NCBI RefSeq assembly: GCF_001202035.1
Contig: NZ_LGHT01000025.1
Location: 186,001-250,000 of the forward strand
Length of the DNA stretch: 64,000 bases
Source: Pseudorhodobacter wandonensis
GTDB lineage: Bacteria; Pseudomonadota; Alphaproteobacteria; Rhodobacterales; Rhodobacteraceae
Direction: 5' to 3'
In this document: positions 1 to 64,000 of the stretch, piece after piece
How the letters are laid out: each line of letters starts with the position of its first letter
How positions within the stretch are numbered: position 1 is the stretch's first letter
The notes under the pieces: generated by a model
What the model saw: the letters and a program-made list of their open reading frames with translations, nothing else
The model's database searches: none
Told to the model about the DNA's origin: nothing
Translations under genes and position numbers: made by a program

Positions 1-424
1 CGTATTTCGCGGCGGTGGCCATCAGCAAAGGGCCGGCGGTAACAAGGCTTTCTTTATTGGCCAGCGCCAATGTGCCGCCGTGGCGCAAGGCGCGCATTCC
101 GGGCACAAGGCCCGCGGCCCCCACAATAGCCGACATCACCCAATCGGCAGGGCGATCTGCCGCCTCGGCAATCGCCGCCTGCCCTGCGGCTGTGGCGATG
201 CCTGTGCCCGCCAATGCGTCACGTAGCGCAGGCAGGCAATCCTCATGCGCTGTGACGGCAATTTCGGCGTTCAGCGCGCGGGCCATTTCGGCCAAGCGTG
301 CAATATTGCGCGCGCCGGTCAGGGCGACGGTGCGATAGGCCGCAGGGCCGCCACCGCGCATGATCAGATCAAACGTGCTTTCACCGATAGAGCCCGTGGC
401 CCCGAAAATCGAAATGGAACGCAA
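1..424 (-). CDS. dxr: 1-deoxy-D-xylulose 5-phosphate reductoisomerase (N-terminal part)
   Basis: Second enzyme of the non-mevalonate isoprenoid pathway, converting DXP to MEP with NADPH in the cytoplasm. About 141 residues are present; the rest lies beyond the left edge. The N-terminus carries the dinucleotide-binding motif SISIFGATGSIG, and a later LANKESLV block is typical of Dxr. The start is a TTG codon at 422-424, three bases after the cdsA stop. No in-frame ATG fits the family N-terminus, so a search restricted to ATG starts would miss this gene. It is last in the visible minus-strand run pyrH-frr-uppS-cdsA-dxr. Identification is secure; the TTG start is inferred from the conserved N-terminus and spacing. 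Confidence 0.93.
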   Translation of the reverse strand, partial: MRSISIFGATGSIGESTFDLIMRGGGPAAYRTVALTGARNIARLAEMARALNAEIAVTAHEDCLPALRDALAGTGIATAAGQAAIAEAADRPADWVMSAIVGAAGLVPGMRALRHGGTLALANKESLVTAGPLLMATAAKY

Positions 425-427
425 GGT

Positions 428-1264
428 CTAGCCCCCGGTCGGCAGTGGCAAGGCAACAATCAGCGAAAGCAGCATGACCAGCACCACGGCGCCTGACATC
501 GCGTCAAACCTGTCCAAAAATCCGCCATGGCCGGGAATCAGGTTCGAGCTGTCTTTGACGCCGGTGCGCCGTTTGATCCAGCTTTCGGCAATGTCGCCCA
601 TTTGGCCCGCGAACGACACAACTGCCGAAAGCAGGATAATGCCTGCCGGTGCGTTGCCCGTTGCCCAGAACGCCAACCCGATACCGGCGGCGCCAAGCCA
701 ACCGGCGGCTGTGCCGGACCATGTTTTCTTGGGGCTGATTGCCGGCCAGAATTTGGGGCCGCCCAAGCTGCGGCCGGCGAAATAGCCCATGACATCCGAG
801 ATGACGACAACCAGCACCAGCCAGACAATCACCGCTGTGCCGCCATCCTGACGCAGGCTGATCAGGCCAAACCCCGTGATCATGACGCCTGCCGCCCAAG
901 CAGCTGCCAAAACGCCGTCTTTGCGCGGTGTCAGCAGGAAGGCCAGCGACGGCACCAAAAGCAGGCCAATTACAACCGCACAAGGTGAGACCAGCGCCAC
1001 TGCAAGGCAAACCGCGCCAAGGGCTGCCAGCAAAAGTGGCAGTTGTACCGGCGAAAGGCCAAAGGGGCCGTAGGTGGTTTTGAGGCCCGTGATATTGGCC
1101 AATTCCCACAGCATGATCGCCGCAAGCACCAGAACCATTGCCGTAAACACGACACCGCCGGCCCAGATACCGATGGTGGCGACACAGATCATCACCGCAG
1201 CCGAGAGCATTCGGGGACGCAGGTCTTGCCAGCGGTTTGCGGGGCTGTTTGCGGGATCTGTCAT
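428..1264 (-). CDS. cdsA: Phosphatidate cytidylyltransferase
   Basis: Makes CDP-diacylglycerol from CTP and phosphatidate, the branch point of phospholipid synthesis, in the inner membrane. The protein has 278 residues with multiple hydrophobic segments. The C-terminal CdsA signature is present: IKRRTGVKDSSNLIPGHGG followed by FLDRFDAMSG, with the metal-binding Asp residues. The start codon overlaps the uppS stop, and the dxr start follows three bases after its stop, so translation is probably coupled. Length is normal for the family. Confidence 0.95.
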   Translation of the reverse strand: MTDPANSPANRWQDLRPRMLSAAVMICVATIGIWAGGVVFTAMVLVLAAIMLWELANITGLKTTYGPFGLSPVQLPLLLAALGAVCLAVALVSPCAVVIGLLLVPSLAFLLTPRKDGVLAAAWAAGVMITGFGLISLRQDGGTAVIVWLVLVVVISDVMGYFAGRSLGGPKFWPAISPKKTWSGTAAGWLGAAGIGLAFWATGNAPAGIILLSAVVSFAGQMGDIAESWIKRRTGVKDSSNLIPGHGGFLDRFDAMSGAVVLVMLLSLIVALPLPTGG

Positions 1265-2001
1265 TATGGGGATACCCCTCCGAAACGCCGCTCGCGATTG
1301 CCAAAGCGGACCAAGATGTCAGCCAGTTCCTGCGGGCCGAAATCGGGCCAGAGGGTCGGGGTGAATTCATATTCGGCGTAGATGGATTGCCAGACCAGAA
1401 AGTTTGACGTGCGGGTTTCGCCCGAGGTGCGGATCACCAGATCGGGGTCTGGAATGCCGCCGGTATCAAGCCGCGCCGAGATTGCGTCTTCGGTCACGTC
1501 TTCGGGTTTCAGCCGCCCTTCGGCCACGTCTTGCATCATGCCACGTGTTGCACGCAGAATTTCGTCGCGGCCGCCGTAGTTGATGGCGACTGTCAGGTTC
1601 AGGCGGGAAAATTCGGCGGTGCGCGCCTCGATTCCGGACATCAGCTTGCGCAGCTTGGGGTCGAGTTTCGTGCGATCACCGATAAAGCGCACGCGCACCC
1701 CTTCGGAGGCCATACGGTCAGACTCGCGCTGGATGTAACGCGCGAAAATCGACATGAGGCCGAGGACTTCCTCGGTCGAGCGCCGCCAGTTTTCGGTTGA
1801 GAAGGCAAAAACCGTTAACCACTTGATCCCCAAATCAGGTGCGGCCGTGACGATTTGCTTGACACGTTCCGCCCCTTTGCGGTGGCCAACCAGCCGCGGC
1901 CAACCGCGATTGGTGGCCCAGCGACCATTGCCATCCATAATAATGGCGACATGCTCGACCGGCTGGGCCTTGATGGGGGTTGTAGTTGCTGACACTGGCA
2001 C
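1264..2001 (-). CDS. uppS: Isoprenyl transferase (undecaprenyl diphosphate synthase)
   Basis: Cis-prenyltransferase that builds the C55 lipid carrier for peptidoglycan from FPP and IPP. The 245-residue product has the catalytic motif HVAIIMDGNGRWA (Asp23) and the C-terminal RTSGETRTSNFLVWQ block. The start is GTG at 1999-2001; a second in-frame GTG at 1993-1995 has a slightly better spaced AAGG upstream and cannot be excluded. Its stop overlaps the cdsA start. It lies about 50 bp downstream of frr on the same strand. Confidence 0.95.
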   Translation of the reverse strand: MPVSATTTPIKAQPVEHVAIIMDGNGRWATNRGWPRLVGHRKGAERVKQIVTAAPDLGIKWLTVFAFSTENWRRSTEEVLGLMSIFARYIQRESDRMASEGVRVRFIGDRTKLDPKLRKLMSGIEARTAEFSRLNLTVAINYGGRDEILRATRGMMQDVAEGRLKPEDVTEDAISARLDTGGIPDPDLVIRTSGETRTSNFLVWQSIYAEYEFTPTLWPDFGPQELADILVRFGNRERRFGGVSP

Positions 2002-2050
2002 GCCTTATACTCGGTCGGATAGACGATGGGTTACATAATCGCTAACGCCG

Positions 2051-2614
2051 TTAAACCTGCATGATTTCCTGTTGCTTGGCCTCAAGCGCCTTATCGACGG
2101 CGGCAATGGCTTTGTCTGTCAGCTCTTGTACGGTGCTTTCCCAGAACTTCTGGTCATCTTCGGAAATACCATCGGCCTTGGCCTTTTTCACCTGATCCAT
2201 GCCATCGCGGCGGATGTTGCGGATCGAGACTTTGGCGCTTTCGGCATATTGGCCGGCCACTTTGGTCAGCTCGCGGCGGCGTTCTTCGTTCAGTTCTGGA
2301 ATGGGCAGCATGATAATGGTGCCGTTCAACTGCGGGTTGATGCCGAGGCCGGATTCGCGGATAGCCTTTTCAACTTTGCCGACAAGGCCTTTGTCCCAGA
2401 CGTTGATCGTAACCATACGCGGTTCGGGCACGTTGACGGTCGCAACCTGATTGAGCGGTGTAAGCGAGCCGTAGGCATCAACCATGATAGGATCAACCAT
2501 CGAGGCCGAGCCGCGACCGGTGCGCAGCGTGCCGAATTCAGCGCGCAGCGCCGTGTGCGCGCCCTCCATCCGGCGTTCCAGATCGTCGGTATCAAGCATG
2601 AAATCGTCTGACAT
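2051..2614 (-). CDS. frr: Ribosome recycling factor
   Basis: Splits post-termination ribosomes together with EF-G in the cytoplasm. At 187 residues it has the standard length. The pattern [20 protein letters not shown] near residues 30-50 and [18 protein letters not shown] near residue 110 are diagnostic. It lies just downstream of pyrH, the usual bacterial order, with a gap of about 95 bp. Confidence 0.97.
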
Positions 2615-2708
2615 TATAGCCTCTTAGCACGGTTAGAGCCCCCGTTCGGGCGCGTTTTACTGCTTATAGACCCAAGAATGGCCTATGTATAGAAGAAGGG
2701 TTACAGGC

Positions 2709-3443
2709 CTAGCCATGCACCTTGGTATAGGTGCCTTTGCCGGCCAGAATACCGCGGAAACCGCCGGGTTCATCCAGACTGAACACGATGATCGGCAAGT
2801 TATTGTCACGGGCAAGGGCGATGGCGCTGGCATCCATGACGCCGAGGTGTTTTTGCAGCACTTCGTCATAAGTTACAGTATCATAGCGCTTGGCATCGGC
2901 ATGTTTCTTTGGGTCTTTGTCATAGACGCCATCAACTTTGGTGCCTTTGAAAATCGCCTCGCAGGCCATTTCATTGGCGCGCAAAGTCGCTGCTGTATCG
3001 GTGGTGAAATAGGGGTTTCCGGTGCCTGCCGCAAAGATGCAAACGCGCTTTTTTTCAAGATGGCGCACGGCGCGGCGACGGATATAGGGTTCACAAACCT
3101 GATCCATGGGAATCGCGGAAATCACGCGGGTGTGGATTTTGAGGTCTTCGAGTGCGGCCTGCATCGCCAGCGCGTTCATCACGGTGGCCAGCATCCCCAT
3201 ATAATCGGCAGTTGTGCGTTCCATGCCCTGCGCCGACCCTTGCAGGCCGCGAAAGATATTGCCGCCGCCGATAACCATGCAAATCTCAACCCCCAGATCA
3301 TGCACGGTTTTCACCTCTTGCGCGATGCGGGCCACAGTTGGCGGGTGCAAGCCAAAGCCTTGGTCACCCATCAGCGCCTCGCCCGAAATTTTAAGCATGA
3401 CGCGGCCGTGGATGGTGTCGGCGGGGGAAAGATTGACGGGCAT
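2709..3443 (-). CDS. pyrH: UMP kinase
   Basis: Phosphorylates UMP to UDP in pyrimidine nucleotide synthesis; bacterial UMP kinases are allosteric hexamers. The start chosen is ATG at 3441-3443, giving 244 residues ([10 protein letters not shown]...). The open frame extends 35 codons further upstream, but that part lacks family similarity and would make the protein too long. Visible motifs are [19 protein letters not shown] and [13 protein letters not shown]. It heads the minus-strand run pyrH-frr-uppS-cdsA-dxr. Confidence 0.95.
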
Positions 3444-3611
3444 TGAACGGGTTCCTGACTGGCTGGCGCGGATCTGTTGCAGATCACGGCTTGGACTGCG
3501 GTGTAAAATGTCGCAAAACGGGGCAAGGTTCAACCATAGATCGGGCATTGAACGGGCAATGATTTGGTTGGATGGGCGTAGAGCCCGAGGAGAAGGGTTG
3601 CGGGGAAAGGG

Positions 3612-3682
3612 TGGCGGGGGCTGCCTGCCCCCCTTGCCCTGACGGGCAATTCCCCCCGGAGGTATTTGGGGCCAAGATGAAG
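3612..3682 (+). repeat. Rhodobacteraceae-type hairpin repeat, copy A
   Basis: A G-run/C-run stem (GGGGGCTGCCTGCCCCC) is followed by a C-rich spacer and then CCGGAGGTATTTGGGGCC and AAGATGAAG. Two related copies occur at 9775-9824 (opposite orientation) and 30435-30488. The shared core is GGGGGCTGYCTGCCCCC, then CCCCCGRGGATATTT or a close variant. It sits in the pyrH-miaA divergent gap, and its last bases contain the likely miaA start codon. Confidence 0.7.
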
Positions 3683-4588
3683 CATGGGGCCGAAGTGATT
3701 GAGACTTTATCTATTGTCGGGGATATTCCCGCCGAAACGCCGGTATTGATTGCCGGCCCCACGGCAAGCGGGAAGTCAGCGCTGGCTGCCAAGATTGTCG
3801 CGCGCTCTGGCGGGGTTGTGGTGAATGCGGATGCCTTGCAGGTGTACAGCTGTTGGCGGGTGCTGACGGCGCGCCCGAGTGTCGAGGAAGAAGCCGCCCT
3901 GCCCCACCGGCTGTATGGCCACGTCGGGCGCGACCAGCCTTATTCGGTTGGTCATTGGTTGCGCGAGGTGCAGACGGTACTGGCCGAAGGAATGCGGCCG
4001 GTTATTGTGGGCGGGACGGGTCTGTATTTCAGTGCATTGACTGATGGTTTGGCCGAGATACCGGCAACGCCTGCGGCGGTGCGGGCGCTGGCGGATGCGC
4101 GGATGGTAACCGAGGGTAATGCAGCGCTTTTGGCCGAGTTGGACAGCGTCACTGCGGCACGAATCGATGTGATGAACCCTGCACGGGTGCAACGGGCCTG
4201 GGAGGTGTTGCAAACCACCGGGCGCGGATTGGCGGCGTGGCAAGACGAGACCGCGCCTGCGCTAATGCCTTTGGACAGCGTTGTGCCGATTGTGTTGCGG
4301 CCGCAGGTCGATTGGTTGAACGCGCGGATTGACATGCGGTTTGACCAGATGATGGATTTGGGCGCGTTGGACGAAGTGCGGGCCGAATTGCCATTCTGGC
4401 AACCGACGCGGGCATCTGCGCGGGCCATCGGTGCGCCGGAACTGGTTGCGCATTTGCGGGGCGAGATGTCGCGCGAGGCAGCGGTCGAGGCGGCCAAAAT
4501 TGCCACGCGCCAATATGCAAAACGCCAGCGCACCTGGTTTCGAAACCGGATGAAACAGTGGAAAGCGCTTGATCCGGCCACGTTTTAG
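3677..4588 (+). CDS. miaA: tRNA dimethylallyltransferase
   Basis: Transfers a dimethylallyl group to A37 of tRNAs that read UNN codons. From ATG 3677 the protein has 303 residues. The P-loop GPTASGKS is at residues 27-34, followed by [20 protein letters not shown] and the C-terminal [12 protein letters not shown] motif that contacts tRNA. The frame is open 35 codons further upstream, but that stretch is the hairpin repeat and encodes a G/P/C-rich string unlike MiaA. The ATG is itself part of the repeat tail AAGATGAAG, and no well-spaced ribosome site is visible, so the start is less certain than the product. Confidence 0.93.
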
Positions 4589-4723
4589 GGCTGAAATCGA
4601 CCAAAGCTGTGGATAGATCTGTGGATTGGTTCGATTTTTGTCATTTTGTCCTTGGGTATCGGGCAAAGTGGTTGTTAACCTATTGCAACGCAGCATTTGC
4701 CAACACACCTGGACCCTATAGCC

Positions 4724-5521
4724 ATGCAAGATCTTTCAGCCATTTCCCAATTGCGTGTGATTGCCATTCCGCGGCTGGCCGCGAACGGGCGGTGGCGGGT
4801 TGAGGCGATGCGGGCGCTGTCTGAGCCGCTGTTGCTGTGGTTTACCAAAGGTCAGGGGCGGATCACGATTGCGGGCTCGACCCGCGGCTATACTGCCAAT
4901 AACGCGGTGTTCATTCCGGCAGGGGTGATGCACGGTTTCGAAGTGGGGCCGCAGGTGTTCGGGACAGCCGTATATTTCGGCAAGAATTGCGACATCACGC
5001 TGCCAACCGCGCCGCAGCATCTGCGGGTGCGCGAGACGTTTGTGCAGCAGGAGTTGAACGTCACGCTTGATGCGATTGTGCGCGAGATGACCAGCGACAC
5101 GCCGGCGCATGACCGCGCGACCTTGCATTATTTGGGCTTGCTTGGGGTTTGGCTGGAAAGGCAGGTGCAAAAAGGTGCCGAAGAGGTCAAGCGCCCCGAT
5201 GCGGGCCAGCGCCTTGTTGCGCGCTATTCCAACCTGTTGGAACGAAATTTCCGCGATGGTATGGGGGTTGCCGATTTTGCCAGCGCGCTGGGCGTGACCC
5301 CGACCCATCTGACGCGCTGCTGTAATCAGGCCTGCGGCAAGTCGGCCTCGACCATGTTGCAAGACCGGGTGATCTTCGAGGCCCGCAGCCTGTTATTGGA
5401 AACGAAAATCCCCGTCGGGCAGATTGCGACGGCGCTGGGTTTTGCCTCGCCCGCCTATTTCACGCGCGCATTCCAGCACAAAACCGGCAAATCGCCATCG
5501 GCCTTCCGCAAAGAGAAGTAA
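4724..5521 (+). CDS. AraC-family transcriptional regulator
   Basis: 265 residues from ATG 4724; a TTG start nine codons upstream is possible. The N-terminal half looks like a cupin-type sensor (FTKGQGRITIAGSTRGY, VFIPAGVMHGF). The C-terminal 100 residues carry the paired helix-turn-helix of the family: VADFASALGVTPTHLTRCC and then VGQIATALGFASPAYFTRAF. The ligand cannot be read from the sequence. The next gene on the same strand, 220 bp away, starts an ABC importer operon, so regulation of that operon is possible but is only inferred from position. Confidence 0.88.
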   Translation: MQDLSAISQLRVIAIPRLAANGRWRVEAMRALSEPLLLWFTKGQGRITIAGSTRGYTANNAVFIPAGVMHGFEVGPQVFGTAVYFGKNCDITLPTAPQHLRVRETFVQQELNVTLDAIVREMTSDTPAHDRATLHYLGLLGVWLERQVQKGAEEVKRPDAGQRLVARYSNLLERNFRDGMGVADFASALGVTPTHLTRCCNQACGKSASTMLQDRVIFEARSLLLETKIPVGQIATALGFASPAYFTRAFQHKTGKSPSAFRKEK

Positions 5522-5741
5522 CCAAAGCAAGGCGCAGATTTGCGTTTTTGAACCTGCCCTTTGGCGGGGCTTGATGTCGCTTTTGTGCGAATTTCAGGCG
5601 AATTTCGTCGTTGACCGTCATTGAAAATCGTGCCCGTATGGAGAGGACGCTGCATGCGCTTGCGCTGCGCCTCATAAAAACAAGTTTCGAAACGGCCTTG
5701 GCTGAATTTTGAAACACTACAATTAGGGAGATTCGTACGAA

Positions 5742-7391
5742 ATGAACGACGTCACCACAAAGCACCACCCCGCCGCCATCGCCTATGCCGCCGAAGTTGA
5801 GGCCGGCACGATGAGCCGCCGGGAATTCTTGACCCGCGCCTCGGCGCTGGGCGTGGCCGCCCCTGCCGCCTATGGCCTGCTGGGCCTGACCGCGCCGGAA
5901 GCGAATGCCGCAGGCGAGACCCCCACCATGGGCGGCACGCTGCGCATGGAAATGGAAACCAAAGGCCTGAAAGATCCGCGCACCGCCGATTGGAGCCAGA
6001 TCGCCAACTTTACCCGTGGCTGGCTGGAATATCTGGTTGAGTATAACAGCGACGGTTCCTTGCGCGGGATGCTGCTGGAAAGCTGGGAAGCCAATGAGGA
6101 TGCCACATCCTATACCTTGAACGTTCGCAAAGGCGTCAAGTGGAACAATGGCGACGATTTCACCGCCGCAGATGTGGCACGCAATCTGACCCGTTGGTGC
6201 GATGGCAATGTCGAAGGCAACTCTATGGCCGGGCGGATGAATGCCTTGATCAATGCCGAAACCAAGCTTGCCAATGACGGTGCGATCGAGGTGGTCGATG
6301 ACCATACCATCAAGATCACGCTGAACGCGCCCGATATTTCGATTATCGTCGGCATGGCGGATTATCCGGCCGCAGTGGTGCATTCCAGCTATGAGACAGG
6401 CGATCCTTCGGCTAACCCGATTGGCACCGGCCCGTATTTGCCAGAAACCAACGAGGTTGGCGTGCGTCAGGTGCTGGCACGCAACGCGGATCACCCATGG
6501 TGGGGAACCGATGTTTATGGCGGCCCGTATCTGGATAAGGTCGAATATATCGACCTTGGCACCGACCCTTCGGCCGCGGTTGCAGCTGCCGGTTCGGGCG
6601 AGATTGACGCGACGTATCAGACCACCGGCGACTTTATCGATATCCTCGACGGCCTTGGCTGGGAGAAATCCGAGGTTGTGACCGCAGCAACGCTGGCGGT
6701 GCGGTTTAACCAAGATGCCGAGGAATATAAGGACGTGCGCGTGCGCAAGGCCTTGTCGATGGCGGTGGATAACAATGTCATTCTGGAACTGGGCTATAAC
6801 GGCCTTGGGACCGTGGCTGAAAACCACCATGTTTGCCCTATCCACCCGGAATACGCCAAGTTGCCACCGCTAAAGGCCGATCCGGCCGGCGCCCTTGCCT
6901 TGCTGACCGAGGCAGGCATGGCGGACCACGAGTTCGAGCTGAAGTCGATTGATGATGCCTGGCAAGCGGCGACCTGTGATGCCGTTGCGGCGCAAATCCG
7001 CGATGCAGGGATCAAGATCAAGCGGACGGTTCTGCCCGGATCAACCTTTTGGAATGACTGGCTGAAATATCCGTTCTCGGCCACCGAATGGAACATGCGC
7101 CCGCTGGGTGTGCAAATTCTGTCGCTGGCCTATCGCAGCGGCGAGGCGTGGAATGAAGCGGCCTTTAGCAATGAGGAATTTGACACATTGCTGGCCAAGG
7201 CCAATTCGATTTCGGATGCAGCCAAGCGCAGCGAGGTGATGAAACGCCTTGAGGAAATCATGCAAGAGCAAGGCGTGCTGATCCAGCCTTATTGGCGCTC
7301 GCTCTATCGTCACTTTGACCCCAAGGTTAAGGGTGCCGACATGCATGCGACCTTTGAGCATCACCACTACAAGTGGTGGATCGCAGCGTAA
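5742..7391 (+). CDS. Oligopeptide-type ABC transporter substrate-binding protein
   Basis: Periplasmic solute receptor of family 5 (DppA/OppA type), 549 residues. The N-terminus has a twin-arginine export signal, SRREFL at residues 25-30, followed by an Ala-rich hydrophobic stretch ending near EANAAG. The mature part shows the family blocks [24 protein letters not shown] (quoted here as two overlapping pieces [12 protein letters not shown] and [11 protein letters not shown]), [13 protein letters not shown] and [17 protein letters not shown] precedes the ATG at good spacing. A strong hairpin follows the stop, before the permease genes. The substrate (peptide, opine or other) is not determinable. 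Confidence 0.92.
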
Positions 7392-7402
7392 TCCGGCGCG
7401 TC

Positions 7403-7427
7403 AAAGGGGGCAAGCCTGCCCCCTTTT
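7403..7427 (+). terminator. Hairpin after the substrate-binding protein gene
   Basis: AAAGGGGGCA and TGCCCCCTTTT form a GC stem with a short AGCC-type loop and a trailing T-run. It lies between the receptor gene and the permease genes. Such hairpins often give partial termination or protect the receptor mRNA 3' end, so that the receptor is made in excess of the membrane parts. Confidence 0.75.
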
Positions 7428-7505
7428 CTCGTTTGCACTGCATGGTGCGGCCTTGCGGCTGTACCAATCACGCAACTCCTGCGGGGCGCAGGGGAAGGAT
7501 ACCCA

Positions 7506-8588
7506 ATGGCAATGTTCCTGATCCGACGTTTTGGTATCATGCTGCTGACAGCTTTGTGCCTGACGTTCATCGTGTTTTTCCTGACAAACCTGACACCCAA
7601 TCTTGAAAAACTGGCGCGGTCTGAAGGTTCGGTGCGGATGTCGGATGCGCAGGTGGCCAGTTGGCTGGAAAACAACGGCTATGCGCAGCCACTGATTGTT
7701 CGTTATGGCCAGTGGCTGGGTGCTATGCCCGGCTGGACCAAAGAGATTGACGGCGAGACAACCGGCCGCTGCATCACCGCCGCAATGCCCGCCGCCGATG
7801 CACCGCGGTTTTGCGGCGTCTTACAGGGAAACTGGGGGCAATCTACCGTATTCAAACGCCCCGTATCCGAGATTTTGGGCCGCGCGCTTGGCGCAACAGG
7901 CTGGTTGATGCTGTGGGTGATGATCATCATGGTGCCATCGGCGCTGACCTTGGGCGTGCTGGCCGGAATGCGCGAAGGCTCGCGCACAGACCGCGTGCTG
8001 TCAACGGTGGCCATCGCAACAACCGCCACACCGGAATATGTGTCTGGGGTTATTCTGATCGTGGTCTTGGCCAGCGCCACGGCGGGCATTTCGCCGATCC
8101 TGGCCGATTGGGGCTGGATAGAGGGCCGCACCTTGTTCCAAGGCACCGCCACCAGCGCAATGGATGAAATCACATTCTGGAATTTCGGCCTGCCGGTCAT
8201 CACTGTTGCGCTTTATGGCATGGGCTATATTGCCCGCATGACCCGCGCCTCGATGACCGAGGTGATGACAGCGCAATATATCCGCACCGCAAGGCTAAAG
8301 GGCGTGTCGTTTCGACAAGTGGTCATCCGCCACGCACTGCGCAATGCGTTGATTGCGCCGTTTACGGTGATCATGCTGCAATTTCCATGGCTGCTGAACG
8401 GTGTTGTTATCGTGGAAACCTTGTTTAATTACAAAGGCTTCGGATGGACACTGGTGCAAGGCGCCGGCAATAATGACATCGAGCTGCTGCTCTCATGCTC
8501 GGTCGTGGCGGTTGTTGTGGTGCTGGTCACCCAACTGATTTCCGACATCGGCTATGCCTTCCTTAACCCCCGCATCCGGATTTCCTGA
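7506..8588 (+). CDS. ABC transporter permease (DppB/OppB type)
   Basis: Inner-membrane permease subunit of the dipeptide/oligopeptide type, 360 residues. It has the N-terminal membrane segment RRFGIMLLTALCLTFIVFFL, a large periplasmic loop up to about residue 130 and a cluster of C-terminal helices. The coupling-helix (EAA-type) motif is RTARLKGVSFRQVVIRHALR. The loop is longer than in typical DppB and contains two Cys residues (GRCITAA and RFCGVLQ) that could form a disulfide. GGGGAAGG lies just upstream of the ATG. The second permease starts 12 bp downstream. Confidence 0.92.
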   Translation: MAMFLIRRFGIMLLTALCLTFIVFFLTNLTPNLEKLARSEGSVRMSDAQVASWLENNGYAQPLIVRYGQWLGAMPGWTKEIDGETTGRCITAAMPAADAPRFCGVLQGNWGQSTVFKRPVSEILGRALGATGWLMLWVMIIMVPSALTLGVLAGMREGSRTDRVLSTVAIATTATPEYVSGVILIVVLASATAGISPILADWGWIEGRTLFQGTATSAMDEITFWNFGLPVITVALYGMGYIARMTRASMTEVMTAQYIRTARLKGVSFRQVVIRHALRNALIAPFTVIMLQFPWLLNGVVIVETLFNYKGFGWTLVQGAGNNDIELLLSCSVVAVVVVLVTQLISDIGYAFLNPRIRIS

Positions 8589-8600
8589 GGAGGACCCAAT

Positions 8601-9758
8601 ATGGAAAAGCTTGGCTGGGGCGGCATATTCGCCCAAATGGCAATCCAGTTCTGGCCGGTTTGGGCCGCACTGATCGTAACTTTCGCCGTCTCGATGCATT
8701 TCCGCCGCCGTCTTGGCCTGTATGGCAAGCTGTTTGACAGCCGGGTCGGCATGATAGGCTTTGGCATCGTGATGTTTTGGGTGTTTACGGCGCTTTTGGC
8801 CGACCAGATCATCACCCATGACCCGCTGGGCCAGCTCTCGGGTATGAAGAATAAGCCACCCGGCACCCCTGCCCCCGATGGCAGCACTTACGCCTATTAC
8901 CTGCTGGGCGGCGATAACCTTGCGCGCGATGTGTTCAGCCGCGTGGTCATGGGCGCGCGCCGCGTGTTGGCCATTGCCCCCGCTGCCACGCTGTTTGCCT
9001 TTATGGTGGGTATTACCTTGGGCCTGCCTGCGGGGTATTTCGCGGGCAAGCTTGATACCGGCTTGTCGTTTCTGGCCAATCTTGTGCTGGCCTTCCCGGT
9101 GATCTTGCTGTTTTACCTTCTGGTCACGCCTGAAATCCGCGATACCGGCATCCCGGTCATCCTTGCGGCAGTGCTCTTTATCTTCCCGGTCATCTTTCTT
9201 GTGACCCTGTTCCAAAGCCGGTTCTTCACCGATCCCAAACGCCGCAACCTCTATGTTGGCATCACGCTGGTTATCGGTCTCTGGGCCTATTCCGGCCTTG
9301 CTTTCAACGCCGACCCCTTGGGCGTCTGGTCGATGGACCCGAACCTGCTGAACGTCTTTGTTGCTGTGGTTTTCGTCAATGCGCCTACGGTCTTTCGCAT
9401 CGTGCGCGGCATTGTGCTGGATCTGCGCTCGCGTGATTACGTTGCCGCCGGTCAAACCCGTGGCGAAGGCGCATGGTACATCATGCTGTGGGAAATCCTG
9501 CCCAACGCCCGTGGCCCCCTTATTGTCGATTTCTGCCTGCGCATCGGCTACACCACCATCCTGCTCGGCACACTCGGCTTTTTCGGCCTCGGCGTCAGCC
9601 CCGAGTCGCCTGATTGGGGCTCTACCATCAATGATGGCCGCCGCCTGCTGTCAATTTTCCCGCACCCTGCCGTGGTTCCGGCCATTGCCTTGATGAGCCT
9701 GGTTCTCGGCCTCAACCTCCTCGCCGACGGGCTGCGCGAAGAAAGCATGAAAGATTGA
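8601..9758 (+). CDS. ABC transporter permease (DppC/OppC type)
   Basis: Second permease of the importer, 385 residues, longer than most DppC proteins. It has one N-terminal membrane helix, a short extracytoplasmic section containing LLGGDNLARDVFSRVVMGAR (typical of DppC), and further helices. The cytoplasmic coupling motif is VAAGQTRGEGAWYIMLWEIL. An extra hydrophobic/polar block around residues 180-240 accounts for the added length. Shine-Dalgarno GAGGAGG precedes the ATG. The C-terminal LGLNLLADGLRE is the usual family end. Confidence 0.92.
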   Translation: MEKLGWGGIFAQMAIQFWPVWAALIVTFAVSMHFRRRLGLYGKLFDSRVGMIGFGIVMFWVFTALLADQIITHDPLGQLSGMKNKPPGTPAPDGSTYAYYLLGGDNLARDVFSRVVMGARRVLAIAPAATLFAFMVGITLGLPAGYFAGKLDTGLSFLANLVLAFPVILLFYLLVTPEIRDTGIPVILAAVLFIFPVIFLVTLFQSRFFTDPKRRNLYVGITLVIGLWAYSGLAFNADPLGVWSMDPNLLNVFVAVVFVNAPTVFRIVRGIVLDLRSRDYVAAGQTRGEGAWYIMLWEILPNARGPLIVDFCLRIGYTTILLGTLGFFGLGVSPESPDWGSTINDGRRLLSIFPHPAVVPAIALMSLVLGLNLLADGLREESMKD

Positions 9759-9774
9759 TGCGTATCATCTATCC

Positions 9775-9824
9775 ACAAATATCCTCGGGGGTCCGGGGGC
9801 AGACAGCCCCCGGCGCCGGCCAAG
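9775..9824 (-). repeat. Rhodobacteraceae-type hairpin repeat, copy B
   Basis: Read on the minus strand: CCGGGGGCTGTCTGCCCCCGG, here given as stem halves CCGGGGGC and GCCCCCGG, then ACCCCCGAGGATATTTGTGG. It is the inverted counterpart of the copies at 3612 and 30435. It fills the short gap between the second permease and the ATPase gene of the ABC operon, so it is transcribed within that operon and could act as an internal RNA hairpin. Confidence 0.7.
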
Positions 9825-9852
9825 CAGCCTCCCTCCGCAACAGGAGACAAAC

Positions 9853-11940
9853 ATGAGCAAAACCGAATGGGACCCGTCCCAACCCATCCTCGAGATCACC
9901 AACCTCTCGATTTCTTTCTTCACCCGCCTGCGCGAAATCCCTGCCGTGATGGATTTTTCCTGCACCGTGATGGCGGGCGAGGCGATGGGGTTGGTAGGCG
10001 AATCCGGATGTGGCAAATCGACCGTTGCCCTTGCCGTCATGCGCGACCTTGGCAAGAACGGCAAAATCGTCGCAGGTACAATCAAGTTCAAAGGCCGCGA
10101 CCTGACCACGATGGGCGAGGAAGAGTTGCGCCAGTTGCGCGGCTCGGAAATTGCGATGATCTACCAAGAGCCGATGGCCAGCCTGAACCCCGCGATGACT
10201 GTCGGCGCGCAGCTGGCCGAAGTGCCGATGATCCATGAAGGCATGTCCAAAACGGACGCTTGGGCGCTGGCGCGGCAAATCGTGGCCGATGTCCGCCTGC
10301 CGGACCCTGATCGCATTGTGAACGCCTATCCGCATCAGCTTTCGGGCGGGCAGCAACAGCGCATCGTCATCGCCATGGCCTTGATGTCAAAGCCCGCGTT
10401 GTTGATTTTGGACGAACCCACGACCGCGCTTGATGTGACGGTCGAGGCGGGGATCGTTGATCTGGTTAAGGATTTGGGCAAGAAATACGGCACTTCGATG
10501 CTGTTTATCAGCCACAACCTCGGGCTGGTTCTGGATGTTTGCAACCGGTTATGCGTGATGTATTCCGGCGAGGCGGTTGAGACCGGCAATGTCGCCGAAG
10601 TCTTTGACAAAATGCGTCACCCCTATACGCAGGCGCTGTTCCGCTCTATCCCGCTGCCGACGGCTGACAAAAATTCGCGTCCTCTGGTCGCCATTCCCGG
10701 CAACTTTCCACTGCCGCATGAACGCCCCAAGGGCTGCAACTTTGGCCCGCGTTGTGATTACTTTGAGGCAGGGCGCTGCGATGCGGGGCCGGTTCCGATG
10801 GGTGATACCGGTGGCGACAGGCATGCCTCACGCTGCGTGAAATTCGCCGAGATCGACTGGAACGCGCCTTTGGCGGCGGTCAAAACAACCGAAAGAACGC
10901 CTGTGGGCGAGGTCGTCTTGAAAATGGAAGACCTGCGCAAATATTACGAGGTCAGCGGCGGCTCGCTGTTTGGCGGTGGCGCACAAAAGGTTGTCAAAGC
11001 CAATGAAACGCTGTCGTTTGAGGCGCGCGAAGGTGAAACCTTGGCGATTGTAGGCGAATCCGGATGCGGAAAATCGACCTTTGCCAAGGTGCTGATGGGG
11101 TTGGAAACCGCGACCAGCGGCAAGATTTTCCTTTATAATCAGGATATTCAAGACACACCGATTGAAAAGCGCGCAGTGGATACGGTGTCTTCGGTGCAGA
11201 TGGTGTTTCAAAACCCGTTTGACACGCTGAACCCGTCGATGACGGTCGGGCGGCAGATCATTCGGGCGCTGGAGATTTTTGGCGAAGGCAATTCGGACGA
11301 AGAGCGTCGCAATCGCATGCTGGAACTGATGGACCTTGTAAAGCTGCCGCGCGAGTTTGCCGACCGTATGCCGCGTCAGCTTTCGGGCGGGCAAAAGCAG
11401 CGCGTTGGTATTGCACGGGCCTTTGCCGGCGGGGCCAAGATTGTGGTCGCGGATGAACCGGTGTCTGCGCTGGATGTGTCGGTGCAGGCGGCTGTTACGG
11501 ATTTGCTGATGGAAATCCAGCGCAAGAACCGCACGACCCTGCTGTTCATCAGCCATGATTTGTCGATCGTGCGCTACCTCGCGGACCGCGTGATGGTGAT
11601 GTATCTGGGACATGTCGTCGAACTGGGCACCACCGATCAGGTGTTTAGCCCGCCCTATCATCCCTATACCGAGGCGCTGCTGTCGGCGGTGCCGATTGCC
11701 GACACACGCGTGATTAAAAAGCGGATTGTCTTGGAGGGTGATATTCCGTCGGCGATGAACCCGCCGCCCGGTTGCCCGTTCCAGACGCGGTGCCGTTGGA
11801 AAGATCAGGTGCCAAACGGGCTTTGCGACCGCGAGGTGCCACCGGTCAAGCATCTGGCAACCGGTCATCAGATCAAGTGCCATCTGTCCGACGATATTTT
11901 GACCGAGATGGAGCCGGTTATCACCATCGCGGCCGAATGA
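9853..11940 (+). CDS. Fused dual-ATPase subunit of the oligopeptide-type ABC importer
   Basis: One 695-residue polypeptide carries both ATPase domains (DppD-like then DppF-like). Domain 1 has Walker A GESGCGKST at residues 49-57, signature LSGGQQQR, Walker B LLILDEPTTALD and a C-terminal oligopeptide-transporter tail with Cys residues (CNFGPRC). Domain 2 repeats GESGCGKST near residue 400, then LSGGQKQR, VADEPVSALD and a second Cys-bearing tail (GCPFQTRC). It is last in the receptor-permease-permease-ATPase operon. A strong bidirectional hairpin follows immediately. Confidence 0.94.
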   Translation: MSKTEWDPSQPILEITNLSISFFTRLREIPAVMDFSCTVMAGEAMGLVGESGCGKSTVALAVMRDLGKNGKIVAGTIKFKGRDLTTMGEEELRQLRGSEIAMIYQEPMASLNPAMTVGAQLAEVPMIHEGMSKTDAWALARQIVADVRLPDPDRIVNAYPHQLSGGQQQRIVIAMALMSKPALLILDEPTTALDVTVEAGIVDLVKDLGKKYGTSMLFISHNLGLVLDVCNRLCVMYSGEAVETGNVAEVFDKMRHPYTQALFRSIPLPTADKNSRPLVAIPGNFPLPHERPKGCNFGPRCDYFEAGRCDAGPVPMGDTGGDRHASRCVKFAEIDWNAPLAAVKTTERTPVGEVVLKMEDLRKYYEVSGGSLFGGGAQKVVKANETLSFEAREGETLAIVGESGCGKSTFAKVLMGLETATSGKIFLYNQDIQDTPIEKRAVDTVSSVQMVFQNPFDTLNPSMTVGRQIIRALEIFGEGNSDEERRNRMLELMDLVKLPREFADRMPRQLSGGQKQRVGIARAFAGGAKIVVADEPVSALDVSVQAAVTDLLMEIQRKNRTTLLFISHDLSIVRYLADRVMVMYLGHVVELGTTDQVFSPPYHPYTEALLSAVPIADTRVIKKRIVLEGDIPSAMNPPPGCPFQTRCRWKDQVPNGLCDREVPPVKHLATGHQIKCHLSDDILTEMEPVITIAAE

Positions 11941-11964
11941 AAAAGGGGCCAACTGGCCCCTTTT
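11941..11964. terminator. Bidirectional terminator between the ABC operon and der
   Basis: AAAAGGGGCCA and TGGCCCCTTTT form a near-perfect stem with A-run and T-run flanks on both strands. It lies between two convergent genes and can serve both. Confidence 0.88.
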
Positions 11965-11966
11965 GT

Positions 11967-13445
11967 CTAAAACCGCTGATCTGGGTCTTTGGACGCCTTG
12001 TGCTTGCGCAAGCGCGATGGCGTATGGAACTTTTTATCCTTAAAGGGGTTCCGGTCGCCCTGCCCGCGCAGCGTGATACGGATTGGCGTGCCGGGCATAT
12101 CAAAATGGTCACGCAAGCCATTGACCAGATAACGCTTATAGCTTTCCTGCATCAGATCGGGGTGCGAGCACATTACAATAAAGCCCGGTGGACGGGTTTT
12201 TACCTGTGTCATATAGCGCAGTTTGATGCGGCGGCCGCCGGGGGCCGGAGGCGGGTGCGCCTCGGTCATCGCTTGCAACCAGGTGTTCAAGCGGTTGGTC
12301 GGGATGCGGCGGTTCCAGATGTCATGCGCGCGCATGATGGCCGTGTGCAGCCGGTCCAGCCCGCGGCCGGTTTTGGCAGAAACGGTGACAAGCGGCGCGC
12401 CACGCAACTGCGGCAACAAACGCTCAAAGCTTTCGCGCAGCTCGGCCAGTTTTTCCTGCTTTTCGTCCTCAAGGTCCCATTTGTTCACAGCAACGACGAC
12501 GGCGCGGCCTTCGGTCTCGGCAAAGTCGGCGATGCGCAGATCCTGTTGTTCAAACGGGATTTCCACATCCAGCAACACGACGATCACCTCGGCAAAGCGC
12601 ACGGCGCGCAAGCCGTCCGAGACCGACATTTTTTCGATCTTGTCGCTGATACGTGCCTTTTTGCGCATACCTGCGGTGTCAAAAATCCGCGTCGGCGTGC
12701 CATACCATTCGGTTTTGACCGAGATCGCGTCGCGGGTGATTCCCGCCTCGGGGCCGGTTAACAAGCGGTCTTCACCGATGATCTTGTTGATCAGGGTAGA
12801 TTTGCCAGCGTTCGGCCGACCGATCACTGCGATTTGCAGCGGCTTGGCGGCTGTGGGTTTGTGCCATTCGGGATCGGCCTCTTGATCGGCCTCATCCTCG
12901 GGGATGTCGATGTCAACCAACGGCGCATCGGCCTCGGCGCGTTCCTGAAACTCATCGCCAATCGGGCGCAGCAAGCGATAGAGATCATCGATGCCTTCGC
13001 CATGTTCGGCCGAAATGCGAAGCGGTTCGCCAAGGCCCAAAGACCACGCGTCAATCGCGCCGGCATCACCAGCTTTGCCTTCTGATTTATTCACGCCAAC
13101 GATCACCCGCGCGCCTTTTTTGCGCAGAATGTCAGCAAACACCTCATCCGTGCCGGTCACGCCAACGCGGCCATCCAGCAAGAACAGGCAGACATCGGCC
13201 ATATCAACCGCGCGTTCGGTCAGGCGGCGCATGCGGCCCTGAAGGCTGTCATCGGTGACATCTTCAAGCCCTGCCGTGTCGATCACGGTAAAGCGCAGGT
13301 CAAAGATTTTGCCGTCGCCTTCGCGCAAGTCACGGGTCACGCCCGGCTGGTCATCGACCAGCGCGAGTTTGCGCCCCACAAGGCGGTTGAACAACGTAGA
13401 TTTGCCCACATTGGGGCGGCCAACTATGGCGAGGGTAAAGCTCAT
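11967..13445 (-). CDS. der: Ribosome biogenesis GTPase Der (EngA)
   Basis: Tandem GTPase needed for 50S subunit maturation. The 492-residue protein has two G domains: G1 [10 protein letters not shown] at residues 8-17 with G3 DTAGLE, and a second G1 [11 protein letters not shown] with DTAGMR and NKWDLE. A C-terminal KH-like domain ends in a basic tail. The two G domains are joined by an acidic linker ([16 protein letters not shown]). It is downstream of bamB and the YfgM-like gene, the same yfgM-bamB-der order as in Escherichia coli. Confidence 0.96.
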
Positions 13446-13565
13446 CTTGGCCCCTCCGGGGGCAGGTATAGGAATCGCCCGTTTGCAGGGGGCACAGGTC
13501 GGTTTTGCCCCTTTGCAGGGGATTGGGTCAGATCATCAAGCCGTAGGCCATACACGGCTTGGGCG

Positions 13566-14933
13566 TCAACGGAAAGCCTGAAGTTGGCCGTTGCCCGACA
13601 CCACATACAAAACACCCCCCGCCAATGCCGGTGAGGACGCAGCCCCGCCTGGCAACGCGACCGAGCCTGCAAGTGTGCCATCAGTCGGGTTGAACATGCG
13701 GATCAGCCCGTCACCCGAAGCGACGACCAAGCGGCCACCTGCCAGAACGGGGCCATAATGGGCGGTAATCGGCGCACGTTTCTTTTCTTTGGCGGTGGTA
13801 TAGTAGGGCATTTCGGTTTCCCAGATTACCTCACCCGTATTGGCATCAAGGCGCACCAGCTTTGCCTCATCCGAGATCAGGAACACCGAACCGCCAACGG
13901 GCAAGACGGCGCCATAGGCTGCTTCGCGCGCGGACCAGATCTCATTGCCGGTTGCGGTTTCGATCGCGCTGACGCGGCCGCTTTGGTTGCCGACATAGGT
14001 GACAGCACCGTCAACCACCGGATCGCCGGCAATATCGGTGACGCCGGTATAGCCACGGCCCAAGCGCGCGCCCGCAATGCTGGCCGACCAGAGCTTTAGC
14101 CCGCCCTTTTTCAAGACAGCGACAAGATCACCCGAGTCGAAGGGGAACAGAACCGTGCGCGGTGTAACCACAGGCGCACCTGCGCCGATCATACCGGTGA
14201 CCGAGGCCGTTCCCGCCACTTGCCATTCGACCTTTCCGTCTTTGGCGCTGACCGCCCATCCGGTGCCGTCACGGCCGACCACATAGACCAAGCCGTCTTC
14301 GACGGTTGGCGCACCGGCGGCAGGGGCACCCAGCTTTTGCCGCCAGACTACGCCGCCGCTGGCAGGGTCAAGGGCGATCAATTCGCCGTTGCCGGTTGAC
14401 GCAAACACGCGGCCGCTGCCATAGGCAAGGCCACCGCCCGACAGCGCCGGACCACGCGCGCCATCTGGCGCAAGATCGATTGACCAGAGTTTTGCGCCCG
14501 CGGTCGAAACTGCCGTCAGGCCAGTCGCGGCATCCATCGCAAATACACGACCATCGGCGACAATCGGGGCGGCGCTGATGCGGTATTGGCGGCTGTTGCC
14601 TTTGCCGATATCTGCCGACCAGATGCGCACAGGTGCAGCAGAGAGCGTAGCATTTGGCAACAAATGCTGGGCGTTATCCGAGCGATGCGTCCAATCGGCA
14701 TTGACGCGAGCGGCAGGAATGCTGATCGGGACGGATTTGTTTTCAACAACCCCGAATGTATCGGTGGGGGCGGCTTTGCCCTCTTCTACCATGCTTTCGC
14801 TTAGGGGCGCACGGGCATTGAACCGCTCGCCTTGCAAGATAAGCTCCTTTTCGCATCCAGCGAGCAAAGCAAGCCCAGCCAGCAAGCACAGGGTTTTGCC
14901 CGATTTGGTCCGCGTGTCAGAAAAAGCGTTCAT
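13566..14933 (-). CDS. bamB: Outer-membrane assembly lipoprotein BamB-like (PQQ-type beta-propeller)
   Basis: Predicted lipoprotein of the BAM outer-membrane protein insertion machine. It has 455 residues with a lipoprotein signal ending LLAGLALLAGCEK, Cys27 being the likely lipidation site. The body consists of repeated propeller blades with the AMDAATGLTA, ALDPASGGVVW and RLDANTGEVIW pattern. Genomic context next to der and a YfgM-like gene supports BamB over another PQQ-like propeller. The start is ATG at 14931-14933. Confidence 0.88.
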   Translation of the reverse strand: MNAFSDTRTKSGKTLCLLAGLALLAGCEKELILQGERFNARAPLSESMVEEGKAAPTDTFGVVENKSVPISIPAARVNADWTHRSDNAQHLLPNATLSAAPVRIWSADIGKGNSRQYRISAAPIVADGRVFAMDAATGLTAVSTAGAKLWSIDLAPDGARGPALSGGGLAYGSGRVFASTGNGELIALDPASGGVVWRQKLGAPAAGAPTVEDGLVYVVGRDGTGWAVSAKDGKVEWQVAGTASVTGMIGAGAPVVTPRTVLFPFDSGDLVAVLKKGGLKLWSASIAGARLGRGYTGVTDIAGDPVVDGAVTYVGNQSGRVSAIETATGNEIWSAREAAYGAVLPVGGSVFLISDEAKLVRLDANTGEVIWETEMPYYTTAKEKKRAPITAHYGPVLAGGRLVVASGDGLIRMFNPTDGTLAGSVALPGGAASSPALAGGVLYVVSGNGQLQAFR

Positions 14934-15041
14934 ATCCTGTCTGCCCTTTGTCCAGCGCCGGTTGCGCAGTATGTTCTGTCTCTATGTTCTCTGTGCCGAG
15001 AAGTGAAAGCAAGCCTGTGTTACCGGCCTGCCTGCCATAGC

Positions 15042-15701
15042 CTAACTTTTTTCGATTTGTCCGCCCAGTGCCTCGATCATCTGGCCTGCGCGTTGGCGCA
15101 AACCGGTCGGGGCCTCTTGGTCGGTCGAGAGGGTTTGCAATTGCTTGAGCGCGGCATCCGGTTCGCCTGCCTCTATCGACAGGTAGGCCAGTTGTTCCAA
15201 CGCCAGCGTGCGGAAGGCGCGCCCCGGTGCGGTCAGCGGGTCAAGCGCCGCGCGGCGGGATGAGACATCCATATCCGCGCCTGCAAGGATGACACGGCGC
15301 AAAACCGCCAGATCACGATAGAGCTGCGGCACGGTGGCATCATTGGCCACAGCGTCAAGTGCAGCCAAAGAGCCGGCTTTGTCGCCAACCACGTCCGAGG
15401 CCAGCATCAACTTTTGAATGGCAAGACGGTCGGGGTTGCCACCTGCTGTGCTTGCAGCATCCACCAGCGCTTTGCGGCGTGCATCGGGGCTGTTTTCATC
15501 CAATGCGGTCAGCAGCCCGTCACCAAAGGCTTTGGCTTCGGTCGCATGGGTGGCTTTGGTCCATTCGGTATAGGCGGCACCGCCCACGATGCCGATCACC
15601 AAAACCGCGCCAATCCAGCCATACTTGCGGAAGGTCGCAAACAGCCGGTCGCGGCGAACCTCTTCGGTGACCTCTTCGATAAAGCTTTCTGTGTCGCTCA
15701 C
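15042..15701 (-). CDS. YfgM-like tetratricopeptide-domain membrane protein
   Basis: The 219-residue protein has a short N-terminal cytoplasmic part (SDTESFIEEVTEEVRRDRLF), one membrane helix (GWIGAVLVIGIVGGAAYTEW) and an Ala-rich periplasmic helical region typical of the TPR_21/YfgM family. In E. coli YfgM is an ancillary SecYEG/PpiD partner; that role here is an inference. I chose GTG at 15699-15701 because GGAGA lies at proper distance; a TTG four codons upstream is possible. It sits upstream of bamB and der on the same strand. Confidence 0.82.
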   Translation of the reverse strand: MSDTESFIEEVTEEVRRDRLFATFRKYGWIGAVLVIGIVGGAAYTEWTKATHATEAKAFGDGLLTALDENSPDARRKALVDAASTAGGNPDRLAIQKLMLASDVVGDKAGSLAALDAVANDATVPQLYRDLAVLRRVILAGADMDVSSRRAALDPLTAPGRAFRTLALEQLAYLSIEAGEPDAALKQLQTLSTDQEAPTGLRQRAGQMIEALGGQIEKS

Positions 15702-16013
15702 GCCTGTCTCCAATTCTTTGCAACTGTCTTACACGCAAGGCCAAGGGCTTGCCAAGCCCTGCCCCGCCGCCGGCGCAAGCTTCGTGCCGTGATCACCGGC
15801 ATTTCTTTTGAATTGGGCGCAATTTTTCCTATTCGGGTCGCAAAGCCAAGGGTTTCGCACGCTAAGGGCGCGGCTTGCGAGCATTGGTGAAAAAGTTTAC
15901 CCTGAACATAATAGTTTAGCGCGCTTGCGCTGAAATGTATGACCTCCCTGATGCCACGCGATTGCGCGGGTGGATGGTCCGGCAAATTGTCGGCACAACA
16001 TGAAGGCCAGTTT
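15702..16013. other. Divergent intergenic region (YfgM-like gene / RND adaptor)
   Basis: About 310 bp between divergent genes. It presumably holds promoters for both directions. I see no convincing operator, hairpin or small gene in it. Confidence 0.5.
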
Positions 16014-17273
16014 ATGCGTATTTTTCCGTTGCTCACTGCTGCGATCGTGTCGCTGGCGCTGTTTTTACTGGTTTTCCATCGCGACAGGCTTTTGGCCTTT
16101 GCGGCGGGCGATGCGCCGGCCGAGAGTGCAGCTGCGACAGGCCAAACAATCGACGCGCCCCCCCCAGATCAAGGCGGCGAGCAAGAGCGCAAAGTATCGG
16201 TTTTGGTGCAGCGCAGCGCGGCGCAATTGGTTGACAGCACGATTTTGGCCCGTGGCCGGACCGAGGCGGCGCGGCAAGTTGAGGTGAAATCCGAAACTTC
16301 GGGGCTTGTGGTATCTGAACCGTTGCGACGCGGCGCCTATGTCAGCGCGGGCGAACCGCTGTGTGTTTTGGATACTGGCACGCGTGACGCCCAGCTGAAA
16401 GAGGCACAGGCACGGCTGCTTGAGGCCAGCAGCCGCACACCCGAGGCACAATCGCGGTTGATCGAGGCACAGGCCAAACTGGCCGAAGCCGAGATCAACG
16501 CGCGGGCGGCGTCGCGGCTGAGCCAGGACGGGTATGCCTCGGACAGCCGCGTGGCGGCGACGACGGCGGCGATCGAATCTGCACGGGCGGGGGTTCGTTC
16601 GGCGGATGCAGGGGTGTCAGGGGCGCTTTCGGGCATTCGATCTGCCGAGGCGGCAGTAGAGGCGGCCGAGCGTGAAATGGAGCGGCTGACCTTGCGGGCA
16701 CCGTTTCACGGGCTGCTGGAAACCGATACGGCCGAGTTGGGGGCTTTGTTACAACCGGGGTCGCCCTGTGCGATCGTTATCCAGTTGGACCCGATCAAGC
16801 TGGTAGGATTTCTGGCGGAAACCGATGTTGATAAGGTGAGCGTCGGGGCGTTGGCACGTGCGCGCCTTGCCTCGGGGCGCGAGGCCTTGGGGCGGGTGAC
16901 CTTTGTCAGCCGTTCGGCCGACCCGCAGACGCGGACTTTTCGCATAGAGGTGACGGTTGCCAATGACGGCCTGACCATCCGCGACGGGCAAACCGCCGAA
17001 TTGATGATTGCCACGGCGGGCAAGCCTGCACATTTGCTGCCCGCTTCGGCGCTGACGCTGGATGACGCGGGGCGGTTGGGGGTGCGCACGGTATCGGCCG
17101 ACAATCGGGCCGCATTCATGCCCGTGACGTTGCAACGTGACACGATTGACGGGGTTTGGGTCGAAGGTTTGCCCGAAACGGTGGATGTAATCGTGGTGGG
17201 GCAAGAGTTTGTGATTGATGGGGTGGCCCTTGAGGTCACGTTCAAGAACGCGCCTGCAGGTGACGGCAAATGA
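16014..17273 (+). CDS. RND efflux periplasmic adaptor (membrane fusion) protein
   Basis: Links an RND pump to an outer-membrane channel. From ATG 16014 it has 419 residues with one N-terminal membrane/signal segment (PLLTAAIVSLALFLLVFH). A lipoyl-like half (VKSETSGLVVSEPLRRGAYV) follows, then an Ala/Glu-rich coiled-coil hairpin around residues 120-220, the second lipoyl half (LTLRAPFHGLLETD) and a beta-barrel. An upstream in-frame ATG at 15939 would add 25 non-family residues. The stop overlaps the pump start in ATGA, so the two are translationally coupled. Confidence 0.9.
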   Translation: MRIFPLLTAAIVSLALFLLVFHRDRLLAFAAGDAPAESAAATGQTIDAPPPDQGGEQERKVSVLVQRSAAQLVDSTILARGRTEAARQVEVKSETSGLVVSEPLRRGAYVSAGEPLCVLDTGTRDAQLKEAQARLLEASSRTPEAQSRLIEAQAKLAEAEINARAASRLSQDGYASDSRVAATTAAIESARAGVRSADAGVSGALSGIRSAEAAVEAAEREMERLTLRAPFHGLLETDTAELGALLQPGSPCAIVIQLDPIKLVGFLAETDVDKVSVGALARARLASGREALGRVTFVSRSADPQTRTFRIEVTVANDGLTIRDGQTAELMIATAGKPAHLLPASALTLDDAGRLGVRTVSADNRAAFMPVTLQRDTIDGVWVEGLPETVDVIVVGQEFVIDGVALEVTFKNAPAGDGK

Positions 17274-20200
17274 TCGGCATAGTTGACTGGGCTGCAAGCC
17301 GTGCCCGCATGGTGGTGGCATTTGTTGTGCTATCGCTGCTGGCGGGCAGTTTTGCCTATTTCTCGCTGCCCAAAGAGGGCGAGCCGGATATTGAAATTCC
17401 CGCGTTGTTTGTGTCGGTTCCTTTTCCCGGTATTTCGGCGGCTGATTCTGAAACGCTGTTGGTCAAGGTTATGGAAACCGAGCTATCGGGGCTGGACGGG
17501 TTGAAAAAGATTTCCGGCACTGCGGCGGAAAACTATGGTGGTGTGGCGCTGGAGTTTGAGTTTGGTTGGGACAAAACCAAGATCATCGCCGATGTGCGCG
17601 ACAAGATGAACACCGCCGAGGCCAAGTTTCCGGCAGGCGCAGACAAATACTCGATTTCCGAGATCAACTTTTCCGAATTCCCGATCATCATCGTGGCGCT
17701 ATCGGGTCAGGTGCCGGAACGCACCCTGCTGCGCGCGGCCAAATCGATGCAAGACCGTATCGAGAGCATGGATTCGGTGTTGAAGGCCGAGCTTGCAGGC
17801 CACCGCGACGAGATGCTGGAGGTGGTGATCGACCCTTTGCGGCTAGAGGCCTATAACGTCACCGCAGCCGAGCTGATTGCGGTGGTGAAGAACAACAATC
17901 AGTTGATTGCTGCGGGCGAAGTGGAAACTGCGAACGGCGCCTATGCGGTGAAAATCCCGTCATCGTTCAAGACACCGGCGCAGGTTTATGCGCTGCCTGT
18001 CAAGGTGAATGGTGACCGCGTGGTGACCTTGGGTGAGCTGGCCGATATTCGCCTGACCTTTGAGGACCGCACCGGCACGGCACGGTTTAACGGCGAAACC
18101 ACGGTGGCCATTCAGGTGGTCAAGCGCAAAGGCTTTAACCTGATCGATACCACTGCCGAGGTGCGGCGTTTGGTTGAGGTCGAGCGCGCAAGCTGGCCGC
18201 AGGAAATGCGCGACGCGGTAGAAGTGCGGGCGTCTTTGGACCAGTCGAGCCAAGTGGAAAGCATGGTCAGCCAGTTGGAAGGCTCGGTTCTGACGGCGAT
18301 TGCGCTGGTGATGATTGTGGTTTTGGCGGCACTTGGTACGCGCTCGGCGCTGTTGGTGGGCTTTGCGATTCCGACCTCGTTTTTGCTGTGTTTTGTGTTG
18401 CTGGCGATTATGGGGATTACGGTGTCGAACATCGTAATGTTCGGGCTGATCTTGGCCGTGGGTATGCTGGTCGATGGCGCGATTGTGGTGGTGGAATACG
18501 CCGACACGCGGATTTCCGAGGGGTCTGGCCCGATGGCGGCCTATACCGAAGCCGCCAAGCGGATGTTCTGGCCGGTCGTGTCATCAACTGCGACGACGCT
18601 TTGTGCGTTCTTGCCGATGCTGTTCTGGCCGGGTGTACCGGGGCAGTTCATGGGGATGCTGCCGGTCACGCTGATCTTTGTGCTATCGGCCAGCTTGATC
18701 GTGGCGCTGATTTACCTGCCGGTTCTGGGCGGCGTTTCGGGGCGCATCAGCCGCAAGTTTGACAACACGGCCAAGCTGCTAAAGCCCTTGCCGTGGTTGG
18801 TGCGGGCGGCGTTGGTGCCGCCATCCATGTATCTGATTTTTCTGGGCGCGATGCAGATGCTGAACCCTGCCTATCTGTTGGGGGCCGCGGCGCCTAGCGG
18901 TGCAATGGCGATTGTGCCGGGGGCGCTGCTGTTTGTCTTGGGGGCGGCTTTGACCTCGATCACCATGAACGCAGCCCGCATCGCGCGCAAACCCCGTGCG
19001 ATTTCGGGCCGCTATAGGCGCACCCCCTTTGGTTACTTTACCCATGCGATTGCCGGCAATCCGGTGATGCCGGTGGTGTCCATAGTCGCTGTGCTGTCGG
19101 TGGTAGGGTTTACGTTCAATTATTTTGGCACCCATTCCAAAGGCGTCGAGTTCTTTGTCGAATCGGAAACCGAGCAGGCGATTGTATATGTCCGCGCGCG
19201 GGGCAACCTGTCGCTGACTGAAAAAGATGCGCTGCTAAAGCAGGCCGAGGATATTATTCTGAGCACCAAAGGCGTGGACAGCGCTTTTGCCTTTGCCGGC
19301 ACCGGTGGGTTGAATTCAAACACCGGGGGCGCGCAGGCCCCGCTGGATACTATCGGGCAGGTGCAGGTTGAAATGATTCCGTGGAAAGACCGCGCGGGCA
19401 TAGCCGAGCTGGATGGCGATCTGGTGTTGGACCGCATCATGGCCAAGCTGGACAAACTGCCAGGGATTGAGACCGAGGCGTTAAGCCAAAGCCGCGGGCC
19501 TGCCAGTGGCAAGCCTATTCATTTGCGGCTGAAGGGTGATAGCTTTGACGCCTTGGCGCAGGCCGTGGCCACTGTGCGCGCCAAGATGGAGTCGATGCCC
19601 GGCACGATCGGGTTGGAAGACACGCGCCCCTTGCCCGGTATCGATTGGCAGATTGATGTGGATGTGGAAAAGGCCGGCCGTTTTGGCGCCGATGTAGCGA
19701 CGGTGGGCGGCATGGTGCAGCTGGTCACGCGCGGGGTGCTGCTGGATACGATGCGGGTTGACAGCTCGGATGAGGAAATTGAGATCCGCGTGCGCCTGCC
19801 CGAACATGACCGCGTGCTGTCGACCCTGGACACGCTAAAGGTGCGGACCCGTGATGGTTTGGTGCCGTTGTCGAATTTTATCAGCCGCACGCCGGTGAAA
19901 AAGCTAGGGCGCATCGACCGCATTGATCAAAACCGCTATTACGACGTCAAGGCCGATGTCGCACCCGGCCTTGTGGCTGTCAAAGAAAAGCTGACCGGCG
20001 GGGGCACTGCGATTATCGGCACCGCCAAGCAGCGCGATGCCGAGGCAACCAGCCCCAAAGATCTGGATGGTGGCGATTATGGCTATAGCCTGATCGACAG
20101 CACCAAACCCGTTGACAGCGTGGCAAAGGCCGATCTGATACTTGAGCCGATCAACGCCAATGAACGGATTGCCGTGCTGACGGATTGGCTGACCGAGGCA

Positions 20201-21013
20201 AAGCCCTTGCCCGCAGGTGTGGAATGGGAATGGACCGGCGACCAAGAGGATCAGGCCGAAAGCGGTGCTTTCCTGTCCAAGGCTTTCGCGGGGGCTTTGG
20301 CCTTGATGTTCATCATTCTGCTGGCGCAGTTCAACAGTTTTTACAACGCGTTTCTGGTGTTGATTGCGGTTGTGTTGTCAACGACCGGTGTGCTGATTGG
20401 CATGCTGGTGATGGACCAGACCTTCAGCATCATCATGACCGGCACCGGCATTGTGGCGCTGGCGGGGATTGTGGTGAACAACAACATTGTGCTGATCGAT
20501 ACCTATCAGGACTTTAGCCGCTATATGCCCAAAATCGAGGCCATTGTCCGCACTGCCGAGCAACGCATCCGCCCCGTGCTGCTGACCACGATCACCACGA
20601 TGGCAGGCCTTGCGCCGATGATGTTTGGCCTGAGCCTCGACTTCATTGGCGGCGGCTATACAATCGACAGCCCAACCGCGCTGTGGTGGAAGCAGCTTGC
20701 GACAGCGGTGGTTTTCGGGCTGGGGATTGCAACGGTGCTGACGCTGATTTTCACGCCTGCACTGTTGGCGCTGCGGGTGTGGGTTGGCATTGGCGCCTAT
20801 CGCAGTCTGACCGCGCTTTCAGCGCTGTCGCATGGCAAGGAAAGTGCTGCCGCCCGCGATATTGCCCTGAACCGCGCCGCGCGTAAATTGCGCGATCCGG
20901 TGCTGATATGGGAGGATGCGCCTGAAAGCGGCATTGTGGCGGCGCCCGCCGAAGCCCCTGAGATCGGCCCCGAACGCACCGCCGTTCAAGGCATGCCCCG
21001 GCCCGCCAATTAA
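17270..21013 (+). CDS. RND efflux pump, inner-membrane permease subunit
   Basis: Proton-driven exporter of the AcrB/MdtB superfamily. At 1247 residues it is about 200 longer than typical. The N-terminal helix, porter domains and conserved membrane helices are visible, including GMLVDGAIVVVEYADTRISE (the helix with the proton-relay Asp) and GIVVNNNIVLIDTYQDFSRY in the second half. An additional hydrophobic stretch (about residues 515-590) lies between the two halves and probably adds membrane helices. A long polar C-terminal tail also adds length. Substrate unknown; no outer-membrane channel gene is adjacent. Confidence 0.92.
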   Translation: MIGIVDWAASRARMVVAFVVLSLLAGSFAYFSLPKEGEPDIEIPALFVSVPFPGISAADSETLLVKVMETELSGLDGLKKISGTAAENYGGVALEFEFGWDKTKIIADVRDKMNTAEAKFPAGADKYSISEINFSEFPIIIVALSGQVPERTLLRAAKSMQDRIESMDSVLKAELAGHRDEMLEVVIDPLRLEAYNVTAAELIAVVKNNNQLIAAGEVETANGAYAVKIPSSFKTPAQVYALPVKVNGDRVVTLGELADIRLTFEDRTGTARFNGETTVAIQVVKRKGFNLIDTTAEVRRLVEVERASWPQEMRDAVEVRASLDQSSQVESMVSQLEGSVLTAIALVMIVVLAALGTRSALLVGFAIPTSFLLCFVLLAIMGITVSNIVMFGLILAVGMLVDGAIVVVEYADTRISEGSGPMAAYTEAAKRMFWPVVSSTATTLCAFLPMLFWPGVPGQFMGMLPVTLIFVLSASLIVALIYLPVLGGVSGRISRKFDNTAKLLKPLPWLVRAALVPPSMYLIFLGAMQMLNPAYLLGAAAPSGAMAIVPGALLFVLGAALTSITMNAARIARKPRAISGRYRRTPFGYFTHAIAGNPVMPVVSIVAVLSVVGFTFNYFGTHSKGVEFFVESETEQAIVYVRARGNLSLTEKDALLKQAEDIILSTKGVDSAFAFAGTGGLNSNTGGAQAPLDTIGQVQVEMIPWKDRAGIAELDGDLVLDRIMAKLDKLPGIETEALSQSRGPASGKPIHLRLKGDSFDALAQAVATVRAKMESMPGTIGLEDTRPLPGIDWQIDVDVEKAGRFGADVATVGGMVQLVTRGVLLDTMRVDSSDEEIEIRVRLPEHDRVLSTLDTLKVRTRDGLVPLSNFISRTPVKKLGRIDRIDQNRYYDVKADVAPGLVAVKEKLTGGGTAIIGTAKQRDAEATSPKDLDGGDYGYSLIDSTKPVDSVAKADLILEPINANERIAVLTDWLTEAKPLPAGVEWEWTGDQEDQAESGAFLSKAFAGALALMFIILLAQFNSFYNAFLVLIAVVLSTTGVLIGMLVMDQTFSIIMTGTGIVALAGIVVNNNIVLIDTYQDFSRYMPKIEAIVRTAEQRIRPVLLTTITTMAGLAPMMFGLSLDFIGGGYTIDSPTALWWKQLATAVVFGLGIATVLTLIFTPALLALRVWVGIGAYRSLTALSALSHGKESAAARDIALNRAARKLRDPVLIWEDAPESGIVAAPAEAPEIGPERTAVQGMPRPAN

Positions 21014-21018
21014 TGCGC

Positions 21019-21052
21019 CAATGCCCGCCCTGTTATGTCAGGGCGGGCATTG
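21019..21052. terminator. Hairpin between convergent RND pump and ABC exporter genes
   Basis: CAATGCCCGCCCTG and CAGGGCGGGCATTG form a 14-bp perfect stem around a six-base loop. Position between two convergent stops fits a bidirectional terminator, although a T-run is weak. Confidence 0.75.
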
Positions 21053-21092
21053 GAATGGTGATCCGGCAATCTGGGAAAGCGGGCCAAAGCCA

Positions 21093-22928
21093 TCAGGCGG
21101 CGGCTTCTTCTTCCTCGGACGATTGGCGCGCCCACATGGCGGCGTAGCGGCCGTTATTGCCCAGCAATTGCTCATGCGTGCCTTGATCGACGATATTGCC
21201 TGCCTCTAGCACGATGATCTGGTCGGCATCTGCAATCGTGGAAAGCCGGTGCGCGATGGTGATGACCGAACGCCCCTCGCCCATGGCCAACAGACTATCC
21301 TGAATGTCGCGCTCGGTTTGGGTATCAAGCGCAGATGTCGCCTCATCCAACAGCAAAATCGGCGGGTTTTTCAGCAAGGTGCGCGCGATGCCGACCCGCT
21401 GTTTTTCACCGCCCGACAGTTTCAAGCCGCGCTCGCCCACGGTGGTGGCATAACCATCGGGTAAGGACAGAATGAAATCATGGATCTTGGCCGCGCGTGC
21501 GGCGGCTTCAATCTCGGCGCGGGTGGCGTCGGGGCGGCCATAGGCGATGTTGTAAAGCACGGTATCGTTAAACAAAACCGTATCCTGCGGCACCACGCCG
21601 ATTTTCGCATGCAGGCTGTCTTGGGTGATGTCGCGCAGGTCCTGGCCATCGATGCGCACAGCGCCGCCGACGACATCATAAAACCGGAACAACAGCCGCC
21701 CAATGGTCGATTTGCCCGAACCCGACGGCCCGACAAGCGCGATACGCTGACCCGGTGCCACGGTAAAGGAAACGCCTTTCAGGATTGGACGCTCTTTGTC
21801 ATAGCCGAATTGAACGTTGTCAAACGTAACCTCGCCACCATTTACCTGCAACGCAGTCGCGCCCGGTTTATCAACCACTTCGGCAGGTTGACCCAGCAGG
21901 GCAAACATCTCGCCCATATCGACCAAAGCCTGACGGATTTCGCGGTAAACGGTGCCAAGAAAGTTCAGCGGCATGGTGATCTGGATCATATAGGCGTTGA
22001 CCATGACGAAATCGCCCACGGTCAGGATTTTTTGCTGCACGCCCATCGCGGCCATGACCATGACGATCACAAGGCCGGTGGTGATGATCAGCGATTGACC
22101 AAAGTTCAGGAAAGACAGGCTTTGGCCGGTTTTCACAGCTGCGACTTCATATTGCTTCATCGCGCCGTCATAGCGGTCAGCCTCACGCAACTCTGCGCCG
22201 AAATATTTGACGGTTTCAAAGTTCAACAGGCTGTCGATGGCCTTTTGGTTCGCATCGGTGTCTTGGTCGTTCATCTGGCGGCGCACGCGCACGCGCCATT
22301 CGGTCACTTTCAGCGTAAAGGTGACATAAAGCGCTATGGTGATGACCACGACGACCATATATTGCCAACCGAACAGCACGGCAAACAGCACCGCAACCAT
22401 CGACAGTTCAAGGATCAGCGGGCCGACCGAAAACAGCATGAAACGCAGCAGAAAGTCGACACCTTTGACGCCGCGTTCGATGATCCGGCTTAACCCGCCG
22501 GTTTTGCGGGTGATGTGATAGCGCATCGACAGGCGGTGGATATGGGTAAAGGTTTCCAAGGCCAGTTTGCGCAAGGCGCGCTGCCCGACCCGCACAAAGA
22601 TTGCATCGCGCAGCTCGCCAAAGCCAACCGCGCTGAGGCGGGCGATGCCATAGGCGATGGTCAGCCCGACGGCGCCCAACATCAGCAACAGGGTTTCATC
22701 ACGGCTCTCGCCCGCAAGCGCATCGACTGCGGCTTTGTAAAAGAACGGTGTAGAAACCGAGATGACCTTGGCGAATACCAGAAACACCAACGCAATGACC
22801 ACGCGGCGGCGCACCCAAAACGTATCTTTGGGCCACAGATAGGGGATGACGCGGCGGATGGTTTGCATGGCCGGAGCGCCTTCGCGGTTTGCATCGGCAC
22901 TGGTGGCTGTAGTTGTTAACCTGCGCAT
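21093..22928 (-). CDS. Atm1/HMT1-type ABC half-exporter
   Basis: Homodimeric export ATPase resembling mitochondrial Atm1 and alphaproteobacterial AtmA, which handle glutathione-linked or heavy-metal substrates. The 611 residues form a six-helix membrane domain followed by an ATPase with Walker A GPSGSGKST, signature LSGGEKQR, Walker B ILLLDEATSALD and the switch HRLSTIADAD. The N-terminal sequence RVIPYLWPKD and the helix MRYHITRKTGGLSRIIERG (a glutathione-contact region in Atm1-like proteins, from general knowledge) support this subfamily. Confidence 0.9.
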   Translation of the reverse strand: MRRLTTTATSADANREGAPAMQTIRRVIPYLWPKDTFWVRRRVVIALVFLVFAKVISVSTPFFYKAAVDALAGESRDETLLLMLGAVGLTIAYGIARLSAVGFGELRDAIFVRVGQRALRKLALETFTHIHRLSMRYHITRKTGGLSRIIERGVKGVDFLLRFMLFSVGPLILELSMVAVLFAVLFGWQYMVVVVITIALYVTFTLKVTEWRVRVRRQMNDQDTDANQKAIDSLLNFETVKYFGAELREADRYDGAMKQYEVAAVKTGQSLSFLNFGQSLIITTGLVIVMVMAAMGVQQKILTVGDFVMVNAYMIQITMPLNFLGTVYREIRQALVDMGEMFALLGQPAEVVDKPGATALQVNGGEVTFDNVQFGYDKERPILKGVSFTVAPGQRIALVGPSGSGKSTIGRLLFRFYDVVGGAVRIDGQDLRDITQDSLHAKIGVVPQDTVLFNDTVLYNIAYGRPDATRAEIEAAARAAKIHDFILSLPDGYATTVGERGLKLSGGEKQRVGIARTLLKNPPILLLDEATSALDTQTERDIQDSLLAMGEGRSVITIAHRLSTIADADQIIVLEAGNIVDQGTHEQLLGNNGRYAAMWARQSSEEEEAAA

Positions 22929-22996
22929 AGGGACCTCATTTGTTCAATGACGTACCTAATGTGCTGCGCCTGCAATGGCCAGAGGTGCCAAACCGT

Positions 22997-24721
22997 TTAT
23001 GGCTTGGCAGGAAGCCCCGAAATTTCAGGCACGGCAAAAACCTGACCGGGATAGATAAGATCGGGGTCACGAATGCGGTCTTTGTTGGCCTCATAAACCT
23101 GAACATACAAGATACCGTCGCCAAACCGTTCACGCGCGATTTCCCACAAGGTGAAACCGGGTTGGACGGTTACGGTTACACCTGCAGGTGCCGTTTCTGG
23201 CAGGTTTGGCTGAGGCGCGCTTGCGGGCGGTGCTGTCGTTTGGTCGGCAACTGCAACGGGCGGTGCGGCAGCTGTACGGCTGGGTTGTGGCGCGGCAGCT
23301 GTAGCGTCGGCTTGTGGCGCGGAACCCGCATTGCCTTGGGCCAAGGGTGCTGCATCAAGTGGAAGGGAAACATTTGCTTGCAGGTCTGGGCGGGAATCGG
23401 GCGCCGTTCCTGCAGCGGGCTGTGCGATTTGTTCCGGCGCATCCGAACTCACGAGTCCGGGTGGGATGGAGGGTACGGGAACACGACCAGAGGTATCATC
23501 TGCGACCGCAGGATTGGTATCTGTGCCCGATGGCGCGGTTTGGGTTTGTGTTTGTGTTTGGGGGGCGGCAGTTTTGGGCGCGGCCAGAGCCGCCAGAGTG
23601 GCGTGAGTTTCCCGTTGGAACGGGGTTTCAAAACGTGCTGTTACCTTGCCTGTCGCGTCAATCTGATCGGCGCGCAAACTATACCGTCCGGGGGCGACGC
23701 TGGGCAGCTCGCCGCCCCAGCCCCCGTCAGCGGAAATCTGGAACTCGGTCACGAAGCTGTCGTTCAAATAGATGCGCACCGCAGACCCTGCTGTGCCCCG
23801 CCCGCCCAGCAAAACCGCGCCGCTCGCTGTGTAGGAAATGGCATCAATGACCACCGGTTGCACAACACCCGGGCGACTTGCCGCGCCGGGTTGCAAAACT
23901 TTAACCCCTTTTGGTCCCAGCAAAATTGCCGAGGGCGCCGTTAAGTTTTCAGGCTCTGTACGGGCCTGATCTTGCGCGGGAACAGGGCTGGGCGGCGGGG
24001 TTGCGGGATTTGCTGCGGCGACAGGTTCTGGTGCTGGTTCTGGTGCTGGCTCTGGTGCTGGCTCTGGTGCTGGCTTTGGCGTTGGTTGCGGATCGGCGGT
24101 CGTTTCGGGCACACTGGTTTGAGGGGCTGTTACTTGCGCGGGCGCGGCAGGTGCCACCGCAACGGATGCGGCTTCGGCCACGGTCAGCGGTTGTGCTACA
24201 TCATCGGGCGCCACGATCACCTGATCTTGCGACATAAATTCGCGCCCGTCGGCTAGCCGCATGCGCAGCATAATCAGGCGCGGCTGATCGCTTGGCACCA
24301 GTGTAAAAAGAGCGGCAAAACCGCCCGACCGATCGGCGGCGACGGTTGTGACGACATCGGCACCGATCAGCACCGAGACTGCGCTGTCCGGTGCCGCCTT
24401 GCCTGCTATCAGCGCAGAGCCGTCCTTTTCTATGCGCACGACGTCAAAGCTGGGCCCGTCGGGCATCGGGTCTTTGGCAACTGGTGCGTTGATTTCAGGT
24501 GCCTGTGGCAGCGCAGCTGTGGCGGCGGGTTCTGCTGTCGGGCTGGGCACGGCGGATGGCGCAGGTGTTGGCACGGGTGCAGGCTGCTGTTCAACCGCGG
24601 GTGCAAGCGTGGATTTCAGCACAGGAGGCGCAAAATACGTCAGCCCCACAGCGATCAGCGCCGCAGCAACCGCAGCACCGCCGACATAGGCGGCTGCCTT
24701 TGCACCATTCCACTTGCTCAT
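22997..24721 (-). CDS. LysM-domain envelope protein with Pro/Ala-rich regions
   Basis: The 574-residue protein has an N-terminal membrane anchor ([22 protein letters not shown]), long Ala/Pro/Gln-rich low-complexity stretches, several beta-rich blocks ([19 protein letters not shown] and [18 protein letters not shown]) and a C-terminal LysM domain ([20 protein letters not shown]). LysM binds peptidoglycan, so it probably tethers to the cell wall. A tandem Pro-Glu-Pro-Ala segment is encoded by a 12-bp DNA repeat at 24024-24083. It is divergent from the LOG-family gene. Precise role unknown. Confidence 0.85.
24024..24083 (+). repeat. 12-bp tandem repeat inside the LysM gene
   Basis: Five consecutive 12-mers: GGTTCTGGTGCT twice, GGCTCTGGTGCT twice, then the degenerate GGCTTTGGCGTT. 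On the coding (minus) strand each encodes Pro-Glu-Pro-Ala or a close variant. Being in frame, copy number could change by slippage without breaking the gene. Confidence 0.9.
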
Positions 24722-24820
24722 TCTGTGTCTCCACTTGCGTTGCGCTGCCTGCGCGCAACTTCCCCTTTCCCTAGAACCCCTATATCCTTGCGTAAATCAA
24801 CCCTTTTCGTGGAATTTGTC

Positions 24821-25387
24821 ATGCCCTCACCATCCTCTATCTGCATTTTTTGTGGTGCGCGTGCGGGCGTGCTGCCTGCCTATAGCCAAGCCGCCAAGGA
24901 AACGGGCGAAATGATTGCAAACATGGGCTGGCGGCTGGTCTATGGCGCGGGCGATATCGGCCTGATGGGCGAGGTCGCGCGGGCGGCGCAAGCTGCGGGG
25001 GCCAAGACCTTGGGCGTAATGCCGAAACATCTGATGCGCCAGGAAATTGCCAAGCGCGATCTGGGGCAGTTGATCCTGACCGAAACCATGCATGAGCGCA
25101 AAAAGGTGATGTTCATGAACTGCGATGCGATCGTGGTATTGCCCGGCGGCGGCGGGTCACTGGACGAGTTTTTCGAGGTGCTGACATGGCGGCAGCTGGG
25201 CCTGCACACAAAGCCGATCATTTTGCTGGATGTGGCGGGTTATTGGCAACCGTTGGTGGCTTTGCTTGACCATGTCATCGCGCACGGCTTTGCCGATGGG
25301 TCGATGCGCGGTTTTGTACAAGTGGTGCCGGACGTGGCCGCGCTGACGGTGGCGCTGCAAGAGGGGCTGCAAGAGGGGCTGAAATAA
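24821..25387 (+). CDS. LOG-family protein (TIGR00730, cytokinin-activating-type phosphoribohydrolase)
   Basis: Rossmann-fold protein of the family that cleaves ribose 5-phosphate from nucleotide monophosphates. From ATG 24821 it has 188 residues, the usual size; the frame is open 32 codons upstream, but that portion is not conserved. Motifs are IFCGARAGVLPAY, LVYGAGDIGLMGEVARAA, MHERKKVM and LPGGGGSLDEFFEVLTW (the PGGxGTxxE signature with Ser in place of Thr). In bacteria the physiological substrate is usually unknown. Confidence 0.9.
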   Translation: MPSPSSICIFCGARAGVLPAYSQAAKETGEMIANMGWRLVYGAGDIGLMGEVARAAQAAGAKTLGVMPKHLMRQEIAKRDLGQLILTETMHERKKVMFMNCDAIVVLPGGGGSLDEFFEVLTWRQLGLHTKPIILLDVAGYWQPLVALLDHVIAHGFADGSMRGFVQVVPDVAALTVALQEGLQEGLK

Positions 25388-25391
25388 AAAA

Positions 25392-25418
25392 GGCCCGCAG
25401 CTTTGCAAACTGCGGGCC
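25392..25418. terminator. Bidirectional terminator between LOG-family gene and sodB
   Basis: GGCCCGCAG and CTGCGGGCC pair around a TTTGCAA-type loop, preceded by an A-run that would be a T-run on the minus strand. Located between convergent genes. Confidence 0.82.
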
Positions 25419-25439
25419 CCAATTCGTGCTAAACGCAGA

Positions 25440-26039
25440 TCACATCCGCGAAGCGACGTTTTCCCAGTTGACCAGTTTGTCGAGGAAGTTGGTCAGATAG
25501 GCCGGACGCTTGTTGCGGAAATCGATGTAGTAGGAATGTTCCCACACATCGCAACCCAGCAGCGCGGTCTGGCCAAAGCACAGCGGGTTCACGCCGTTTT
25601 CGGTTTTCGTGACTTTCAGGCTGCCGTCTTTGTCTTTGACCAGCCAAGCCCAACCCGAACCGAACTGGCCCGCGCCTGCGGCCGAGAAATCATCCTTGAA
25701 TTTCTGCACCGAACCAAAGCTTTCGACCAGCGCCTTTTCCAACGCGCCCGGCATTGCCTTGCCGCCCGGCCCCATCATTTCCCAAAACTGGGCGTGGTTC
25801 CAATGCTGGCTGGCATTGTTGAAAATGCCGTTCTGTGCAACCGCACCGGCCTGATAGGTGCCGACAACGATCTCTTCGACCGATTTGCCTTCCCACTCGG
25901 TGCCGGCAATCAGCTTGTTGCCATTGTCGACATAGGCCTTGTGGTGCAGGTCATGGTGATATTCGAGGGTTTCTTTCGACATGCCGGCCGAGGCCAACGC
26001 GTCATGGGCATAAGGAAGATCAGGAAGTGTAAAAGCCAT
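25440..26039 (-). CDS. sodB: Superoxide dismutase, Fe/Mn family
   Basis: Converts superoxide to hydrogen peroxide and oxygen in the cytoplasm. The 199-residue protein carries the metal ligands in standard positions: His28 in LEYHHDLHHKAY, the His of QHWNHAQFW, and Asp and His in DVWEHSYYIDF. GAGQFGSGWAWLV resembles iron-type enzymes, but metal use cannot be settled from sequence alone. GGACCTCC-type complement just upstream provides the ribosome site. No signal peptide. Confidence 0.94.
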   Translation of the reverse strand: MAFTLPDLPYAHDALASAGMSKETLEYHHDLHHKAYVDNGNKLIAGTEWEGKSVEEIVVGTYQAGAVAQNGIFNNASQHWNHAQFWEMMGPGGKAMPGALEKALVESFGSVQKFKDDFSAAGAGQFGSGWAWLVKDKDGSLKVTKTENGVNPLCFGQTALLGCDVWEHSYYIDFRNKRPAYLTNFLDKLVNWENVASRM

Positions 26040-26120
26040 GGGAGGTCCTTTCCAATTGTCAGTCGCTGCGGGCGAATAGGCCTCTTTCGCGGCCAGAGGT
26101 CAAGGGCTTGGCATTCACAT

Positions 26121-26537
26121 TTAGCGCACGGGCCCCACACGGCAAGAGCCATAAGCGGTAAAAATATTGCTATAGCCCAGAGGCTTGGCGATCATGCTGG
26201 CCTGCTTTGTCGTTTTTAGATAGGTTAGACGATATTCAAATTTTGTCGCCAAGCGCCGTGTCGCCTTGTTGGCGGCGGGCAGCGACCAGACAAAGGTGAT
26301 GCGTTTTGCATTGTCGGCCGCTACACGCGCCTTTTGCGGTGTTTTCATGAAATGGTTGATGATCGGGTCATTGACCAACGCCTCTTGCGCGCCTTGTTGC
26401 GCAAGAACGATCACCTGCACGGGCACCCATGCCTCGGACGCTGCGACATCAAAACTGCAAGAATAGGCAAGCTGCGCGGCCAAAGCAGGCGGCGCAGCCA
26501 TGGCAATCAAGGCGTGGGCAAGACTGCGCAATATCAT
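26121..26537 (-). CDS. Small secreted protein of unknown function
   Basis: 138 residues with an N-terminal signal peptide (LAHALIAMAAPPALAAQ). The mature part contains two Cys residues (YSCSFDV and GSCRVGP) that could form one disulfide linking its ends, and a basic central portion. I do not recognise the family. It lies alone between sodB and soxG on the same strand. A periplasmic location is inferred. Confidence 0.65.
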   Translation of the reverse strand: MILRSLAHALIAMAAPPALAAQLAYSCSFDVAASEAWVPVQVIVLAQQGAQEALVNDPIINHFMKTPQKARVAADNAKRITFVWSLPAANKATRRLATKFEYRLTYLKTTKQASMIAKPLGYSNIFTAYGSCRVGPVR

Positions 26538-26595
26538 ACTAAAAACAGTCCCTTACCGTCCGTTTCTACCATGACGTTAGAGCTGTTGCCACGGC

Positions 26596-27141
26596 TTATA
26601 TTTCGGCGCCCTTTGCCGAAGACACTGTCAAAAGACCCATCACATAGCCCGCCACCGAACGGAAGCTGACAAGCGTATAGCCACCATCCTCGGCCCAAAA
26701 AGCGGCGGCGACTTGGGCGGCACGGGTACGGCGCAGCTCATTCGGTTCCAGCATGGCAAGATCGACAGGGCAAAGCTTGGCCAGAACCTGATTGGCCTTG
26801 TCGCCCTCAATCCGGAAAACAGCGCGGGCGTCTGACACATCGGCAGCCAAGAAATGTAGTTTTGCCAATGCCTTGTTCAAGGTTTCTAATGTTGCCGCCA
26901 CTTCGGCATATGGAAGTATCAACAACAACTCGTCCGGCGACATCCAGCCGACCGACCGCGCGCCCGCCTTTGCAATACGGCGCGGCGCGGGCACTGAAAG
27001 GCCTAGTTTCTTTAAGGCGGCTGCCACGGGCTTTTCGGCCAGATCACAGCGCAAAGTGATCATGCCCATGGGGCCGATCTCGGTAATTTTGGCAAAGCCG
27101 TCATAGCTTTGACCGTTCAAGGCGCTGACCGGATTAGACAT
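26596..27141 (-). CDS. soxG: Sarcosine oxidase, gamma subunit
   Basis: Smallest folate-side subunit of the heterotetrameric sarcosine oxidase. From ATG 27139-27141 it has 181 residues (MSNPVSALNGQSYDGF...); the start overlaps the end of soxA by eight bases. The internal SVGWMSPDELLLILPY and the C-terminal FRSVAGYVMGLL fit SoxG. An upstream start would add 22 residues lying within soxA. Last gene of soxBDAG. Confidence 0.9.
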   Translation of the reverse strand: MSNPVSALNGQSYDGFAKITEIGPMGMITLRCDLAEKPVAAALKKLGLSVPAPRRIAKAGARSVGWMSPDELLLILPYAEVAATLETLNKALAKLHFLAADVSDARAVFRIEGDKANQVLAKLCPVDLAMLEPNELRRTRAAQVAAAFWAEDGGYTLVSFRSVAGYVMGLLTVSSAKGAEI

Positions 27142-30073
27142 TTGGCTTTTCCCCCGCTTTGTCAAAGAACACCGGATCAACGATCCGCGCCTTGACGGTG
27201 CTGCCATCGACCTTGTTCATTTCAACCACCTGACCCATCCGCGCGGGGCCGTGCTTGACCAGACCCATGGCGATACCTTTGTTTAAGGTCGGGCTGTAAT
27301 ATGTTGAAGTTACACGACCTTCTGTATTTTTCTGGCCGTTCTCATTCGTGCCTTGGGCCACCGCATAGCAACCATCCGGCAGAACCGAGCCATCCAGCGT
27401 TTCAAGCCCGACCAACTGCCAACGGTCAGGGTCGGCAAGGAACGTGCGTTCCATACCGCGCTTGCCCAGGAAGTCGGCCTTCTTTTTCGACACCGCCCAA
27501 GACAGCCCCAGATCCAGCGGCGTTACCGTGCCATCAGTTTCATCGCCGATCATGATAAAGCCCTTTTCGGCGCGCAGAACGTGCAGGCATTCCGTGCCAT
27601 AGGGCATCGCGCCAAACTCGGCGCCCTCGGCATGCAACAGTGCCCAGAACGCGGCACCATGGCTGGCGGGAATGGCAATTTCATAGGACAATTCGCCCGA
27701 GAAACTGATCCGATAAACCCGCACCGCAAATCCGCCCAAGTTGCCATCAGCCCATTGCATGAACGGCAGGGTCTCGGCCGAAACATCCATTCCGCCGATT
27801 TTTTCCAGCAACTTCCGTGCGTTGGGGCCAACAACTGCGATTTGCGCATATTGTTCGGTCACGTTGGCGGTATAGACTTTCCAATCCCACCACTCACATT
27901 GCAGCCAGTCTTCCATCCAGGCGTGAATACGGTCGGCGCCGCCCGATGTGGTGTGGCAAAGCCAGGTATCCTCATCAATCCGCGCAACCACACCATCATC
28001 CGAAAGGAAGCCCTGCTCATTGCACATGAGCCCGTAGCGGCATTTACCGATGGGCAAGGTGGACATCATATTGGTGTAAAGCATGTCCATAAAGCGCCCG
28101 GCATCCGGCCCTTTGACGATAATTTTGCCAAGGGTCGAGGCATCGAGCAAGCCGAGGTTTTCGCGGGTATTTTTCACCTCGCGGTGCACGGCTTGCGCAT
28201 GCGTTTCACCACTGCGCGGATAGCAATATGGGCGGCGCCAGAGACCGACGGGTTCCATATAGGCGTGGTTTTCTTCGTGCCATGCGTGCATCGGGGTGCG
28301 GCGCAGTGGTTGGAAAATCTCGCCCCGTGCCTCGCCCGCCAATGCGCCGATGGTAACGGGCGTATAGGGAGGGCGGAAAGTGGTGGTGCCGACCTGAGGA
28401 ATTTCGGCCCCCAACGCCGACGAAAGCACCGCAAGCCCGTTGATATTGCTTAGCTTTCCCTGATCTGTCGCCATGCCCAAAGTGGTGTAACGTTTGGTGT
28501 GCTCGACGCTTTCATAGCCTTCGCGGGCAGCAAGTTGAACGTCGGAAACCTTTACGTCGTTCTGGTAGTCGAGCCACATTTTCGACCGCAGCGCGATAGG
28601 CGCGCCTTGCGGCATCACCCAAACCGGCGGAACAGGCGCCTGTGTGCCGGCCTCGCCAGTGATAATATCCGCTGCGCGGTAAATGCCTGCGGCGGCACCA
28701 ACCGCCGTGACCATCGCCGCACCGTCATGGTTCAACGGGGGGCGGCTGGCATCTGGCACAAAGGCCGAAAGCGTTTCCGACCAGTTCAGCTTGCCGCCGC
28801 AATGCGACCAGAGGTGCACAACTGGCGACCAGCCGCCCGACATCGCAACCGCATCGCAAGCGATTTCTTCGAGGACAGCGCCTTCGCCGGCTTGCAAGCA
28901 GACCTGCACGCCTGTGACCCGCTTGCCGCCTTTGACCGATGCAATGCCGCGACCGGCCTCAATCCGAATGCCCATGGCGCGCGCGCGGGCCGGCAGATCG
29001 CCGGTGACATTCGTGCGGGCGTCAAGGATGGCGGGCACCGAAACGCCAGCCCCGACCAGCGCAATCGCGGTCAGATAGGCGTCATCGTTATTTGTGACAA
29101 CAACTGTGCGATCGCCGGGGGAAACCGCGAAATTCACCACATAGTCGCGCACCGAGGCTGCGAGCATGACGCCCGGAATATCATTGCCGGCAAAGGACAA
29201 AGGCCGTTCAATCGCGCCCGTGGCGGTGATGATATGGCCCGCGCGGATACGCCAGACGCGCTGTTTCGGGCGGCCATCCATCGGGGTGTGATCGGCGACA
29301 CGCTCATTCGCCAGCACATAGCCGTGGTCGTAAACCCCTGCCCCCATGCAGCGGTTGCGCATCGTCACATTCTTCATTGTTTTCAAAGCGTCAACGGCTG
29401 ATTTGACCCAATCTTCGGCGCTCTCGCCTTCGACCTCATCACCGTCAACCACGGCGCGGCCACCCCAATGGGCGGTTTGTTCGATCAGCATCACGCGCTT
29501 GCCGGATTGGCCAGCGGCCAGTGCTGCGTTGAGGCCCGCGATTCCGCCACCGATGATCAGCAGATCGCAAAAGGCATAGACATATTCATAGCGGTCGGCA
29601 TCAGGATCTTTGGGGGCCGAGCCGAGACCTGCGGATTGGCGGATGATCGGTTCGAACACATGTTTCCACGCTGCGCGCGGATGGATGAAGGTTTTGTAAT
29701 AAAAGCCTGCGGGCAGAAAGCGCGAGACATAGTTGTTGGCAACACCGACATCAAATTCAAGGCTGGGCCAGTGGTTCTGGCTGCTGGCCATCAGGCCTGC
29801 GAACAGCTCGGTCGTGGTGGCGCGTTGGTTCGGTTCCAACCGCTCGCCGCGGCCAAGATTGACCAAAGCATTGGGTTCCTCGGGGCCAGCCGCGACAATG
29901 CCGCGCGGGCGGTGGTATTTGAACGAACGGCCGACCAGCATTTGGTCATTGGCGAGCAAAGCCGAGGCGAGCGTATCGCCTGCGTGGCCCGACATGCGCT
30001 TGCCGTTAAAGGTAAATTCTGCGCGGGTAGAGCGGTCGATCAAGCGGCCGCCTTTTTGCAAACGGGTGCTCAT
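27134..30073 (-). CDS. soxA: Sarcosine oxidase, alpha subunit
   Basis: Large subunit (979 residues, normal size). The N-terminus has a ferredoxin-like fold (GHAGDTLASALLANDQ), then an NAD-binding domain (LLIIGGGIAGLNAALAAGQS) and a C-terminal GcvT-like tetrahydrofolate domain (LGLLDASTLGKIIVKGPDA). The complex oxidatively demethylates sarcosine to glycine, passing the one-carbon unit to tetrahydrofolate and making hydrogen peroxide. The start overlaps the soxD stop in ATGA. Confidence 0.96.
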   Translation of the reverse strand: MSTRLQKGGRLIDRSTRAEFTFNGKRMSGHAGDTLASALLANDQMLVGRSFKYHRPRGIVAAGPEEPNALVNLGRGERLEPNQRATTTELFAGLMASSQNHWPSLEFDVGVANNYVSRFLPAGFYYKTFIHPRAAWKHVFEPIIRQSAGLGSAPKDPDADRYEYVYAFCDLLIIGGGIAGLNAALAAGQSGKRVMLIEQTAHWGGRAVVDGDEVEGESAEDWVKSAVDALKTMKNVTMRNRCMGAGVYDHGYVLANERVADHTPMDGRPKQRVWRIRAGHIITATGAIERPLSFAGNDIPGVMLAASVRDYVVNFAVSPGDRTVVVTNNDDAYLTAIALVGAGVSVPAILDARTNVTGDLPARARAMGIRIEAGRGIASVKGGKRVTGVQVCLQAGEGAVLEEIACDAVAMSGGWSPVVHLWSHCGGKLNWSETLSAFVPDASRPPLNHDGAAMVTAVGAAAGIYRAADIITGEAGTQAPVPPVWVMPQGAPIALRSKMWLDYQNDVKVSDVQLAAREGYESVEHTKRYTTLGMATDQGKLSNINGLAVLSSALGAEIPQVGTTTFRPPYTPVTIGALAGEARGEIFQPLRRTPMHAWHEENHAYMEPVGLWRRPYCYPRSGETHAQAVHREVKNTRENLGLLDASTLGKIIVKGPDAGRFMDMLYTNMMSTLPIGKCRYGLMCNEQGFLSDDGVVARIDEDTWLCHTTSGGADRIHAWMEDWLQCEWWDWKVYTANVTEQYAQIAVVGPNARKLLEKIGGMDVSAETLPFMQWADGNLGGFAVRVYRISFSGELSYEIAIPASHGAAFWALLHAEGAEFGAMPYGTECLHVLRAEKGFIMIGDETDGTVTPLDLGLSWAVSKKKADFLGKRGMERTFLADPDRWQLVGLETLDGSVLPDGCYAVAQGTNENGQKNTEGRVTSTYYSPTLNKGIAMGLVKHGPARMGQVVEMNKVDGSTVKARIVDPVFFDKAGEKPNV

Positions 30074-30408
30074 TTATTGCCCTCCTCGGAATAGCCGGGC
30101 CACTCTGGTCGTTTGGCTTTGATTTTAGCAACGAGGTCGGCGGGTGGTTCGGAAGATTGCGCGGGGTAAGTGCCGAACACTTCGAGCGTGTTGGTATCAC
30201 GCGCTGCCAAGAACCACTTGCCGCAGCCGTAAGCGTGGCGCCAGCGTTCAAAATGCACACCTTTGGGGTTTTTGCGGGCAAACATATAGGACTCGAATTC
30301 TTCCGCGCTGGAACCGGGGCCGAAGCGTTTCAGGTGGGCCTCATAGCCGGGGGTGAGTTCGGTTTCTTCGGCTTGCACGCCGCAATAGGGGCATTGAAGA
30401 GTTAGCAT
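30070..30408 (-). CDS. soxD: Sarcosine oxidase, delta subunit
   Basis: Small zinc-binding subunit, 112 residues from ATG 30406-30408. Zinc-type ligands are visible in LTLQCPYCGVQAEETE and in WRHAYGCGKWF. The frame continues upstream, but that portion comes from the hairpin repeat at 30435-30488 and is not SoxD-like. Its stop overlaps the soxA start. Confidence 0.93.
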   Translation of the reverse strand: MLTLQCPYCGVQAEETELTPGYEAHLKRFGPGSSAEEFESYMFARKNPKGVHFERWRHAYGCGKWFLAARDTNTLEVFGTYPAQSSEPPADLVAKIKAKRPEWPGYSEEGNK

Positions 30409-30434
30409 GTTGAGGCCTCGTGCTTGGAGAAACG

Positions 30435-30488
30435 CTGGGGGGCTGCCTGCCCCCCAGACCCCCCGGGGATATTTTGACCGAAAAGAAA
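30435..30488 (+). repeat. Rhodobacteraceae-type hairpin repeat, copy C
   Basis: Stem GGGGGGC with GCCCCCC around TGCCT, followed by AGACCCCCCGGGGATATTTT and GACCGAAAAGAAAG. Same family as 3612 and 9775. It occupies almost the entire soxB-soxD gap, so the soxBDAG message would carry this hairpin (in its complement) between the first and second genes. Confidence 0.72.
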
Positions 30489-30493
30489 GCGCA

Positions 30494-31741
30494 TCAGTGG
30501 GCAACCCCCGCAGCGACGGACTCGTCGATGAAACGGCCTTCTTTGAAGCGGTCGATGCTGAAAGCGGCGGCGAGGGGGCCGGGTTCGCCTTTGGCCATCA
30601 GTTCGGCCATCGCCCAGCCGGAACCGGGGATTGCCTTGAACCCGCCAGTGCCCCAGCCGCAGTTGATGAAAGTGTTACCAAGCGGGGTTTTCGAGATGAG
30701 GGGCGAGCGGTCACCTGTCATATCGACGATACCGCCCCATTGGCGCAGCATTTTCAGGCGTGAGATCATCGGGAAGGTTTCGACAAGCGCGCGCAGGGTT
30801 TCCTCGATGTGGTGAAAGCTGCCGCGTTGGGTGAAGTTGTTGAACCCGTCAGTGCCGCCGCCAATGACCATTTCGCCTTTGTCCGATTGCGACATATAGC
30901 CGTGGACGGTGTTGGCCATGACCACAACATCCATGCAGGGTTTGATCGGTTCAGACACGAGCGCTTGCAGGGCAACAGCCTCAATCGGCAGGCGGAAGCC
31001 AGCCATATCAGCGACCTGACCGGAATGGCCCGCGACAACGATGCCGAGTTTCTTGGTGCCGATATAGCCTTTGGTCGTGTCAACGCCTGTGACCTTGCCG
31101 CCTTCGGAGCGGATTCCTTTGACCTCGCATTGCTGGATGATATCCATGCCCATATCCGAGCAGGCACGCGCATAGCCCCATGCCACAGCATCGTGCCGAG
31201 CCGTGCCGCCGCGTTTTTGCAACAGGCCGCCAAGCACGGGATAACGCGGGCCATCGATATTGATGATCGGCACCAGTTCCTTGACCTTGGCCGCATCGAT
31301 AAATTCGGTGGCCACGCCTTGCAGTGCGTTGGCATGGGCAGTGCGTTGGTAGCCGCGCACCTCATGGTGGGTTTGGGCGAGCATGATCAACCCGCGGGGC
31401 GAGAACATGACGTTGTAGTTCAGGTCCTGAGACATCGTCTCATAGAGGCTGCGGGCCTTTTCGTAGATCGCGGCTGAAGGGTCCTGGAGGTAGTTCGAGC
31501 GGATAATTGTGGTGTTGCGGCCGGTATTGCCGCCGCCCAGCCAGCCCTTTTCGATGATCGCGACATTGGTGATGCCGTAATTTTTACCAAGGTAATACGC
31601 CGTGGCCAGCCCATGCCCGCCGGCCCCAATAATGATCGCATCATAGGCCGCTTTTGGGGTGGGCGAACGCCATGCACGTTCCCAGCCGGTGTGATAGCGC
31701 ATTGCTTCACGGGCGATCGCGAATACGGAATAACGTCTCAT
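30494..31741 (-). CDS. soxB: Sarcosine oxidase, beta subunit
   Basis: FAD/FMN-binding subunit carrying the sarcosine oxidation site, 415 residues. N-terminal dinucleotide fold AIIIGAGGHGLATAYYLGKN and then IEKGWLGGGNTGRNTTIIRS, typical of SoxB, with the C-terminal FINCGWGTGGFKAIPGSG. First gene of soxBDAG. Unlike many loci, glyA is not adjacent. It is separated from soxD by the hairpin repeat. Confidence 0.95.
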   Translation of the reverse strand: MRRYSVFAIAREAMRYHTGWERAWRSPTPKAAYDAIIIGAGGHGLATAYYLGKNYGITNVAIIEKGWLGGGNTGRNTTIIRSNYLQDPSAAIYEKARSLYETMSQDLNYNVMFSPRGLIMLAQTHHEVRGYQRTAHANALQGVATEFIDAAKVKELVPIINIDGPRYPVLGGLLQKRGGTARHDAVAWGYARACSDMGMDIIQQCEVKGIRSEGGKVTGVDTTKGYIGTKKLGIVVAGHSGQVADMAGFRLPIEAVALQALVSEPIKPCMDVVVMANTVHGYMSQSDKGEMVIGGGTDGFNNFTQRGSFHHIEETLRALVETFPMISRLKMLRQWGGIVDMTGDRSPLISKTPLGNTFINCGWGTGGFKAIPGSGWAMAELMAKGEPGPLAAAFSIDRFKEGRFIDESVAAGVAH

Positions 31742-31962
31742 GCGCGGGACTCCTTTGGGCCGAAAGACTTACCTGCCTTTTGCTATGTGCTGGTGATATA
31801 CCCGCGATCAAAGGCGGCACAATGGGGATATTTGCGACATTCTGCGCAACAAGCGGCCTGCGCCCTGCGGCCAGACGTCCCAACCCTGTGTGTGATTAAG
31901 GCTTTTGACTTTGTGTCAGAGGCATTACATGGGGGGCAAGGCATAAAAAAGGCGGATTGCGT

Positions 31963-33192
31963 GTGACAAACTATTTGTTTTGGGGGATTGCAGGGGCGAT
32001 TGCGCTGGTTGTGGCGTTTATTCTGGTGCGGGCCTTGCGCCGTTCCAATGATGACGCGGCCACCAGTTTTGACCAGCAGGTCTATCGTGACCAATTGGCC
32101 GAGATTGAACGCGACCAAGCGCGCGGCATGATAGCAGGCGATGAGGCCAAGCGCCTGCGGTCGGAAGTTGCGCGGCGCTTGCTGGCAGCAGACCGGCTGG
32201 AAGGTCCAACCGGCACCGCCCAAACAGGGCCAAACTCGGCGCTGATCTGGGGTATGATGGCCGTGATTCTGGCCACTGGCTTTGCAGGATATGCCTATTT
32301 GGGGCAACCGGGCTATGATGATTTGCCATTGGAAAAGCGGGTTCAGATTGCCGAAGAGCGCCGCAGCACCCGCCCGGCCCAAGACGCGCTGGAAGCCGCC
32401 CTGCCCCCGCGCCCGCCGCTGGAAGCGATTGACCCTGCATTTTTGGCACTGGTGGAAAAGCTGCGTGCGGCTGTCGCCAACCGGCCGGACGATTTGCAAG
32501 GCCAGCAACTTCTGGCCCGCAACGAGGCGAATGTCGGCAACTTGACCGCAGCCTATAAGGCACAGGAAAAGGTGATTGCTATCAAGGGCAAGGAGGCCAC
32601 GGATGCCGATATCCTGACCCAAGCGACCTTGATGATTCAGGCTGCCGATGGACAGGTCTCGCCACAGGCCGAGGCGCTGCTGGACGGTGTTTTGACTCGC
32701 GATGCCAATAATGACACTGCGCTGTTTTTCACCGGAATCGTGAATATGCAGGTAGGCCGCTATGATCTGGCCTTTCGCTATTGGAAACATCTGATGGATG
32801 TCGCCCCCGCTGACAGCCCTTGGGTGTCAGAGGTGCGCAGCCGGATCGAGGCCTTGGCCGAAGTTGCAGGCGTGCGTTACAGCCTGCCCGATGCACCTGC
32901 CATGCCCGGCCTGAAAGGCCCAAGCGCGGATGATGTCGCTGCAGCCCAAGATATGTCGCCCGAGGATAGGCAGGCGATGATCCGCACTATGGTTGAAGGG
33001 TTGAACGACCGTTTGGCGACCGAGGGCGGCTCTGCCGAAGAATGGGCGCGGCTGATTACAGCACTGGCAAATCTGGGCGAGAAAGACCGCGCCATTGCCA
33101 TTTATGCCGAGGCACAAAAGAAGTTCGAAGGCCGCACGGTCGAATTGAGCGGGCTGAAAGAAGCGGCTGTTCAGGCCGGAATCACGCCATGA
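31963..33192 (+). CDS. ccmI: Cytochrome c biogenesis protein CcmI
   Basis: Apocytochrome c chaperone of System I maturation, in the inner membrane. It has an N-terminal membrane helix ([20 protein letters not shown]), a cytoplasmic loop with [19 protein letters not shown], a second helix near residues 85-105 and a periplasmic TPR domain. I prefer the GTG at 31963 (409 residues), which has AGGCGG at suitable spacing; the TTG at 31957 is too close to it. Its end overlaps ruvX in ATGA. Confidence 0.9.
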
Positions 33193-33677
33193 TCCAATAT
33201 GAAATGATGGAGGAATTTGCAGGTGGTTTGCCCGCAATGGGTGCGCTTGCCGGTTTGGACTTTGGTGACAAAACCATCGGGGTGGCTATTTCCGACCGGA
33301 TGCGCACAGTGGCCACACCGACGCTGACCATCCGCCGCGTAAAATTTACTGTTGATGCCGAAGCTTTGATCAAAGTGTTGGCCGAGCGCGAGGTGGTGGG
33401 TCTGGTGCTGGGCCTGCCGCGCAATATGGACGGATCAGAGGGGCCGCGTGTGCAGGCCACACGGGCGTTTGCGCGCAATCTGTCACGTCTGACGCCCCTG
33501 CCCCTTGTCTATTGGGATGAACGTTTATCGACCGTTGCCGCCGAACGCGCCTTGATCGAGGCGGATATGTCGCGCGAACGTCGCAAAGAGCTGATCGACC
33601 ATGTGGCGGCCGGTTATATTCTGCAAGGGGCGCTGGACCGTCTGGCGCATATCAAACGGAGCGCAAGCCTTGGATGA
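33189..33677 (+). CDS. ruvX: RuvX/YqgF-family Holliday junction resolvase-like nuclease
   Basis: RNase H-fold protein implicated in 16S rRNA 5' processing and in resolvase-like activity. The 162 residues contain [20 protein letters not shown] (first catalytic Asp), [15 protein letters not shown] and the [11 protein letters not shown] motif. The start overlaps the ccmI stop (ATGA), and the next small gene overlaps its 3' end. Confidence 0.93.
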
Positions 33678-33900
33678 GGTCTGGAAACGTGACGAGGTGG
33701 AAAGCCCCTGCGTCAAGCTTTGCGTCGTTCACCCCGAGGCGCGGCTTTGTGTGGGCTGTTACCGGTCTATCGACGAAATCGGTGCATGGTCCCGCATGAG
33801 CCCCGAGGCGCGCCGCGCAGTCATGGCCGAGTTGCCCGACCGCGCCAAGCTGCTGACCAAACGGCGCGGCGGGCGCAGTGCGCGGGTTGCAAAACCTTAA
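33670..33900 (+). CDS. DUF1289 Cys-rich small protein
   Basis: 76 residues from a TTG codon at 33670, overlapping the ruvX stop. Four Cys residues in [20 protein letters not shown] followed by [10 protein letters not shown] define the DUF1289 family, presumed metal-binding. No in-frame ATG matches the conserved N-terminus; an upstream start would lie within ruvX. The 3' end overlaps the convergent permease gene by four bases. Function unknown. Confidence 0.82.
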
Positions 33901-34715
33901 CCAAAGATAACCTTGCGCAGCATATTCAATGCGACCAGCGTGATAAAAATCGCGAAGACGCGCTTTAGTGGCGCCGGGTCCATTGTATGCGCCAGTTTTA
34001 CGCCAAGCGGCGCAGTCATCAACGTCATTGCAATGACCACAGCAAAGGCCGGCAGGTTTACGGCACCTATGCTATAGGGCGGCGGGCTTGCGATATCGAC
34101 AAACAAAAAGCCGATTACCGAGGGCACGGCGATGATGATGCCAAACCCTGCTGCTGTGGCCACTGCGCGGTGGATCGGCATGTTAAAAAGGCTCATTGTT
34201 GGCACCCCGAACGAGCCGCCGCCAATCCCCATCAGCACCGAGAAAAACCCAACGCCGGCGCCAATGCCCATGCGCTTTGGCCCCACAGGCATCGCCTGCC
34301 CCAAACGCCAATGCGACTTGCCAAACGCCATGTACAGCCCCGCCGTCAGTGCCAGCACGCCAAAGATGATTTGCAAGGTCGTGGACCGCAGCGATGACGC
34401 AACCAACATGCCCATTATCGCGCCAGAGCCGATAAACGGCCACCAGCCGCGCAGCACGTCCCAATCGACCGCGCCTTTTTTATGATGCGCCAGAACCGAG
34501 CGGGCCGAGGTGACGATGATCGTCGCCAATGATGTCGCCAGACAGACTTGCATCAACTCTGGCCCGCCATAGCCCAAATGGCTAAAGGCGTAAAAGAATG
34601 CAGGCACCAGCACGATACCGCCCCCTACGCCCAAAAGGCCTGCAATGACGCCGGCAAAGGCGCCGATCGCCATCAGTAAGCCAATCATCGGAAGCAACGT
34701 CATTAAATCGGGCAT
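33897..34715 (-). CDS. TauE/SafE-family sulfite/anion exporter
   Basis: Inner-membrane protein, 272 residues with about eight hydrophobic segments. The family repeat GVIAGLLGVGGGIVLVPAF is at the N-terminus and is echoed by FSVLMGIGGGSFGVPTM in the second half. Members move sulfite, sulfoacetate or other organosulfur anions; the substrate here is not evident, and neighbours give no clue. Confidence 0.9.
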   Translation of the reverse strand: MPDLMTLLPMIGLLMAIGAFAGVIAGLLGVGGGIVLVPAFFYAFSHLGYGGPELMQVCLATSLATIIVTSARSVLAHHKKGAVDWDVLRGWWPFIGSGAIMGMLVASSLRSTTLQIIFGVLALTAGLYMAFGKSHWRLGQAMPVGPKRMGIGAGVGFFSVLMGIGGGSFGVPTMSLFNMPIHRAVATAAGFGIIIAVPSVIGFLFVDIASPPPYSIGAVNLPAFAVVIAMTLMTAPLGVKLAHTMDPAPLKRVFAIFITLVALNMLRKVIFG

Positions 34716-34786
34716 GGGCGCACCTTTGCAAGCAACAATAGCCGATGCTTAACGGGCGCTTGGCCGCTAATCCAGCCTTGATTTGC

Positions 34787-35797
34787 CTATTGCGTCACGG
34801 CTGGGCCTTCGACCTCGGCAAGGGCCGCGTTATACACATCCAGCCCCGCGCCTTCACGGCTTGCCCCTTCGGACAAAACCCGCCGCCATGCCCGCGCACC
34901 TGGCCGACCATGGAACAGGCCCAGCATATGCCGCGTGACCTGATGCAAGCGCCCGCCATTTTCCAGATGCGCTGTAATATAGGGGCGCATTTGGCCAGCC
35001 ACCGCAAAGGCATCGGCATGATGGGAATCGCCCCATAACGCATCCGCCCCCACCAAAACCGACGCCGGGTCATGATAGGCTGCGCGCCCGATCATCACGC
35101 CATCCAAGCCTTGGTCCAGCAATTCCTGCGCCAGATCAAGCGAGGCAATGCCGCCGTTGATGCAAATGGTCAGCTGGGGGAACTGCTGTTTCATCCGCAG
35201 AACCAAGCCGTAATCAAGCGGCGGGATTTCACGGTTTTCTTTTGGCGACAGGCCCTTGAGCCAAGCCTTGCGCGCATGGATGATGAAATGTGAAACGCCT
35301 GCCGCAGCCACAGTTTCGATGAAGGCTGGCAACACGATTTCAGGGTCTTGGTCATCAACACCAATCCGGCATTTCACTGTTACGGGCACACGGGCCTCTG
35401 CCTGCATTGCCGCCACACATTCGGCCACAAGGTTCGGCCGTTCCATCAGCACCGCACCAAAACAGCCCGATTGCACGCGGTCAGACGGGCAGCCGACATT
35501 CAGGTTGATCTCATCATAGGCATAGGGCGTGGCAATCGCGACAGCGGCCGCCAACTCGGCAGGGTCCGAGCCACCAAGCTGCAGGGCCACGGGATGTTCT
35601 TGCTGCCCGTAGGCCAAAAGACGGTCTACGGTGCCATGCACAATCGCAGGCGCTGTGACCATTTCGGTATACAGCATCGCGTGCCGTGTCATCAGGCGGT
35701 GAAAATGCCTGCAGTGGCGATCTGTCCAATCCATCATCGGGGCAACGGACAGGCGATGTGCATCGCAACCCCTTTTTTTTATGGGTAAATCAGTCAT
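34787..35797 (-). CDS. dusA: tRNA-dihydrouridine synthase A
   Basis: FMN enzyme reducing uridines in the tRNA D-loop. The 336 residues have the N-terminal SVAPMMDWTDRHCRHFHRLM, the catalytic-Cys region CPSDRVQSGCFGAVLM, and HARKAWLKGLSPKENR, diagnostic of DusA. The 5' end of dusA is a known prophage and island integration hot-spot, and a broken integrase gene starts 110 bp away on the opposite strand. The gene itself appears intact. Confidence 0.95.
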   Translation of the reverse strand: MTDLPIKKRGCDAHRLSVAPMMDWTDRHCRHFHRLMTRHAMLYTEMVTAPAIVHGTVDRLLAYGQQEHPVALQLGGSDPAELAAAVAIATPYAYDEINLNVGCPSDRVQSGCFGAVLMERPNLVAECVAAMQAEARVPVTVKCRIGVDDQDPEIVLPAFIETVAAAGVSHFIIHARKAWLKGLSPKENREIPPLDYGLVLRMKQQFPQLTICINGGIASLDLAQELLDQGLDGVMIGRAAYHDPASVLVGADALWGDSHHADAFAVAGQMRPYITAHLENGGRLHQVTRHMLGLFHGRPGARAWRRVLSEGASREGAGLDVYNAALAEVEGPAVTQ

Positions 35798-35907
35798 ATT
35801 TATAAGATCTCACTGGGACGTATTTGGTGTTATTTTGACGCGATTGGACCTATATATCCCCATCAGTAGTCCTGAGGACTACCAAAAAGATATCGAGGAC
35901 TGCTTAA

Positions 35908-36396
35908 ATGGGCTCAATCGTAGAACGCAAACGCAAAGATGGCACGGTTAGCTACCGCGCACAGATCCCTATAAAGTCGAAGGGCCGGATCGTCCACTAA
36001 GGGTCGTCAATCTTCGATCACCTGACAAATGCGAAAGCTTGGCTAAAACGTCGCGAGCAAGAACTGGCTACACCTCATGGCCTGGACGCAGCCCGCCGCA
36101 AATCTGGATCTGAGGGCGACGTCATCGAAGACTACCTCAAAGCTACCGGCGGAGAGATAGGTCGAACAAAGAGCCAAGTGCTGCGTAAAATCCGAAATGA
36201 CTTAGCGAGCCGCGATATCCCATGCGATGAATTGAAACCGAGTGATGTTACCAGCATTGCCAGGGCTTTGGCGAAAGGTGGGGCCGCTCCTTCCACGGTC
36301 CAAAATTACCTCAGCCACCTAAACGCAGTGCTGTCGATAGCAAAAACCGCGTGGAATTGCGAAATTGACCGGAATGTCGCGCAGGACGGGATCTGA
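35908..36396 (+). pseudogene. dusA-associated tyrosine-recombinase (integrase), broken
   Basis: Starts ATG at 35908 with MGSIVERKRKDGTVSYRAQI, the usual N-terminal arm-binding region of these integrases. An in-frame TAA at 35998-36000 interrupts it, after which the same frame resumes (FDHLTNAKAWLKRREQELAT) with a SAM-like core-binding domain (PSTVQNYLSHLNAVLSIAKT). The frame ends where the IS3 element begins at 36394; the C-terminal catalytic domain with the Arg-His-Tyr residues is missing. Position beside the 5' end of dusA fits the known integration preference. Confidence 0.82.
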
Positions 36397-36518
36397 ATAG
36401 CCGCTAGTTTCCTAGCCCCCTTGCAGCTTCAGTTTCTGCTGCTGTTCAAAGGCTATCGGTGACAGCATGCCGCTCCTAACTTATTTGCGCTGTGGATTGT
36501 AGAAAAACCCGATGTGGT

Positions 36519-36561
36519 CAATTGCCCGGCAGGTGATTGCGTCGCAATGCCCGAGAGCGGG
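36519..36561 (+). repeat. Palindromic micro-element, copy a
   Basis: Reads CAATTGCCCGGCAGG, TGATTGCGTCGCAATG, CCCGAGAGCGGG. The ATTGC/GCAAT hairpin and the GAGAG-plus-G-run tail are shared with the copies at 36657, 37017, 37252 and 37459. It marks the junction where the orfB catalytic core has been deleted. Confidence 0.68.
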
Positions 36562-36656
36562 AATGCACCTGAACTTTGGTCTTTGGTTTGCACCGCCAGA
36601 CGGCCATCAGCAGCGCATGCAACGGCAGGTCGGTATAGATGCGGCCTTGCATGGAC

Positions 36657-36700
36657 TCGCTGTCCGGCAGCGGTTTAACTGCAAACCGCGAGAGGGGGCC
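36657..36700 (+). repeat. Palindromic micro-element, copy b
   Basis: Reads TCGCTGTCCGGCAGCG, GTTTAACTGCAAACC, GCGAGAGGGGGCC. Two consecutive hairpins (CGCTG/CAGCG and GGTTT/AAACC) and the tail. It is inserted in frame in orfB between RRAVG and SMQGRIY, adding about 14 residues (PLSRFAVKPLPDSE). Confidence 0.72.
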
Positions 36701-37016
36701 AACAGCACGCCGCGAAAACAGATCGATCACGACGACAAGATACAGGAAGCCTTCGTGGATGCGGATGTTGGTGATGTCGCTCGACATTGTTCTCGAATCA
36801 ATCGCGAACAAGGTCTCGCCCCGGAACTGGTCTGGGGCATCGACATCGAACTCCCGGTTCAGAGCTTTGTCAACAACGACCGCAGGGCTGCCTCCATAAG
36901 TACCGGGCTTCTTTTTGTAACCAATCTGGGCCCTGATCCCTGCTAGGCGGGCTAAACGCCAAGCCCTGTTGGGGCTGATGTCTTCGCCAAGATCGCACAG
37001 AAAGTCGTGCAGCTTG

Positions 37017-37059
37017 CCCCTCTCGGCAGATTGCTGCGCAATCGCCTACCGGGCAATGG
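37017..37059 (-). repeat. Palindromic micro-element, copy c
   Basis: On the minus strand: CCATTGCCCGGTAGGC, GATTGCGCAGCAATC, TGCCGAGAGGGG. It has a GATTGC/GCAATC hairpin. It separates VYGY from KLHDFLCDLGE in orfB, in opposite orientation to copies a, b and d on the window plus strand, and shifts the reading frame. Confidence 0.72.
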
Positions 37060-37251
37060 GTATCCATACACGTCGCCGCTGTCATCCCAAGCCTGCTTCA
37101 GCAGCACGGTTTGACGCTGATCCTCAAGCGCTCGCTGACAAAATGGTTCACGCAGCCATGCGTAAAAACCGCTGGGATGAACCGACAGCATCCGGTACAT
37201 AGCCCTCACAGCAAAGATCGGCCGGTGTTCGGCGATAAACGCATACCTCAC

Positions 37252-37290
37252 CCGCTGCCCGCAGTGGATGTTTTCATCCGCGAGAGGGGG
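37252..37290 (+). repeat. Palindromic micro-element, copy d
   Basis: Reads CCGCTGCCCGCAGTGG, ATGTTTTCATCC, GCGAGAGGGGG. Hairpins CCGCTG/CAGTGG and GGATG/CATCC differ in sequence from copy b but keep the structure. It lies between the end of orfA (FARES) and the start of orfB (RYAFIAEH). Confidence 0.72.
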
Positions 37291-37458
37291 GATTCCCTGG
37301 CGAAGTATGCCGTCGGCGTTTTTAGGATGTCCCGGCCCGAAGTTACCCGCAGCAGGTCCCGCTTAAACCGCCGGATCTCATGAGCTTGCGCATCAACCTC
37401 TTGAATCACCTTTGCGGGCCGCAAAAATTGCTTCTTCCAGGTGTAGATAGACTTGGTG

Positions 37459-37501
37459 CTCCCTCTCAACGGTTGCTACGCATTCGCCTGCCGTGCAACG
37501 G
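37459..37501 (-). repeat. Palindromic micro-element, copy e
   Basis: On the minus strand: CCGTTGCACGGCAGGC, GAATGCGTAGCAACC, GTTGAGAGGGAG. It is closest to copy c. Inserted in orfA between AERL and STKSIYTW, introducing a TAG stop. Confidence 0.72.
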
Positions 37502-37664
37502 CCCCCCACAATCGCTCGGCCACGTCGCGGACCGGGTAGCCCCGATCCTCGACGTGGGCGACTGCATCGCGTCTAAACTCATCTGTGAATTTAGCTCCGG
37601 ACATATCGTCCTCCTTGCTTCCAAAATTACCAAGCAAGGCGTCTGAAAATCTAGGGGCTATTCA

Positions 37665-38142
37665 GGTTGCGAGCAGGCCGTTGTGCGCCACAAGCCCCGC
37701 CCTCTCAGCAAGAACGGCTTGTGATATTACATCTCGGGCGATTTGGCGGAATGACTGGAATGGCAGAAAATGAAGCACGTTCTCGGCGCATCGTTCCACC
37801 CACAAACCCAAGGCAAGGTCGAGCGCTGGCGCCAGACCATGAAGAACCACCTCCTCGAAAACTACTACCTTCCCAGGCGATCTTGAGCGTCAGATCGGGG
37901 CCTTCGACGAGTACTACACAACCAACGCTACCACAGGAGCCTGAACAACCTCACACCCGCCGACGGCTACTTTGGCCGTGACAAAGCCATGCTGCTTGAA
38001 AGGGAGAAGATCAAGAAGCAGACACTCCGCCAACGCCGCTTGCAGCACCAAATACAAGCGGCATAGTCAATCACGCAAACGAACCTGAGCCTCCAATCCT
38101 CAAACCGTTCTGAGGCCCAATTCATTTGACGACGGACACATT
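37665..38142 (+). mobile_element. Remnant of a second IS3-family transposase (3' end)
   Basis: Plus-strand pieces in shifting frames: YISGDLAE, EWQKMKHVLGASFHPQTQGK, VERWRQTMKNHLLENYYL, then PGDLERQIGAFDEYY and NNLTPADGYFGRDKAMLLER, ending with QHQIQAA and TAG at 38065-38067. This is the conserved C-terminus of IS3-type transposases. After the stop, GGCCCAATTCATTTGACGAC near 38113-38132 resembles an IS terminal inverted repeat. It contains stops and a frameshift and lacks a 5' part. Confidence 0.75.
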
Positions 38143-38234
38143 GCGAATCCAAAACGGAAACCGCACATATAGCACTACGGCCAGAAGGATAATCTTTGGG
38201 ATGGTATAGAAATAATGAAAGGGACTGCATTTTA

Positions 38235-38624
38235 TCATCTCACGACGCTAATTTCTCGCGCTGCCCGCCTCAACGAATTTTCTTCTGACATTGCCCCACC
38301 AATAACGGCCATCATCACCGACACGCCCAATGGCCAAAACGCCAGCCGCCAAAGAGCCCTTGGTCGCACAGTGGAAATCAAGACAAAAGCTAGGGCGGCG
38401 GCCCAATTGGCAATTGCCAGCATCGCCAGACCGGCCCCCGTAACAAGCGCTGAAAACCTTGTATCAAACGGCCAGAGACCACCCGAAACCGTGGCCAGAG
38501 CAATCGCCGCCACCAGCAGACAGATCAGCGGCATCAGGTGCAGGCCAAGACGCAAAGTCTTGGCCGTTTGTTTGTTATTTGTGGTTGTCGTGCGTTCCAG
38601 CTGACAGCTCTCTCTTTTACATCG
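38235..38624 (-). CDS. Small hypothetical membrane protein
   Basis: The open frame runs from 38735 down to 38235, but the part with protein-like character begins near 38624 or at the Met of MPLICLLVAAIALATVSGGL. Two to three hydrophobic segments are seen (that one, LVTGAGLAMLAIANWAAALA and LAFWPLGVSVMMAVIGGAMS). I do not recognise a family; the start is uncertain. It lies just beyond the mobile-element remnants and may be a relic or a host gene. Confidence 0.4.
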   Translation of the reverse strand, partial: RCKRESCQLERTTTTNNKQTAKTLRLGLHLMPLICLLVAAIALATVSGGLWPFDTRFSALVTGAGLAMLAIANWAAALAFVLISTVRPRALWRLAFWPLGVSVMMAVIGGAMSEENSLRRAAREISVVR

Positions 38625-38735
38625 ACAAATTGGCGATGGTAGGGACCGGGCTCTTATCATCAGGAACGACCCATTGCAGACGCAGCACCCCACGGCCGGG
38701 CGGGAAGGAATGTAAGGCTGCAAGCCCGTCCGCAA

Positions 38736-39184
38736 ATGCGGTTTTTGTTGGTGCTTTCATATTGAAAGCCGGTCGGGTTTCAATGAACTGGAACGGTCCG
38801 GCACAAAGAGCGCGGTTGGCTGCGATGCTGCGCAAAAATCAAATGACGCAAAATGGGCTGCTTGATGTGTCGGCGCGCATCAGGATTTGCCCTCTTATTT
38901 TTTCCTATGTTTTCATCAGAAAATAATGTCAGCGACGTAAACTTGGTTAAACGCGCAGGCTCAAGCAAAGGCAAAAAAATGAGCCGATGCTGATTTGTAC
39001 CACCATAACGCAAGGTCAATATATTTAAGCGAATTCACAGAGTTGCACTTAGAGCGGCCAGAACTATTGCACGTCAGATTTGCTTTGCGATCTGCAATCT
39101 GCGGATGCATCCAGTTCGACAGGCGATCAGCGGCTAACCGTTGCGTCCAATGACGAAAGGCATAGTGCCAACAGCGCCGACAGT
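38736..39184. other. Intergenic region before the tonB operon end
   Basis: About 450 bp with no supported gene. Short open frames exist, but none resembles a protein I know. It separates mobile-element debris from the iron/heme cluster. Confidence 0.5.
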
Positions 39185-40024
39185 TCAGTTCTTCCCGATG
39201 AATTCAAATGCAAAATTTCGTTTGGCTGAGGGCGGCGGCGCGGGGAATGGGGCGGCGCGGCGGATGTGATCTAATGCCACCTGATCAAGCCTTGCATCGC
39301 CAGAAGATTTCGCGATGCTTGCGGATTGCAATGTACCATTCCCTGAAACCGAAAAGCTGACAACTACGCGCCCTTTCGCGGGGGATTTCGCTTTGCGAGT
39401 TCTGGAAATCTTGCGCAACACGGACGAGGCATAGCTTGCCGCCGCTTTGCCCCCATCGCCCTGCTGGTCTGCGGCCTTACCTTTGGCAATGGCGGATTTT
39501 CCGGCGACCTGACCAGATACACCCCCTTTTGTCCGGTTCTGATCAGAATTTCCGACCGCTTGCGGCTTGGCCTTGGGCGCTGGCTTTGACTTTTGGGGCC
39601 GCGGTTCTGGGCGCACCGGAACCGCATTGGGCACGGGAGTGATGGTCGCGTGCGTTTCGGGTTCGGTAGCGTATTGCGGGGCGGGTGCTGTGGCAACTTC
39701 GGGGGCCACGGGTTGGGGCGCTTTCGCAGACTCGACGGGTCGCGCGACCGCAACCACTGGCTGCATTTCCAAGGCAGACACGTCCAGCGGTGCCAAAGGC
39801 GTTGCTACCGCTTTGGGCGACAGGGTTGGTGCCACGGGGGCCACTGCCCCGCCCGCTGCCATATCGGCAAAACTATCCCCAAGCAGCGGGATCGCCTGCT
39901 CACCACCCGCGCTGAGGTCCGGCACAGGGCCTCTGGACAGGGCCAGATGCCCCACAGCTGCGGCATGAAGCGTGCCAGAAAGCGCAATCGTAGCCGTAGC
40001 AAAGACCAATTTGCGAAGGCTCAT
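39185..40024 (-). CDS. tonB: TonB-family energy transducer
   Basis: Transmits proton-motive force to the heme receptor. The 279 residues comprise an N-terminal membrane/signal segment (LVFATATIALSGTLHAAAVG), a Pro/Ala/Lys-rich periplasmic spacer and a C-terminal TonB domain (GRVVVSFSVSGNGTLQSASI then DQVALDHIRRAAPFPAPP). Its start overlaps the second exbD stop. It is the last gene of the hmuR-orf-exbB-exbD-exbD-tonB operon. Confidence 0.92.
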   Translation of the reverse strand: MSLRKLVFATATIALSGTLHAAAVGHLALSRGPVPDLSAGGEQAIPLLGDSFADMAAGGAVAPVAPTLSPKAVATPLAPLDVSALEMQPVVAVARPVESAKAPQPVAPEVATAPAPQYATEPETHATITPVPNAVPVRPEPRPQKSKPAPKAKPQAVGNSDQNRTKGGVSGQVAGKSAIAKGKAADQQGDGGKAAASYASSVLRKISRTRKAKSPAKGRVVVSFSVSGNGTLQSASIAKSSGDARLDQVALDHIRRAAPFPAPPPSAKRNFAFEFIGKN

Positions 40025-40407
40025 TCTGTCGTCCTTTCCGTCAGCAGCCGCACCTCACGCGCGCCCGCCTGCCGCAAGGCCCGCGCCACGGCGATTAGCT
40101 GTTCGGCGGGCAGATCGCGGTCTGGCATCACCCGCGCAATACCTGCGGCATCGGCGGGCAGCGCCGCGACAAATGCCGCAGCGTCGATTGGCCCCTGTTG
40201 CGAAAACGTCTGTCCCGTCACGTCGATTACCAATACATTGGGCGGAATGGCTGCCTTATTCGCCGCAACTTGCACCAGACGCACATTGGTTGGCACAGGC
40301 GGCGCGATGCTGCCTGCAACCAGAAAGAAAATCAGCATCAGAAAAACTACATTGATCAGGGTGATCGTCGGTTCCGGCTTTTTGCGTTGGAAACGGGGGG
40401 CGCGCAT
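40021..40407 (-). CDS. exbD: Biopolymer transporter ExbD (second copy)
   Basis: 128 residues with one N-terminal membrane helix (TITLINVVFLMLIFFLVAGS). The usual proton-conducting Asp of the helix (xxLxDxxF) appears here as Asn in LINVVFLML, whereas the first ExbD has LIDVIFLLLLFF. It overlaps tonB by four bases. The Asn suggests a structural, non-proton-conducting partner, which is inference. Confidence 0.88.
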   Translation of the reverse strand: MRAPRFQRKKPEPTITLINVVFLMLIFFLVAGSIAPPVPTNVRLVQVAANKAAIPPNVLVIDVTGQTFSQQGPIDAAAFVAALPADAAGIARVMPDRDLPAEQLIAVARALRQAGAREVRLLTERTTE

Positions 40408-40410
40408 CTG

Positions 40411-40782
40411 TTAGCCCAACACATGCAGCTGCGCGCCTGCCAGCCCTTGTAAGGCCGTCAGCACATCGGCCAAACGCTGCGCGGTCACGCCGGGTTGCGG
40501 GCTGATAAGAACAATGGGGGCTGGGGACAGTGCGGCAATGGCGGTTGCGACCTGATCCAGCGGGATTGACGCGCCATTAACGGACAGGCCATCAACCGCC
40601 AACCGCAGGAAAATAGGGGCTTCGGCAATCGTACCCCCTGCCCCGCCCTCGCTAAGTGCCAAGTCGCCCGTGCGGGTAAAGGTGGTTGTCAGCATAAAAA
40701 ACAGCAGCAGCAGAAAGATCACGTCGATCAGCGATGTCAGCGACAAGGCCCGCCGCCGCAGGGGGGCTGCGCGGCTAGGCAT
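40411..40782 (-). CDS. exbD: Biopolymer transporter ExbD (first copy)
   Basis: 123 residues from ATG 40780-40782. Membrane helix SLTSLIDVIFLLLLFFMLTT retains the essential Asp (LID). The frame is open further upstream within exbB, but that segment is not ExbD-like. The start overlaps the exbB stop region by eight bases; the second exbD begins a few bases after its end. Confidence 0.9.
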   Translation of the reverse strand: MPSRAAPLRRRALSLTSLIDVIFLLLLFFMLTTTFTRTGDLALSEGGAGGTIAEAPIFLRLAVDGLSVNGASIPLDQVATAIAALSPAPIVLISPQPGVTAQRLADVLTALQGLAGAQLHVLG

Positions 40783-41440
40783 GGGCCAGCCGTTCCACGG
40801 GATGCGCCACGATGTTTGCCTGCGGCAAGGCGGGGCCGCACAAGGTTTCGACCATCGCCTCGGCCAGCCGCCGCTGCGCCGCCACCCGCGCCTCAAGCCA
40901 TGTCAGGATCAGGGAAACCGGCATCGCAATCGCCAGCCCAACCGCCGTGGTCAGCAGCGCAACCCAGATGCCCCCCGCCAAAATTGACGGATCTACCGAG
41001 GCTCCCGCCCCTTGCAAGGCCTGAAACGCCTCGATCATGCCCAAAACAGTGCCGAACAGCCCCATCAGAGGTGCGATCTGAACAATCGCATCCAAGGCGC
41101 GGAAGCCCGCCTCCAACCGCGCCATCAGCGCCTCGGTTTCCGTATACAGCCTGTCGCGCAGATCGCGCGAAGGTGCGGCCATCGCCCGCGCCGCGAGTTG
41201 GCCCAGCGCGCCAGGCGCCGTGCCCAAGCTGGCGCGCGCAGCAGGCTTTTGGCCCGCATTCCACAACAAGAGTGCCTCGCGCAATGCGGCATCACGGCCG
41301 AGCAACTGGAATTGCCACAGCTTCCACAGCACCAGCGCCCCCGCCAGCACCGACAGCGCAAGCAGTAGCCCCACAACCCAACCCCCAAGTGCGATAAACT
41401 CTTGGACCGCGATGGCGGTTTGATGCAGCCAATTTGTCAT
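40775..41440 (-). CDS. exbB: ExbB/TolQ/MotA-type proton channel
   Basis: Inner-membrane channel powering TonB, 221 residues. Three membrane segments: N-terminal WVVGLLLALSVLAGALVLWK, then a pair in IVQIAPLMGLFGTVLGMIEA and GIWVALLTTAVGLAIAMPVS, both diagnostic of the family. It overlaps both the upstream small gene and the downstream exbD. Confidence 0.93.
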   Translation of the reverse strand: MTNWLHQTAIAVQEFIALGGWVVGLLLALSVLAGALVLWKLWQFQLLGRDAALREALLLWNAGQKPAARASLGTAPGALGQLAARAMAAPSRDLRDRLYTETEALMARLEAGFRALDAIVQIAPLMGLFGTVLGMIEAFQALQGAGASVDPSILAGGIWVALLTTAVGLAIAMPVSLILTWLEARVAAQRRLAEAMVETLCGPALPQANIVAHPVERLAHA

Positions 41441-41871
41441 CCTGACACCTCTGTACCCGTGACGCGCGATGTCACCGCAAGCCCTTTCATGCAGGCATCA
41501 GGGTCCATCCCTTTGCCCGTGCAGGTGTTGGCCGCGTTGATCAACAATTGGGCCACAGTGTCACAGGTCAGGCCCGGCAGATCAAACTGCCGTACCCGCT
41601 TGCGCCCCTGCGGCAGGTCTTGGAAATCCAGCAAGGTCAGGCGGTCAACTTGTCCTTGAGCGTTCAGCACGACGACCTCGAACACCACGGCTGACAGGTC
41701 GGCCCCCAGTTTGTTTTCGGCCAGAAAGCTGAGGCGGCAGGCCCCACCCGTTGCTGTGTCCATATCCTCGGCTGTGTTCAACTCTACAGCCAAGGACTGC
41801 GCGGCGGGCACGGATTGCGCGGCGGCGGGCCCCGCAATCAGCATACAAAGCGCCGCTACCCGCATCACCAT
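41437..41871 (-). CDS. Periplasmic protein of the heme-uptake operon, unknown function
   Basis: 144 residues with a signal peptide (MRVAALCMLIAGPAAAQS). The mature part holds four Cys residues (GACRLSF, LTCDTVA, NTCTGKG, DACMKGL), suggesting disulfides. It overlaps both hmuR (seven bases) and exbB (four bases), so it is translated with the heme receptor. I recall similar genes beside hmuR in roseobacters but know no function. Confidence 0.72.
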   Translation of the reverse strand: MVMRVAALCMLIAGPAAAQSVPAAQSLAVELNTAEDMDTATGGACRLSFLAENKLGADLSAVVFEVVVLNAQGQVDRLTLLDFQDLPQGRKRVRQFDLPGLTCDTVAQLLINAANTCTGKGMDPDACMKGLAVTSRVTGTEVSG

Positions 41872-43964
41872 GAGATGCTCTTTCCGATAGACAGCTTTGC
41901 ACTGCGGCCGGGGGCGGAATCCAGTGACAGGTTGTTGCGATAGTCGGCATTAAAGACATTGGTCAGTGACAGGTTCACATCCAGCCCCGCCATAACGCCA
42001 TCCTGCGGTTTCCACGTCACGAAAACATCATGCGTGTCATAGGCAGACCCCGACGTCGTGGCGGATGAGGTTGTGATCTTGTCGAAATATGCCGCGCGCC
42101 AACCGACTGTCAGGTTATGGTCTGGCAATTTCGCCCCCAGCGTCAGCGCCACGTTTTCGGCAGGCGTATCGGCCAGCGTTAACCCTGTGCTGCGGTCTTT
42201 GCTGCGCACATTGGAATAGGCAAGCTGGGCAAACCAACGGTCGGCGTCATAATCGGCCTCAACCTCTACCCCCCAGAGTTTGGCCGCCGCGATATTGCTG
42301 AAATAGGGCACCGCCGCCCCACCTGCCACACGCGGGGTTGTGGCGATCATGTTGGTGACATCGTTGTGAAATGCGGTGGTTTTCACCTGCAGCGTATCAC
42401 CCGCCGCAAACAGGCCAGTGCGTTGATATGTAAAACCCAACTCGATCGTATCGGCGCTTTCCTTGGCCAGGTTCAGGCTTGGCGTGCGTGCCGGCAGGCT
42501 GCTTGCCGCTTCGGATGAATACAGCTCATCCAAGGTTGGCATCCGTTCTGTGCGGGCGACCGAGCCAAAGACCGACCAGCTGTCATTCATTTTATACATC
42601 GCCGCCAGTTTTGGCGAAATCGCGCTGTCGTTTTGCGCCGTGCCCCCTGCCGCAATCGCCGCCGCACTGGGGGTCACATCGCCAAAATCCACCCGCACAC
42701 CGGGGATCAGGGTCAGCCGGTCATTCCAGACAAATTCACCCTGCACATAGGCACCCAGCTTGTTGTCCTTGCCTTCGGGGTGAAAAGCCATTGCCCCCGC
42801 GATAGAGGACGCGCTGCGGATTTGCTGCGAAACCTGCACCCCAAAGGTCAGGAAGTTCTCCCATCCGCCTGCCGACAAATCGGCGGTGTTTTCCAAACGC
42901 AGGCTGGTGGTTTTGTAACCATATTCACTGTCACACAACACAATGGTCCGCCCCGGCGCGCACATGGACCCGAGCGAGAAGTCGTCTTTTTCAACCTGCG
43001 TGTTCGTAAACGACAAGGTGGCGCTGACATCCCAGAGTGCACTTTCACTCATGGGGTTTTTCCACGTCAGCGCGACCGTATCATCAATCGTATGCACATC
43101 TGCCGTGCCAAAGCCCGCGACCGCAGCACCGCCCGTTTGCGCCACGACAGTATCGTCCAAATCGCTGTCCGTGCGCGACATGGACAGGGTCAGCGATTGC
43201 TCCTCGCCCAAGGCCCAAGTGCCTTTTAGCAGCCCCGACACACTGTCATGCGCGGTGCCGGGCAACACATTGCCAGCACCATCCTTGACATCATTGCCGG
43301 TGCTGTAATTCAGCGCCCCCAAATACTCGGCCCCGCCCTGTTTGGTGGCAAAAATCAGGCTTTGCTTGTTCCCATTGCCATTGCTGTCATAGGCCGATTT
43401 GAACCGCAGGGTCGTCGTCTTATCCTCGGGGATAAAATCGCTGGCGTCCTTGGTGGTAAAGGCCACCGCGCCGCCAATCGCCCCCGACCCGTAAAGTGTG
43501 GAAGACGCAGGCCCGCGCAGCACCTCGACCCGCTTGAACAGCTCCAGATCGCCAAAGAAAGACCCCATGCGGTATTGCTCAAAGAATTTGGGCGCACCGT
43601 CTACCGTCACAATAATCCGGCTTTCGGATGCTGTTTGCTCAGAATTGCCGATGCCACGAATATTGAACGCCTGCCCCAATGGTCGCGCCGAAGCACCCGC
43701 ACCCTGCACCCCCGGCACGGTCTTAAACAGCTCGGTCAGGGTTTCGGGCTGGTCACGATCCAAATCCTCTTGCTCTACCGAGGTGACGGCCTGCGGTGTG
43801 TCCATAGCCACTTTGGGCTGGCCAGCGCCAAGAATGATTCGCCCCAGCAGCGGCACATCAGCGGCCGTTTGCGCGGCGATTGGGCCAGCGGCCAAGGCGG
43901 CAACGGTCGCGGATGCCATAAGGCGGGCGGACATGGAAATATGGTAGGTGCGGTAAACAAGCAT
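41865..43964 (-). CDS. hmuR: TonB-dependent outer-membrane heme receptor
   Basis: Outer-membrane barrel importing heme, 699 residues. From ATG 43962-43964 (AAGGGA upstream) a signal peptide precedes a TonB-box-like and plug region (QAVTSVEQEDLDRDQPETLT then RVEVLRGPASSTLYGSGAIG). The C-terminal YRNNLSLDSAPGRSAKLSIG is the standard barrel end. ATG 43934 is an alternative start. Heme specificity is inferred from divergent hmuSTUV. Two TGA-N9-TCA dyads precede it. Confidence 0.92.
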   Translation of the reverse strand: MLVYRTYHISMSARLMASATVAALAAGPIAAQTAADVPLLGRIILGAGQPKVAMDTPQAVTSVEQEDLDRDQPETLTELFKTVPGVQGAGASARPLGQAFNIRGIGNSEQTASESRIIVTVDGAPKFFEQYRMGSFFGDLELFKRVEVLRGPASSTLYGSGAIGGAVAFTTKDASDFIPEDKTTTLRFKSAYDSNGNGNKQSLIFATKQGGAEYLGALNYSTGNDVKDGAGNVLPGTAHDSVSGLLKGTWALGEEQSLTLSMSRTDSDLDDTVVAQTGGAAVAGFGTADVHTIDDTVALTWKNPMSESALWDVSATLSFTNTQVEKDDFSLGSMCAPGRTIVLCDSEYGYKTTSLRLENTADLSAGGWENFLTFGVQVSQQIRSASSIAGAMAFHPEGKDNKLGAYVQGEFVWNDRLTLIPGVRVDFGDVTPSAAAIAAGGTAQNDSAISPKLAAMYKMNDSWSVFGSVARTERMPTLDELYSSEAASSLPARTPSLNLAKESADTIELGFTYQRTGLFAAGDTLQVKTTAFHNDVTNMIATTPRVAGGAAVPYFSNIAAAKLWGVEVEADYDADRWFAQLAYSNVRSKDRSTGLTLADTPAENVALTLGAKLPDHNLTVGWRAAYFDKITTSSATTSGSAYDTHDVFVTWKPQDGVMAGLDVNLSLTNVFNADYRNNLSLDSAPGRSAKLSIGKSISW

Positions 43965-44057
43965 GGGCGTCCCTTGACGTTAATTCTGCGAGAGGGGGCT
44001 GGCCTGCGGCCCAAAGCGGGGGCGGCATCATGCTGGCGGGCAGAGCGTTTTCATTTT

Positions 44058-44074
44058 CTGACTTGATCTGTCAG
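44058..44074. promoter_or_regulatory. Iron-responsive operator candidate, site 1 (hmuR/hmuS)
   Basis: CTGACTTGATCTGTCAG, a 17-bp dyad of form TGA-N9-TCA with CTGAC/GTCAG arms. Located between the divergent hmuR and hmuS. Resembles the IRO/RirA-type and iron-Rhodo-box motifs described for alphaproteobacteria; the actual regulator is unknown. Confidence 0.7.
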
Positions 44075-44093
44075 GAAAAGGCTTTTAGGTAAG

Positions 44094-44110
44094 CTGACAA
44101 TAACTGTCAA
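44094..44110. promoter_or_regulatory. Iron-responsive operator candidate, site 2 (hmuR/hmuS)
   Basis: CTGACAATAACTGTCAA, again TGA-N9-TCA, centred 36 bp from site 1. Two sites suit control of both divergent promoters. Confidence 0.7.
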
Positions 44111-44198
44111 GTATTACAGTTTTGAAAAACCGCTCCAGCCACCGCCTTTCTGCGGCCGCCAGACACAGCCCCCCTTTGACATAGAGAGGACCGCCGCG

Positions 44199-45233
44199 AT
44201 GGCCATCCAACCCGCAGACCTGCGCGCATTGCGCATCGAAAACCCCACAGCCCGCGCCCGTGATTTTGCCCATGCCCAAGGCATAACCGAGGCCGATCTG
44301 GTCGCCGCCCATGTTGGCCATGGTACCACTGCGATTGACGCCACTTTGGACCGTCTGATGCCCCTGATCGAAGGCTTGGGCGATGTCATGGCGCTGACCC
44401 GCAACGACTCTGCCGTGCATGAACGACGCGGCGTTTACGCGCCCTATCACGGCGGGGCCCATGCCCAAATGATCTTGGGGCCGGAAATCGACATGCGGAT
44501 GTTCCCGAAACATTGGGTCTTCGGCTTTGCTGTGGCCGAAACGGTGCCGGACGGCCGCAAATGCAGCCTGCAAATTTTTGACGGCGCGGGTGATGCGGTG
44601 CATAAAATCCACCTGAAACCAGAAAGTGATTTTGCGGCATTTGATGCGCTGGTCGCAACCCTGCGCCTGCCCGATCAGGTGCAAACCCTGACGCTGGCCC
44701 CCCGCGCAGCGGTCGAGGGGCCGAAGGGCGATGCGGCACGCGCCGATGCCCTGCGCGCCGATTGGGACGCGATGACCGACACGCATCAGTTCTTTGCCAT
44801 GACAAGCCGGCACAAGATGAACCGCCTTGGCGCATATCATGTTATCGGCGCGCCGCATGTGCAACGGCTGGACCTGTCGGCGGTGACACAAACCCTGACC
44901 ACCTGCGCCACCGAGGCCATTCCGGTGATGATATTTGTCGGCAATGCGGGCTGCATTCAAATCCACGGCGGGCTGATCGAAAAAGTCGTGCCGATGGGGC
45001 CATGGATCAACGTCATGGACCCGCGTTTCAATCTGCATCTGCGCGAAGATCATATTGCCGAGGCCTATTGCGTATCCAAGCCCACCAAGCGCGGAACCGT
45101 CTATAGTGTAGAGGCATTTGACAAAGACGGTGCGCTGATCTTGCAAATCTTTGGTTATCGCAAAGACGCGGCCCCCGATGCGTGGGACGCAATGACGGCA
45201 CGCTTGCCCCGTCTGGTGGAGGAAATGGCATGA
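44199..45233 (+). CDS. hmuS: Hemin-degrading/heme-trafficking factor
   Basis: Cytoplasmic heme-binding protein of the HmuS/HemS family, 344 residues, built from two similar halves. Conserved stretches include VMALTRNDSAVHERRGVY and NVMDPRFNLHLREDHIAEAY, and SKPTKRGTVYSVEAFD near the end. GAGAGGA lies upstream of the ATG. The stop overlaps the hmuT start (ATGA). First gene of hmuSTUV. Confidence 0.94.
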   Translation: MAIQPADLRALRIENPTARARDFAHAQGITEADLVAAHVGHGTTAIDATLDRLMPLIEGLGDVMALTRNDSAVHERRGVYAPYHGGAHAQMILGPEIDMRMFPKHWVFGFAVAETVPDGRKCSLQIFDGAGDAVHKIHLKPESDFAAFDALVATLRLPDQVQTLTLAPRAAVEGPKGDAARADALRADWDAMTDTHQFFAMTSRHKMNRLGAYHVIGAPHVQRLDLSAVTQTLTTCATEAIPVMIFVGNAGCIQIHGGLIEKVVPMGPWINVMDPRFNLHLREDHIAEAYCVSKPTKRGTVYSVEAFDKDGALILQIFGYRKDAAPDAWDAMTARLPRLVEEMA

Positions 45234-46096
45234 TCCGGCCCAGCCTTGCAAGCCTGCATCTTGGCTTGATCGCGGGCCTTGGGGTGGCGGCGCTTGCCAC
45301 CTTTGCCCTTGCCGACACCCCGAAACCCCGCGTCGTCTCTTTGGGCGGTTCAGTCACGGAAACAATTGTCGCGCTTGGCGCGGAGGATCTGCTGGTTGGG
45401 CGGGATTCGACCTCGAACTACCCCGAAAGCGTTTTGGCCCTGCCCGATGTCGGCTATATCCGTGCGCTTTCGCCCGAAGGGGTGTTGTCACTGACGCCGG
45501 ATCTGATCTTATCCGAGGACGGCGCGGGACCGGTAGAGGCAGTGGCGGTGTTGCAGGCGGGTGGCATTCCCTTTGTCACCATGCCCGGTAGCTTTAGCGC
45601 CCAAGGGGTGCTGGACAAAATCACATCTGTCGCAGCCGCGCTGAACCTTGAGGCAGAAGGCGCAGCCCTTGCCGACAAAACCGCTGCGGGCTTTGCCGCC
45701 GCCGCCGCCCGCGCAGATGCGGTGACCGCCCCGCAATCGGTGCTGTTTGTGATTTCGCTGCAGGGTGGTCGTGTGATGGCGGGGGGCGAAGGCTCATCTG
45801 CGGCTGGCATCATCGCACTTGGGGGCGGGGTGAATGCGGTGTCAGGCTTTGACGGCTATAAACAGATCACGGATGAGGCGGTGATCGCCGCCGCGCCCGA
45901 TGTGATTTTGATGATGGACCGCGGTGGCGATCTGGCGCTTTCGGCCGAAGATGTGCAGGCCACGCCCGCGCTTGCCGCAACGCCGGCCGCCAAGGCAGGC
46001 CGGATCATCCGCATGGACGGTATGCTATTGCTGGGCTTTGGTCCGCGCACGCCCGATGCGGCACTGGCATTGAACGCCGCACTTTACGGGGGCTGA
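45230..46096 (+). CDS. hmuT: Heme ABC transporter periplasmic binding protein
   Basis: 288 residues from ATG 45230, with an N-terminal signal sequence (ASLHLGLIAGLGVAALATFA). The fold is of the class III binding-protein type (RVVSLGGSVTETIVALGAED; DVGYIRALSPEGVLSLTPDL). Captures heme from the receptor and delivers it to HmuUV. The start overlaps hmuS; hmuU begins one base after its stop. Confidence 0.93.
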   Translation: MIRPSLASLHLGLIAGLGVAALATFALADTPKPRVVSLGGSVTETIVALGAEDLLVGRDSTSNYPESVLALPDVGYIRALSPEGVLSLTPDLILSEDGAGPVEAVAVLQAGGIPFVTMPGSFSAQGVLDKITSVAAALNLEAEGAALADKTAAGFAAAAARADAVTAPQSVLFVISLQGGRVMAGGEGSSAAGIIALGGGVNAVSGFDGYKQITDEAVIAAAPDVILMMDRGGDLALSAEDVQATPALAATPAAKAGRIIRMDGMLLLGFGPRTPDAALALNAALYGG

Positions 46097-46097
46097 C

Positions 46098-47144
46098 ATG
46101 GTTATGCTGGCCGAAACGACGGATATACAAGACCGGTCGATCCGCGCGGCGCGTGTGACACAAGGGCTGGCCTTGGCTCTGGCTGTGGCCGGACTGGCCT
46201 CAATCGGGTCAGGGGCAACGGGGGTGTCGCTTTTCGATATGCTGGATGGTTTATCTGCGCGTGAGGCGTTGATTCTATGGGATATTCGCCTGCCTCGTTT
46301 GGCAATGGGCGCACTGGTGGGTGCTGCGCTGGCAGTGTCGGGGGCGCTGATGCAAGGGCTGTTTCGCAACCCGCTGGCGGATCCGGGGATTGTGGGAGTG
46401 GGGGCCGGCGCCGGCCTTGGTGCGGTGCTGGCGATTGTGCTGGGCGGGCTGTTGCCTGCAACCCTTGGCGCATGGATCGGCCCGCAACTGGTGCCGTTTG
46501 CGGCGTTTCTGGGCGGCTGGGCGGCGACCATTGCTCTGTATCGTTTGGCCAGCCGCGGCGGCAGCGTATCGGTGGCCACGATGCTATTGGCAGGCATCGC
46601 GCTTGGTGCCTTGGCTGGCGCTGTGACGGGCGTGCTGGTTTATATGGCCGATGACCGCCAGCTGCGCGACCTTACCTTTTGGGGCATGGGGTCGTTGGCG
46701 GGGGCAAGCTGGGCCAAGATTGCGGCCAGCCTGCCGTTGATTGTGCCGGTTCTGGCGCTTTCGCCGCTGCTGGCACGCGGGCTGAACGCACTGGCCCTGG
46801 GCGAGGCGCAGGCCCGCCATATCGGCATAGATACCGAGCGTTTGAAACGCATCACGATTCTGGGGGTGGCGGCCAGCGCCGGTGCCTCTGTGGCGATTGC
46901 GGGTGGCATCGGCTTTATCGGCATCGTCGTGCCGCATCTATTAAGGCTGGCAACCGGGCCGGACCACCGCTTTTTGCTGCCCAATGCGGCCCTATTGGGG
47001 GCAAGCCTGCTGGTGCTTGCCGATATCTTTGCCCGCACGCTTTTGGCACCGGCCGAGCTGCCTATTGGCATTGTCACTGCGCTGGTCGGCGCGCCGGTGT
47101 TTTTATGGATATTGCTGCAACGGCGCGGCATCGGGGGGTTATGA
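46098..47144 (+). CDS. hmuU: Heme ABC transporter permease
   Basis: FecCD/BtuC-type permease, 348 residues with about ten hydrophobic segments. Typical motifs are RLPRLAMGALVGAALAVSGA, MQGLFRNPLADPGIVGVGAG and GGIGFIGIVVPHLLRLATGP. The stop overlaps the hmuV start. Confidence 0.95.
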   Translation: MVMLAETTDIQDRSIRAARVTQGLALALAVAGLASIGSGATGVSLFDMLDGLSAREALILWDIRLPRLAMGALVGAALAVSGALMQGLFRNPLADPGIVGVGAGAGLGAVLAIVLGGLLPATLGAWIGPQLVPFAAFLGGWAATIALYRLASRGGSVSVATMLLAGIALGALAGAVTGVLVYMADDRQLRDLTFWGMGSLAGASWAKIAASLPLIVPVLALSPLLARGLNALALGEAQARHIGIDTERLKRITILGVAASAGASVAIAGGIGFIGIVVPHLLRLATGPDHRFLLPNAALLGASLLVLADIFARTLLAPAELPIGIVTALVGAPVFLWILLQRRGIGGL

Positions 47145-47920
47145 TGCTGGAAATAGGCGATCTTTGTGTTGCGCTTGCGGGACGTCAGGTTTTGCATAGC
47201 ATCTCCTTAACCGCGCAGCAGGGGCAAATCACAGCCATCGTCGGGCCGAACGGGTCGGGCAAGACAACCCTGTTGCGCGCTATGACCGGCGATGCCCCAT
47301 TTCACGGTCACGCCCGATTGAACGGGCTGGACGTGGCGCAGGCAAAACTGTGGCAACTGGCTACCATTCGCGCCGTATTGGCCCAAGCGACCCAGCTTGC
47401 CTTTCCCTTTACCGTGACCGAGGTGGTGCGCCTTGGCCTTCAGTCAAGCGAGGTGGATGCCCAAACCGACCTGCCTGCGCGCGCCTTGGCCATGGTCGGG
47501 CTGGCATCCTATGGCAACCGCGCCTTCCAAGACCTTTCTGGCGGCGAACAGCAACGCGCCCACCTCGCCCGCGTTTTGTTGCAAGTGTGGCAGCCGGTCG
47601 GGCCAAACGGCCCGCGCTGGCTGTTTCTGGATGAACCGGTGTCCAGCCTTGATATCGGGCATCAACTGATGGTGATGGGCATCGCGCGGCGTTTTGCCGA
47701 TGCGGGGGGCGGAGTGGTGGCGGTGATGCATGATCTGAACCTGACCGCCATGTTTGCAGACCAGATGGCGCTGCTGCACAACGGCCGCCTTGCAGCAATG
47801 GGCAGCCCGCATCAGGTGATGACGGACGGCACCTTGTCTACGGCCTATGGCTGCCCCGTGCGCGTAAATGCCGCCCCGGATCATGGCCCGTGGCTGGTGC
47901 CGCAAGCGATGCCGGCTTAA
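47141..47920 (+). CDS. hmuV: Heme ABC transporter ATPase
   Basis: 259 residues from ATG 47141 (a second ATG follows at once at 47144). Walker A VGPNGSGKTTLL, signature LSGGEQQRAHLARVLLQ, Walker B WLFLDEPVSSLD and switch His in VMHDLNLT. Last gene of the hmuSTUV operon, convergent with the DUF1513 pseudogene, whose end overlaps it by four bases. Confidence 0.95.
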   Translation: MMLEIGDLCVALAGRQVLHSISLTAQQGQITAIVGPNGSGKTTLLRAMTGDAPFHGHARLNGLDVAQAKLWQLATIRAVLAQATQLAFPFTVTEVVRLGLQSSEVDAQTDLPARALAMVGLASYGNRAFQDLSGGEQQRAHLARVLLQVWQPVGPNGPRWLFLDEPVSSLDIGHQLMVMGIARRFADAGGGVVAVMHDLNLTAMFADQMALLHNGRLAAMGSPHQVMTDGTLSTAYGCPVRVNAAPDHGPWLVPQAMPA

Positions 47921-48808
47921 GGCGCGATCGGGTGGTTGCCCCATGCCACGGGGTGCTGTTCCAGCAAGGCCAAACCCTGATCACGCTGCCGTGCCACGCC
48001 TTGCCCGTCTGTCACGACAAACCCCGCCCCCATCGCGCCCACGCCAGAAATATTCGCAGCCGGGCAAAGCTGCGCCGCCTGCCCTGCTTGCCACAGACCT
48101 AACAGCGGCACAGGCTCGGCGGCGTCACCCTCCCATTGCATGGCAATCGCGATGTGGTCAGGCAACAGGGCAAGGTGAAGGATCGAGTTTTGAGGGTATT
48201 CAGCCACCAATTCCACCTGATCCACAAGCACGCCATCTGCTATAACCGTCAGGTTCTGGCGCATGGTACAAAGTTCAGTATGGTTCGGGCGCTTGGGTCG
48301 GTCTGGATGCCCCCATTGGCCACAGCCAAGCGGTGATCGGGCAACGCCTTGTTATCATCGGGCAATACCGCCACAACCCCGCTTCCGCAGTCGGCGAAAA
48401 CCGCGCGTATCCCACAGGCCAACGCGGCCTGCCGAGCCTTCCGCCCCCACCTCGGATGTCAGCAACAGCAATCCTTCTGCCGAAAAGGCACCATGCCCGT
48501 TGAATTGCCGCCCCTGTGGCGGGTCAAGCCTGTGCAGCACGGCCCTGCGCGCACCATTCAGCACCAGTGCAAAGGTGTCAGGGCGTCGGGCAAAGACCAC
48601 TGCTATCGCGCGGGTGGGGCGGGCGCAGGCCGCCGCGCGGGCAGCGCTGGGTGAAACGACTATGTCCATTCCCAGACAGCCCATGCAGCACTCCCCCCCT
48701 GCGCCGTTTTTCCCGCCGCCAGAAAGGCGGGACTGCCGACATCGGCCCAAGTCAATCGCGGCAAGCTCGTTATCGCAAGCCCTGCCAGAAAGCGCGGCGG
48801 CTGGTCAT
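47917..48808 (-). pseudogene. DUF1513 (beta-propeller-like) gene, frameshifted
   Basis: Begins ATG at 48806-48808, one base after the imelysin stop, with a twin-arginine start MTSRRAF; the family continuation LAGLAITSLPRLTWADVGSP appears only in the next frame. Further frame changes follow near 48690 and between 48380 and 48264, where PDDNKAL and LAVANGGIQTDPSAR lie in a different frame from GLWDTRGFRRL before and MRQNLTVIADG after. At least four indels are implied, or sequencing errors. The intact family member is a secreted protein of about 350 residues found beside imelysin genes. Confidence 0.78.
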
Positions 48809-48809
48809 T

Positions 48810-49781
48810 TTAATCCCCATCTGCTGCGTTAAACCCGATGCCCACGTCCAGCTCTGGCCCAAGCTCGGACAAAACGACGATGCGCAACGCCTCAATCGCC
48901 TGTTGCAAAATCTCGACCTTCAGGCGGCTTTCAGGCATTGCCACGCCTGCCAGTTCAGGATCATCAAGCGTTTCGGCCAGCCCCAAAGCATGGTCAAACG
49001 CGGCGATGGTCTGCGGCGCGTCCGGGGTCAGCGCAAGGGCCAACGCCTTTTGCGCCTGCAACGACAGAATGATATTGCGCAAGGGACGGCCTGACGCCAG
49101 TGCCTCGGCCCGCTCGGGGCGCGGTGTTGTGAAACTGCCCAAAGGGCGGCCAAGGCGGCTGTCATCGGTAAACTCCAACGAGGTGACAAGCTGGGTAAAC
49201 AAAACCTGCCGTGCCTCGGGGCGGGTCAGGTAGGTGGTGTTGCCCGCCTCGCCCGCCGTCAGCATGGTGTCGGCATAAGCAGTGACCCATGCGTCATTTA
49301 CCTCCCCCGCCACACGGGCAAGGTCGGTCGTTGTGGCACGGGTTAACGGGCAAGGATCGGCAGGCAAATTCCCCGCCGGATAAAGCAAACGTTCCAACGC
49401 AAACAGCCCCCGCGCAGCAATGGATTGCTTGGCAAACATCGCGGGGTCCAACTGTGCCGCATCCCCTGTCAACAAGGCCATCTGTGCCCGCGAACCGCTG
49501 CCCTTCGGGTCGGGCCAATAGGCGATGGCTAGGCCAAGCCCGCCCTGTTCAACCGGGCCAAAACGCAAATGCTGCACCCCCATCCACGCATCAAACGCCG
49601 CTTGATAGGCGGGGCGCAGATCGGCCACGTCACAACTGCGGGTGGCGGCATCTGCCAAATTTTGGCTGGCCTGCGCGAAGCGGGCATAGCCGGGTAGGAT
49701 ATGCTGCGTCACTGCCTCGGGAAAATCGGCAAGTGCGGGCGTGGCAAGGCACAGCAAAACGGCAAGGGGTTTAAGCATCAC
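48810..49781 (-). CDS. Imelysin-family periplasmic protein (first)
   Basis: 323 residues with signal peptide (KPLAVLLCLATPALAD). Helical imelysin fold proteins (EfeO M75 domain/IrpA) are tied to iron uptake. The region corresponding to the GxHxxE motif reads ARGLFALERLLYP, so the His is replaced. Its start overlaps the stop of the di-heme gene. Distinct from the larger imelysin at 52118-53386. Confidence 0.85.
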   Translation of the reverse strand: MMLKPLAVLLCLATPALADFPEAVTQHILPGYARFAQASQNLADAATRSCDVADLRPAYQAAFDAWMGVQHLRFGPVEQGGLGLAIAYWPDPKGSGSRAQMALLTGDAAQLDPAMFAKQSIAARGLFALERLLYPAGNLPADPCPLTRATTTDLARVAGEVNDAWVTAYADTMLTAGEAGNTTYLTRPEARQVLFTQLVTSLEFTDDSRLGRPLGSFTTPRPERAEALASGRPLRNIILSLQAQKALALALTPDAPQTIAAFDHALGLAETLDDPELAGVAMPESRLKVEILQQAIEALRIVVLSELGPELDVGIGFNAADGD

Positions 49782-51292
49782 AGACTCTCCAGAAATTTGA
49801 TCAAGGCATCGCGGTCATTTTCAGGCAGAGCAACGACACCATTGCGGGCGGCCTGCGCCTCGCCGCCGTGCCACAAAAACGCCTCTAGTAAAGACCGCGC
49901 GCGGCCATCGTGCAAGAATTGGCTGTGACCGGAAACCTGCTCGGTCAGGCCCACCCCCCACAGTGGCGGAGTTTTCCATTCGGACCCGCTCGCGCGGCCC
50001 TCGGGGCGGTTGTCGGCCAGTCCTGCGCCCATGTCATGCAGCAAAAGGTCGGTATAGGGCCAGATCAATTGAAAGCTTTGCTCGGGCTGGTTTTCCAACC
50101 GGTGGGTGACGTGTTTGGGGGTATGGCAACCGGTGCAACCAAGGGTATAAAATACCTCTTTGCCACGCAAAACCAACGGGTCAGCAACATCGCGGCGTTC
50201 GGGAACGCCAAGGTTGCGCGAATAGAACGCAACCAGATCCAGCGAGGCGGCGTCCACCTCCAGCCCGTCACGACTGCCCGGTTCCTGCCCGTGCACGGCA
50301 TTGATGCATTCGGTTTGCGCCGCCATGCAATCGCCCCACGGGTCGGGGTGTAGAGGCGTCGACAGGCCCATATCGCCCGAAAACGCCCCCGACGATTGGT
50401 CGCGAACCGTGGCCGCACCGCCCTTGTATCCAAAGCGACCCAGCATGGGAGTACCAAATTCCGCACTGGGAACAATGCTGGGGCGGCCTGAAATGCCGTC
50501 ACCATCGGCATCATGCGGGTCGGAACGGGCCAAAAGGGTTTCAGCCGGAATAGCCTCCAGCAAACCCAGCCCGATCATCTGTGGCGCCACGCGGGGCGAC
50601 AGCATGGTATTTGCGTGCAGCGGGCCATAACCAAGATCACCCACGGTGTAGAGCGGCGCGCGCAGGGTGACAATTGTGCCATCACCAAGCGTTACGGGCA
50701 GGTCGGTATACGTGATTTGCATCTGACCTTCGGCCGCGTGGCCGGGACTGGCAAAATCCTGCAATTGGCCGCCATAGGTCGGCTCATGCGCGGTGGCGAT
50801 CCAATCCTCAATTTCCTGCGCGCTGCTGGCGGCAGGTGCAGGCACAGACAGACGCAAAAACATCGAAACGGCTCGGTCATCGGCACCGGTTGGTGCATGG
50901 CCACGCCCGTCCTTCAGGTGGCAATCCTGACAGGCCCGCGCATTGTAAAGTGGCCCCAACCCGTCGGATGCCAATGTGGACGAAGGAGAGGCAACCCAGG
51001 TTTTTCGAAACAGCGCGTTGCCCAGCTTGAAATCCATCTCATGCGCAAAGGGCATATTGGCCGAAAGCTGCGAGAACGCATCGGCATTGCTCCGCACCCG
51101 CACTGTCGCGGCCCCTGCCGGTTTTTCTTCAAAGGATTCGGGCTTGGTAAAATCAGTGGTGGGCGCTGTCACGGCCGCAATCCGTGCCGACTCGGTCGCT
51201 GTGCGGGGAATGGCCGACAAATGGCGGTCATCCAGGGTTTGCGCGGCAAGTGGCATTGCCACGCATGACAGTATCAGGGCGGTGCGGAACAT
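49778..51292 (-). CDS. Di-heme c-type oxidoreductase (DUF1111-type)
   Basis: 504 residues with a signal peptide (RTALILSCVAMPLAAQT). Two c-type heme sites: RACQDCHLKDGRGHAP near residue 120 and GCTGCHTPKH near residue 395. Similar proteins (often called thiol or di-heme oxidoreductases, peroxidase-like) neighbour imelysin genes and may oxidise ferrous iron or another periplasmic donor; that is inference. An iron-type operator lies 38 bp upstream of the start. Confidence 0.88.
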   Translation of the reverse strand: MFRTALILSCVAMPLAAQTLDDRHLSAIPRTATESARIAAVTAPTTDFTKPESFEEKPAGAATVRVRSNADAFSQLSANMPFAHEMDFKLGNALFRKTWVASPSSTLASDGLGPLYNARACQDCHLKDGRGHAPTGADDRAVSMFLRLSVPAPAASSAQEIEDWIATAHEPTYGGQLQDFASPGHAAEGQMQITYTDLPVTLGDGTIVTLRAPLYTVGDLGYGPLHANTMLSPRVAPQMIGLGLLEAIPAETLLARSDPHDADGDGISGRPSIVPSAEFGTPMLGRFGYKGGAATVRDQSSGAFSGDMGLSTPLHPDPWGDCMAAQTECINAVHGQEPGSRDGLEVDAASLDLVAFYSRNLGVPERRDVADPLVLRGKEVFYTLGCTGCHTPKHVTHRLENQPEQSFQLIWPYTDLLLHDMGAGLADNRPEGRASGSEWKTPPLWGVGLTEQVSGHSQFLHDGRARSLLEAFLWHGGEAQAARNGVVALPENDRDALIKFLESL

Positions 51293-51329
51293 AGTGTTTC
51301 TCCTTACCGCGCCTGAGTGCTAAATATTT

Positions 51330-51346
51330 CTGACTAATTCAATCAG
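51330..51346. promoter_or_regulatory. Iron-responsive operator candidate (di-heme/imelysin operon)
   Basis: CTGACTAATTCAATCAG, TGA-N9-TCA with one mismatch in the arms. Lies just upstream of the di-heme oxidoreductase start at 51292, downstream of bfr. Confidence 0.65.
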
Positions 51347-51368
51347 AATATGTCACGCTGCGACGCAG

Positions 51369-51854
51369 TTACTCAGCCTGATCTGCGGGTTTTGCGTTAA
51401 GTTGGCCATATTTCTCGGGTCCGATCGCATCATAAAGTGCGATTTGGGTTTCCAGAAAGTCAATGTGACCCTCCTCATCCTTAATCAGCTCCTCAAACAA
51501 GGTTTTGGAGGTGAAATCACTCACCGCATCGCAATGCTTGCGCGCCTCTATGTAAAGTTTGCGCGCGTCATGTTCGCCCGCCAAATCGGCATCCAGAGTT
51601 TCGCGCAAGGTTTCGCCAATGCGCAAAGGGTCCAGCTTTTGCAGGTTCGGGTGGCCTTCCAGAAACAAAATCCGCGCGATCAGGCGATCGGCATGCTGCA
51701 TTTCCTCGATGCTTTCCGCACGGGATTTGGCGGCGATATGGCCGAAACCCCAATCCTCCTGCAGCCGGTAGTGCAGCCAGTACTGGCTGACAGCTGTCAG
51801 TTCAGACCGCAGCGCTGCGTTCAGATAATCGATGACTTCGGGGTCGCCCTTCAT
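51369..51854 (-). CDS. bfr: Bacterioferritin
   Basis: 24-mer iron-storage protein, 161 residues from ATG 51852-51854 with AGGAG upstream. Ferroxidase residues Glu18, Glu51 and His54 and the heme ligand Met52 are all present (RSELTAV and IEEMQHADR). The frame could start six codons earlier, but that segment is not conserved. The upstream bfd gene runs 53 bp into it in another frame. Confidence 0.96.
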
Positions 51855-52101
51855 GGGATGCTCCTGTTCCAAGGTATGGTATTGTCTGGCTGGACGGGAT
51901 CGTCGTGGCTGGCCCTAAACTGGCACAGTTGCGCATGGTGTCAAGGAACAGCGGCATACAGCCGCCGCAATCCGCGCGCTTGCCGAGCGCGCGGTAAATT
52001 TTACCGGGGGTAATAACCGTTTCGGGGTCTGCCGCGCGCATCCAGTCCACCGCCGCCGCGATCTGGCGATCAGTGATGCCCATACAGTGACAGATGATCA
52101 T
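51802..52101 (-). CDS. bfd: Bacterioferritin-associated ferredoxin (BFD-type 2Fe-2S protein)
   Basis: 99 residues from ATG 52099-52101. Cluster ligands in [13 protein letters not shown] and [10 protein letters not shown], the standard CxC...CxxC pattern. Bfd reduces bacterioferritin to release iron. It is longer than common Bfd proteins, and its 3' end overlaps the start of bfr by 53 bp, so the tail may be variable. Confidence 0.9.
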
Positions 52102-52117
52102 GACAAACCCCTTTGCA

Positions 52118-53386
52118 TTATTGGAAAACAGCGCCCGGATTATCCAAACTGTCGGACCCTTCAATCGCCACGCCCGCAGCCCCCAAGGCCGTGACAGCGC
52201 GATTGATCGAGGCGGTTTGCGTGACCAGCGCATCCACAGCCCCCATAATCAGCGCCTCACCTTTCGCATTGCCCGGCGCAAGCATTTGGTCATAGGCCAT
52301 GCCGCCCTCTGCCGCTGTTTTGACCGCAGCCAGTGCAGCGACCGAGGCATCCAGTTCCCCGCGCAATTGCGCATCTACCGCAGCATCGGCCGAGGCCACC
52401 AGATCCGACATAGACGGGCCGGAAATTACGCTGCCATCCACCCGCGTATAGCTGCCAGTATAGACGTTGCGGATGCCCAAACCATCGTAATAGTGGCTGT
52501 TATGGGTGTTGTCGGAAAAACAATCATGCTCTTCCTCGGGGTCATTCAGCATCACGCCAAGGCGCATCCGCTCGCCGGCAAGTTCACCATAAGACAGGCT
52601 GCCCATCCCGGTCAGTATAGCGGAAAGGGCGGCATTCGGGTCTTTCAAAATGGTTTCGCGGGCCTCGCCACTGGTCCATTGGTCAGCCATATAGCCAAGG
52701 TCACTTACCAGCAAATCGGTCGCGGCCTGCAAATAGGCAGCGCGGCGGTCACAGTTCCCATTGGTGCAAGCTGCCCCTTGTGCGTAATCGCTAGCGGCAC
52801 GCGCGCCCGCCCCCGGCCCGGTGCCGTTCAAATCCTGCCCCCACAGCAGAAACTCAATCGCGTGATAACCGGAAGCCACATTCGCCTCGATCCCGTCGAC
52901 CTCATGCAGGGTGCCGGATATAAAATCAGAAGTCAGCGCGCTGGCATCAATTTCAGCCCCTGAAAGGGTAAATTTCGGCGTCGCAATGATGTTCAGCGAA
53001 GACAGCGGGTTTTCGTCGGATTGGCCGTAACTGGCATCAACATAATCGATCAGCCCTTCGTCCAGCGGCCAAGCATTCACCTTGCCTTCCCAATCATCCA
53101 CGATAGAGTTGCCAAAACGAAACGCCTCGGTTTGCTGGTAGGGAACACGCGCGGCCAACCAAGCAGTTTTGGCCGCAGCAAGCGTAACGTCAGACGGGGA
53201 CGCGATCAGCGCCGCAACCGCCTTTTGCAAGGCCTGCGCAGTAGTCAAGCTGTCGCCATAACCTGCCGCAGCCATGTCAACATAGGTTTGGGCCACAGCC
53301 TCAGGCGTTGCAGCAAATACAGGAGCCGCAAACAATGTCGCAGTCAGGGCGGTGGTGGTCAGCGTGGCAAACAGGCTAAGACGCAT
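52118..53386 (-). CDS. Imelysin-family iron-regulated protein (IrpA-like)
   Basis: 422 residues with a signal peptide (LTTTALTATLFAAPVFA). The M75/imelysin motif is intact as SGYHAIEFLLWGQDLNGTGP (GxHxxE). Two Cys residues flank a loop (GAACTNGNCDRRA). Located 16 bp upstream of bfd and downstream of hemP and its partner orf on the same strand; probably part of that iron-controlled run. Confidence 0.9.
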   Translation of the reverse strand: MRLSLFATLTTTALTATLFAAPVFAATPEAVAQTYVDMAAAGYGDSLTTAQALQKAVAALIASPSDVTLAAAKTAWLAARVPYQQTEAFRFGNSIVDDWEGKVNAWPLDEGLIDYVDASYGQSDENPLSSLNIIATPKFTLSGAEIDASALTSDFISGTLHEVDGIEANVASGYHAIEFLLWGQDLNGTGPGAGARAASDYAQGAACTNGNCDRRAAYLQAATDLLVSDLGYMADQWTSGEARETILKDPNAALSAILTGMGSLSYGELAGERMRLGVMLNDPEEEHDCFSDNTHNSHYYDGLGIRNVYTGSYTRVDGSVISGPSMSDLVASADAAVDAQLRGELDASVAALAAVKTAAEGGMAYDQMLAPGNAKGEALIMGAVDALVTQTASINRAVTALGAAGVAIEGSDSLDNPGAVFQ

Positions 53387-53404
53387 CAGATTTCCTTATT
53401 TGGT

Positions 53405-53902
53405 TCAGGTTAGTGTAGTAGAGAGTCGTTCACGCGGCGCGCGCTGCGGATCATGCCCAGCAAGCCAAGTCCCCCCCCCCCGCGCCAGCTGCACCGCCTG
53501 CCAAGCCGCATTGGGTTGCATCAGGATCAAGGCGAACGCCATCGCATCCTCATTGTCGCCAAGCGTTGCAGCAGCAACCATATGCGCAAAGGCGGCTTCA
53601 TCACCGCCAAAGCAGGCGCAGGAGATGCCATGGCGCATGATGGAACGGCGGGGCGCGCCCAACATTACCCCCATCAAATCGGCAAAGGCATTCAGTTCTA
53701 GCGCCGCACGACCGCCAGAAAATGCGCTCGAATATTCGCGCGCAACGGCCTCTCGGCCTGCAGCGCCATCGCACCACTTGCGAAAGGCCAGAATGGCCGC
53801 GCGGTCTTGCGCGTTCAATTCAACCAGCATTCCAACAGCAGCTCCGCCTCGGTTAGGCTGTTCAGGCTTTGGCTTTTCTCCTGGGGTCCATGCAATACTC
53901 AT
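53405..53902 (-). CDS. Protein of unknown function coupled to hemP
   Basis: 165 residues, no signal peptide or membrane helix. Contains Cys in RKWCDG and ISCACFGG, and a helical C-terminus (AMAFALILMQPNAAWQAVQL). The start overlaps the hemP stop in ATGA. I recognise no family. Placement within the heme/iron cluster suggests a role in heme handling, which is inference. Confidence 0.7.
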   Translation of the reverse strand: MSIAWTPGEKPKPEQPNRGGAAVGMLVELNAQDRAAILAFRKWCDGAAGREAVAREYSSAFSGGRAALELNAFADLMGVMLGAPRRSIMRHGISCACFGGDEAAFAHMVAAATLGDNEDAMAFALILMQPNAAWQAVQLARGGGTWLAGHDPQRAPRERLSTTLT

Positions 53903-54045
53903 TTGGTCAAGATCAACTTTTCTGCCTTGGTGATGCGCAGCGTATAAATTTGCCCATCCAATGTGATTTGTGCCATAGCTTGACCCGCCGTCAAAATACG
54001 CGCGTCATAGGTCGGGATCTTCGCGGTCGTGCTTTGCATCATCAT
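53899..54045 (-). CDS. hemP: Hemin uptake protein HemP
   Basis: 48 residues from ATG 54045 (three Met codons in a row; 54042 and 54039 are alternatives). The conserved pattern is DARILTAGQAMAQITLDGQI then YTLRITKAEKLILTK. HemP/HmuP proteins are small activators or cofactors of heme-receptor expression. Both ends overlap neighbours in ATGA, so it is coupled on each side. Too short for most ORF filters. Confidence 0.88.
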   Translation of the reverse strand: MMMQSTTAKIPTYDARILTAGQAMAQITLDGQIYTLRITKAEKLILTK

Positions 54046-54200
54046 TCTGCGCGACTCGTCGTTGCCGTTTTGAAGTCAACATAAGCTGCCCAGACAGAGG
54101 CATCACTGGTCCCGGCAAGGCCCAGCCATTCCGATAAGTTCGGGATGCGGATCACTTCACAATCTGGCCGCTGAGGCTTTGGATAGACAGGCGCGGACAT
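54042..54200 (-). CDS. Small protein of unknown function upstream of hemP
   Basis: 52 residues from ATG 54198-54200 with a strong AAGGAG seven bases upstream. Sequence features: MSAPVYPKPQRPDCEVIRIP followed by NLSEWLGLAGTSDASVW. No signal peptide. The stop overlaps the hemP start (ATGA). The iron-type operator at 54271-54287 lies about 70 bp upstream. I do not recognise it. Confidence 0.7.
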   Translation of the reverse strand: MSAPVYPKPQRPDCEVIRIPNLSEWLGLAGTSDASVWAAYVDFKTATTSRAE

Positions 54201-54270
54201 TTCGCACTCCTTTGCAAAAACTGACCGGGCTTCCCTTCCTTGCGGGGGTGGCTTGGCGATTGAGATCAAA

Positions 54271-54287
54271 CTGACAAATTTAGTCAG
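54271..54287. promoter_or_regulatory. Iron-responsive operator candidate (hemP operon)
   Basis: CTGACAAATTTAGTCAG, a perfect CTGAC/GTCAG dyad (TGA-N9-TCA) upstream of the small orf-hemP operon. It is the cleanest of the four sites. Confidence 0.75.
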
Positions 54288-54459
54288 AAATGTAAATCCG
54301 ATTCTTTTAGTCACCAATGCCACCGATGGACGCATTTCAGCGACAACCAAGCATAACATGTTGATTTACCATTATAAGTGATCCGATCTCACGATCAATT
54401 TTTACCGAGACTTGAGCCAAGTGACCGTTCCCCCGTCGCGATTCGCCAAGAGGAGCAAT

Positions 54460-54720
54460 GGAGAGATCATCGTGCCGAAGTGCGCGATTACTTTGCGGGA
54501 TCGCGGTCGGTCTGGGGCTGGTCGAATACAGACCCGCTGGTGGGTCCTTCCCGACCGAGGAAGCCGCGACCAAGCTGATCTACCCGGCGGTCCGATACTT
54601 TGAAAAGGGTGAGAGAAATATCAGAGATATGGTTTGCCGCCCGCAATCAATTCGCAATTGCGTTCGAGGAACGCTTCAAAGCGTGTCCACGTGGCATCAG
54701 ACAAATGCGAAGTTGCCTCT
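54460..54720 (+). mobile_element. IS256-family transposase remnant (C-terminal fragment)
   Basis: Translated pieces FPTEEAATKLIYPAVRYFEK and, after a frame change, SEIWFAARNQFAIAFEERFK match the conserved end of IS256-type (mutator) transposases. No 5' part or intact frame remains. Confidence 0.68.
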
Positions 54721-54804
54721 CCAAGGACAGAAAGGCTGATTTTTGTGCTGTTGAGTTTTGCGAGAAATTTACCCGGTTTACCGAAACGCCGCGCCCCACT
54801 TGCA

Positions 54805-55020
54805 TCAATAATTTTGCCGGTTTTTCATAGAATTTTCATGTTCCAGAGGGGGCCGCACCAAATTAGCGACCGGCATGGTCCCGATGGCCCAACTGATGAC
54901 GGCTTTGAGGCAATCGATGATCAGGGAAAGATAGACCTTTCCAGCGCGGATGTGGAACTCGGTGATGTGTGTCAGACAATTTTGATTGGACGCGCTGGTC
55001 GAAATAAGCGCTCCGCGCAA
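54805..55020 (-). mobile_element. IS3-family transposase remnant (rve core fragment)
   Basis: Minus-strand frame with THITEFHIRAGKVYLSLIID, KAVISWAIGTMPVANLV, the region around the first catalytic Asp of IS3-type integrase cores. Only about 50 residues are recognisable; both ends are lost. Confidence 0.65.
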
Positions 55021-55201
55021 GGCCCGGCCGGACCAACAGCGCCGGTGCCTTATACCGATATTTTCAGGGCAATGATCTGCTGCCCGTGGTCACTTGCGCC
55101 GTCGGGGATGGTTGTTAATCGCCCGAATTGCGCCGTGACCAAACCGCCTTTCAGACCGTTTCATACCGCGTTACGCAAGGGGATAGGCCAAGCTTTGGCC
55201 A
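55021..55201. other. Intergenic stretch before the CHAT gene end
   Basis: No supported gene. Together with 54288-54459 it forms flanking DNA of the transposase debris. No terminator with a T-run is obvious. Confidence 0.4.
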
Positions 55202-57781
55202 TTACAACCAATTCCCCATCAGCACAAAAGCAGACCAGAAATAGGGATGGTCAAAGCCGGCTTTGGCAGCGGGTTCGGGGGCGCTTAGGGCGGCCGCAGC
55301 ACGATCGGTGTTATCTGCGACAACGTCAATGCTGCGCAGCATTTTGATTTGCGCCTGACGCAGGGCCTCGGCCTTGTCCAACCCGTTTTGCATGATTCCC
55401 GCGTAAAAATCATGCATCAGTCTGGGCGTCGCTGCATCCGACACAGGCCAGAGCGAGGCCATCACAGCCCCTGCCCCGTTCAGCTGTGCTGTCGTGCCAA
55501 AACCGTCAATTTCGGCGCCATCGCCATCGGCGCCGCGCGCGGTTTGGCAAGCCGAGAGCGTCAGCAAATCGATCCCTTTGAAACTGAGCGCACGCGTGTT
55601 GCGGATTTTGCCCAAGGGCAAATGCTCGCCATCGCCAAGCAGCAAGAAGCTGTCATCCTCTTGCCCCGGCATCAGGTTGAAATGGCTGGCAATATGCAGA
55701 ATTTCAGGGGCCTTGAGCAACGTGGTTTTCAGGCTGCGTTCATCAAAGCTGGCATCCAGCGCGGTGGTGCCATTCAGCACACCTTGGCCTGCGCTGGCCC
55801 CAAAAATCGTTGCAAGTTCGGCCCGTACACCGGGCAAAGCCGAAAAGCCGGGATGTGGCGCCGTCACGCCAAAGCCAGCGGTTTTTGCCGCCGTGCGGTC
55901 AGGGCGTTTGAATTGGGTTTCAATGGCCGGTGTGAATTGCACAAAGGCGAAATCTTCGATCAGATAGTGATCGCCATCATAAAGCGCGGCAAAGGGAACA
56001 TAGCGTAAAAACCCGTCAAGATTCAGCATCACAACCTCGACGCCCGCATCCTTTAGCTGTTGGGCAACCGGCGCAAAGACCAGCTTGTGCAAGGCTTGCA
56101 GCTTTTCAGGCGCATCAGGGGAAACCGTTTCAATAGCTTGCAATGTGTCAAACACAACGCGCGCCAGATCGGCGCGAGTGATTGCTACTTCTTGATGCAA
56201 TGTCAGGCTGGGCAGCGTGACAAAAAGATGCAGCGCATCTGGCAAAGTGGCGATCTGCAAAATCGCGGTCGGGCGCGGCAGTGACTCCAGAGTTGCCTGA
56301 TAGCTTCCGGTTGCGTCGAATTGCTTTTCCAGCGTTTCTTTGCCATCCGGCGCGACCTCGGCCAAAAACGCCGTCACGGCCGCATCAAACTGATCGCTGG
56401 ATTTTTGCAACGCGTCTTGCAGCAGAAAGACCTGATTGGCTTCTTCTTCGGTCAGGTCTGTGGTGCCCAGTTTATCGGTCAATTCGCGCAAGGCCGCATC
56501 AGCAGCAATCGGCAAAGCGGCCAGCGCCTCTAGCTTGTCTTGCTCGGACAATTCCTTGTCGTTCAGCGTGGCGCGGGTTTTGGTGATATCGGCCTGCGCA
56601 TCACGTTTCAGGTAGTTAAACACCTCTTCTTCTTTTTCCATGTTCAGCACGGCTTGCGCCTCGGAGATCCGGCCTTGGCTGATCAGCAAATCGGCAAGCG
56701 ATTGGTAAAGGCGGCGCCATTCCTCTTGCAGGGCCGAGGTATCGGCCGCCGTGTCGCCCGCATTGCTGGCGCGGATGGCTTGCTGGGCATTCACTGCAAG
56801 CTTGCCGAAAAAGATCGCACGTTCGGGTTCGCCGCGCATCGTAAACGCCCGCGACAGGGATTCGAAATTCCAGCGTTGGATGGCAAGGGTTTGCTGGCGG
56901 TTTTGCGCGATATAGGGCATGGCCAGAAAGCCCCAGCGCACGGCCTCTTCCGATTTGCCTTCCTCTACTGCGACAAGGCTCATATTGATGCGCAAAATCG
57001 TGACGTTATAGGACATCGCGCCTTCCAAAGGTTCGAGAATACGCAGCGCGTTTTCCAGCCATTCGCGGGCCTGGGTGAAGCGTTTGGTTTGCACATAGAC
57101 CCAGCCGATATTATTGGCCAAATAGCCCACTGCCGCGCTGTCTTTGCCATCGGTTTCGGTGAAAACCTCGGTGCTCCACTTATAAACCTCCAGCGCTTCA
57201 TCATAGCGCTTTAGCCGTTCAAGCGCGGTGCCTGCGTTCAGCAAGACATTGGCCGCATTGCGCCGCTGCGGCGGCTCTTGGTTCAGATACCAGTCGTAGG
57301 CGATTTTCAGCGGTGGCAGCGCCTCTTCATAGCGCGACAGGTCTTGCAAAACGATGCCGCGATCTTCCATCAGCACGGCGATCATGCTGTTGTATTCATC
57401 CGTTGCGTCAAAGGACCGGAACAGGCGTTCAGCCTCTTCATAATAGGCCAGCGCCTCGCGGAAATTGGACAGCGCCTTCTCGGCATTAGCCATTTCGCGC
57501 AGGGCATAGCCCGCCAGCCGCAGGTCAAGCGCGTCCGGGTTTTCGGTGGCTTTGGCATGGGCTTTGCTGAACAGATCCAATGCGCGGCGCTGTGCAGCTT
57601 CGGTCCGGTCAGCGGCAAGCAGGGCCATGCCAAGGTTCAGCATGTCATAGGGGTTGCCCGCCTGCGCCCCCGCAACCAGATTGGCATCCAAGCCGTCAAA
57701 CGGGTCAGATTGCGCCGCGGTGATTGCGGGGAATCCAAGCAGTGCTAGGGTGACGAGTAACCTGAGGGCCGTGCCGAACAT
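55202..57781 (-). CDS. Secreted TPR-CHAT protein (caspase-like protease domain)
   Basis: 859 residues from ATG 57779-57781, chosen because a signal peptide follows (LRLLVTLALLGFPAITAAQS). The N-terminal half is tetratricopeptide repeats (ALSNFREALAYYEEAERLFR, RRNAANVLLNAGTALERLKR, SAAVGYLANNIGWVYVQTKR). A helical linker leads to a C-terminal CHAT domain with the likely catalytic His700 in LHIASHF and Cys745 in LLTLSACQTARGADG, and the closing SLWPVSDAAT and PYFWSAFVLMG. CHAT proteases act in programmed death or signalling in some systems; the target here is unknown, and the signal peptide points to the periplasm. Confidence 0.87.
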   Translation of the reverse strand: MFGTALRLLVTLALLGFPAITAAQSDPFDGLDANLVAGAQAGNPYDMLNLGMALLAADRTEAAQRRALDLFSKAHAKATENPDALDLRLAGYALREMANAEKALSNFREALAYYEEAERLFRSFDATDEYNSMIAVLMEDRGIVLQDLSRYEEALPPLKIAYDWYLNQEPPQRRNAANVLLNAGTALERLKRYDEALEVYKWSTEVFTETDGKDSAAVGYLANNIGWVYVQTKRFTQAREWLENALRILEPLEGAMSYNVTILRINMSLVAVEEGKSEEAVRWGFLAMPYIAQNRQQTLAIQRWNFESLSRAFTMRGEPERAIFFGKLAVNAQQAIRASNAGDTAADTSALQEEWRRLYQSLADLLISQGRISEAQAVLNMEKEEEVFNYLKRDAQADITKTRATLNDKELSEQDKLEALAALPIAADAALRELTDKLGTTDLTEEEANQVFLLQDALQKSSDQFDAAVTAFLAEVAPDGKETLEKQFDATGSYQATLESLPRPTAILQIATLPDALHLFVTLPSLTLHQEVAITRADLARVVFDTLQAIETVSPDAPEKLQALHKLVFAPVAQQLKDAGVEVVMLNLDGFLRYVPFAALYDGDHYLIEDFAFVQFTPAIETQFKRPDRTAAKTAGFGVTAPHPGFSALPGVRAELATIFGASAGQGVLNGTTALDASFDERSLKTTLLKAPEILHIASHFNLMPGQEDDSFLLLGDGEHLPLGKIRNTRALSFKGIDLLTLSACQTARGADGDGAEIDGFGTTAQLNGAGAVMASLWPVSDAATPRLMHDFYAGIMQNGLDKAEALRQAQIKMLRSIDVVADNTDRAAAALSAPEPAAKAGFDHPYFWSAFVLMGNWL

Positions 57782-57866
57782 CGCAAAAATCCTTACCTTG
57801 GGGTAATAGGATGTTAGGCAGCGGTCGATTACATCGCAAGAAAGACCTGCAACAGGACAGGATTTG

Positions 57867-58412
57867 TCATGTTTCTGACAAAGCACGGGCCAATCGGGTC
57901 AGTTTTGCGCGCTTTAGCAAAGGCTTCAGCGCTTTTTCTTCGCCCGACAGGGTTGAGGCCGTGGCGCGCACGCGTTCCAGCGCGGTTTCCACCTGTTCGG
58001 GGTGATGCGACCATATTTCCCACAACAACCCGTCCGGGTCGCGGCGGGTCAGACCTTCGGCTTGCAAGGTGCCGCGCGGGAAATCTTTGGCGTTCAGCGT
58101 GACAATCGCATCGGCATGGCCTGCAATCGCTGTGGCAAGAACGTGGATGTCATTCTCATCCGGCAGATGAAGCCGCGCCTCTAGCCCCGTTTGGGGTTTG
58201 ACACGTGCCGTTGGAAACCCGTCTTTGGCGCGCGCTATGGCCACCAACGCCTCGGCCTCGGCCGCGGGGCCAAAGCGGGCGGCGGCGCGTTGCCATTCGC
58301 CCAAGATACGATCGGACCAAAGCGGGGTAAAAAGGCCCTGCGCGGCAACGGCCAGCAGGACCTCTCGCATCACTGTGGGAAACAGGACGCAGGCATCAAG
58401 CGCAAGCTTCAA
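57867..58412 (-). CDS. PIN-domain protein (RSP_2648-type)
   Basis: 181 residues. PIN-type acidic residues in KLALDACVLFP (Asp6), DRILGEWQR and DENDIHVLATAIAGHADAIV, with LNAKDFP. This would be a metal-dependent RNase fold. The start overlaps the stop of the methyltransferase gene (ATGA), not an antitoxin gene, so it is not an obvious toxin-antitoxin pair. The family is named after a Rhodobacter sphaeroides gene (from memory). Confidence 0.82.
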   Translation of the reverse strand: MKLALDACVLFPTVMREVLLAVAAQGLFTPLWSDRILGEWQRAAARFGPAAEAEALVAIARAKDGFPTARVKPQTGLEARLHLPDENDIHVLATAIAGHADAIVTLNAKDFPRGTLQAEGLTRRDPDGLLWEIWSHHPEQVETALERVRATASTLSGEEKALKPLLKRAKLTRLARALSET

Positions 58413-59650
58413 CCGTCAAGCCGGTAGAAGAGCGCCTTGAGGTAGCCCGATTCAGCCAGTTGCGGCAACATCGGGTGATCGGGGCCGGCAAAGCCTGTGT
58501 GCAGTAATTGCCCGCGCCGCCCTGCCCGCCCGATGCCGCGCCCGCAGGCGTTGCGAAAGGCGTTCAGATCGGCCGCATGCGAACAGGAACACAGGCCCAA
58601 ATAGCCGCCGGGCGCCAACAATGGGGCGGCAAGGCGTGCCACACGCTCATAAGCGCGCAAGCCTGCCTCGAGCGCCGGTTTGGCAGGGGCAAAGGCCGGT
58701 GGATCACAGATGATCACATCAAACTGCGCGCCTTCGGCGGCCAGTGCCTCTAGCACCGCAAAAGCGTCGCCTTGGCGGTTGGCAAAACGGTCTGCAAAGC
58801 CAGAGGCCTGCGCACCTTGTTCGGCCAAGGCCAAAGCAGGGGCCGAGCCATCGACAGCCAGAACCGAGGCCGCACCGCCTGCCAAAGCCGCAAGGCCAAA
58901 GCCGCCGACATGCGAAAACAGATCTAGCACCCGAGCGCCTTTGGCCATACGGGCGGCAAAGGCGTGGTTGGGGCGTTGGTCAAAGAACAAACCGGTTTTC
59001 TGCCCGCCGATCAGATCGGCCATGTAAACTGCGCCGTTCATCGGCACAGGGATCGGTGCGTCAATCGCCCCCGCGATGACCACGGTTTCCTCATTCAACC
59101 CTTCAAGGCTGCGCGCGCGGCCGGTTGCGTTTTTCAAGATGTTCTTAACGCCCGTTACCGCCATAAGCGCAGCGGCCAGCACATCGATATGCGCCTCAGC
59201 CCATGCAGCATTGGGCTGGATTACGGCAGTGTCACCAAAGCGGTCAATCACCACACCAGGCAGGAAATCAGCCTCGGCATGGACAAGGCGGTAAAACGGC
59301 GCGTCATACAGCCGCTCGCGCATTGCCAGCGCACGGCCAAGCCGCGCCTCGCACCAGGCCTGATCGATCACCGCCTCGGGGTTTTGGTCAAGCATCCGGC
59401 AGATGATTTTGGAATTGGTGTTCACGGTCACCAGACCCATCGGGCGGCGATCACCATCCTCTAAAACCGCCAGCGTGCCGGCGACCATTTTTTGCGTGCG
59501 CCGGTCGGTGACCAGCTCATCAGCATAAACCCAAGGAAAGCCATGGCGGATTGCCCGCGCCTCGGCCTTGGGTTTCAGACGGACGGTAGGCCGATCATTT
59601 GGCCCGGTGTTTGCGGAGTCGCTGTCATGCGAAGAGGTGCTGTTGTTCAT
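58409..59650 (-). CDS. RlmI-like class I SAM-dependent RNA methyltransferase (RSP_2647-type)
   Basis: 413 residues from ATG 59648-59650; the open frame upstream is not conserved. N-terminal PUA-like domain (IRHGFPWVYADELVTD), EEHD-like middle, and a Rossmann methyltransferase with VLDLFSHVGGFGLAALAGGA, CDPPAFAPAK and CSCSHAADLNAF. Related to 23S rRNA m5C1962 methyltransferases. It is translationally coupled to the PIN gene downstream. A hydrophilic N-terminal tail of about 25 residues is extra. Confidence 0.88.
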   Translation of the reverse strand: MNNSTSSHDSDSANTGPNDRPTVRLKPKAEARAIRHGFPWVYADELVTDRRTQKMVAGTLAVLEDGDRRPMGLVTVNTNSKIICRMLDQNPEAVIDQAWCEARLGRALAMRERLYDAPFYRLVHAEADFLPGVVIDRFGDTAVIQPNAAWAEAHIDVLAAALMAVTGVKNILKNATGRARSLEGLNEETVVIAGAIDAPIPVPMNGAVYMADLIGGQKTGLFFDQRPNHAFAARMAKGARVLDLFSHVGGFGLAALAGGAASVLAVDGSAPALALAEQGAQASGFADRFANRQGDAFAVLEALAAEGAQFDVIICDPPAFAPAKPALEAGLRAYERVARLAAPLLAPGGYLGLCSCSHAADLNAFRNACGRGIGRAGRRGQLLHTGFAGPDHPMLPQLAESGYLKALFYRLDG

Positions 59651-59826
59651 TCCCCCGCCATATCGGGTTTTATTGGCATGGGAAAGCCCGTCAATTGGGC
59701 AGCTATGCTTTCGCTCAGGTGTTTTCTGATCTACAATTCTGATTGGTGCATGTTTGCTCTTTCCTTTTGCGCCCGTTAGCGCTAACAGGTACTGCATCAC
59801 CCCTGCATTTGCCAATGAGGCCCGAT

Positions 59827-61629
59827 ATGTCCCTGAACAGCACAATTGATCGCGTAACCGACCGCATCCGCGAACGCTCGGCCAAATCGCGCGGAGATTA
59901 CCTGGGCCGGATGGCAGCAGCGGTTGCCAAAGGGCCTGCGCGGGCGCATTTATCTTGCGGTAACCAAGCCCATGCCTATGCGGCGATGGGCGCAGACAAA
60001 GACGCGCTGGTGGCGGACCGCCAGCCAAACCTCGGCATTGTCACCGCCTATAACGACATGCTGTCGGCGCACCAACCGTATGAGCGTTACCCCGACCTGA
60101 TCCGCGCTGCAGCCCGCAAGGCCGGTGCTACGGCGCAAGTGGCGGGCGGCGTGCCTGCGATGTGTGACGGCGTGACCCAAGGCCAGCCGGGGATGGAACT
60201 GTCGCTGTTTTCGCGCGATGTGATTGCGCTGGCTGCGGGTGTGGCACTGTCGCATAACGTGTTTGATGCAGCGCTGTATTTGGGCGTGTGCGATAAAATC
60301 GTACCGGGCCTGATTCTTGCCGCTGCAACTTTCGGGCATATTCCGGCAGTGTTCGTACCAGCTGGCCCAATGCCCAGCGGCATTCCCAACGACCAGAAAT
60401 CGGCCGTGCGCAATGCGTTTGCGCAAGGCAAGGTTGGGCGTGAGGAATTGATGGCGGCCGAGATGGCCAGCTATCACGGGCCTGGCACCTGCACCTTTTA
60501 CGGCACCGCAAACACCAACCAGATGCTGATGGAGTTTATGGGCCTGCACCTGCCCGGTTCCAGCTTTGTGAACCCCGGCAATGGCCTGCGTGAGGCGCTG
60601 ACAACTGCCGCCGTAGAACGTGCTGCCGCGATTACGGCGCTTGGCAACCACTTTACCCCTGCGGGCGAAATTCTGGACGAACGTACTTTCGTGAACGGTA
60701 TTGTTGGCCTTATGGCGACAGGTGGGTCAACCAACCTTGTGCTGCACTTGCCTGCGATGGCACGCGCGGCGGGCGTGTTGCTGGATATCGAGGATTTCGA
60801 TGAAATTTCCGATGCCGTGCCGCTGATGGCCAAGGTTTACCCGAACGGGTTGGCTGATGTGAACCATTTTCACGCGGCAGGCGGGCTTGGTTTTATGATC
60901 GGGCAATTGCTGGATGCAGGTCTGTTGCACCCCGATACCAAGACCATTCTGGGCGACGGGCTTGAGGCCTACCGCCAAGAACCCAAGCTGCAAGGCGATA
61001 CGCTGGTTTGGGAAAATGGTGCGGCCGAGACGCTGAACGACAAGATCCTGCGCCCTGCTGCCACGCCGTTTGCCCCCGTTGGCGGGCTGAAACAGCTCTC
61101 GGGCAATCTGGGGGGCGGCGTGATCAAGGTTTCTGCTGTGGCACCTGAGCGCCACATCATCGAAGCCCCTGCCCGCATTTTCCACAGTCAAGAGGCGGTT
61201 AAAGCGGCATTCCGCGCCGATGAGTTCAAAGGCGACACCGTGGTCGTCGTGCGGTTCCAAGGACCGCGTGCCAACGGGATGCCCGAGCTGCACTCGCTGA
61301 CGCCAATGCTGACCGTGTTGCAAGATCGAGGCTACAAAATGGCCTTGGTCACCGATGGCCGGATGTCGGGCGCTTCGGGCAAAGTGCCTGCCGCGATCCA
61401 CGTCTCGCCCGAGGCGGCCTGTGGTGGGGCAATCGGGCGCCTGCGCGATGGCGACATCGTGCGGCTTGATGCCGATGCAGGCACGCTAGAGGCTGTTGGC
61501 GTCGATCTCGACAGCCGCCCCTTGGCCGAGGCCGATCTGTCGGGCAACGCGCATGGCATCGGGCGCGAACTGTTCGACGTATTTCGCCAGAATGTCGGCC
61601 CATCTACCGAAGGTGCGCGGGTGGTTTAG
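59827..61629 (+). CDS. edd: Phosphogluconate dehydratase
   Basis: First step of the Entner-Doudoroff pathway: 6-phosphogluconate to KDPG. At 600 residues it has normal length. [4Fe-4S]-dehydratase motifs: [40 protein letters not shown] and [20 protein letters not shown]. The open frame runs 28 codons further upstream, but [18 protein letters not shown] is the conserved start. Followed by eda about 190 bp downstream. Confidence 0.96.
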
Positions 61630-61677
61630 GCCGCGCAGCTCCATCCCCCACAAGGGCGACCTGCCGTTAAAAACGCA

Positions 61678-61698
61678 GCGGCGCAACAAATGCGCCGC
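61678..61698 (+). terminator. Hairpin in the edd-eda gap
   Basis: GCGGCGCA and TGCGCCGC pair around ACAAA. There is no clear T-run, so it may be an mRNA processing or attenuation hairpin rather than a full terminator. Confidence 0.4.
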
Positions 61699-61817
61699 CT
61701 GCCATACCAGTTGCGTCTTTGTGATAGACCTTTGGCTTTGTTTGCGCTAGCAATCGGGCAAGTTTGCGGGCTGTTCCCCCCGCCCCCCTTCTTTCTTATC
61801 ATCAAGGAAATCTGACT

Positions 61818-62456
61818 ATGACCCCAGCAGAACAATCCATCCGCGCCGCCGAAATCTGTCTTTTGGCCCCTGTTGTCCCTGTTTTGGTGATCGATGACGT
61901 CAGCAAAGCCCAAGGTCTGGCCAAAGCTTTGGTCACCGGCGGTCTGCCGGCGCTTGAGGTAACGTTGCGCACCGCTGGCGCATTGGATGCGATCCGCGCG
62001 ATGGCCGAAGTTGAAGGCGGTGTAGTTGGCGCAGGCACCTTGCTGACGCCTGCCGATGTAAAAGCGGCCAAGGCGGCGGGGGCCAAGTTTGGCGTGTCTC
62101 CGGGGGCGACGCCGCGCTTGCTGGATGCCTGTGCCGAATATGAATTGCCTCTGTTGCCCGGCGCGGCCACAGCCAGCGAGGTGATGGCGCTGTTGGAACT
62201 GGGCTATACCGTGCAAAAATTCTTTCCGGCCGAGGCTGCGGGTGGCGCGCCTTTGCTGAAGTCGATCGGCGGGCCAATTCCGCAAGTGCGTTTTTGCCCG
62301 ACTGGCGGCGTTAGCCTGAAAAATGCAAATGATTACCTAAGCTTGCCAAACGTCATGTGCGTTGGCGGCTCTTGGGTAGCCCCTGCCGCTATGGTAGCTG
62401 CGGGTGATTGGGCGGGCATTACCGCGCTTGCAGCCGAGGCGGCAAAACTGAAGTAA
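61818..62456 (+). CDS. eda: KDPG aldolase (2-dehydro-3-deoxy-phosphogluconate aldolase)
   Basis: Splits KDPG into pyruvate and glyceraldehyde 3-phosphate. From ATG 61818 it has 212 residues, the family size. The active-site Glu is in LPALEVTLRT and the Schiff-base Lys in VQKFFPAEAAGG; the phosphate-binding region is RFCPTGGVSLKN. It works with edd. Confidence 0.95.
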   Translation: MTPAEQSIRAAEICLLAPVVPVLVIDDVSKAQGLAKALVTGGLPALEVTLRTAGALDAIRAMAEVEGGVVGAGTLLTPADVKAAKAAGAKFGVSPGATPRLLDACAEYELPLLPGAATASEVMALLELGYTVQKFFPAEAAGGAPLLKSIGGPIPQVRFCPTGGVSLKNANDYLSLPNVMCVGGSWVAPAAMVAAGDWAGITALAAEAAKLK

Positions 62457-62469
62457 GATTAGCAGAAAG

Positions 62470-62496
62470 GCCCCGTTCGTCGATACCGAGCGGGGC
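62470..62496 (+). terminator. Hairpin after eda
   Basis: GCCCCG and CGGGGC pair around a loop that itself has TCG/CGA complementarity. A-rich rather than T-rich bases follow, so termination is uncertain. Confidence 0.45.
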
Positions 62497-62512
62497 AAAA
62501 CAAGAGGGGCAA

Positions 62513-62962
62513 ATGCAACAGCCATCAATTTCAACCTGTTTGTGGATGGACGGCGATGCCGAGGCGCCCGCCCGCTTTTATTGCAGTTTGTTTGACGGTG
62601 CCGAAGTGACCCGCGTGGTGCGTGACAAAAGCGGTGCCGCGTTTACCGCGGCCTTTACCCTTTTGGGCCAGCACTATTGGATATTGAACGGCGGGCCACA
62701 TTTTCAACTCACCCCTGCCGCCTCAATCACTGTCGAAGTGGAAACCCAAGACGAGATTGACCGGCTTTGGCAGGCGCTGTTGGCAGATGGTGGCACGGAA
62801 AGCCGTTGCGGCTGGCTGACCGACCGCTTTGGCCTGTCATGGCAAATTGTGCCGCGCGTATTGCCAAGCCTGTTGGCGAATGACACCGCCGGCAAGGTAA
62901 TGCAGGCGATGATGGGCATGGTAAAGCTGGATATCGCCGCCTTGCAAGCGGCAGCTAGTTAG
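62513..62962 (+). CDS. VOC-superfamily (PhnB/glyoxalase-like) protein
   Basis: 149 residues from ATG 62513 with GAGGGG upstream. Fold signature: STCLWMDGDAEAPARFYCSL and the later RCGWLTDRFGLSWQIVPRVL of the PhnB-like 3-demethylubiquinone-type group. Substrate unknown. It lies downstream of eda, possibly as a separate unit after the hairpin. Confidence 0.82.
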   Translation: MQQPSISTCLWMDGDAEAPARFYCSLFDGAEVTRVVRDKSGAAFTAAFTLLGQHYWILNGGPHFQLTPAASITVEVETQDEIDRLWQALLADGGTESRCGWLTDRFGLSWQIVPRVLPSLLANDTAGKVMQAMMGMVKLDIAALQAAAS

Positions 62963-63242
62963 GTACCCGTGCCGCCCGCCCGCCCCTGCGCTTGGGTGTC
63001 TCTGGGGCGATAAGCGCGTGTTTTAGAACCGTGGTCATCGGGTGATCTGACTGCGCGCCATAGGTTTCCAACAGATGCAAAAGCGGTGCACGCGTGTCGG
63101 CATCCACCGGCAGGCTTAATGCCCAATCCATGAAAATCGACCGGCATTCGCCCGGCGTGATCCCTTCTATCCGATAGCTTTCGCGGATCAGCCCTTTTGG
63201 GTCGGCAATCGTCAGGTCCATCATTCCCATTTCCGCCCGCAA
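62955..63242 (-). CDS. Small conserved hypothetical protein
   Basis: 95 residues; later Met codons at 63230 or 63224 are possible starts (MDLTIADPKGLIRESYRIEG). Contains ITPGECRSIFMDWALSLPVD and a basic C-terminal tail KRRGGRAARV. It appears conserved beside glnE in Rhodobacteraceae as far as I recall. Its 3' end overlaps the convergent VOC gene by eight bases. Function unknown. Confidence 0.7.
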   Translation of the reverse strand: MRAEMGMMDLTIADPKGLIRESYRIEGITPGECRSIFMDWALSLPVDADTRAPLLHLLETYGAQSDHPMTTVLKHALIAPETPKRRGGRAARVPN

Positions 63243-63257
63243 GGGCCGTTGTTCGCG

Positions 63258-64000
63258 TTACGGGGCGGCGTAAAGCCGGTTGATCACAGCCTCGGCGGCG
63301 GACAAGACTTCGGCCAAGCGCTGTGACAGTGCGGCCAGATCGACCTGCCCGGTTTCACGCAGCAAAAACGCCCGCGCCCCAATCCCGAGACTGTCCATAT
63401 CCAGCGCTTTATCTGTCAGCAACCGTGACCCGGCTTGCAGCCGCCAACACAGCCTGTAGGCATCAAGCAAAGCCTGCTCATCCGATTGCGACAGAAATTT
63501 CCGTTTTACACCAGCCCGCAGCTGCGCCTCGACCCGCCGCGCGGCATCGCCCGCCAACAGCGCGCCCGTTTGCGCGGCCAGTTCAACATCCATCAAGCGG
63601 CCCGGGCCATTTTTGGCATCCCAAGCACCGCTTGCGGGCTTTGCACTGGCCAGCCGCGTGCGCATTTCGGCCACATCAGACAGCACGGTGCCACCCCCCG
63701 ATTTTGCGCCCAATACCTCACGTCGCAAGGTTTCAAATTCGGCCCGCAGATCGGCATTGCCAGCAATGGGTCGCGCGCGTGTCAGGGCCAGATGCTCCCA
63801 CGTCCAGGCCTCGGTCATCTGATAGTCGCGAAACGACTGGATCGAGGTTGCTACCGGTCCTTGCCGCCCCGAAGGCCGCAACCGCATATCCACCTCATAC
63901 AGCCTGCCATCCGCCATTTGCGCAGTCACGGCTGTCACCATTGCTTGAGTTAGCCGCGCGAAATAGGGGCGGATGGCCAGCGGTTTGCGGCCTTCGGAAT
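63258..64000 (-). CDS. glnE: Glutamine synthetase adenylyltransferase/deadenylase (C-terminal part)
   Basis: Controls glutamine synthetase by adenylylation. Only the last 247 or so residues are present; the frame is open to the right edge (RPYFARLTQAMVTAVTAQMA). The second nucleotidyltransferase domain shows GRLYEVDMRLRPSGRQGPVA, and SIQSFRDYQMTEAWTWEHLA and RLMDVELAAQ follow. An internal ATG at 63941 is not the true start. Confidence 0.93.
   Translation of the reverse strand, partial: SEGRKPLAIRPYFARLTQAMVTAVTAQMADGRLYEVDMRLRPSGRQGPVATSIQSFRDYQMTEAWTWEHLALTRARPIAGNADLRAEFETLRREVLGAKSGGGTVLSDVAEMRTRLASAKPASGAWDAKNGPGRLMDVELAAQTGALLAGDAARRVEAQLRAGVKRKFLSQSDEQALLDAYRLCWRLQAGSRLLTDKALDMDSLGIGARAFLLRETGQVDLAALSQRLAEVLSAAEAVINRLYAAP

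Follow-up and report, generated by a model that had tools for sequence, protein, structure and literature searches.

Short hairpin inserts in a dead IS3 element of Pseudorhodobacter wandonensis and their probable membership in a REP-like family resident in insertion sequences of Rhodobacterales

A dead IS3-family element of Pseudorhodobacter wandonensis is interrupted by five short palindromic stretches, and the question arises what these stretches are and how they came to lie in transposase genes. The window analyzed here is a 64,000-nt stretch of contig NZ_LGHT01000025.1 (positions 186,001-250,000). The IS3 is bounded by a 32-nt inverted repeat pair (78%) and aligned end to end with the intact Limimaricola IS3 (WP_322338224). 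It is regarded as dead because, compared with this relative, about 190 bp are missing from its interior at insert c1 and, as judged by eye, the stretch YNPQRK* includes a nonsense codon. Sequence inspection and pattern scans confirmed the five copies of the original prediction, with starts within 1-2 nt of those claimed (Table 1). Their size, given as 40-44 bp, has to be corrected to 36-41 bp, and the proposed double hairpin proved to be one imperfect hairpin per insert (outer CCC/GGG, GAGA bulge, and variable inner stem). The shared left part, central hairpin, and GAGAG/G-run tail were found as described, with ends near C(A/G)(T/C)TGCCCGGCA and GAGAGGG. Every copy interrupts transposase text, and the deletion at c1 affects its left flank, too. 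The transposase is encoded on the minus strand, and three inserts (c1-c3) are antisense and two (c4 and c5) are sense to it.

Table 1. The dead IS3-family element of the window and its five inserts (window coordinates)
Feature	Coordinates	Strand	Description
dead IS3-family element	36393..37665	-	TIRs 36393-36424 / 37634-37665
insert c1	36520..36559	+	antisense to transposase, at VHS^DQGS; left flank deleted
insert c2	36658..36696	+	antisense to transposase; breaks continuous IS3 text
insert c3	37253..37288	+	antisense, at orfA end (FARES^)
insert c4	37018..37058	-	sense, VYGY^RKLHD, 41 bp
insert c5	37461..37500	-	sense, AERL^GVSTKS

A covariance model (R1) was built from 12 copies and searched against the whole host genome (G000). 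Inserts c4 and c1, both in the training set, were recovered with E values of 7.3e-12 and 1.5e-8, c5, which is outside this set, reached only 0.12, and c2 and c3 were missed. Insert c2 is backed by a near-copy (L096:1919, stem family CGGTTT..AAACCG) in the congener G007. The c3 site is filled in an IS3 relative of the congener (L295) and looks filled in a relic of the host genome (L015, by eye), and the c1 site is filled, with intact flanks, in the congener copy L084 (by eye). A pattern scan with a stem filter recovered four of the five inserts, c3 being without a G in its left end, together with one unconvincing match at position 5609; c3 was picked up by a relaxed pattern, at the price of spurious matches. 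As predicted, no further copy was seen in the window. The dead IS3 is flanked by a phage-integrase-like gene with stops (35914-36396, plus strand) and a transposase integrase-core relic (~37748-38070, plus strand), both assigned by eye. Rfam models at gathering cut-offs detected nothing in the whole window besides Cis52_sRNA (Ruegeria cis52 sRNA; 8165-8343, minus strand, 87.4 bits).

In total, 493 matches to the pattern and stem filter yielded 239 distinct sites, some of which are chance matches such as that at window position 5609. The element consists of near-constant ends, CRYTGCCCGGCA and GAGAGGG, around a hypervariable base-paired hairpin; the 239 sites hold 199 distinct variable parts. 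Lengths ranged from 32 to 46 bp with a mode of 41 bp (98 sites), and division by three left remainders of 2, 1, and 0 at 122, 78, and 39 sites, respectively, the length being frame-breaking at 200 of the 239. In the inner stem of 19 divergent copies chosen by hand, double-changed cells numbered 21 and the covariation score reached 0.309, versus 0.095 in shuffled data; none of 500 shuffles was as high in either measure. At 5 versus 3.6, the number of double-changed pairs was reached by 70 of 500 shuffles. A first set of 12 copies, which were more alike, gave a weak covariation signal, and a comparison of stems (mean 6.8 versus 4.0 for shuffled ones) was biased by the stem filter that had picked the sites. 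From the covariation in the 19 copies and the 199 distinct variable parts, it follows that the pairing of the hairpin is conserved and its sequence is free; the compensatory changes seen in the divergent copies bear out the claim that the stems vary yet keep pairing.

In most cases G follows the main type of left end, C(A/G)TTGCCC, and C follows a minor type, T(A/G)TTACCC. The minor type was observed at 21 of the 239 sites (e.g., L085, L091, L103, and L115), the C following in 14 of them. The element end and the target base thus seem to be coupled. The hairpins at L188, L249, and L280 end in GAGAGGGG followed by aggca(t/c)c and have in common a right flank unlike that of the other copies; they may represent an unrelated terminator-like repeat that the pattern picked up.

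In the host genome, the covariance model gave 19 matches at E ≤ 5 and 14 at E ≤ 7.3e-4, eight of these 14 confident copies being in its own training set. A 19-mer with up to three mismatches matched 21 places in this genome versus three for the reversed control pattern. The congener G007 contained at least 62 model matches; 71 of its 89 matches were kept for site analysis, those dropped being mirror-strand or weak, with at least one (L101:512) that later looked real. Among 61 relatives, at least 20 matched at E ≤ 0.01, all within the 37 genomes of the same family, and no match at this threshold occurred among the candidates scored in the 24 genomes outside the family. In wider draws, 37 of 198 genomes sampled from the family matched at E ≤ 1e-7, and a class-wide draw gave matches in two of 142 genomes, one of which was the host. 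Plasmid matches at E ≤ 1 were found in 91 of 72,556 records, chiefly from Pseudosulfitobacter (43), Leisingera (14), and Sulfitobacter (10). Among 60 listed plasmid rows, many of them from near-identical strains, 56 had no annotated feature, and the PLSDB feature table leaves out pseudogenes. The pattern scan of 84,980 species, with one genome per species, yielded at least 120 stretches. According to their titles, about 69 of the 80 listed belong to Rhodobacterales; the others include Cohaesibacter, Rhizobium, and Labrenzia, and two look like chance matches. No match to one 42-nt query was detected in 50,697 phage records, and four stretches, three from one sample set, were found in IMG/VR. 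Since only part of the first-look candidates was scored (nine per genome for empty sites, out of 123 in the case of G007, and 106 of thousands for relatives), the copy and empty-site counts are lower bounds and the absences are weak. The element was found almost only in Rhodobacterales, and the proposed covariance model scan revealed related copies in many genomes of this order.

To search for empty sites, the joined flanks of 19 sites were compared with 37 genomes. An empty counterpart of c4 was found in the congener (G007:C1:481702-481794, 89%), and c5 matched at 82-84% overall, with 84% in the same G007 IS3 as c4 and with three places in G006; c1, c2, and c3 had no empty-site match in these genomes. 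In the G007 relative L295 of the window IS3, c3 is filled, c4 is absent as a 41-nt gap, and c5 is absent. The simplest reading of this alignment is that a single IS lineage gained the inserts one after another, with c3 preceding c4 and c5. Other IS families gave similar pairs of empty and filled sites. An IS110 site of G007 was empty in at least seven copies at 96% and filled in four, and an IS91 site was filled in G007 and empty in four copies of the host genome. The IS1182 of the host (contig C6) contains four inserts of net 36, 40, 40, and 41 nt, at which an intact Yoonia IS1182 is continuous. The IS5 of Dinoroseobacter shibae plasmid pDSHI04 (G184:C5) is 919 bp long versus 836 bp for IS1248A (NZ_CP044425), and the sole length differences between them are two 41-nt inserts and one end base. 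IS1248A itself changes frame inside its gene. The empty sites sought for the original prediction therefore exist, and the insertion is clean, with no target duplication at the empty/filled pairs and with one target base sometimes lost (IS110). Chance hairpins as an explanation are ruled out by the copies outside the training set, the empty sites, and the covariation.

A target preference was also found. The 239 distinct sites gave the motif YCRTC^GG, with flank frequencies of 0.53 for C (-4), 0.81 for A+G (-3), 0.59 for T (-2), 0.70 for C (-1), 0.75 for G (+1), and 0.48 for G (+2). The CRTC that precedes many copies is, where present, already in the empty sites, e.g., GATC^G in IS1182 and CGTC^G in IS5. 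Ten flank-matched positions, obtained with a chosen threshold and irrespective of IS residence, carry clearly different stems in different loci, which suggests more than one insertion event at some positions. The hairpins were no more complementary to their targets than shuffled pairs, 794 of 1000 permutations being at least as high, and the hairpin was accordingly rejected as a guide to its target.

Transposase genes were assigned by tblastn to Pfam-labelled or annotated seeds, some of them from the same loci, and by Pfam. The 71 kept matches of G007 formed 39 site clusters, 14 multi-copy and 25 single-copy, two of the 39 (L095_2064 and L104_3166) being one site split by a one-base shift. All 39 clusters lie in or beside transposase genes, 34 by tblastn (within 150 nt) and five, in IS3 or IS5, by eye; the weakest assignments are L087_6070 (E 2e-4) and L098 (a 20-residue match, E 3e-4). 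Likewise, all 14 confident host copies (E ≤ 7.3e-4) are located in or beside IS (IS3, IS5, IS6-like, IS66, IS110, and IS1182). A second set comprised 39 loci of the host genome, further genomes, and plasmids: tblastn placed 28 of them, Pfam another four, and neither method the last seven, among them L066 and L082 of G017, where the neighbouring domains found were housekeeping only. In the 84,980-species sample, 67 of 122 pattern matches were within 150 nt of transposase homology, compared with 264 of 7038 control positions taken from these loci. Pfam was applied to 20 of the remaining 55 matches, hand-picked and with one piece each, and revealed 14 transposase-type domains (two, L174 and L209, below the Pfam cut-off), one phage-integrase domain, and five cases of neither. 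Here, the label of L180 rests on winged-helix domains, which we take to be typical of IS630, and DDE_Tnp_IS240 and HTH_38 were presumed to denote IS6 and IS30, respectively. As originally stated, both orientations occur. Relative to the transposase, 52 inserts are sense and 66 antisense (p = 0.23; 118 of 238 sites assignable), and all three reading phases are represented. An IS3 relic in L309 (G216:C43:3900-8300, at 1629-2653) contains six to seven inserts in about 1 kb, more than the IS3 of the window.

Several of the insert-bearing IS are present in near-identical copies. Plasmid pDSHI04 of D. shibae harbours three 100% identical 919-bp IS5 copies with two inserts each, which read TGA where IS1248A has TGG (by eye), and the IS1182 of contig C6 carries a TAG (by eye). 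In G007, IS91 copies with two inserts each are 99.94% identical over 1743 bp, IS256 copies are 99.9% identical over 1212 bp, and IS110 copies are 98.5-99.9% identical; an IS110 frame of intact length is also present. No insert-free full-length close copy of the G007 IS256 was seen among 40 of 68 candidates scored, and a non-systematic look at IS copies more than 98% alike turned up no pair that differed in whether a site held an insert. Four copies of an IS3-like element (by eye) in G224 carry different numbers of inserts: two have four each, and the others have three and two. Since the insert-bearing IS copies are broken yet multi-copy, the simplest reading is that they multiply through help in trans, recombination, or transfer. 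A further group (F) occupies the same C-terminal IS5 site in L083, L089, L101, L109-L112, and L114 of G007 with a GAAAGGG variant. Its inserts are identical or nearly so despite a divergence of about 20% between some of the IS5 copies, a pattern that is not explained by simple inheritance; conversion or constraint are possible sources of this likeness.

Taken together, the five hairpins of the window are probably copies of a non-autonomous REP-like mobile element of about 41 bp that accumulates in IS and rides on them. Because conservation is limited to the pairing and the ends, and because the target is not duplicated, a mobilising enzyme would recognise the folded hairpin, probably as single-stranded or cruciform DNA. 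Insertion takes place at YCRTC^GG in both orientations and all phases, without target duplication. The enzyme would act in trans from a gene not beside the element, in agreement with the earlier suggestion that a transposase is needed in trans. Dead IS with inserts might then spread by means of an IS transposase supplied in trans, recombination, or horizontal transfer, and by this spread the hairpin would ride on the IS. Domain searches for Y1_Tnp and RVT_1 yielded no candidate enzyme, which counts against this account, as do the loci and matches left without a transposase assignment, the group F inserts, and the lack of empty/filled differences among the closest IS copies looked at. RVT_1 was found in G007, G002, and G015 and was not found in G000, G006, G008, and G010; mobilisation by reverse transcriptase was rejected on the latter absences, which leave past activity conceivable. 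A MITE derived from IS91 or IS110 was rejected as well, the ends of those IS being unlike those of the element.

Whether the residence in transposase genes reflects targeting or survival is the main point to be weighed. Under neutral scatter, the hairpin would insert anywhere non-essential without aiming at IS, the copies in IS would be multiplied or carried along, and the others would be lost. That 14 of the 39 G007 clusters are multi-copy, that the IS110 and IS66 tnpB inserts occur at the same sites in G000 and G007, and that the seven-base target is not in itself IS-specific all agree with such an account, which we consider quite possible, if somewhat short of an even chance. The 25 single-copy clusters (two of them the one split site) are nevertheless all in or beside IS, and the many distinct sites and stems and the rarity of transposase homology near control positions also speak against it, as do G014 and G022, with 18 and 16 DDE_Tnp_1 matches and no element match at E ≤ 0.01; the IS-rich G014 does have empty sites. 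The opposite extreme, a host or hyperparasite system that inserts hairpins specifically into active transposons and silences them, would explain the residence in many unrelated IS families, the several inserts per IS (five in the window IS3 and six to seven in L309 of G216), and the positions hit by different stems. No gene of such a system was found, guide complementarity was not in excess in the permutation test, and the simple YCRTC^GG target requires no guide; this system is judged distinctly unlikely.

Mobilisation by a RAYT, i.e., a Y1 transposase of the IS200/IS605 type, as in known REPs, is very unlikely. Y1_Tnp (PF01797) was detected in neither the host genome (14 copies) nor G007 (62 copies), no GTAG end is present, and the element sits in IS genes and not in intergenic regions, which outweighs its REP-like size (20-40 bp for REPs), hairpin, lack of target duplication, and short one-sided motif resembling known REP tags, as well as the fact that the three genomes with Y1_Tnp among 37 (G006, G015, and G023) all carry the element. 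The few or no other indels in IS with two to four inserts, relative to intact relatives, and the near-identity of their copies could be taken to mean that the inserts are tolerated intervening sequences, with RNA removal, DNA excision, or translational bypass keeping the IS active. The near balance of orientations, the three phases, and the stop codons in the D. shibae IS5 and the C6 IS1182 make this highly improbable. Barely credible is the retention of the inserts as in-frame peptides after the manner of Rickettsia palindromic elements (RPEs), which likewise lie inside alphaproteobacterial genes: 200 of 239 sites are frame-breaking and the hosts are transposases, not metabolic genes. In-frame peptides, RNA splicing, and bypass are all argued against by the length spectrum, phase, and orientation.

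A family of mobile hairpins resident in IS is real and apparently unnamed. It was proposed to be undescribed, and literature searches on the sequence, on Roseobacter and Rhodobacter repeats, and on palindromes inserted in IS, mostly outside subscription journals, turned up no description. If this interpretation holds, marine bacteria harbour a widespread mobile element that has stayed unnamed because it hides in IS pseudogenes, which annotation tends to skip, and that accounts for many broken IS in Rhodobacterales genomes. To find a palindromic repeat almost exclusively in transposase genes is unusual and calls for either a targeting mechanism or strong survivorship.

With its many dispersed copies, compensated hairpin, and clean insertions, the element falls within the broad class of small palindromic mobile repeats. 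It is small, mobile, and non-autonomous like classical MITEs but differs from them in having no target-site duplication and no recognised TIRs of a parent IS (the ends of IS91 and IS110 were compared). With the GTAG REPs and REPINs mobilised by RAYTs it has in common a small non-autonomous hairpin; unlike them, it has no GTAG at the hairpin foot, is intragenic in IS, and is accompanied by no Y1 transposase in G000 or G007. The likeness to RPEs drawn in the original prediction extends to a palindromic insert within alphaproteobacterial genes and does not hold for behaviour: RPEs (PMC10969869) are about 150 bp long, lie in metabolic genes, and are in many cases in frame, whereas the present element measures 32-46 bp (about 41 bp as a rule), is mostly frame-shifting (39 of 239 lengths divisible by three), and is found mainly in transposase genes.

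The closest published kind is that of the CGTC-tagged REPs, among which the element is not filed as a member. In Di Nocera et al. (2013; PMC3733652), where REP size is given as 20-40 bp, CGTC REPs are short, mostly alphaproteobacterial hairpins with no dedicated transposase known, a CGTC/TGTC/CCTC tag at one foot of the palindrome, a stem of 8-9 bp starting with AT, and a CCA tail; they are mostly intergenic, their rare neighbourhood to transposase genes is regarded as fortuitous, and the short ones include RPE-4 and RPE-6. The element resembles them in being a short alphaproteobacterial hairpin for which no dedicated transposase is known. CRTC often stands just outside its left end but, where it occurs, is already present in the empty sites, so that here it is probably target and not part of the element. 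It differs from CGTC REPs in its long near-constant ends, the lack of an AT stem start and a CCA tail, and its location mainly in transposase genes (39 of 39 G007 clusters) as opposed to mostly intergenic regions. A bolder interpretation, that a dedicated Rhodobacterales system attacking or parasitising IS repeatedly writes 41-bp hairpins into transposase genes at YCRTC^GG and silences transposons of many unrelated families, and that the published CGTC tag may itself be target sequence left by similar machinery, is unlikely. If our reading is right, the element provides a target motif, layered insertions, and sites both with and without the insert, by which the movement of orphan REPs such as the CGTC repeats becomes directly testable.
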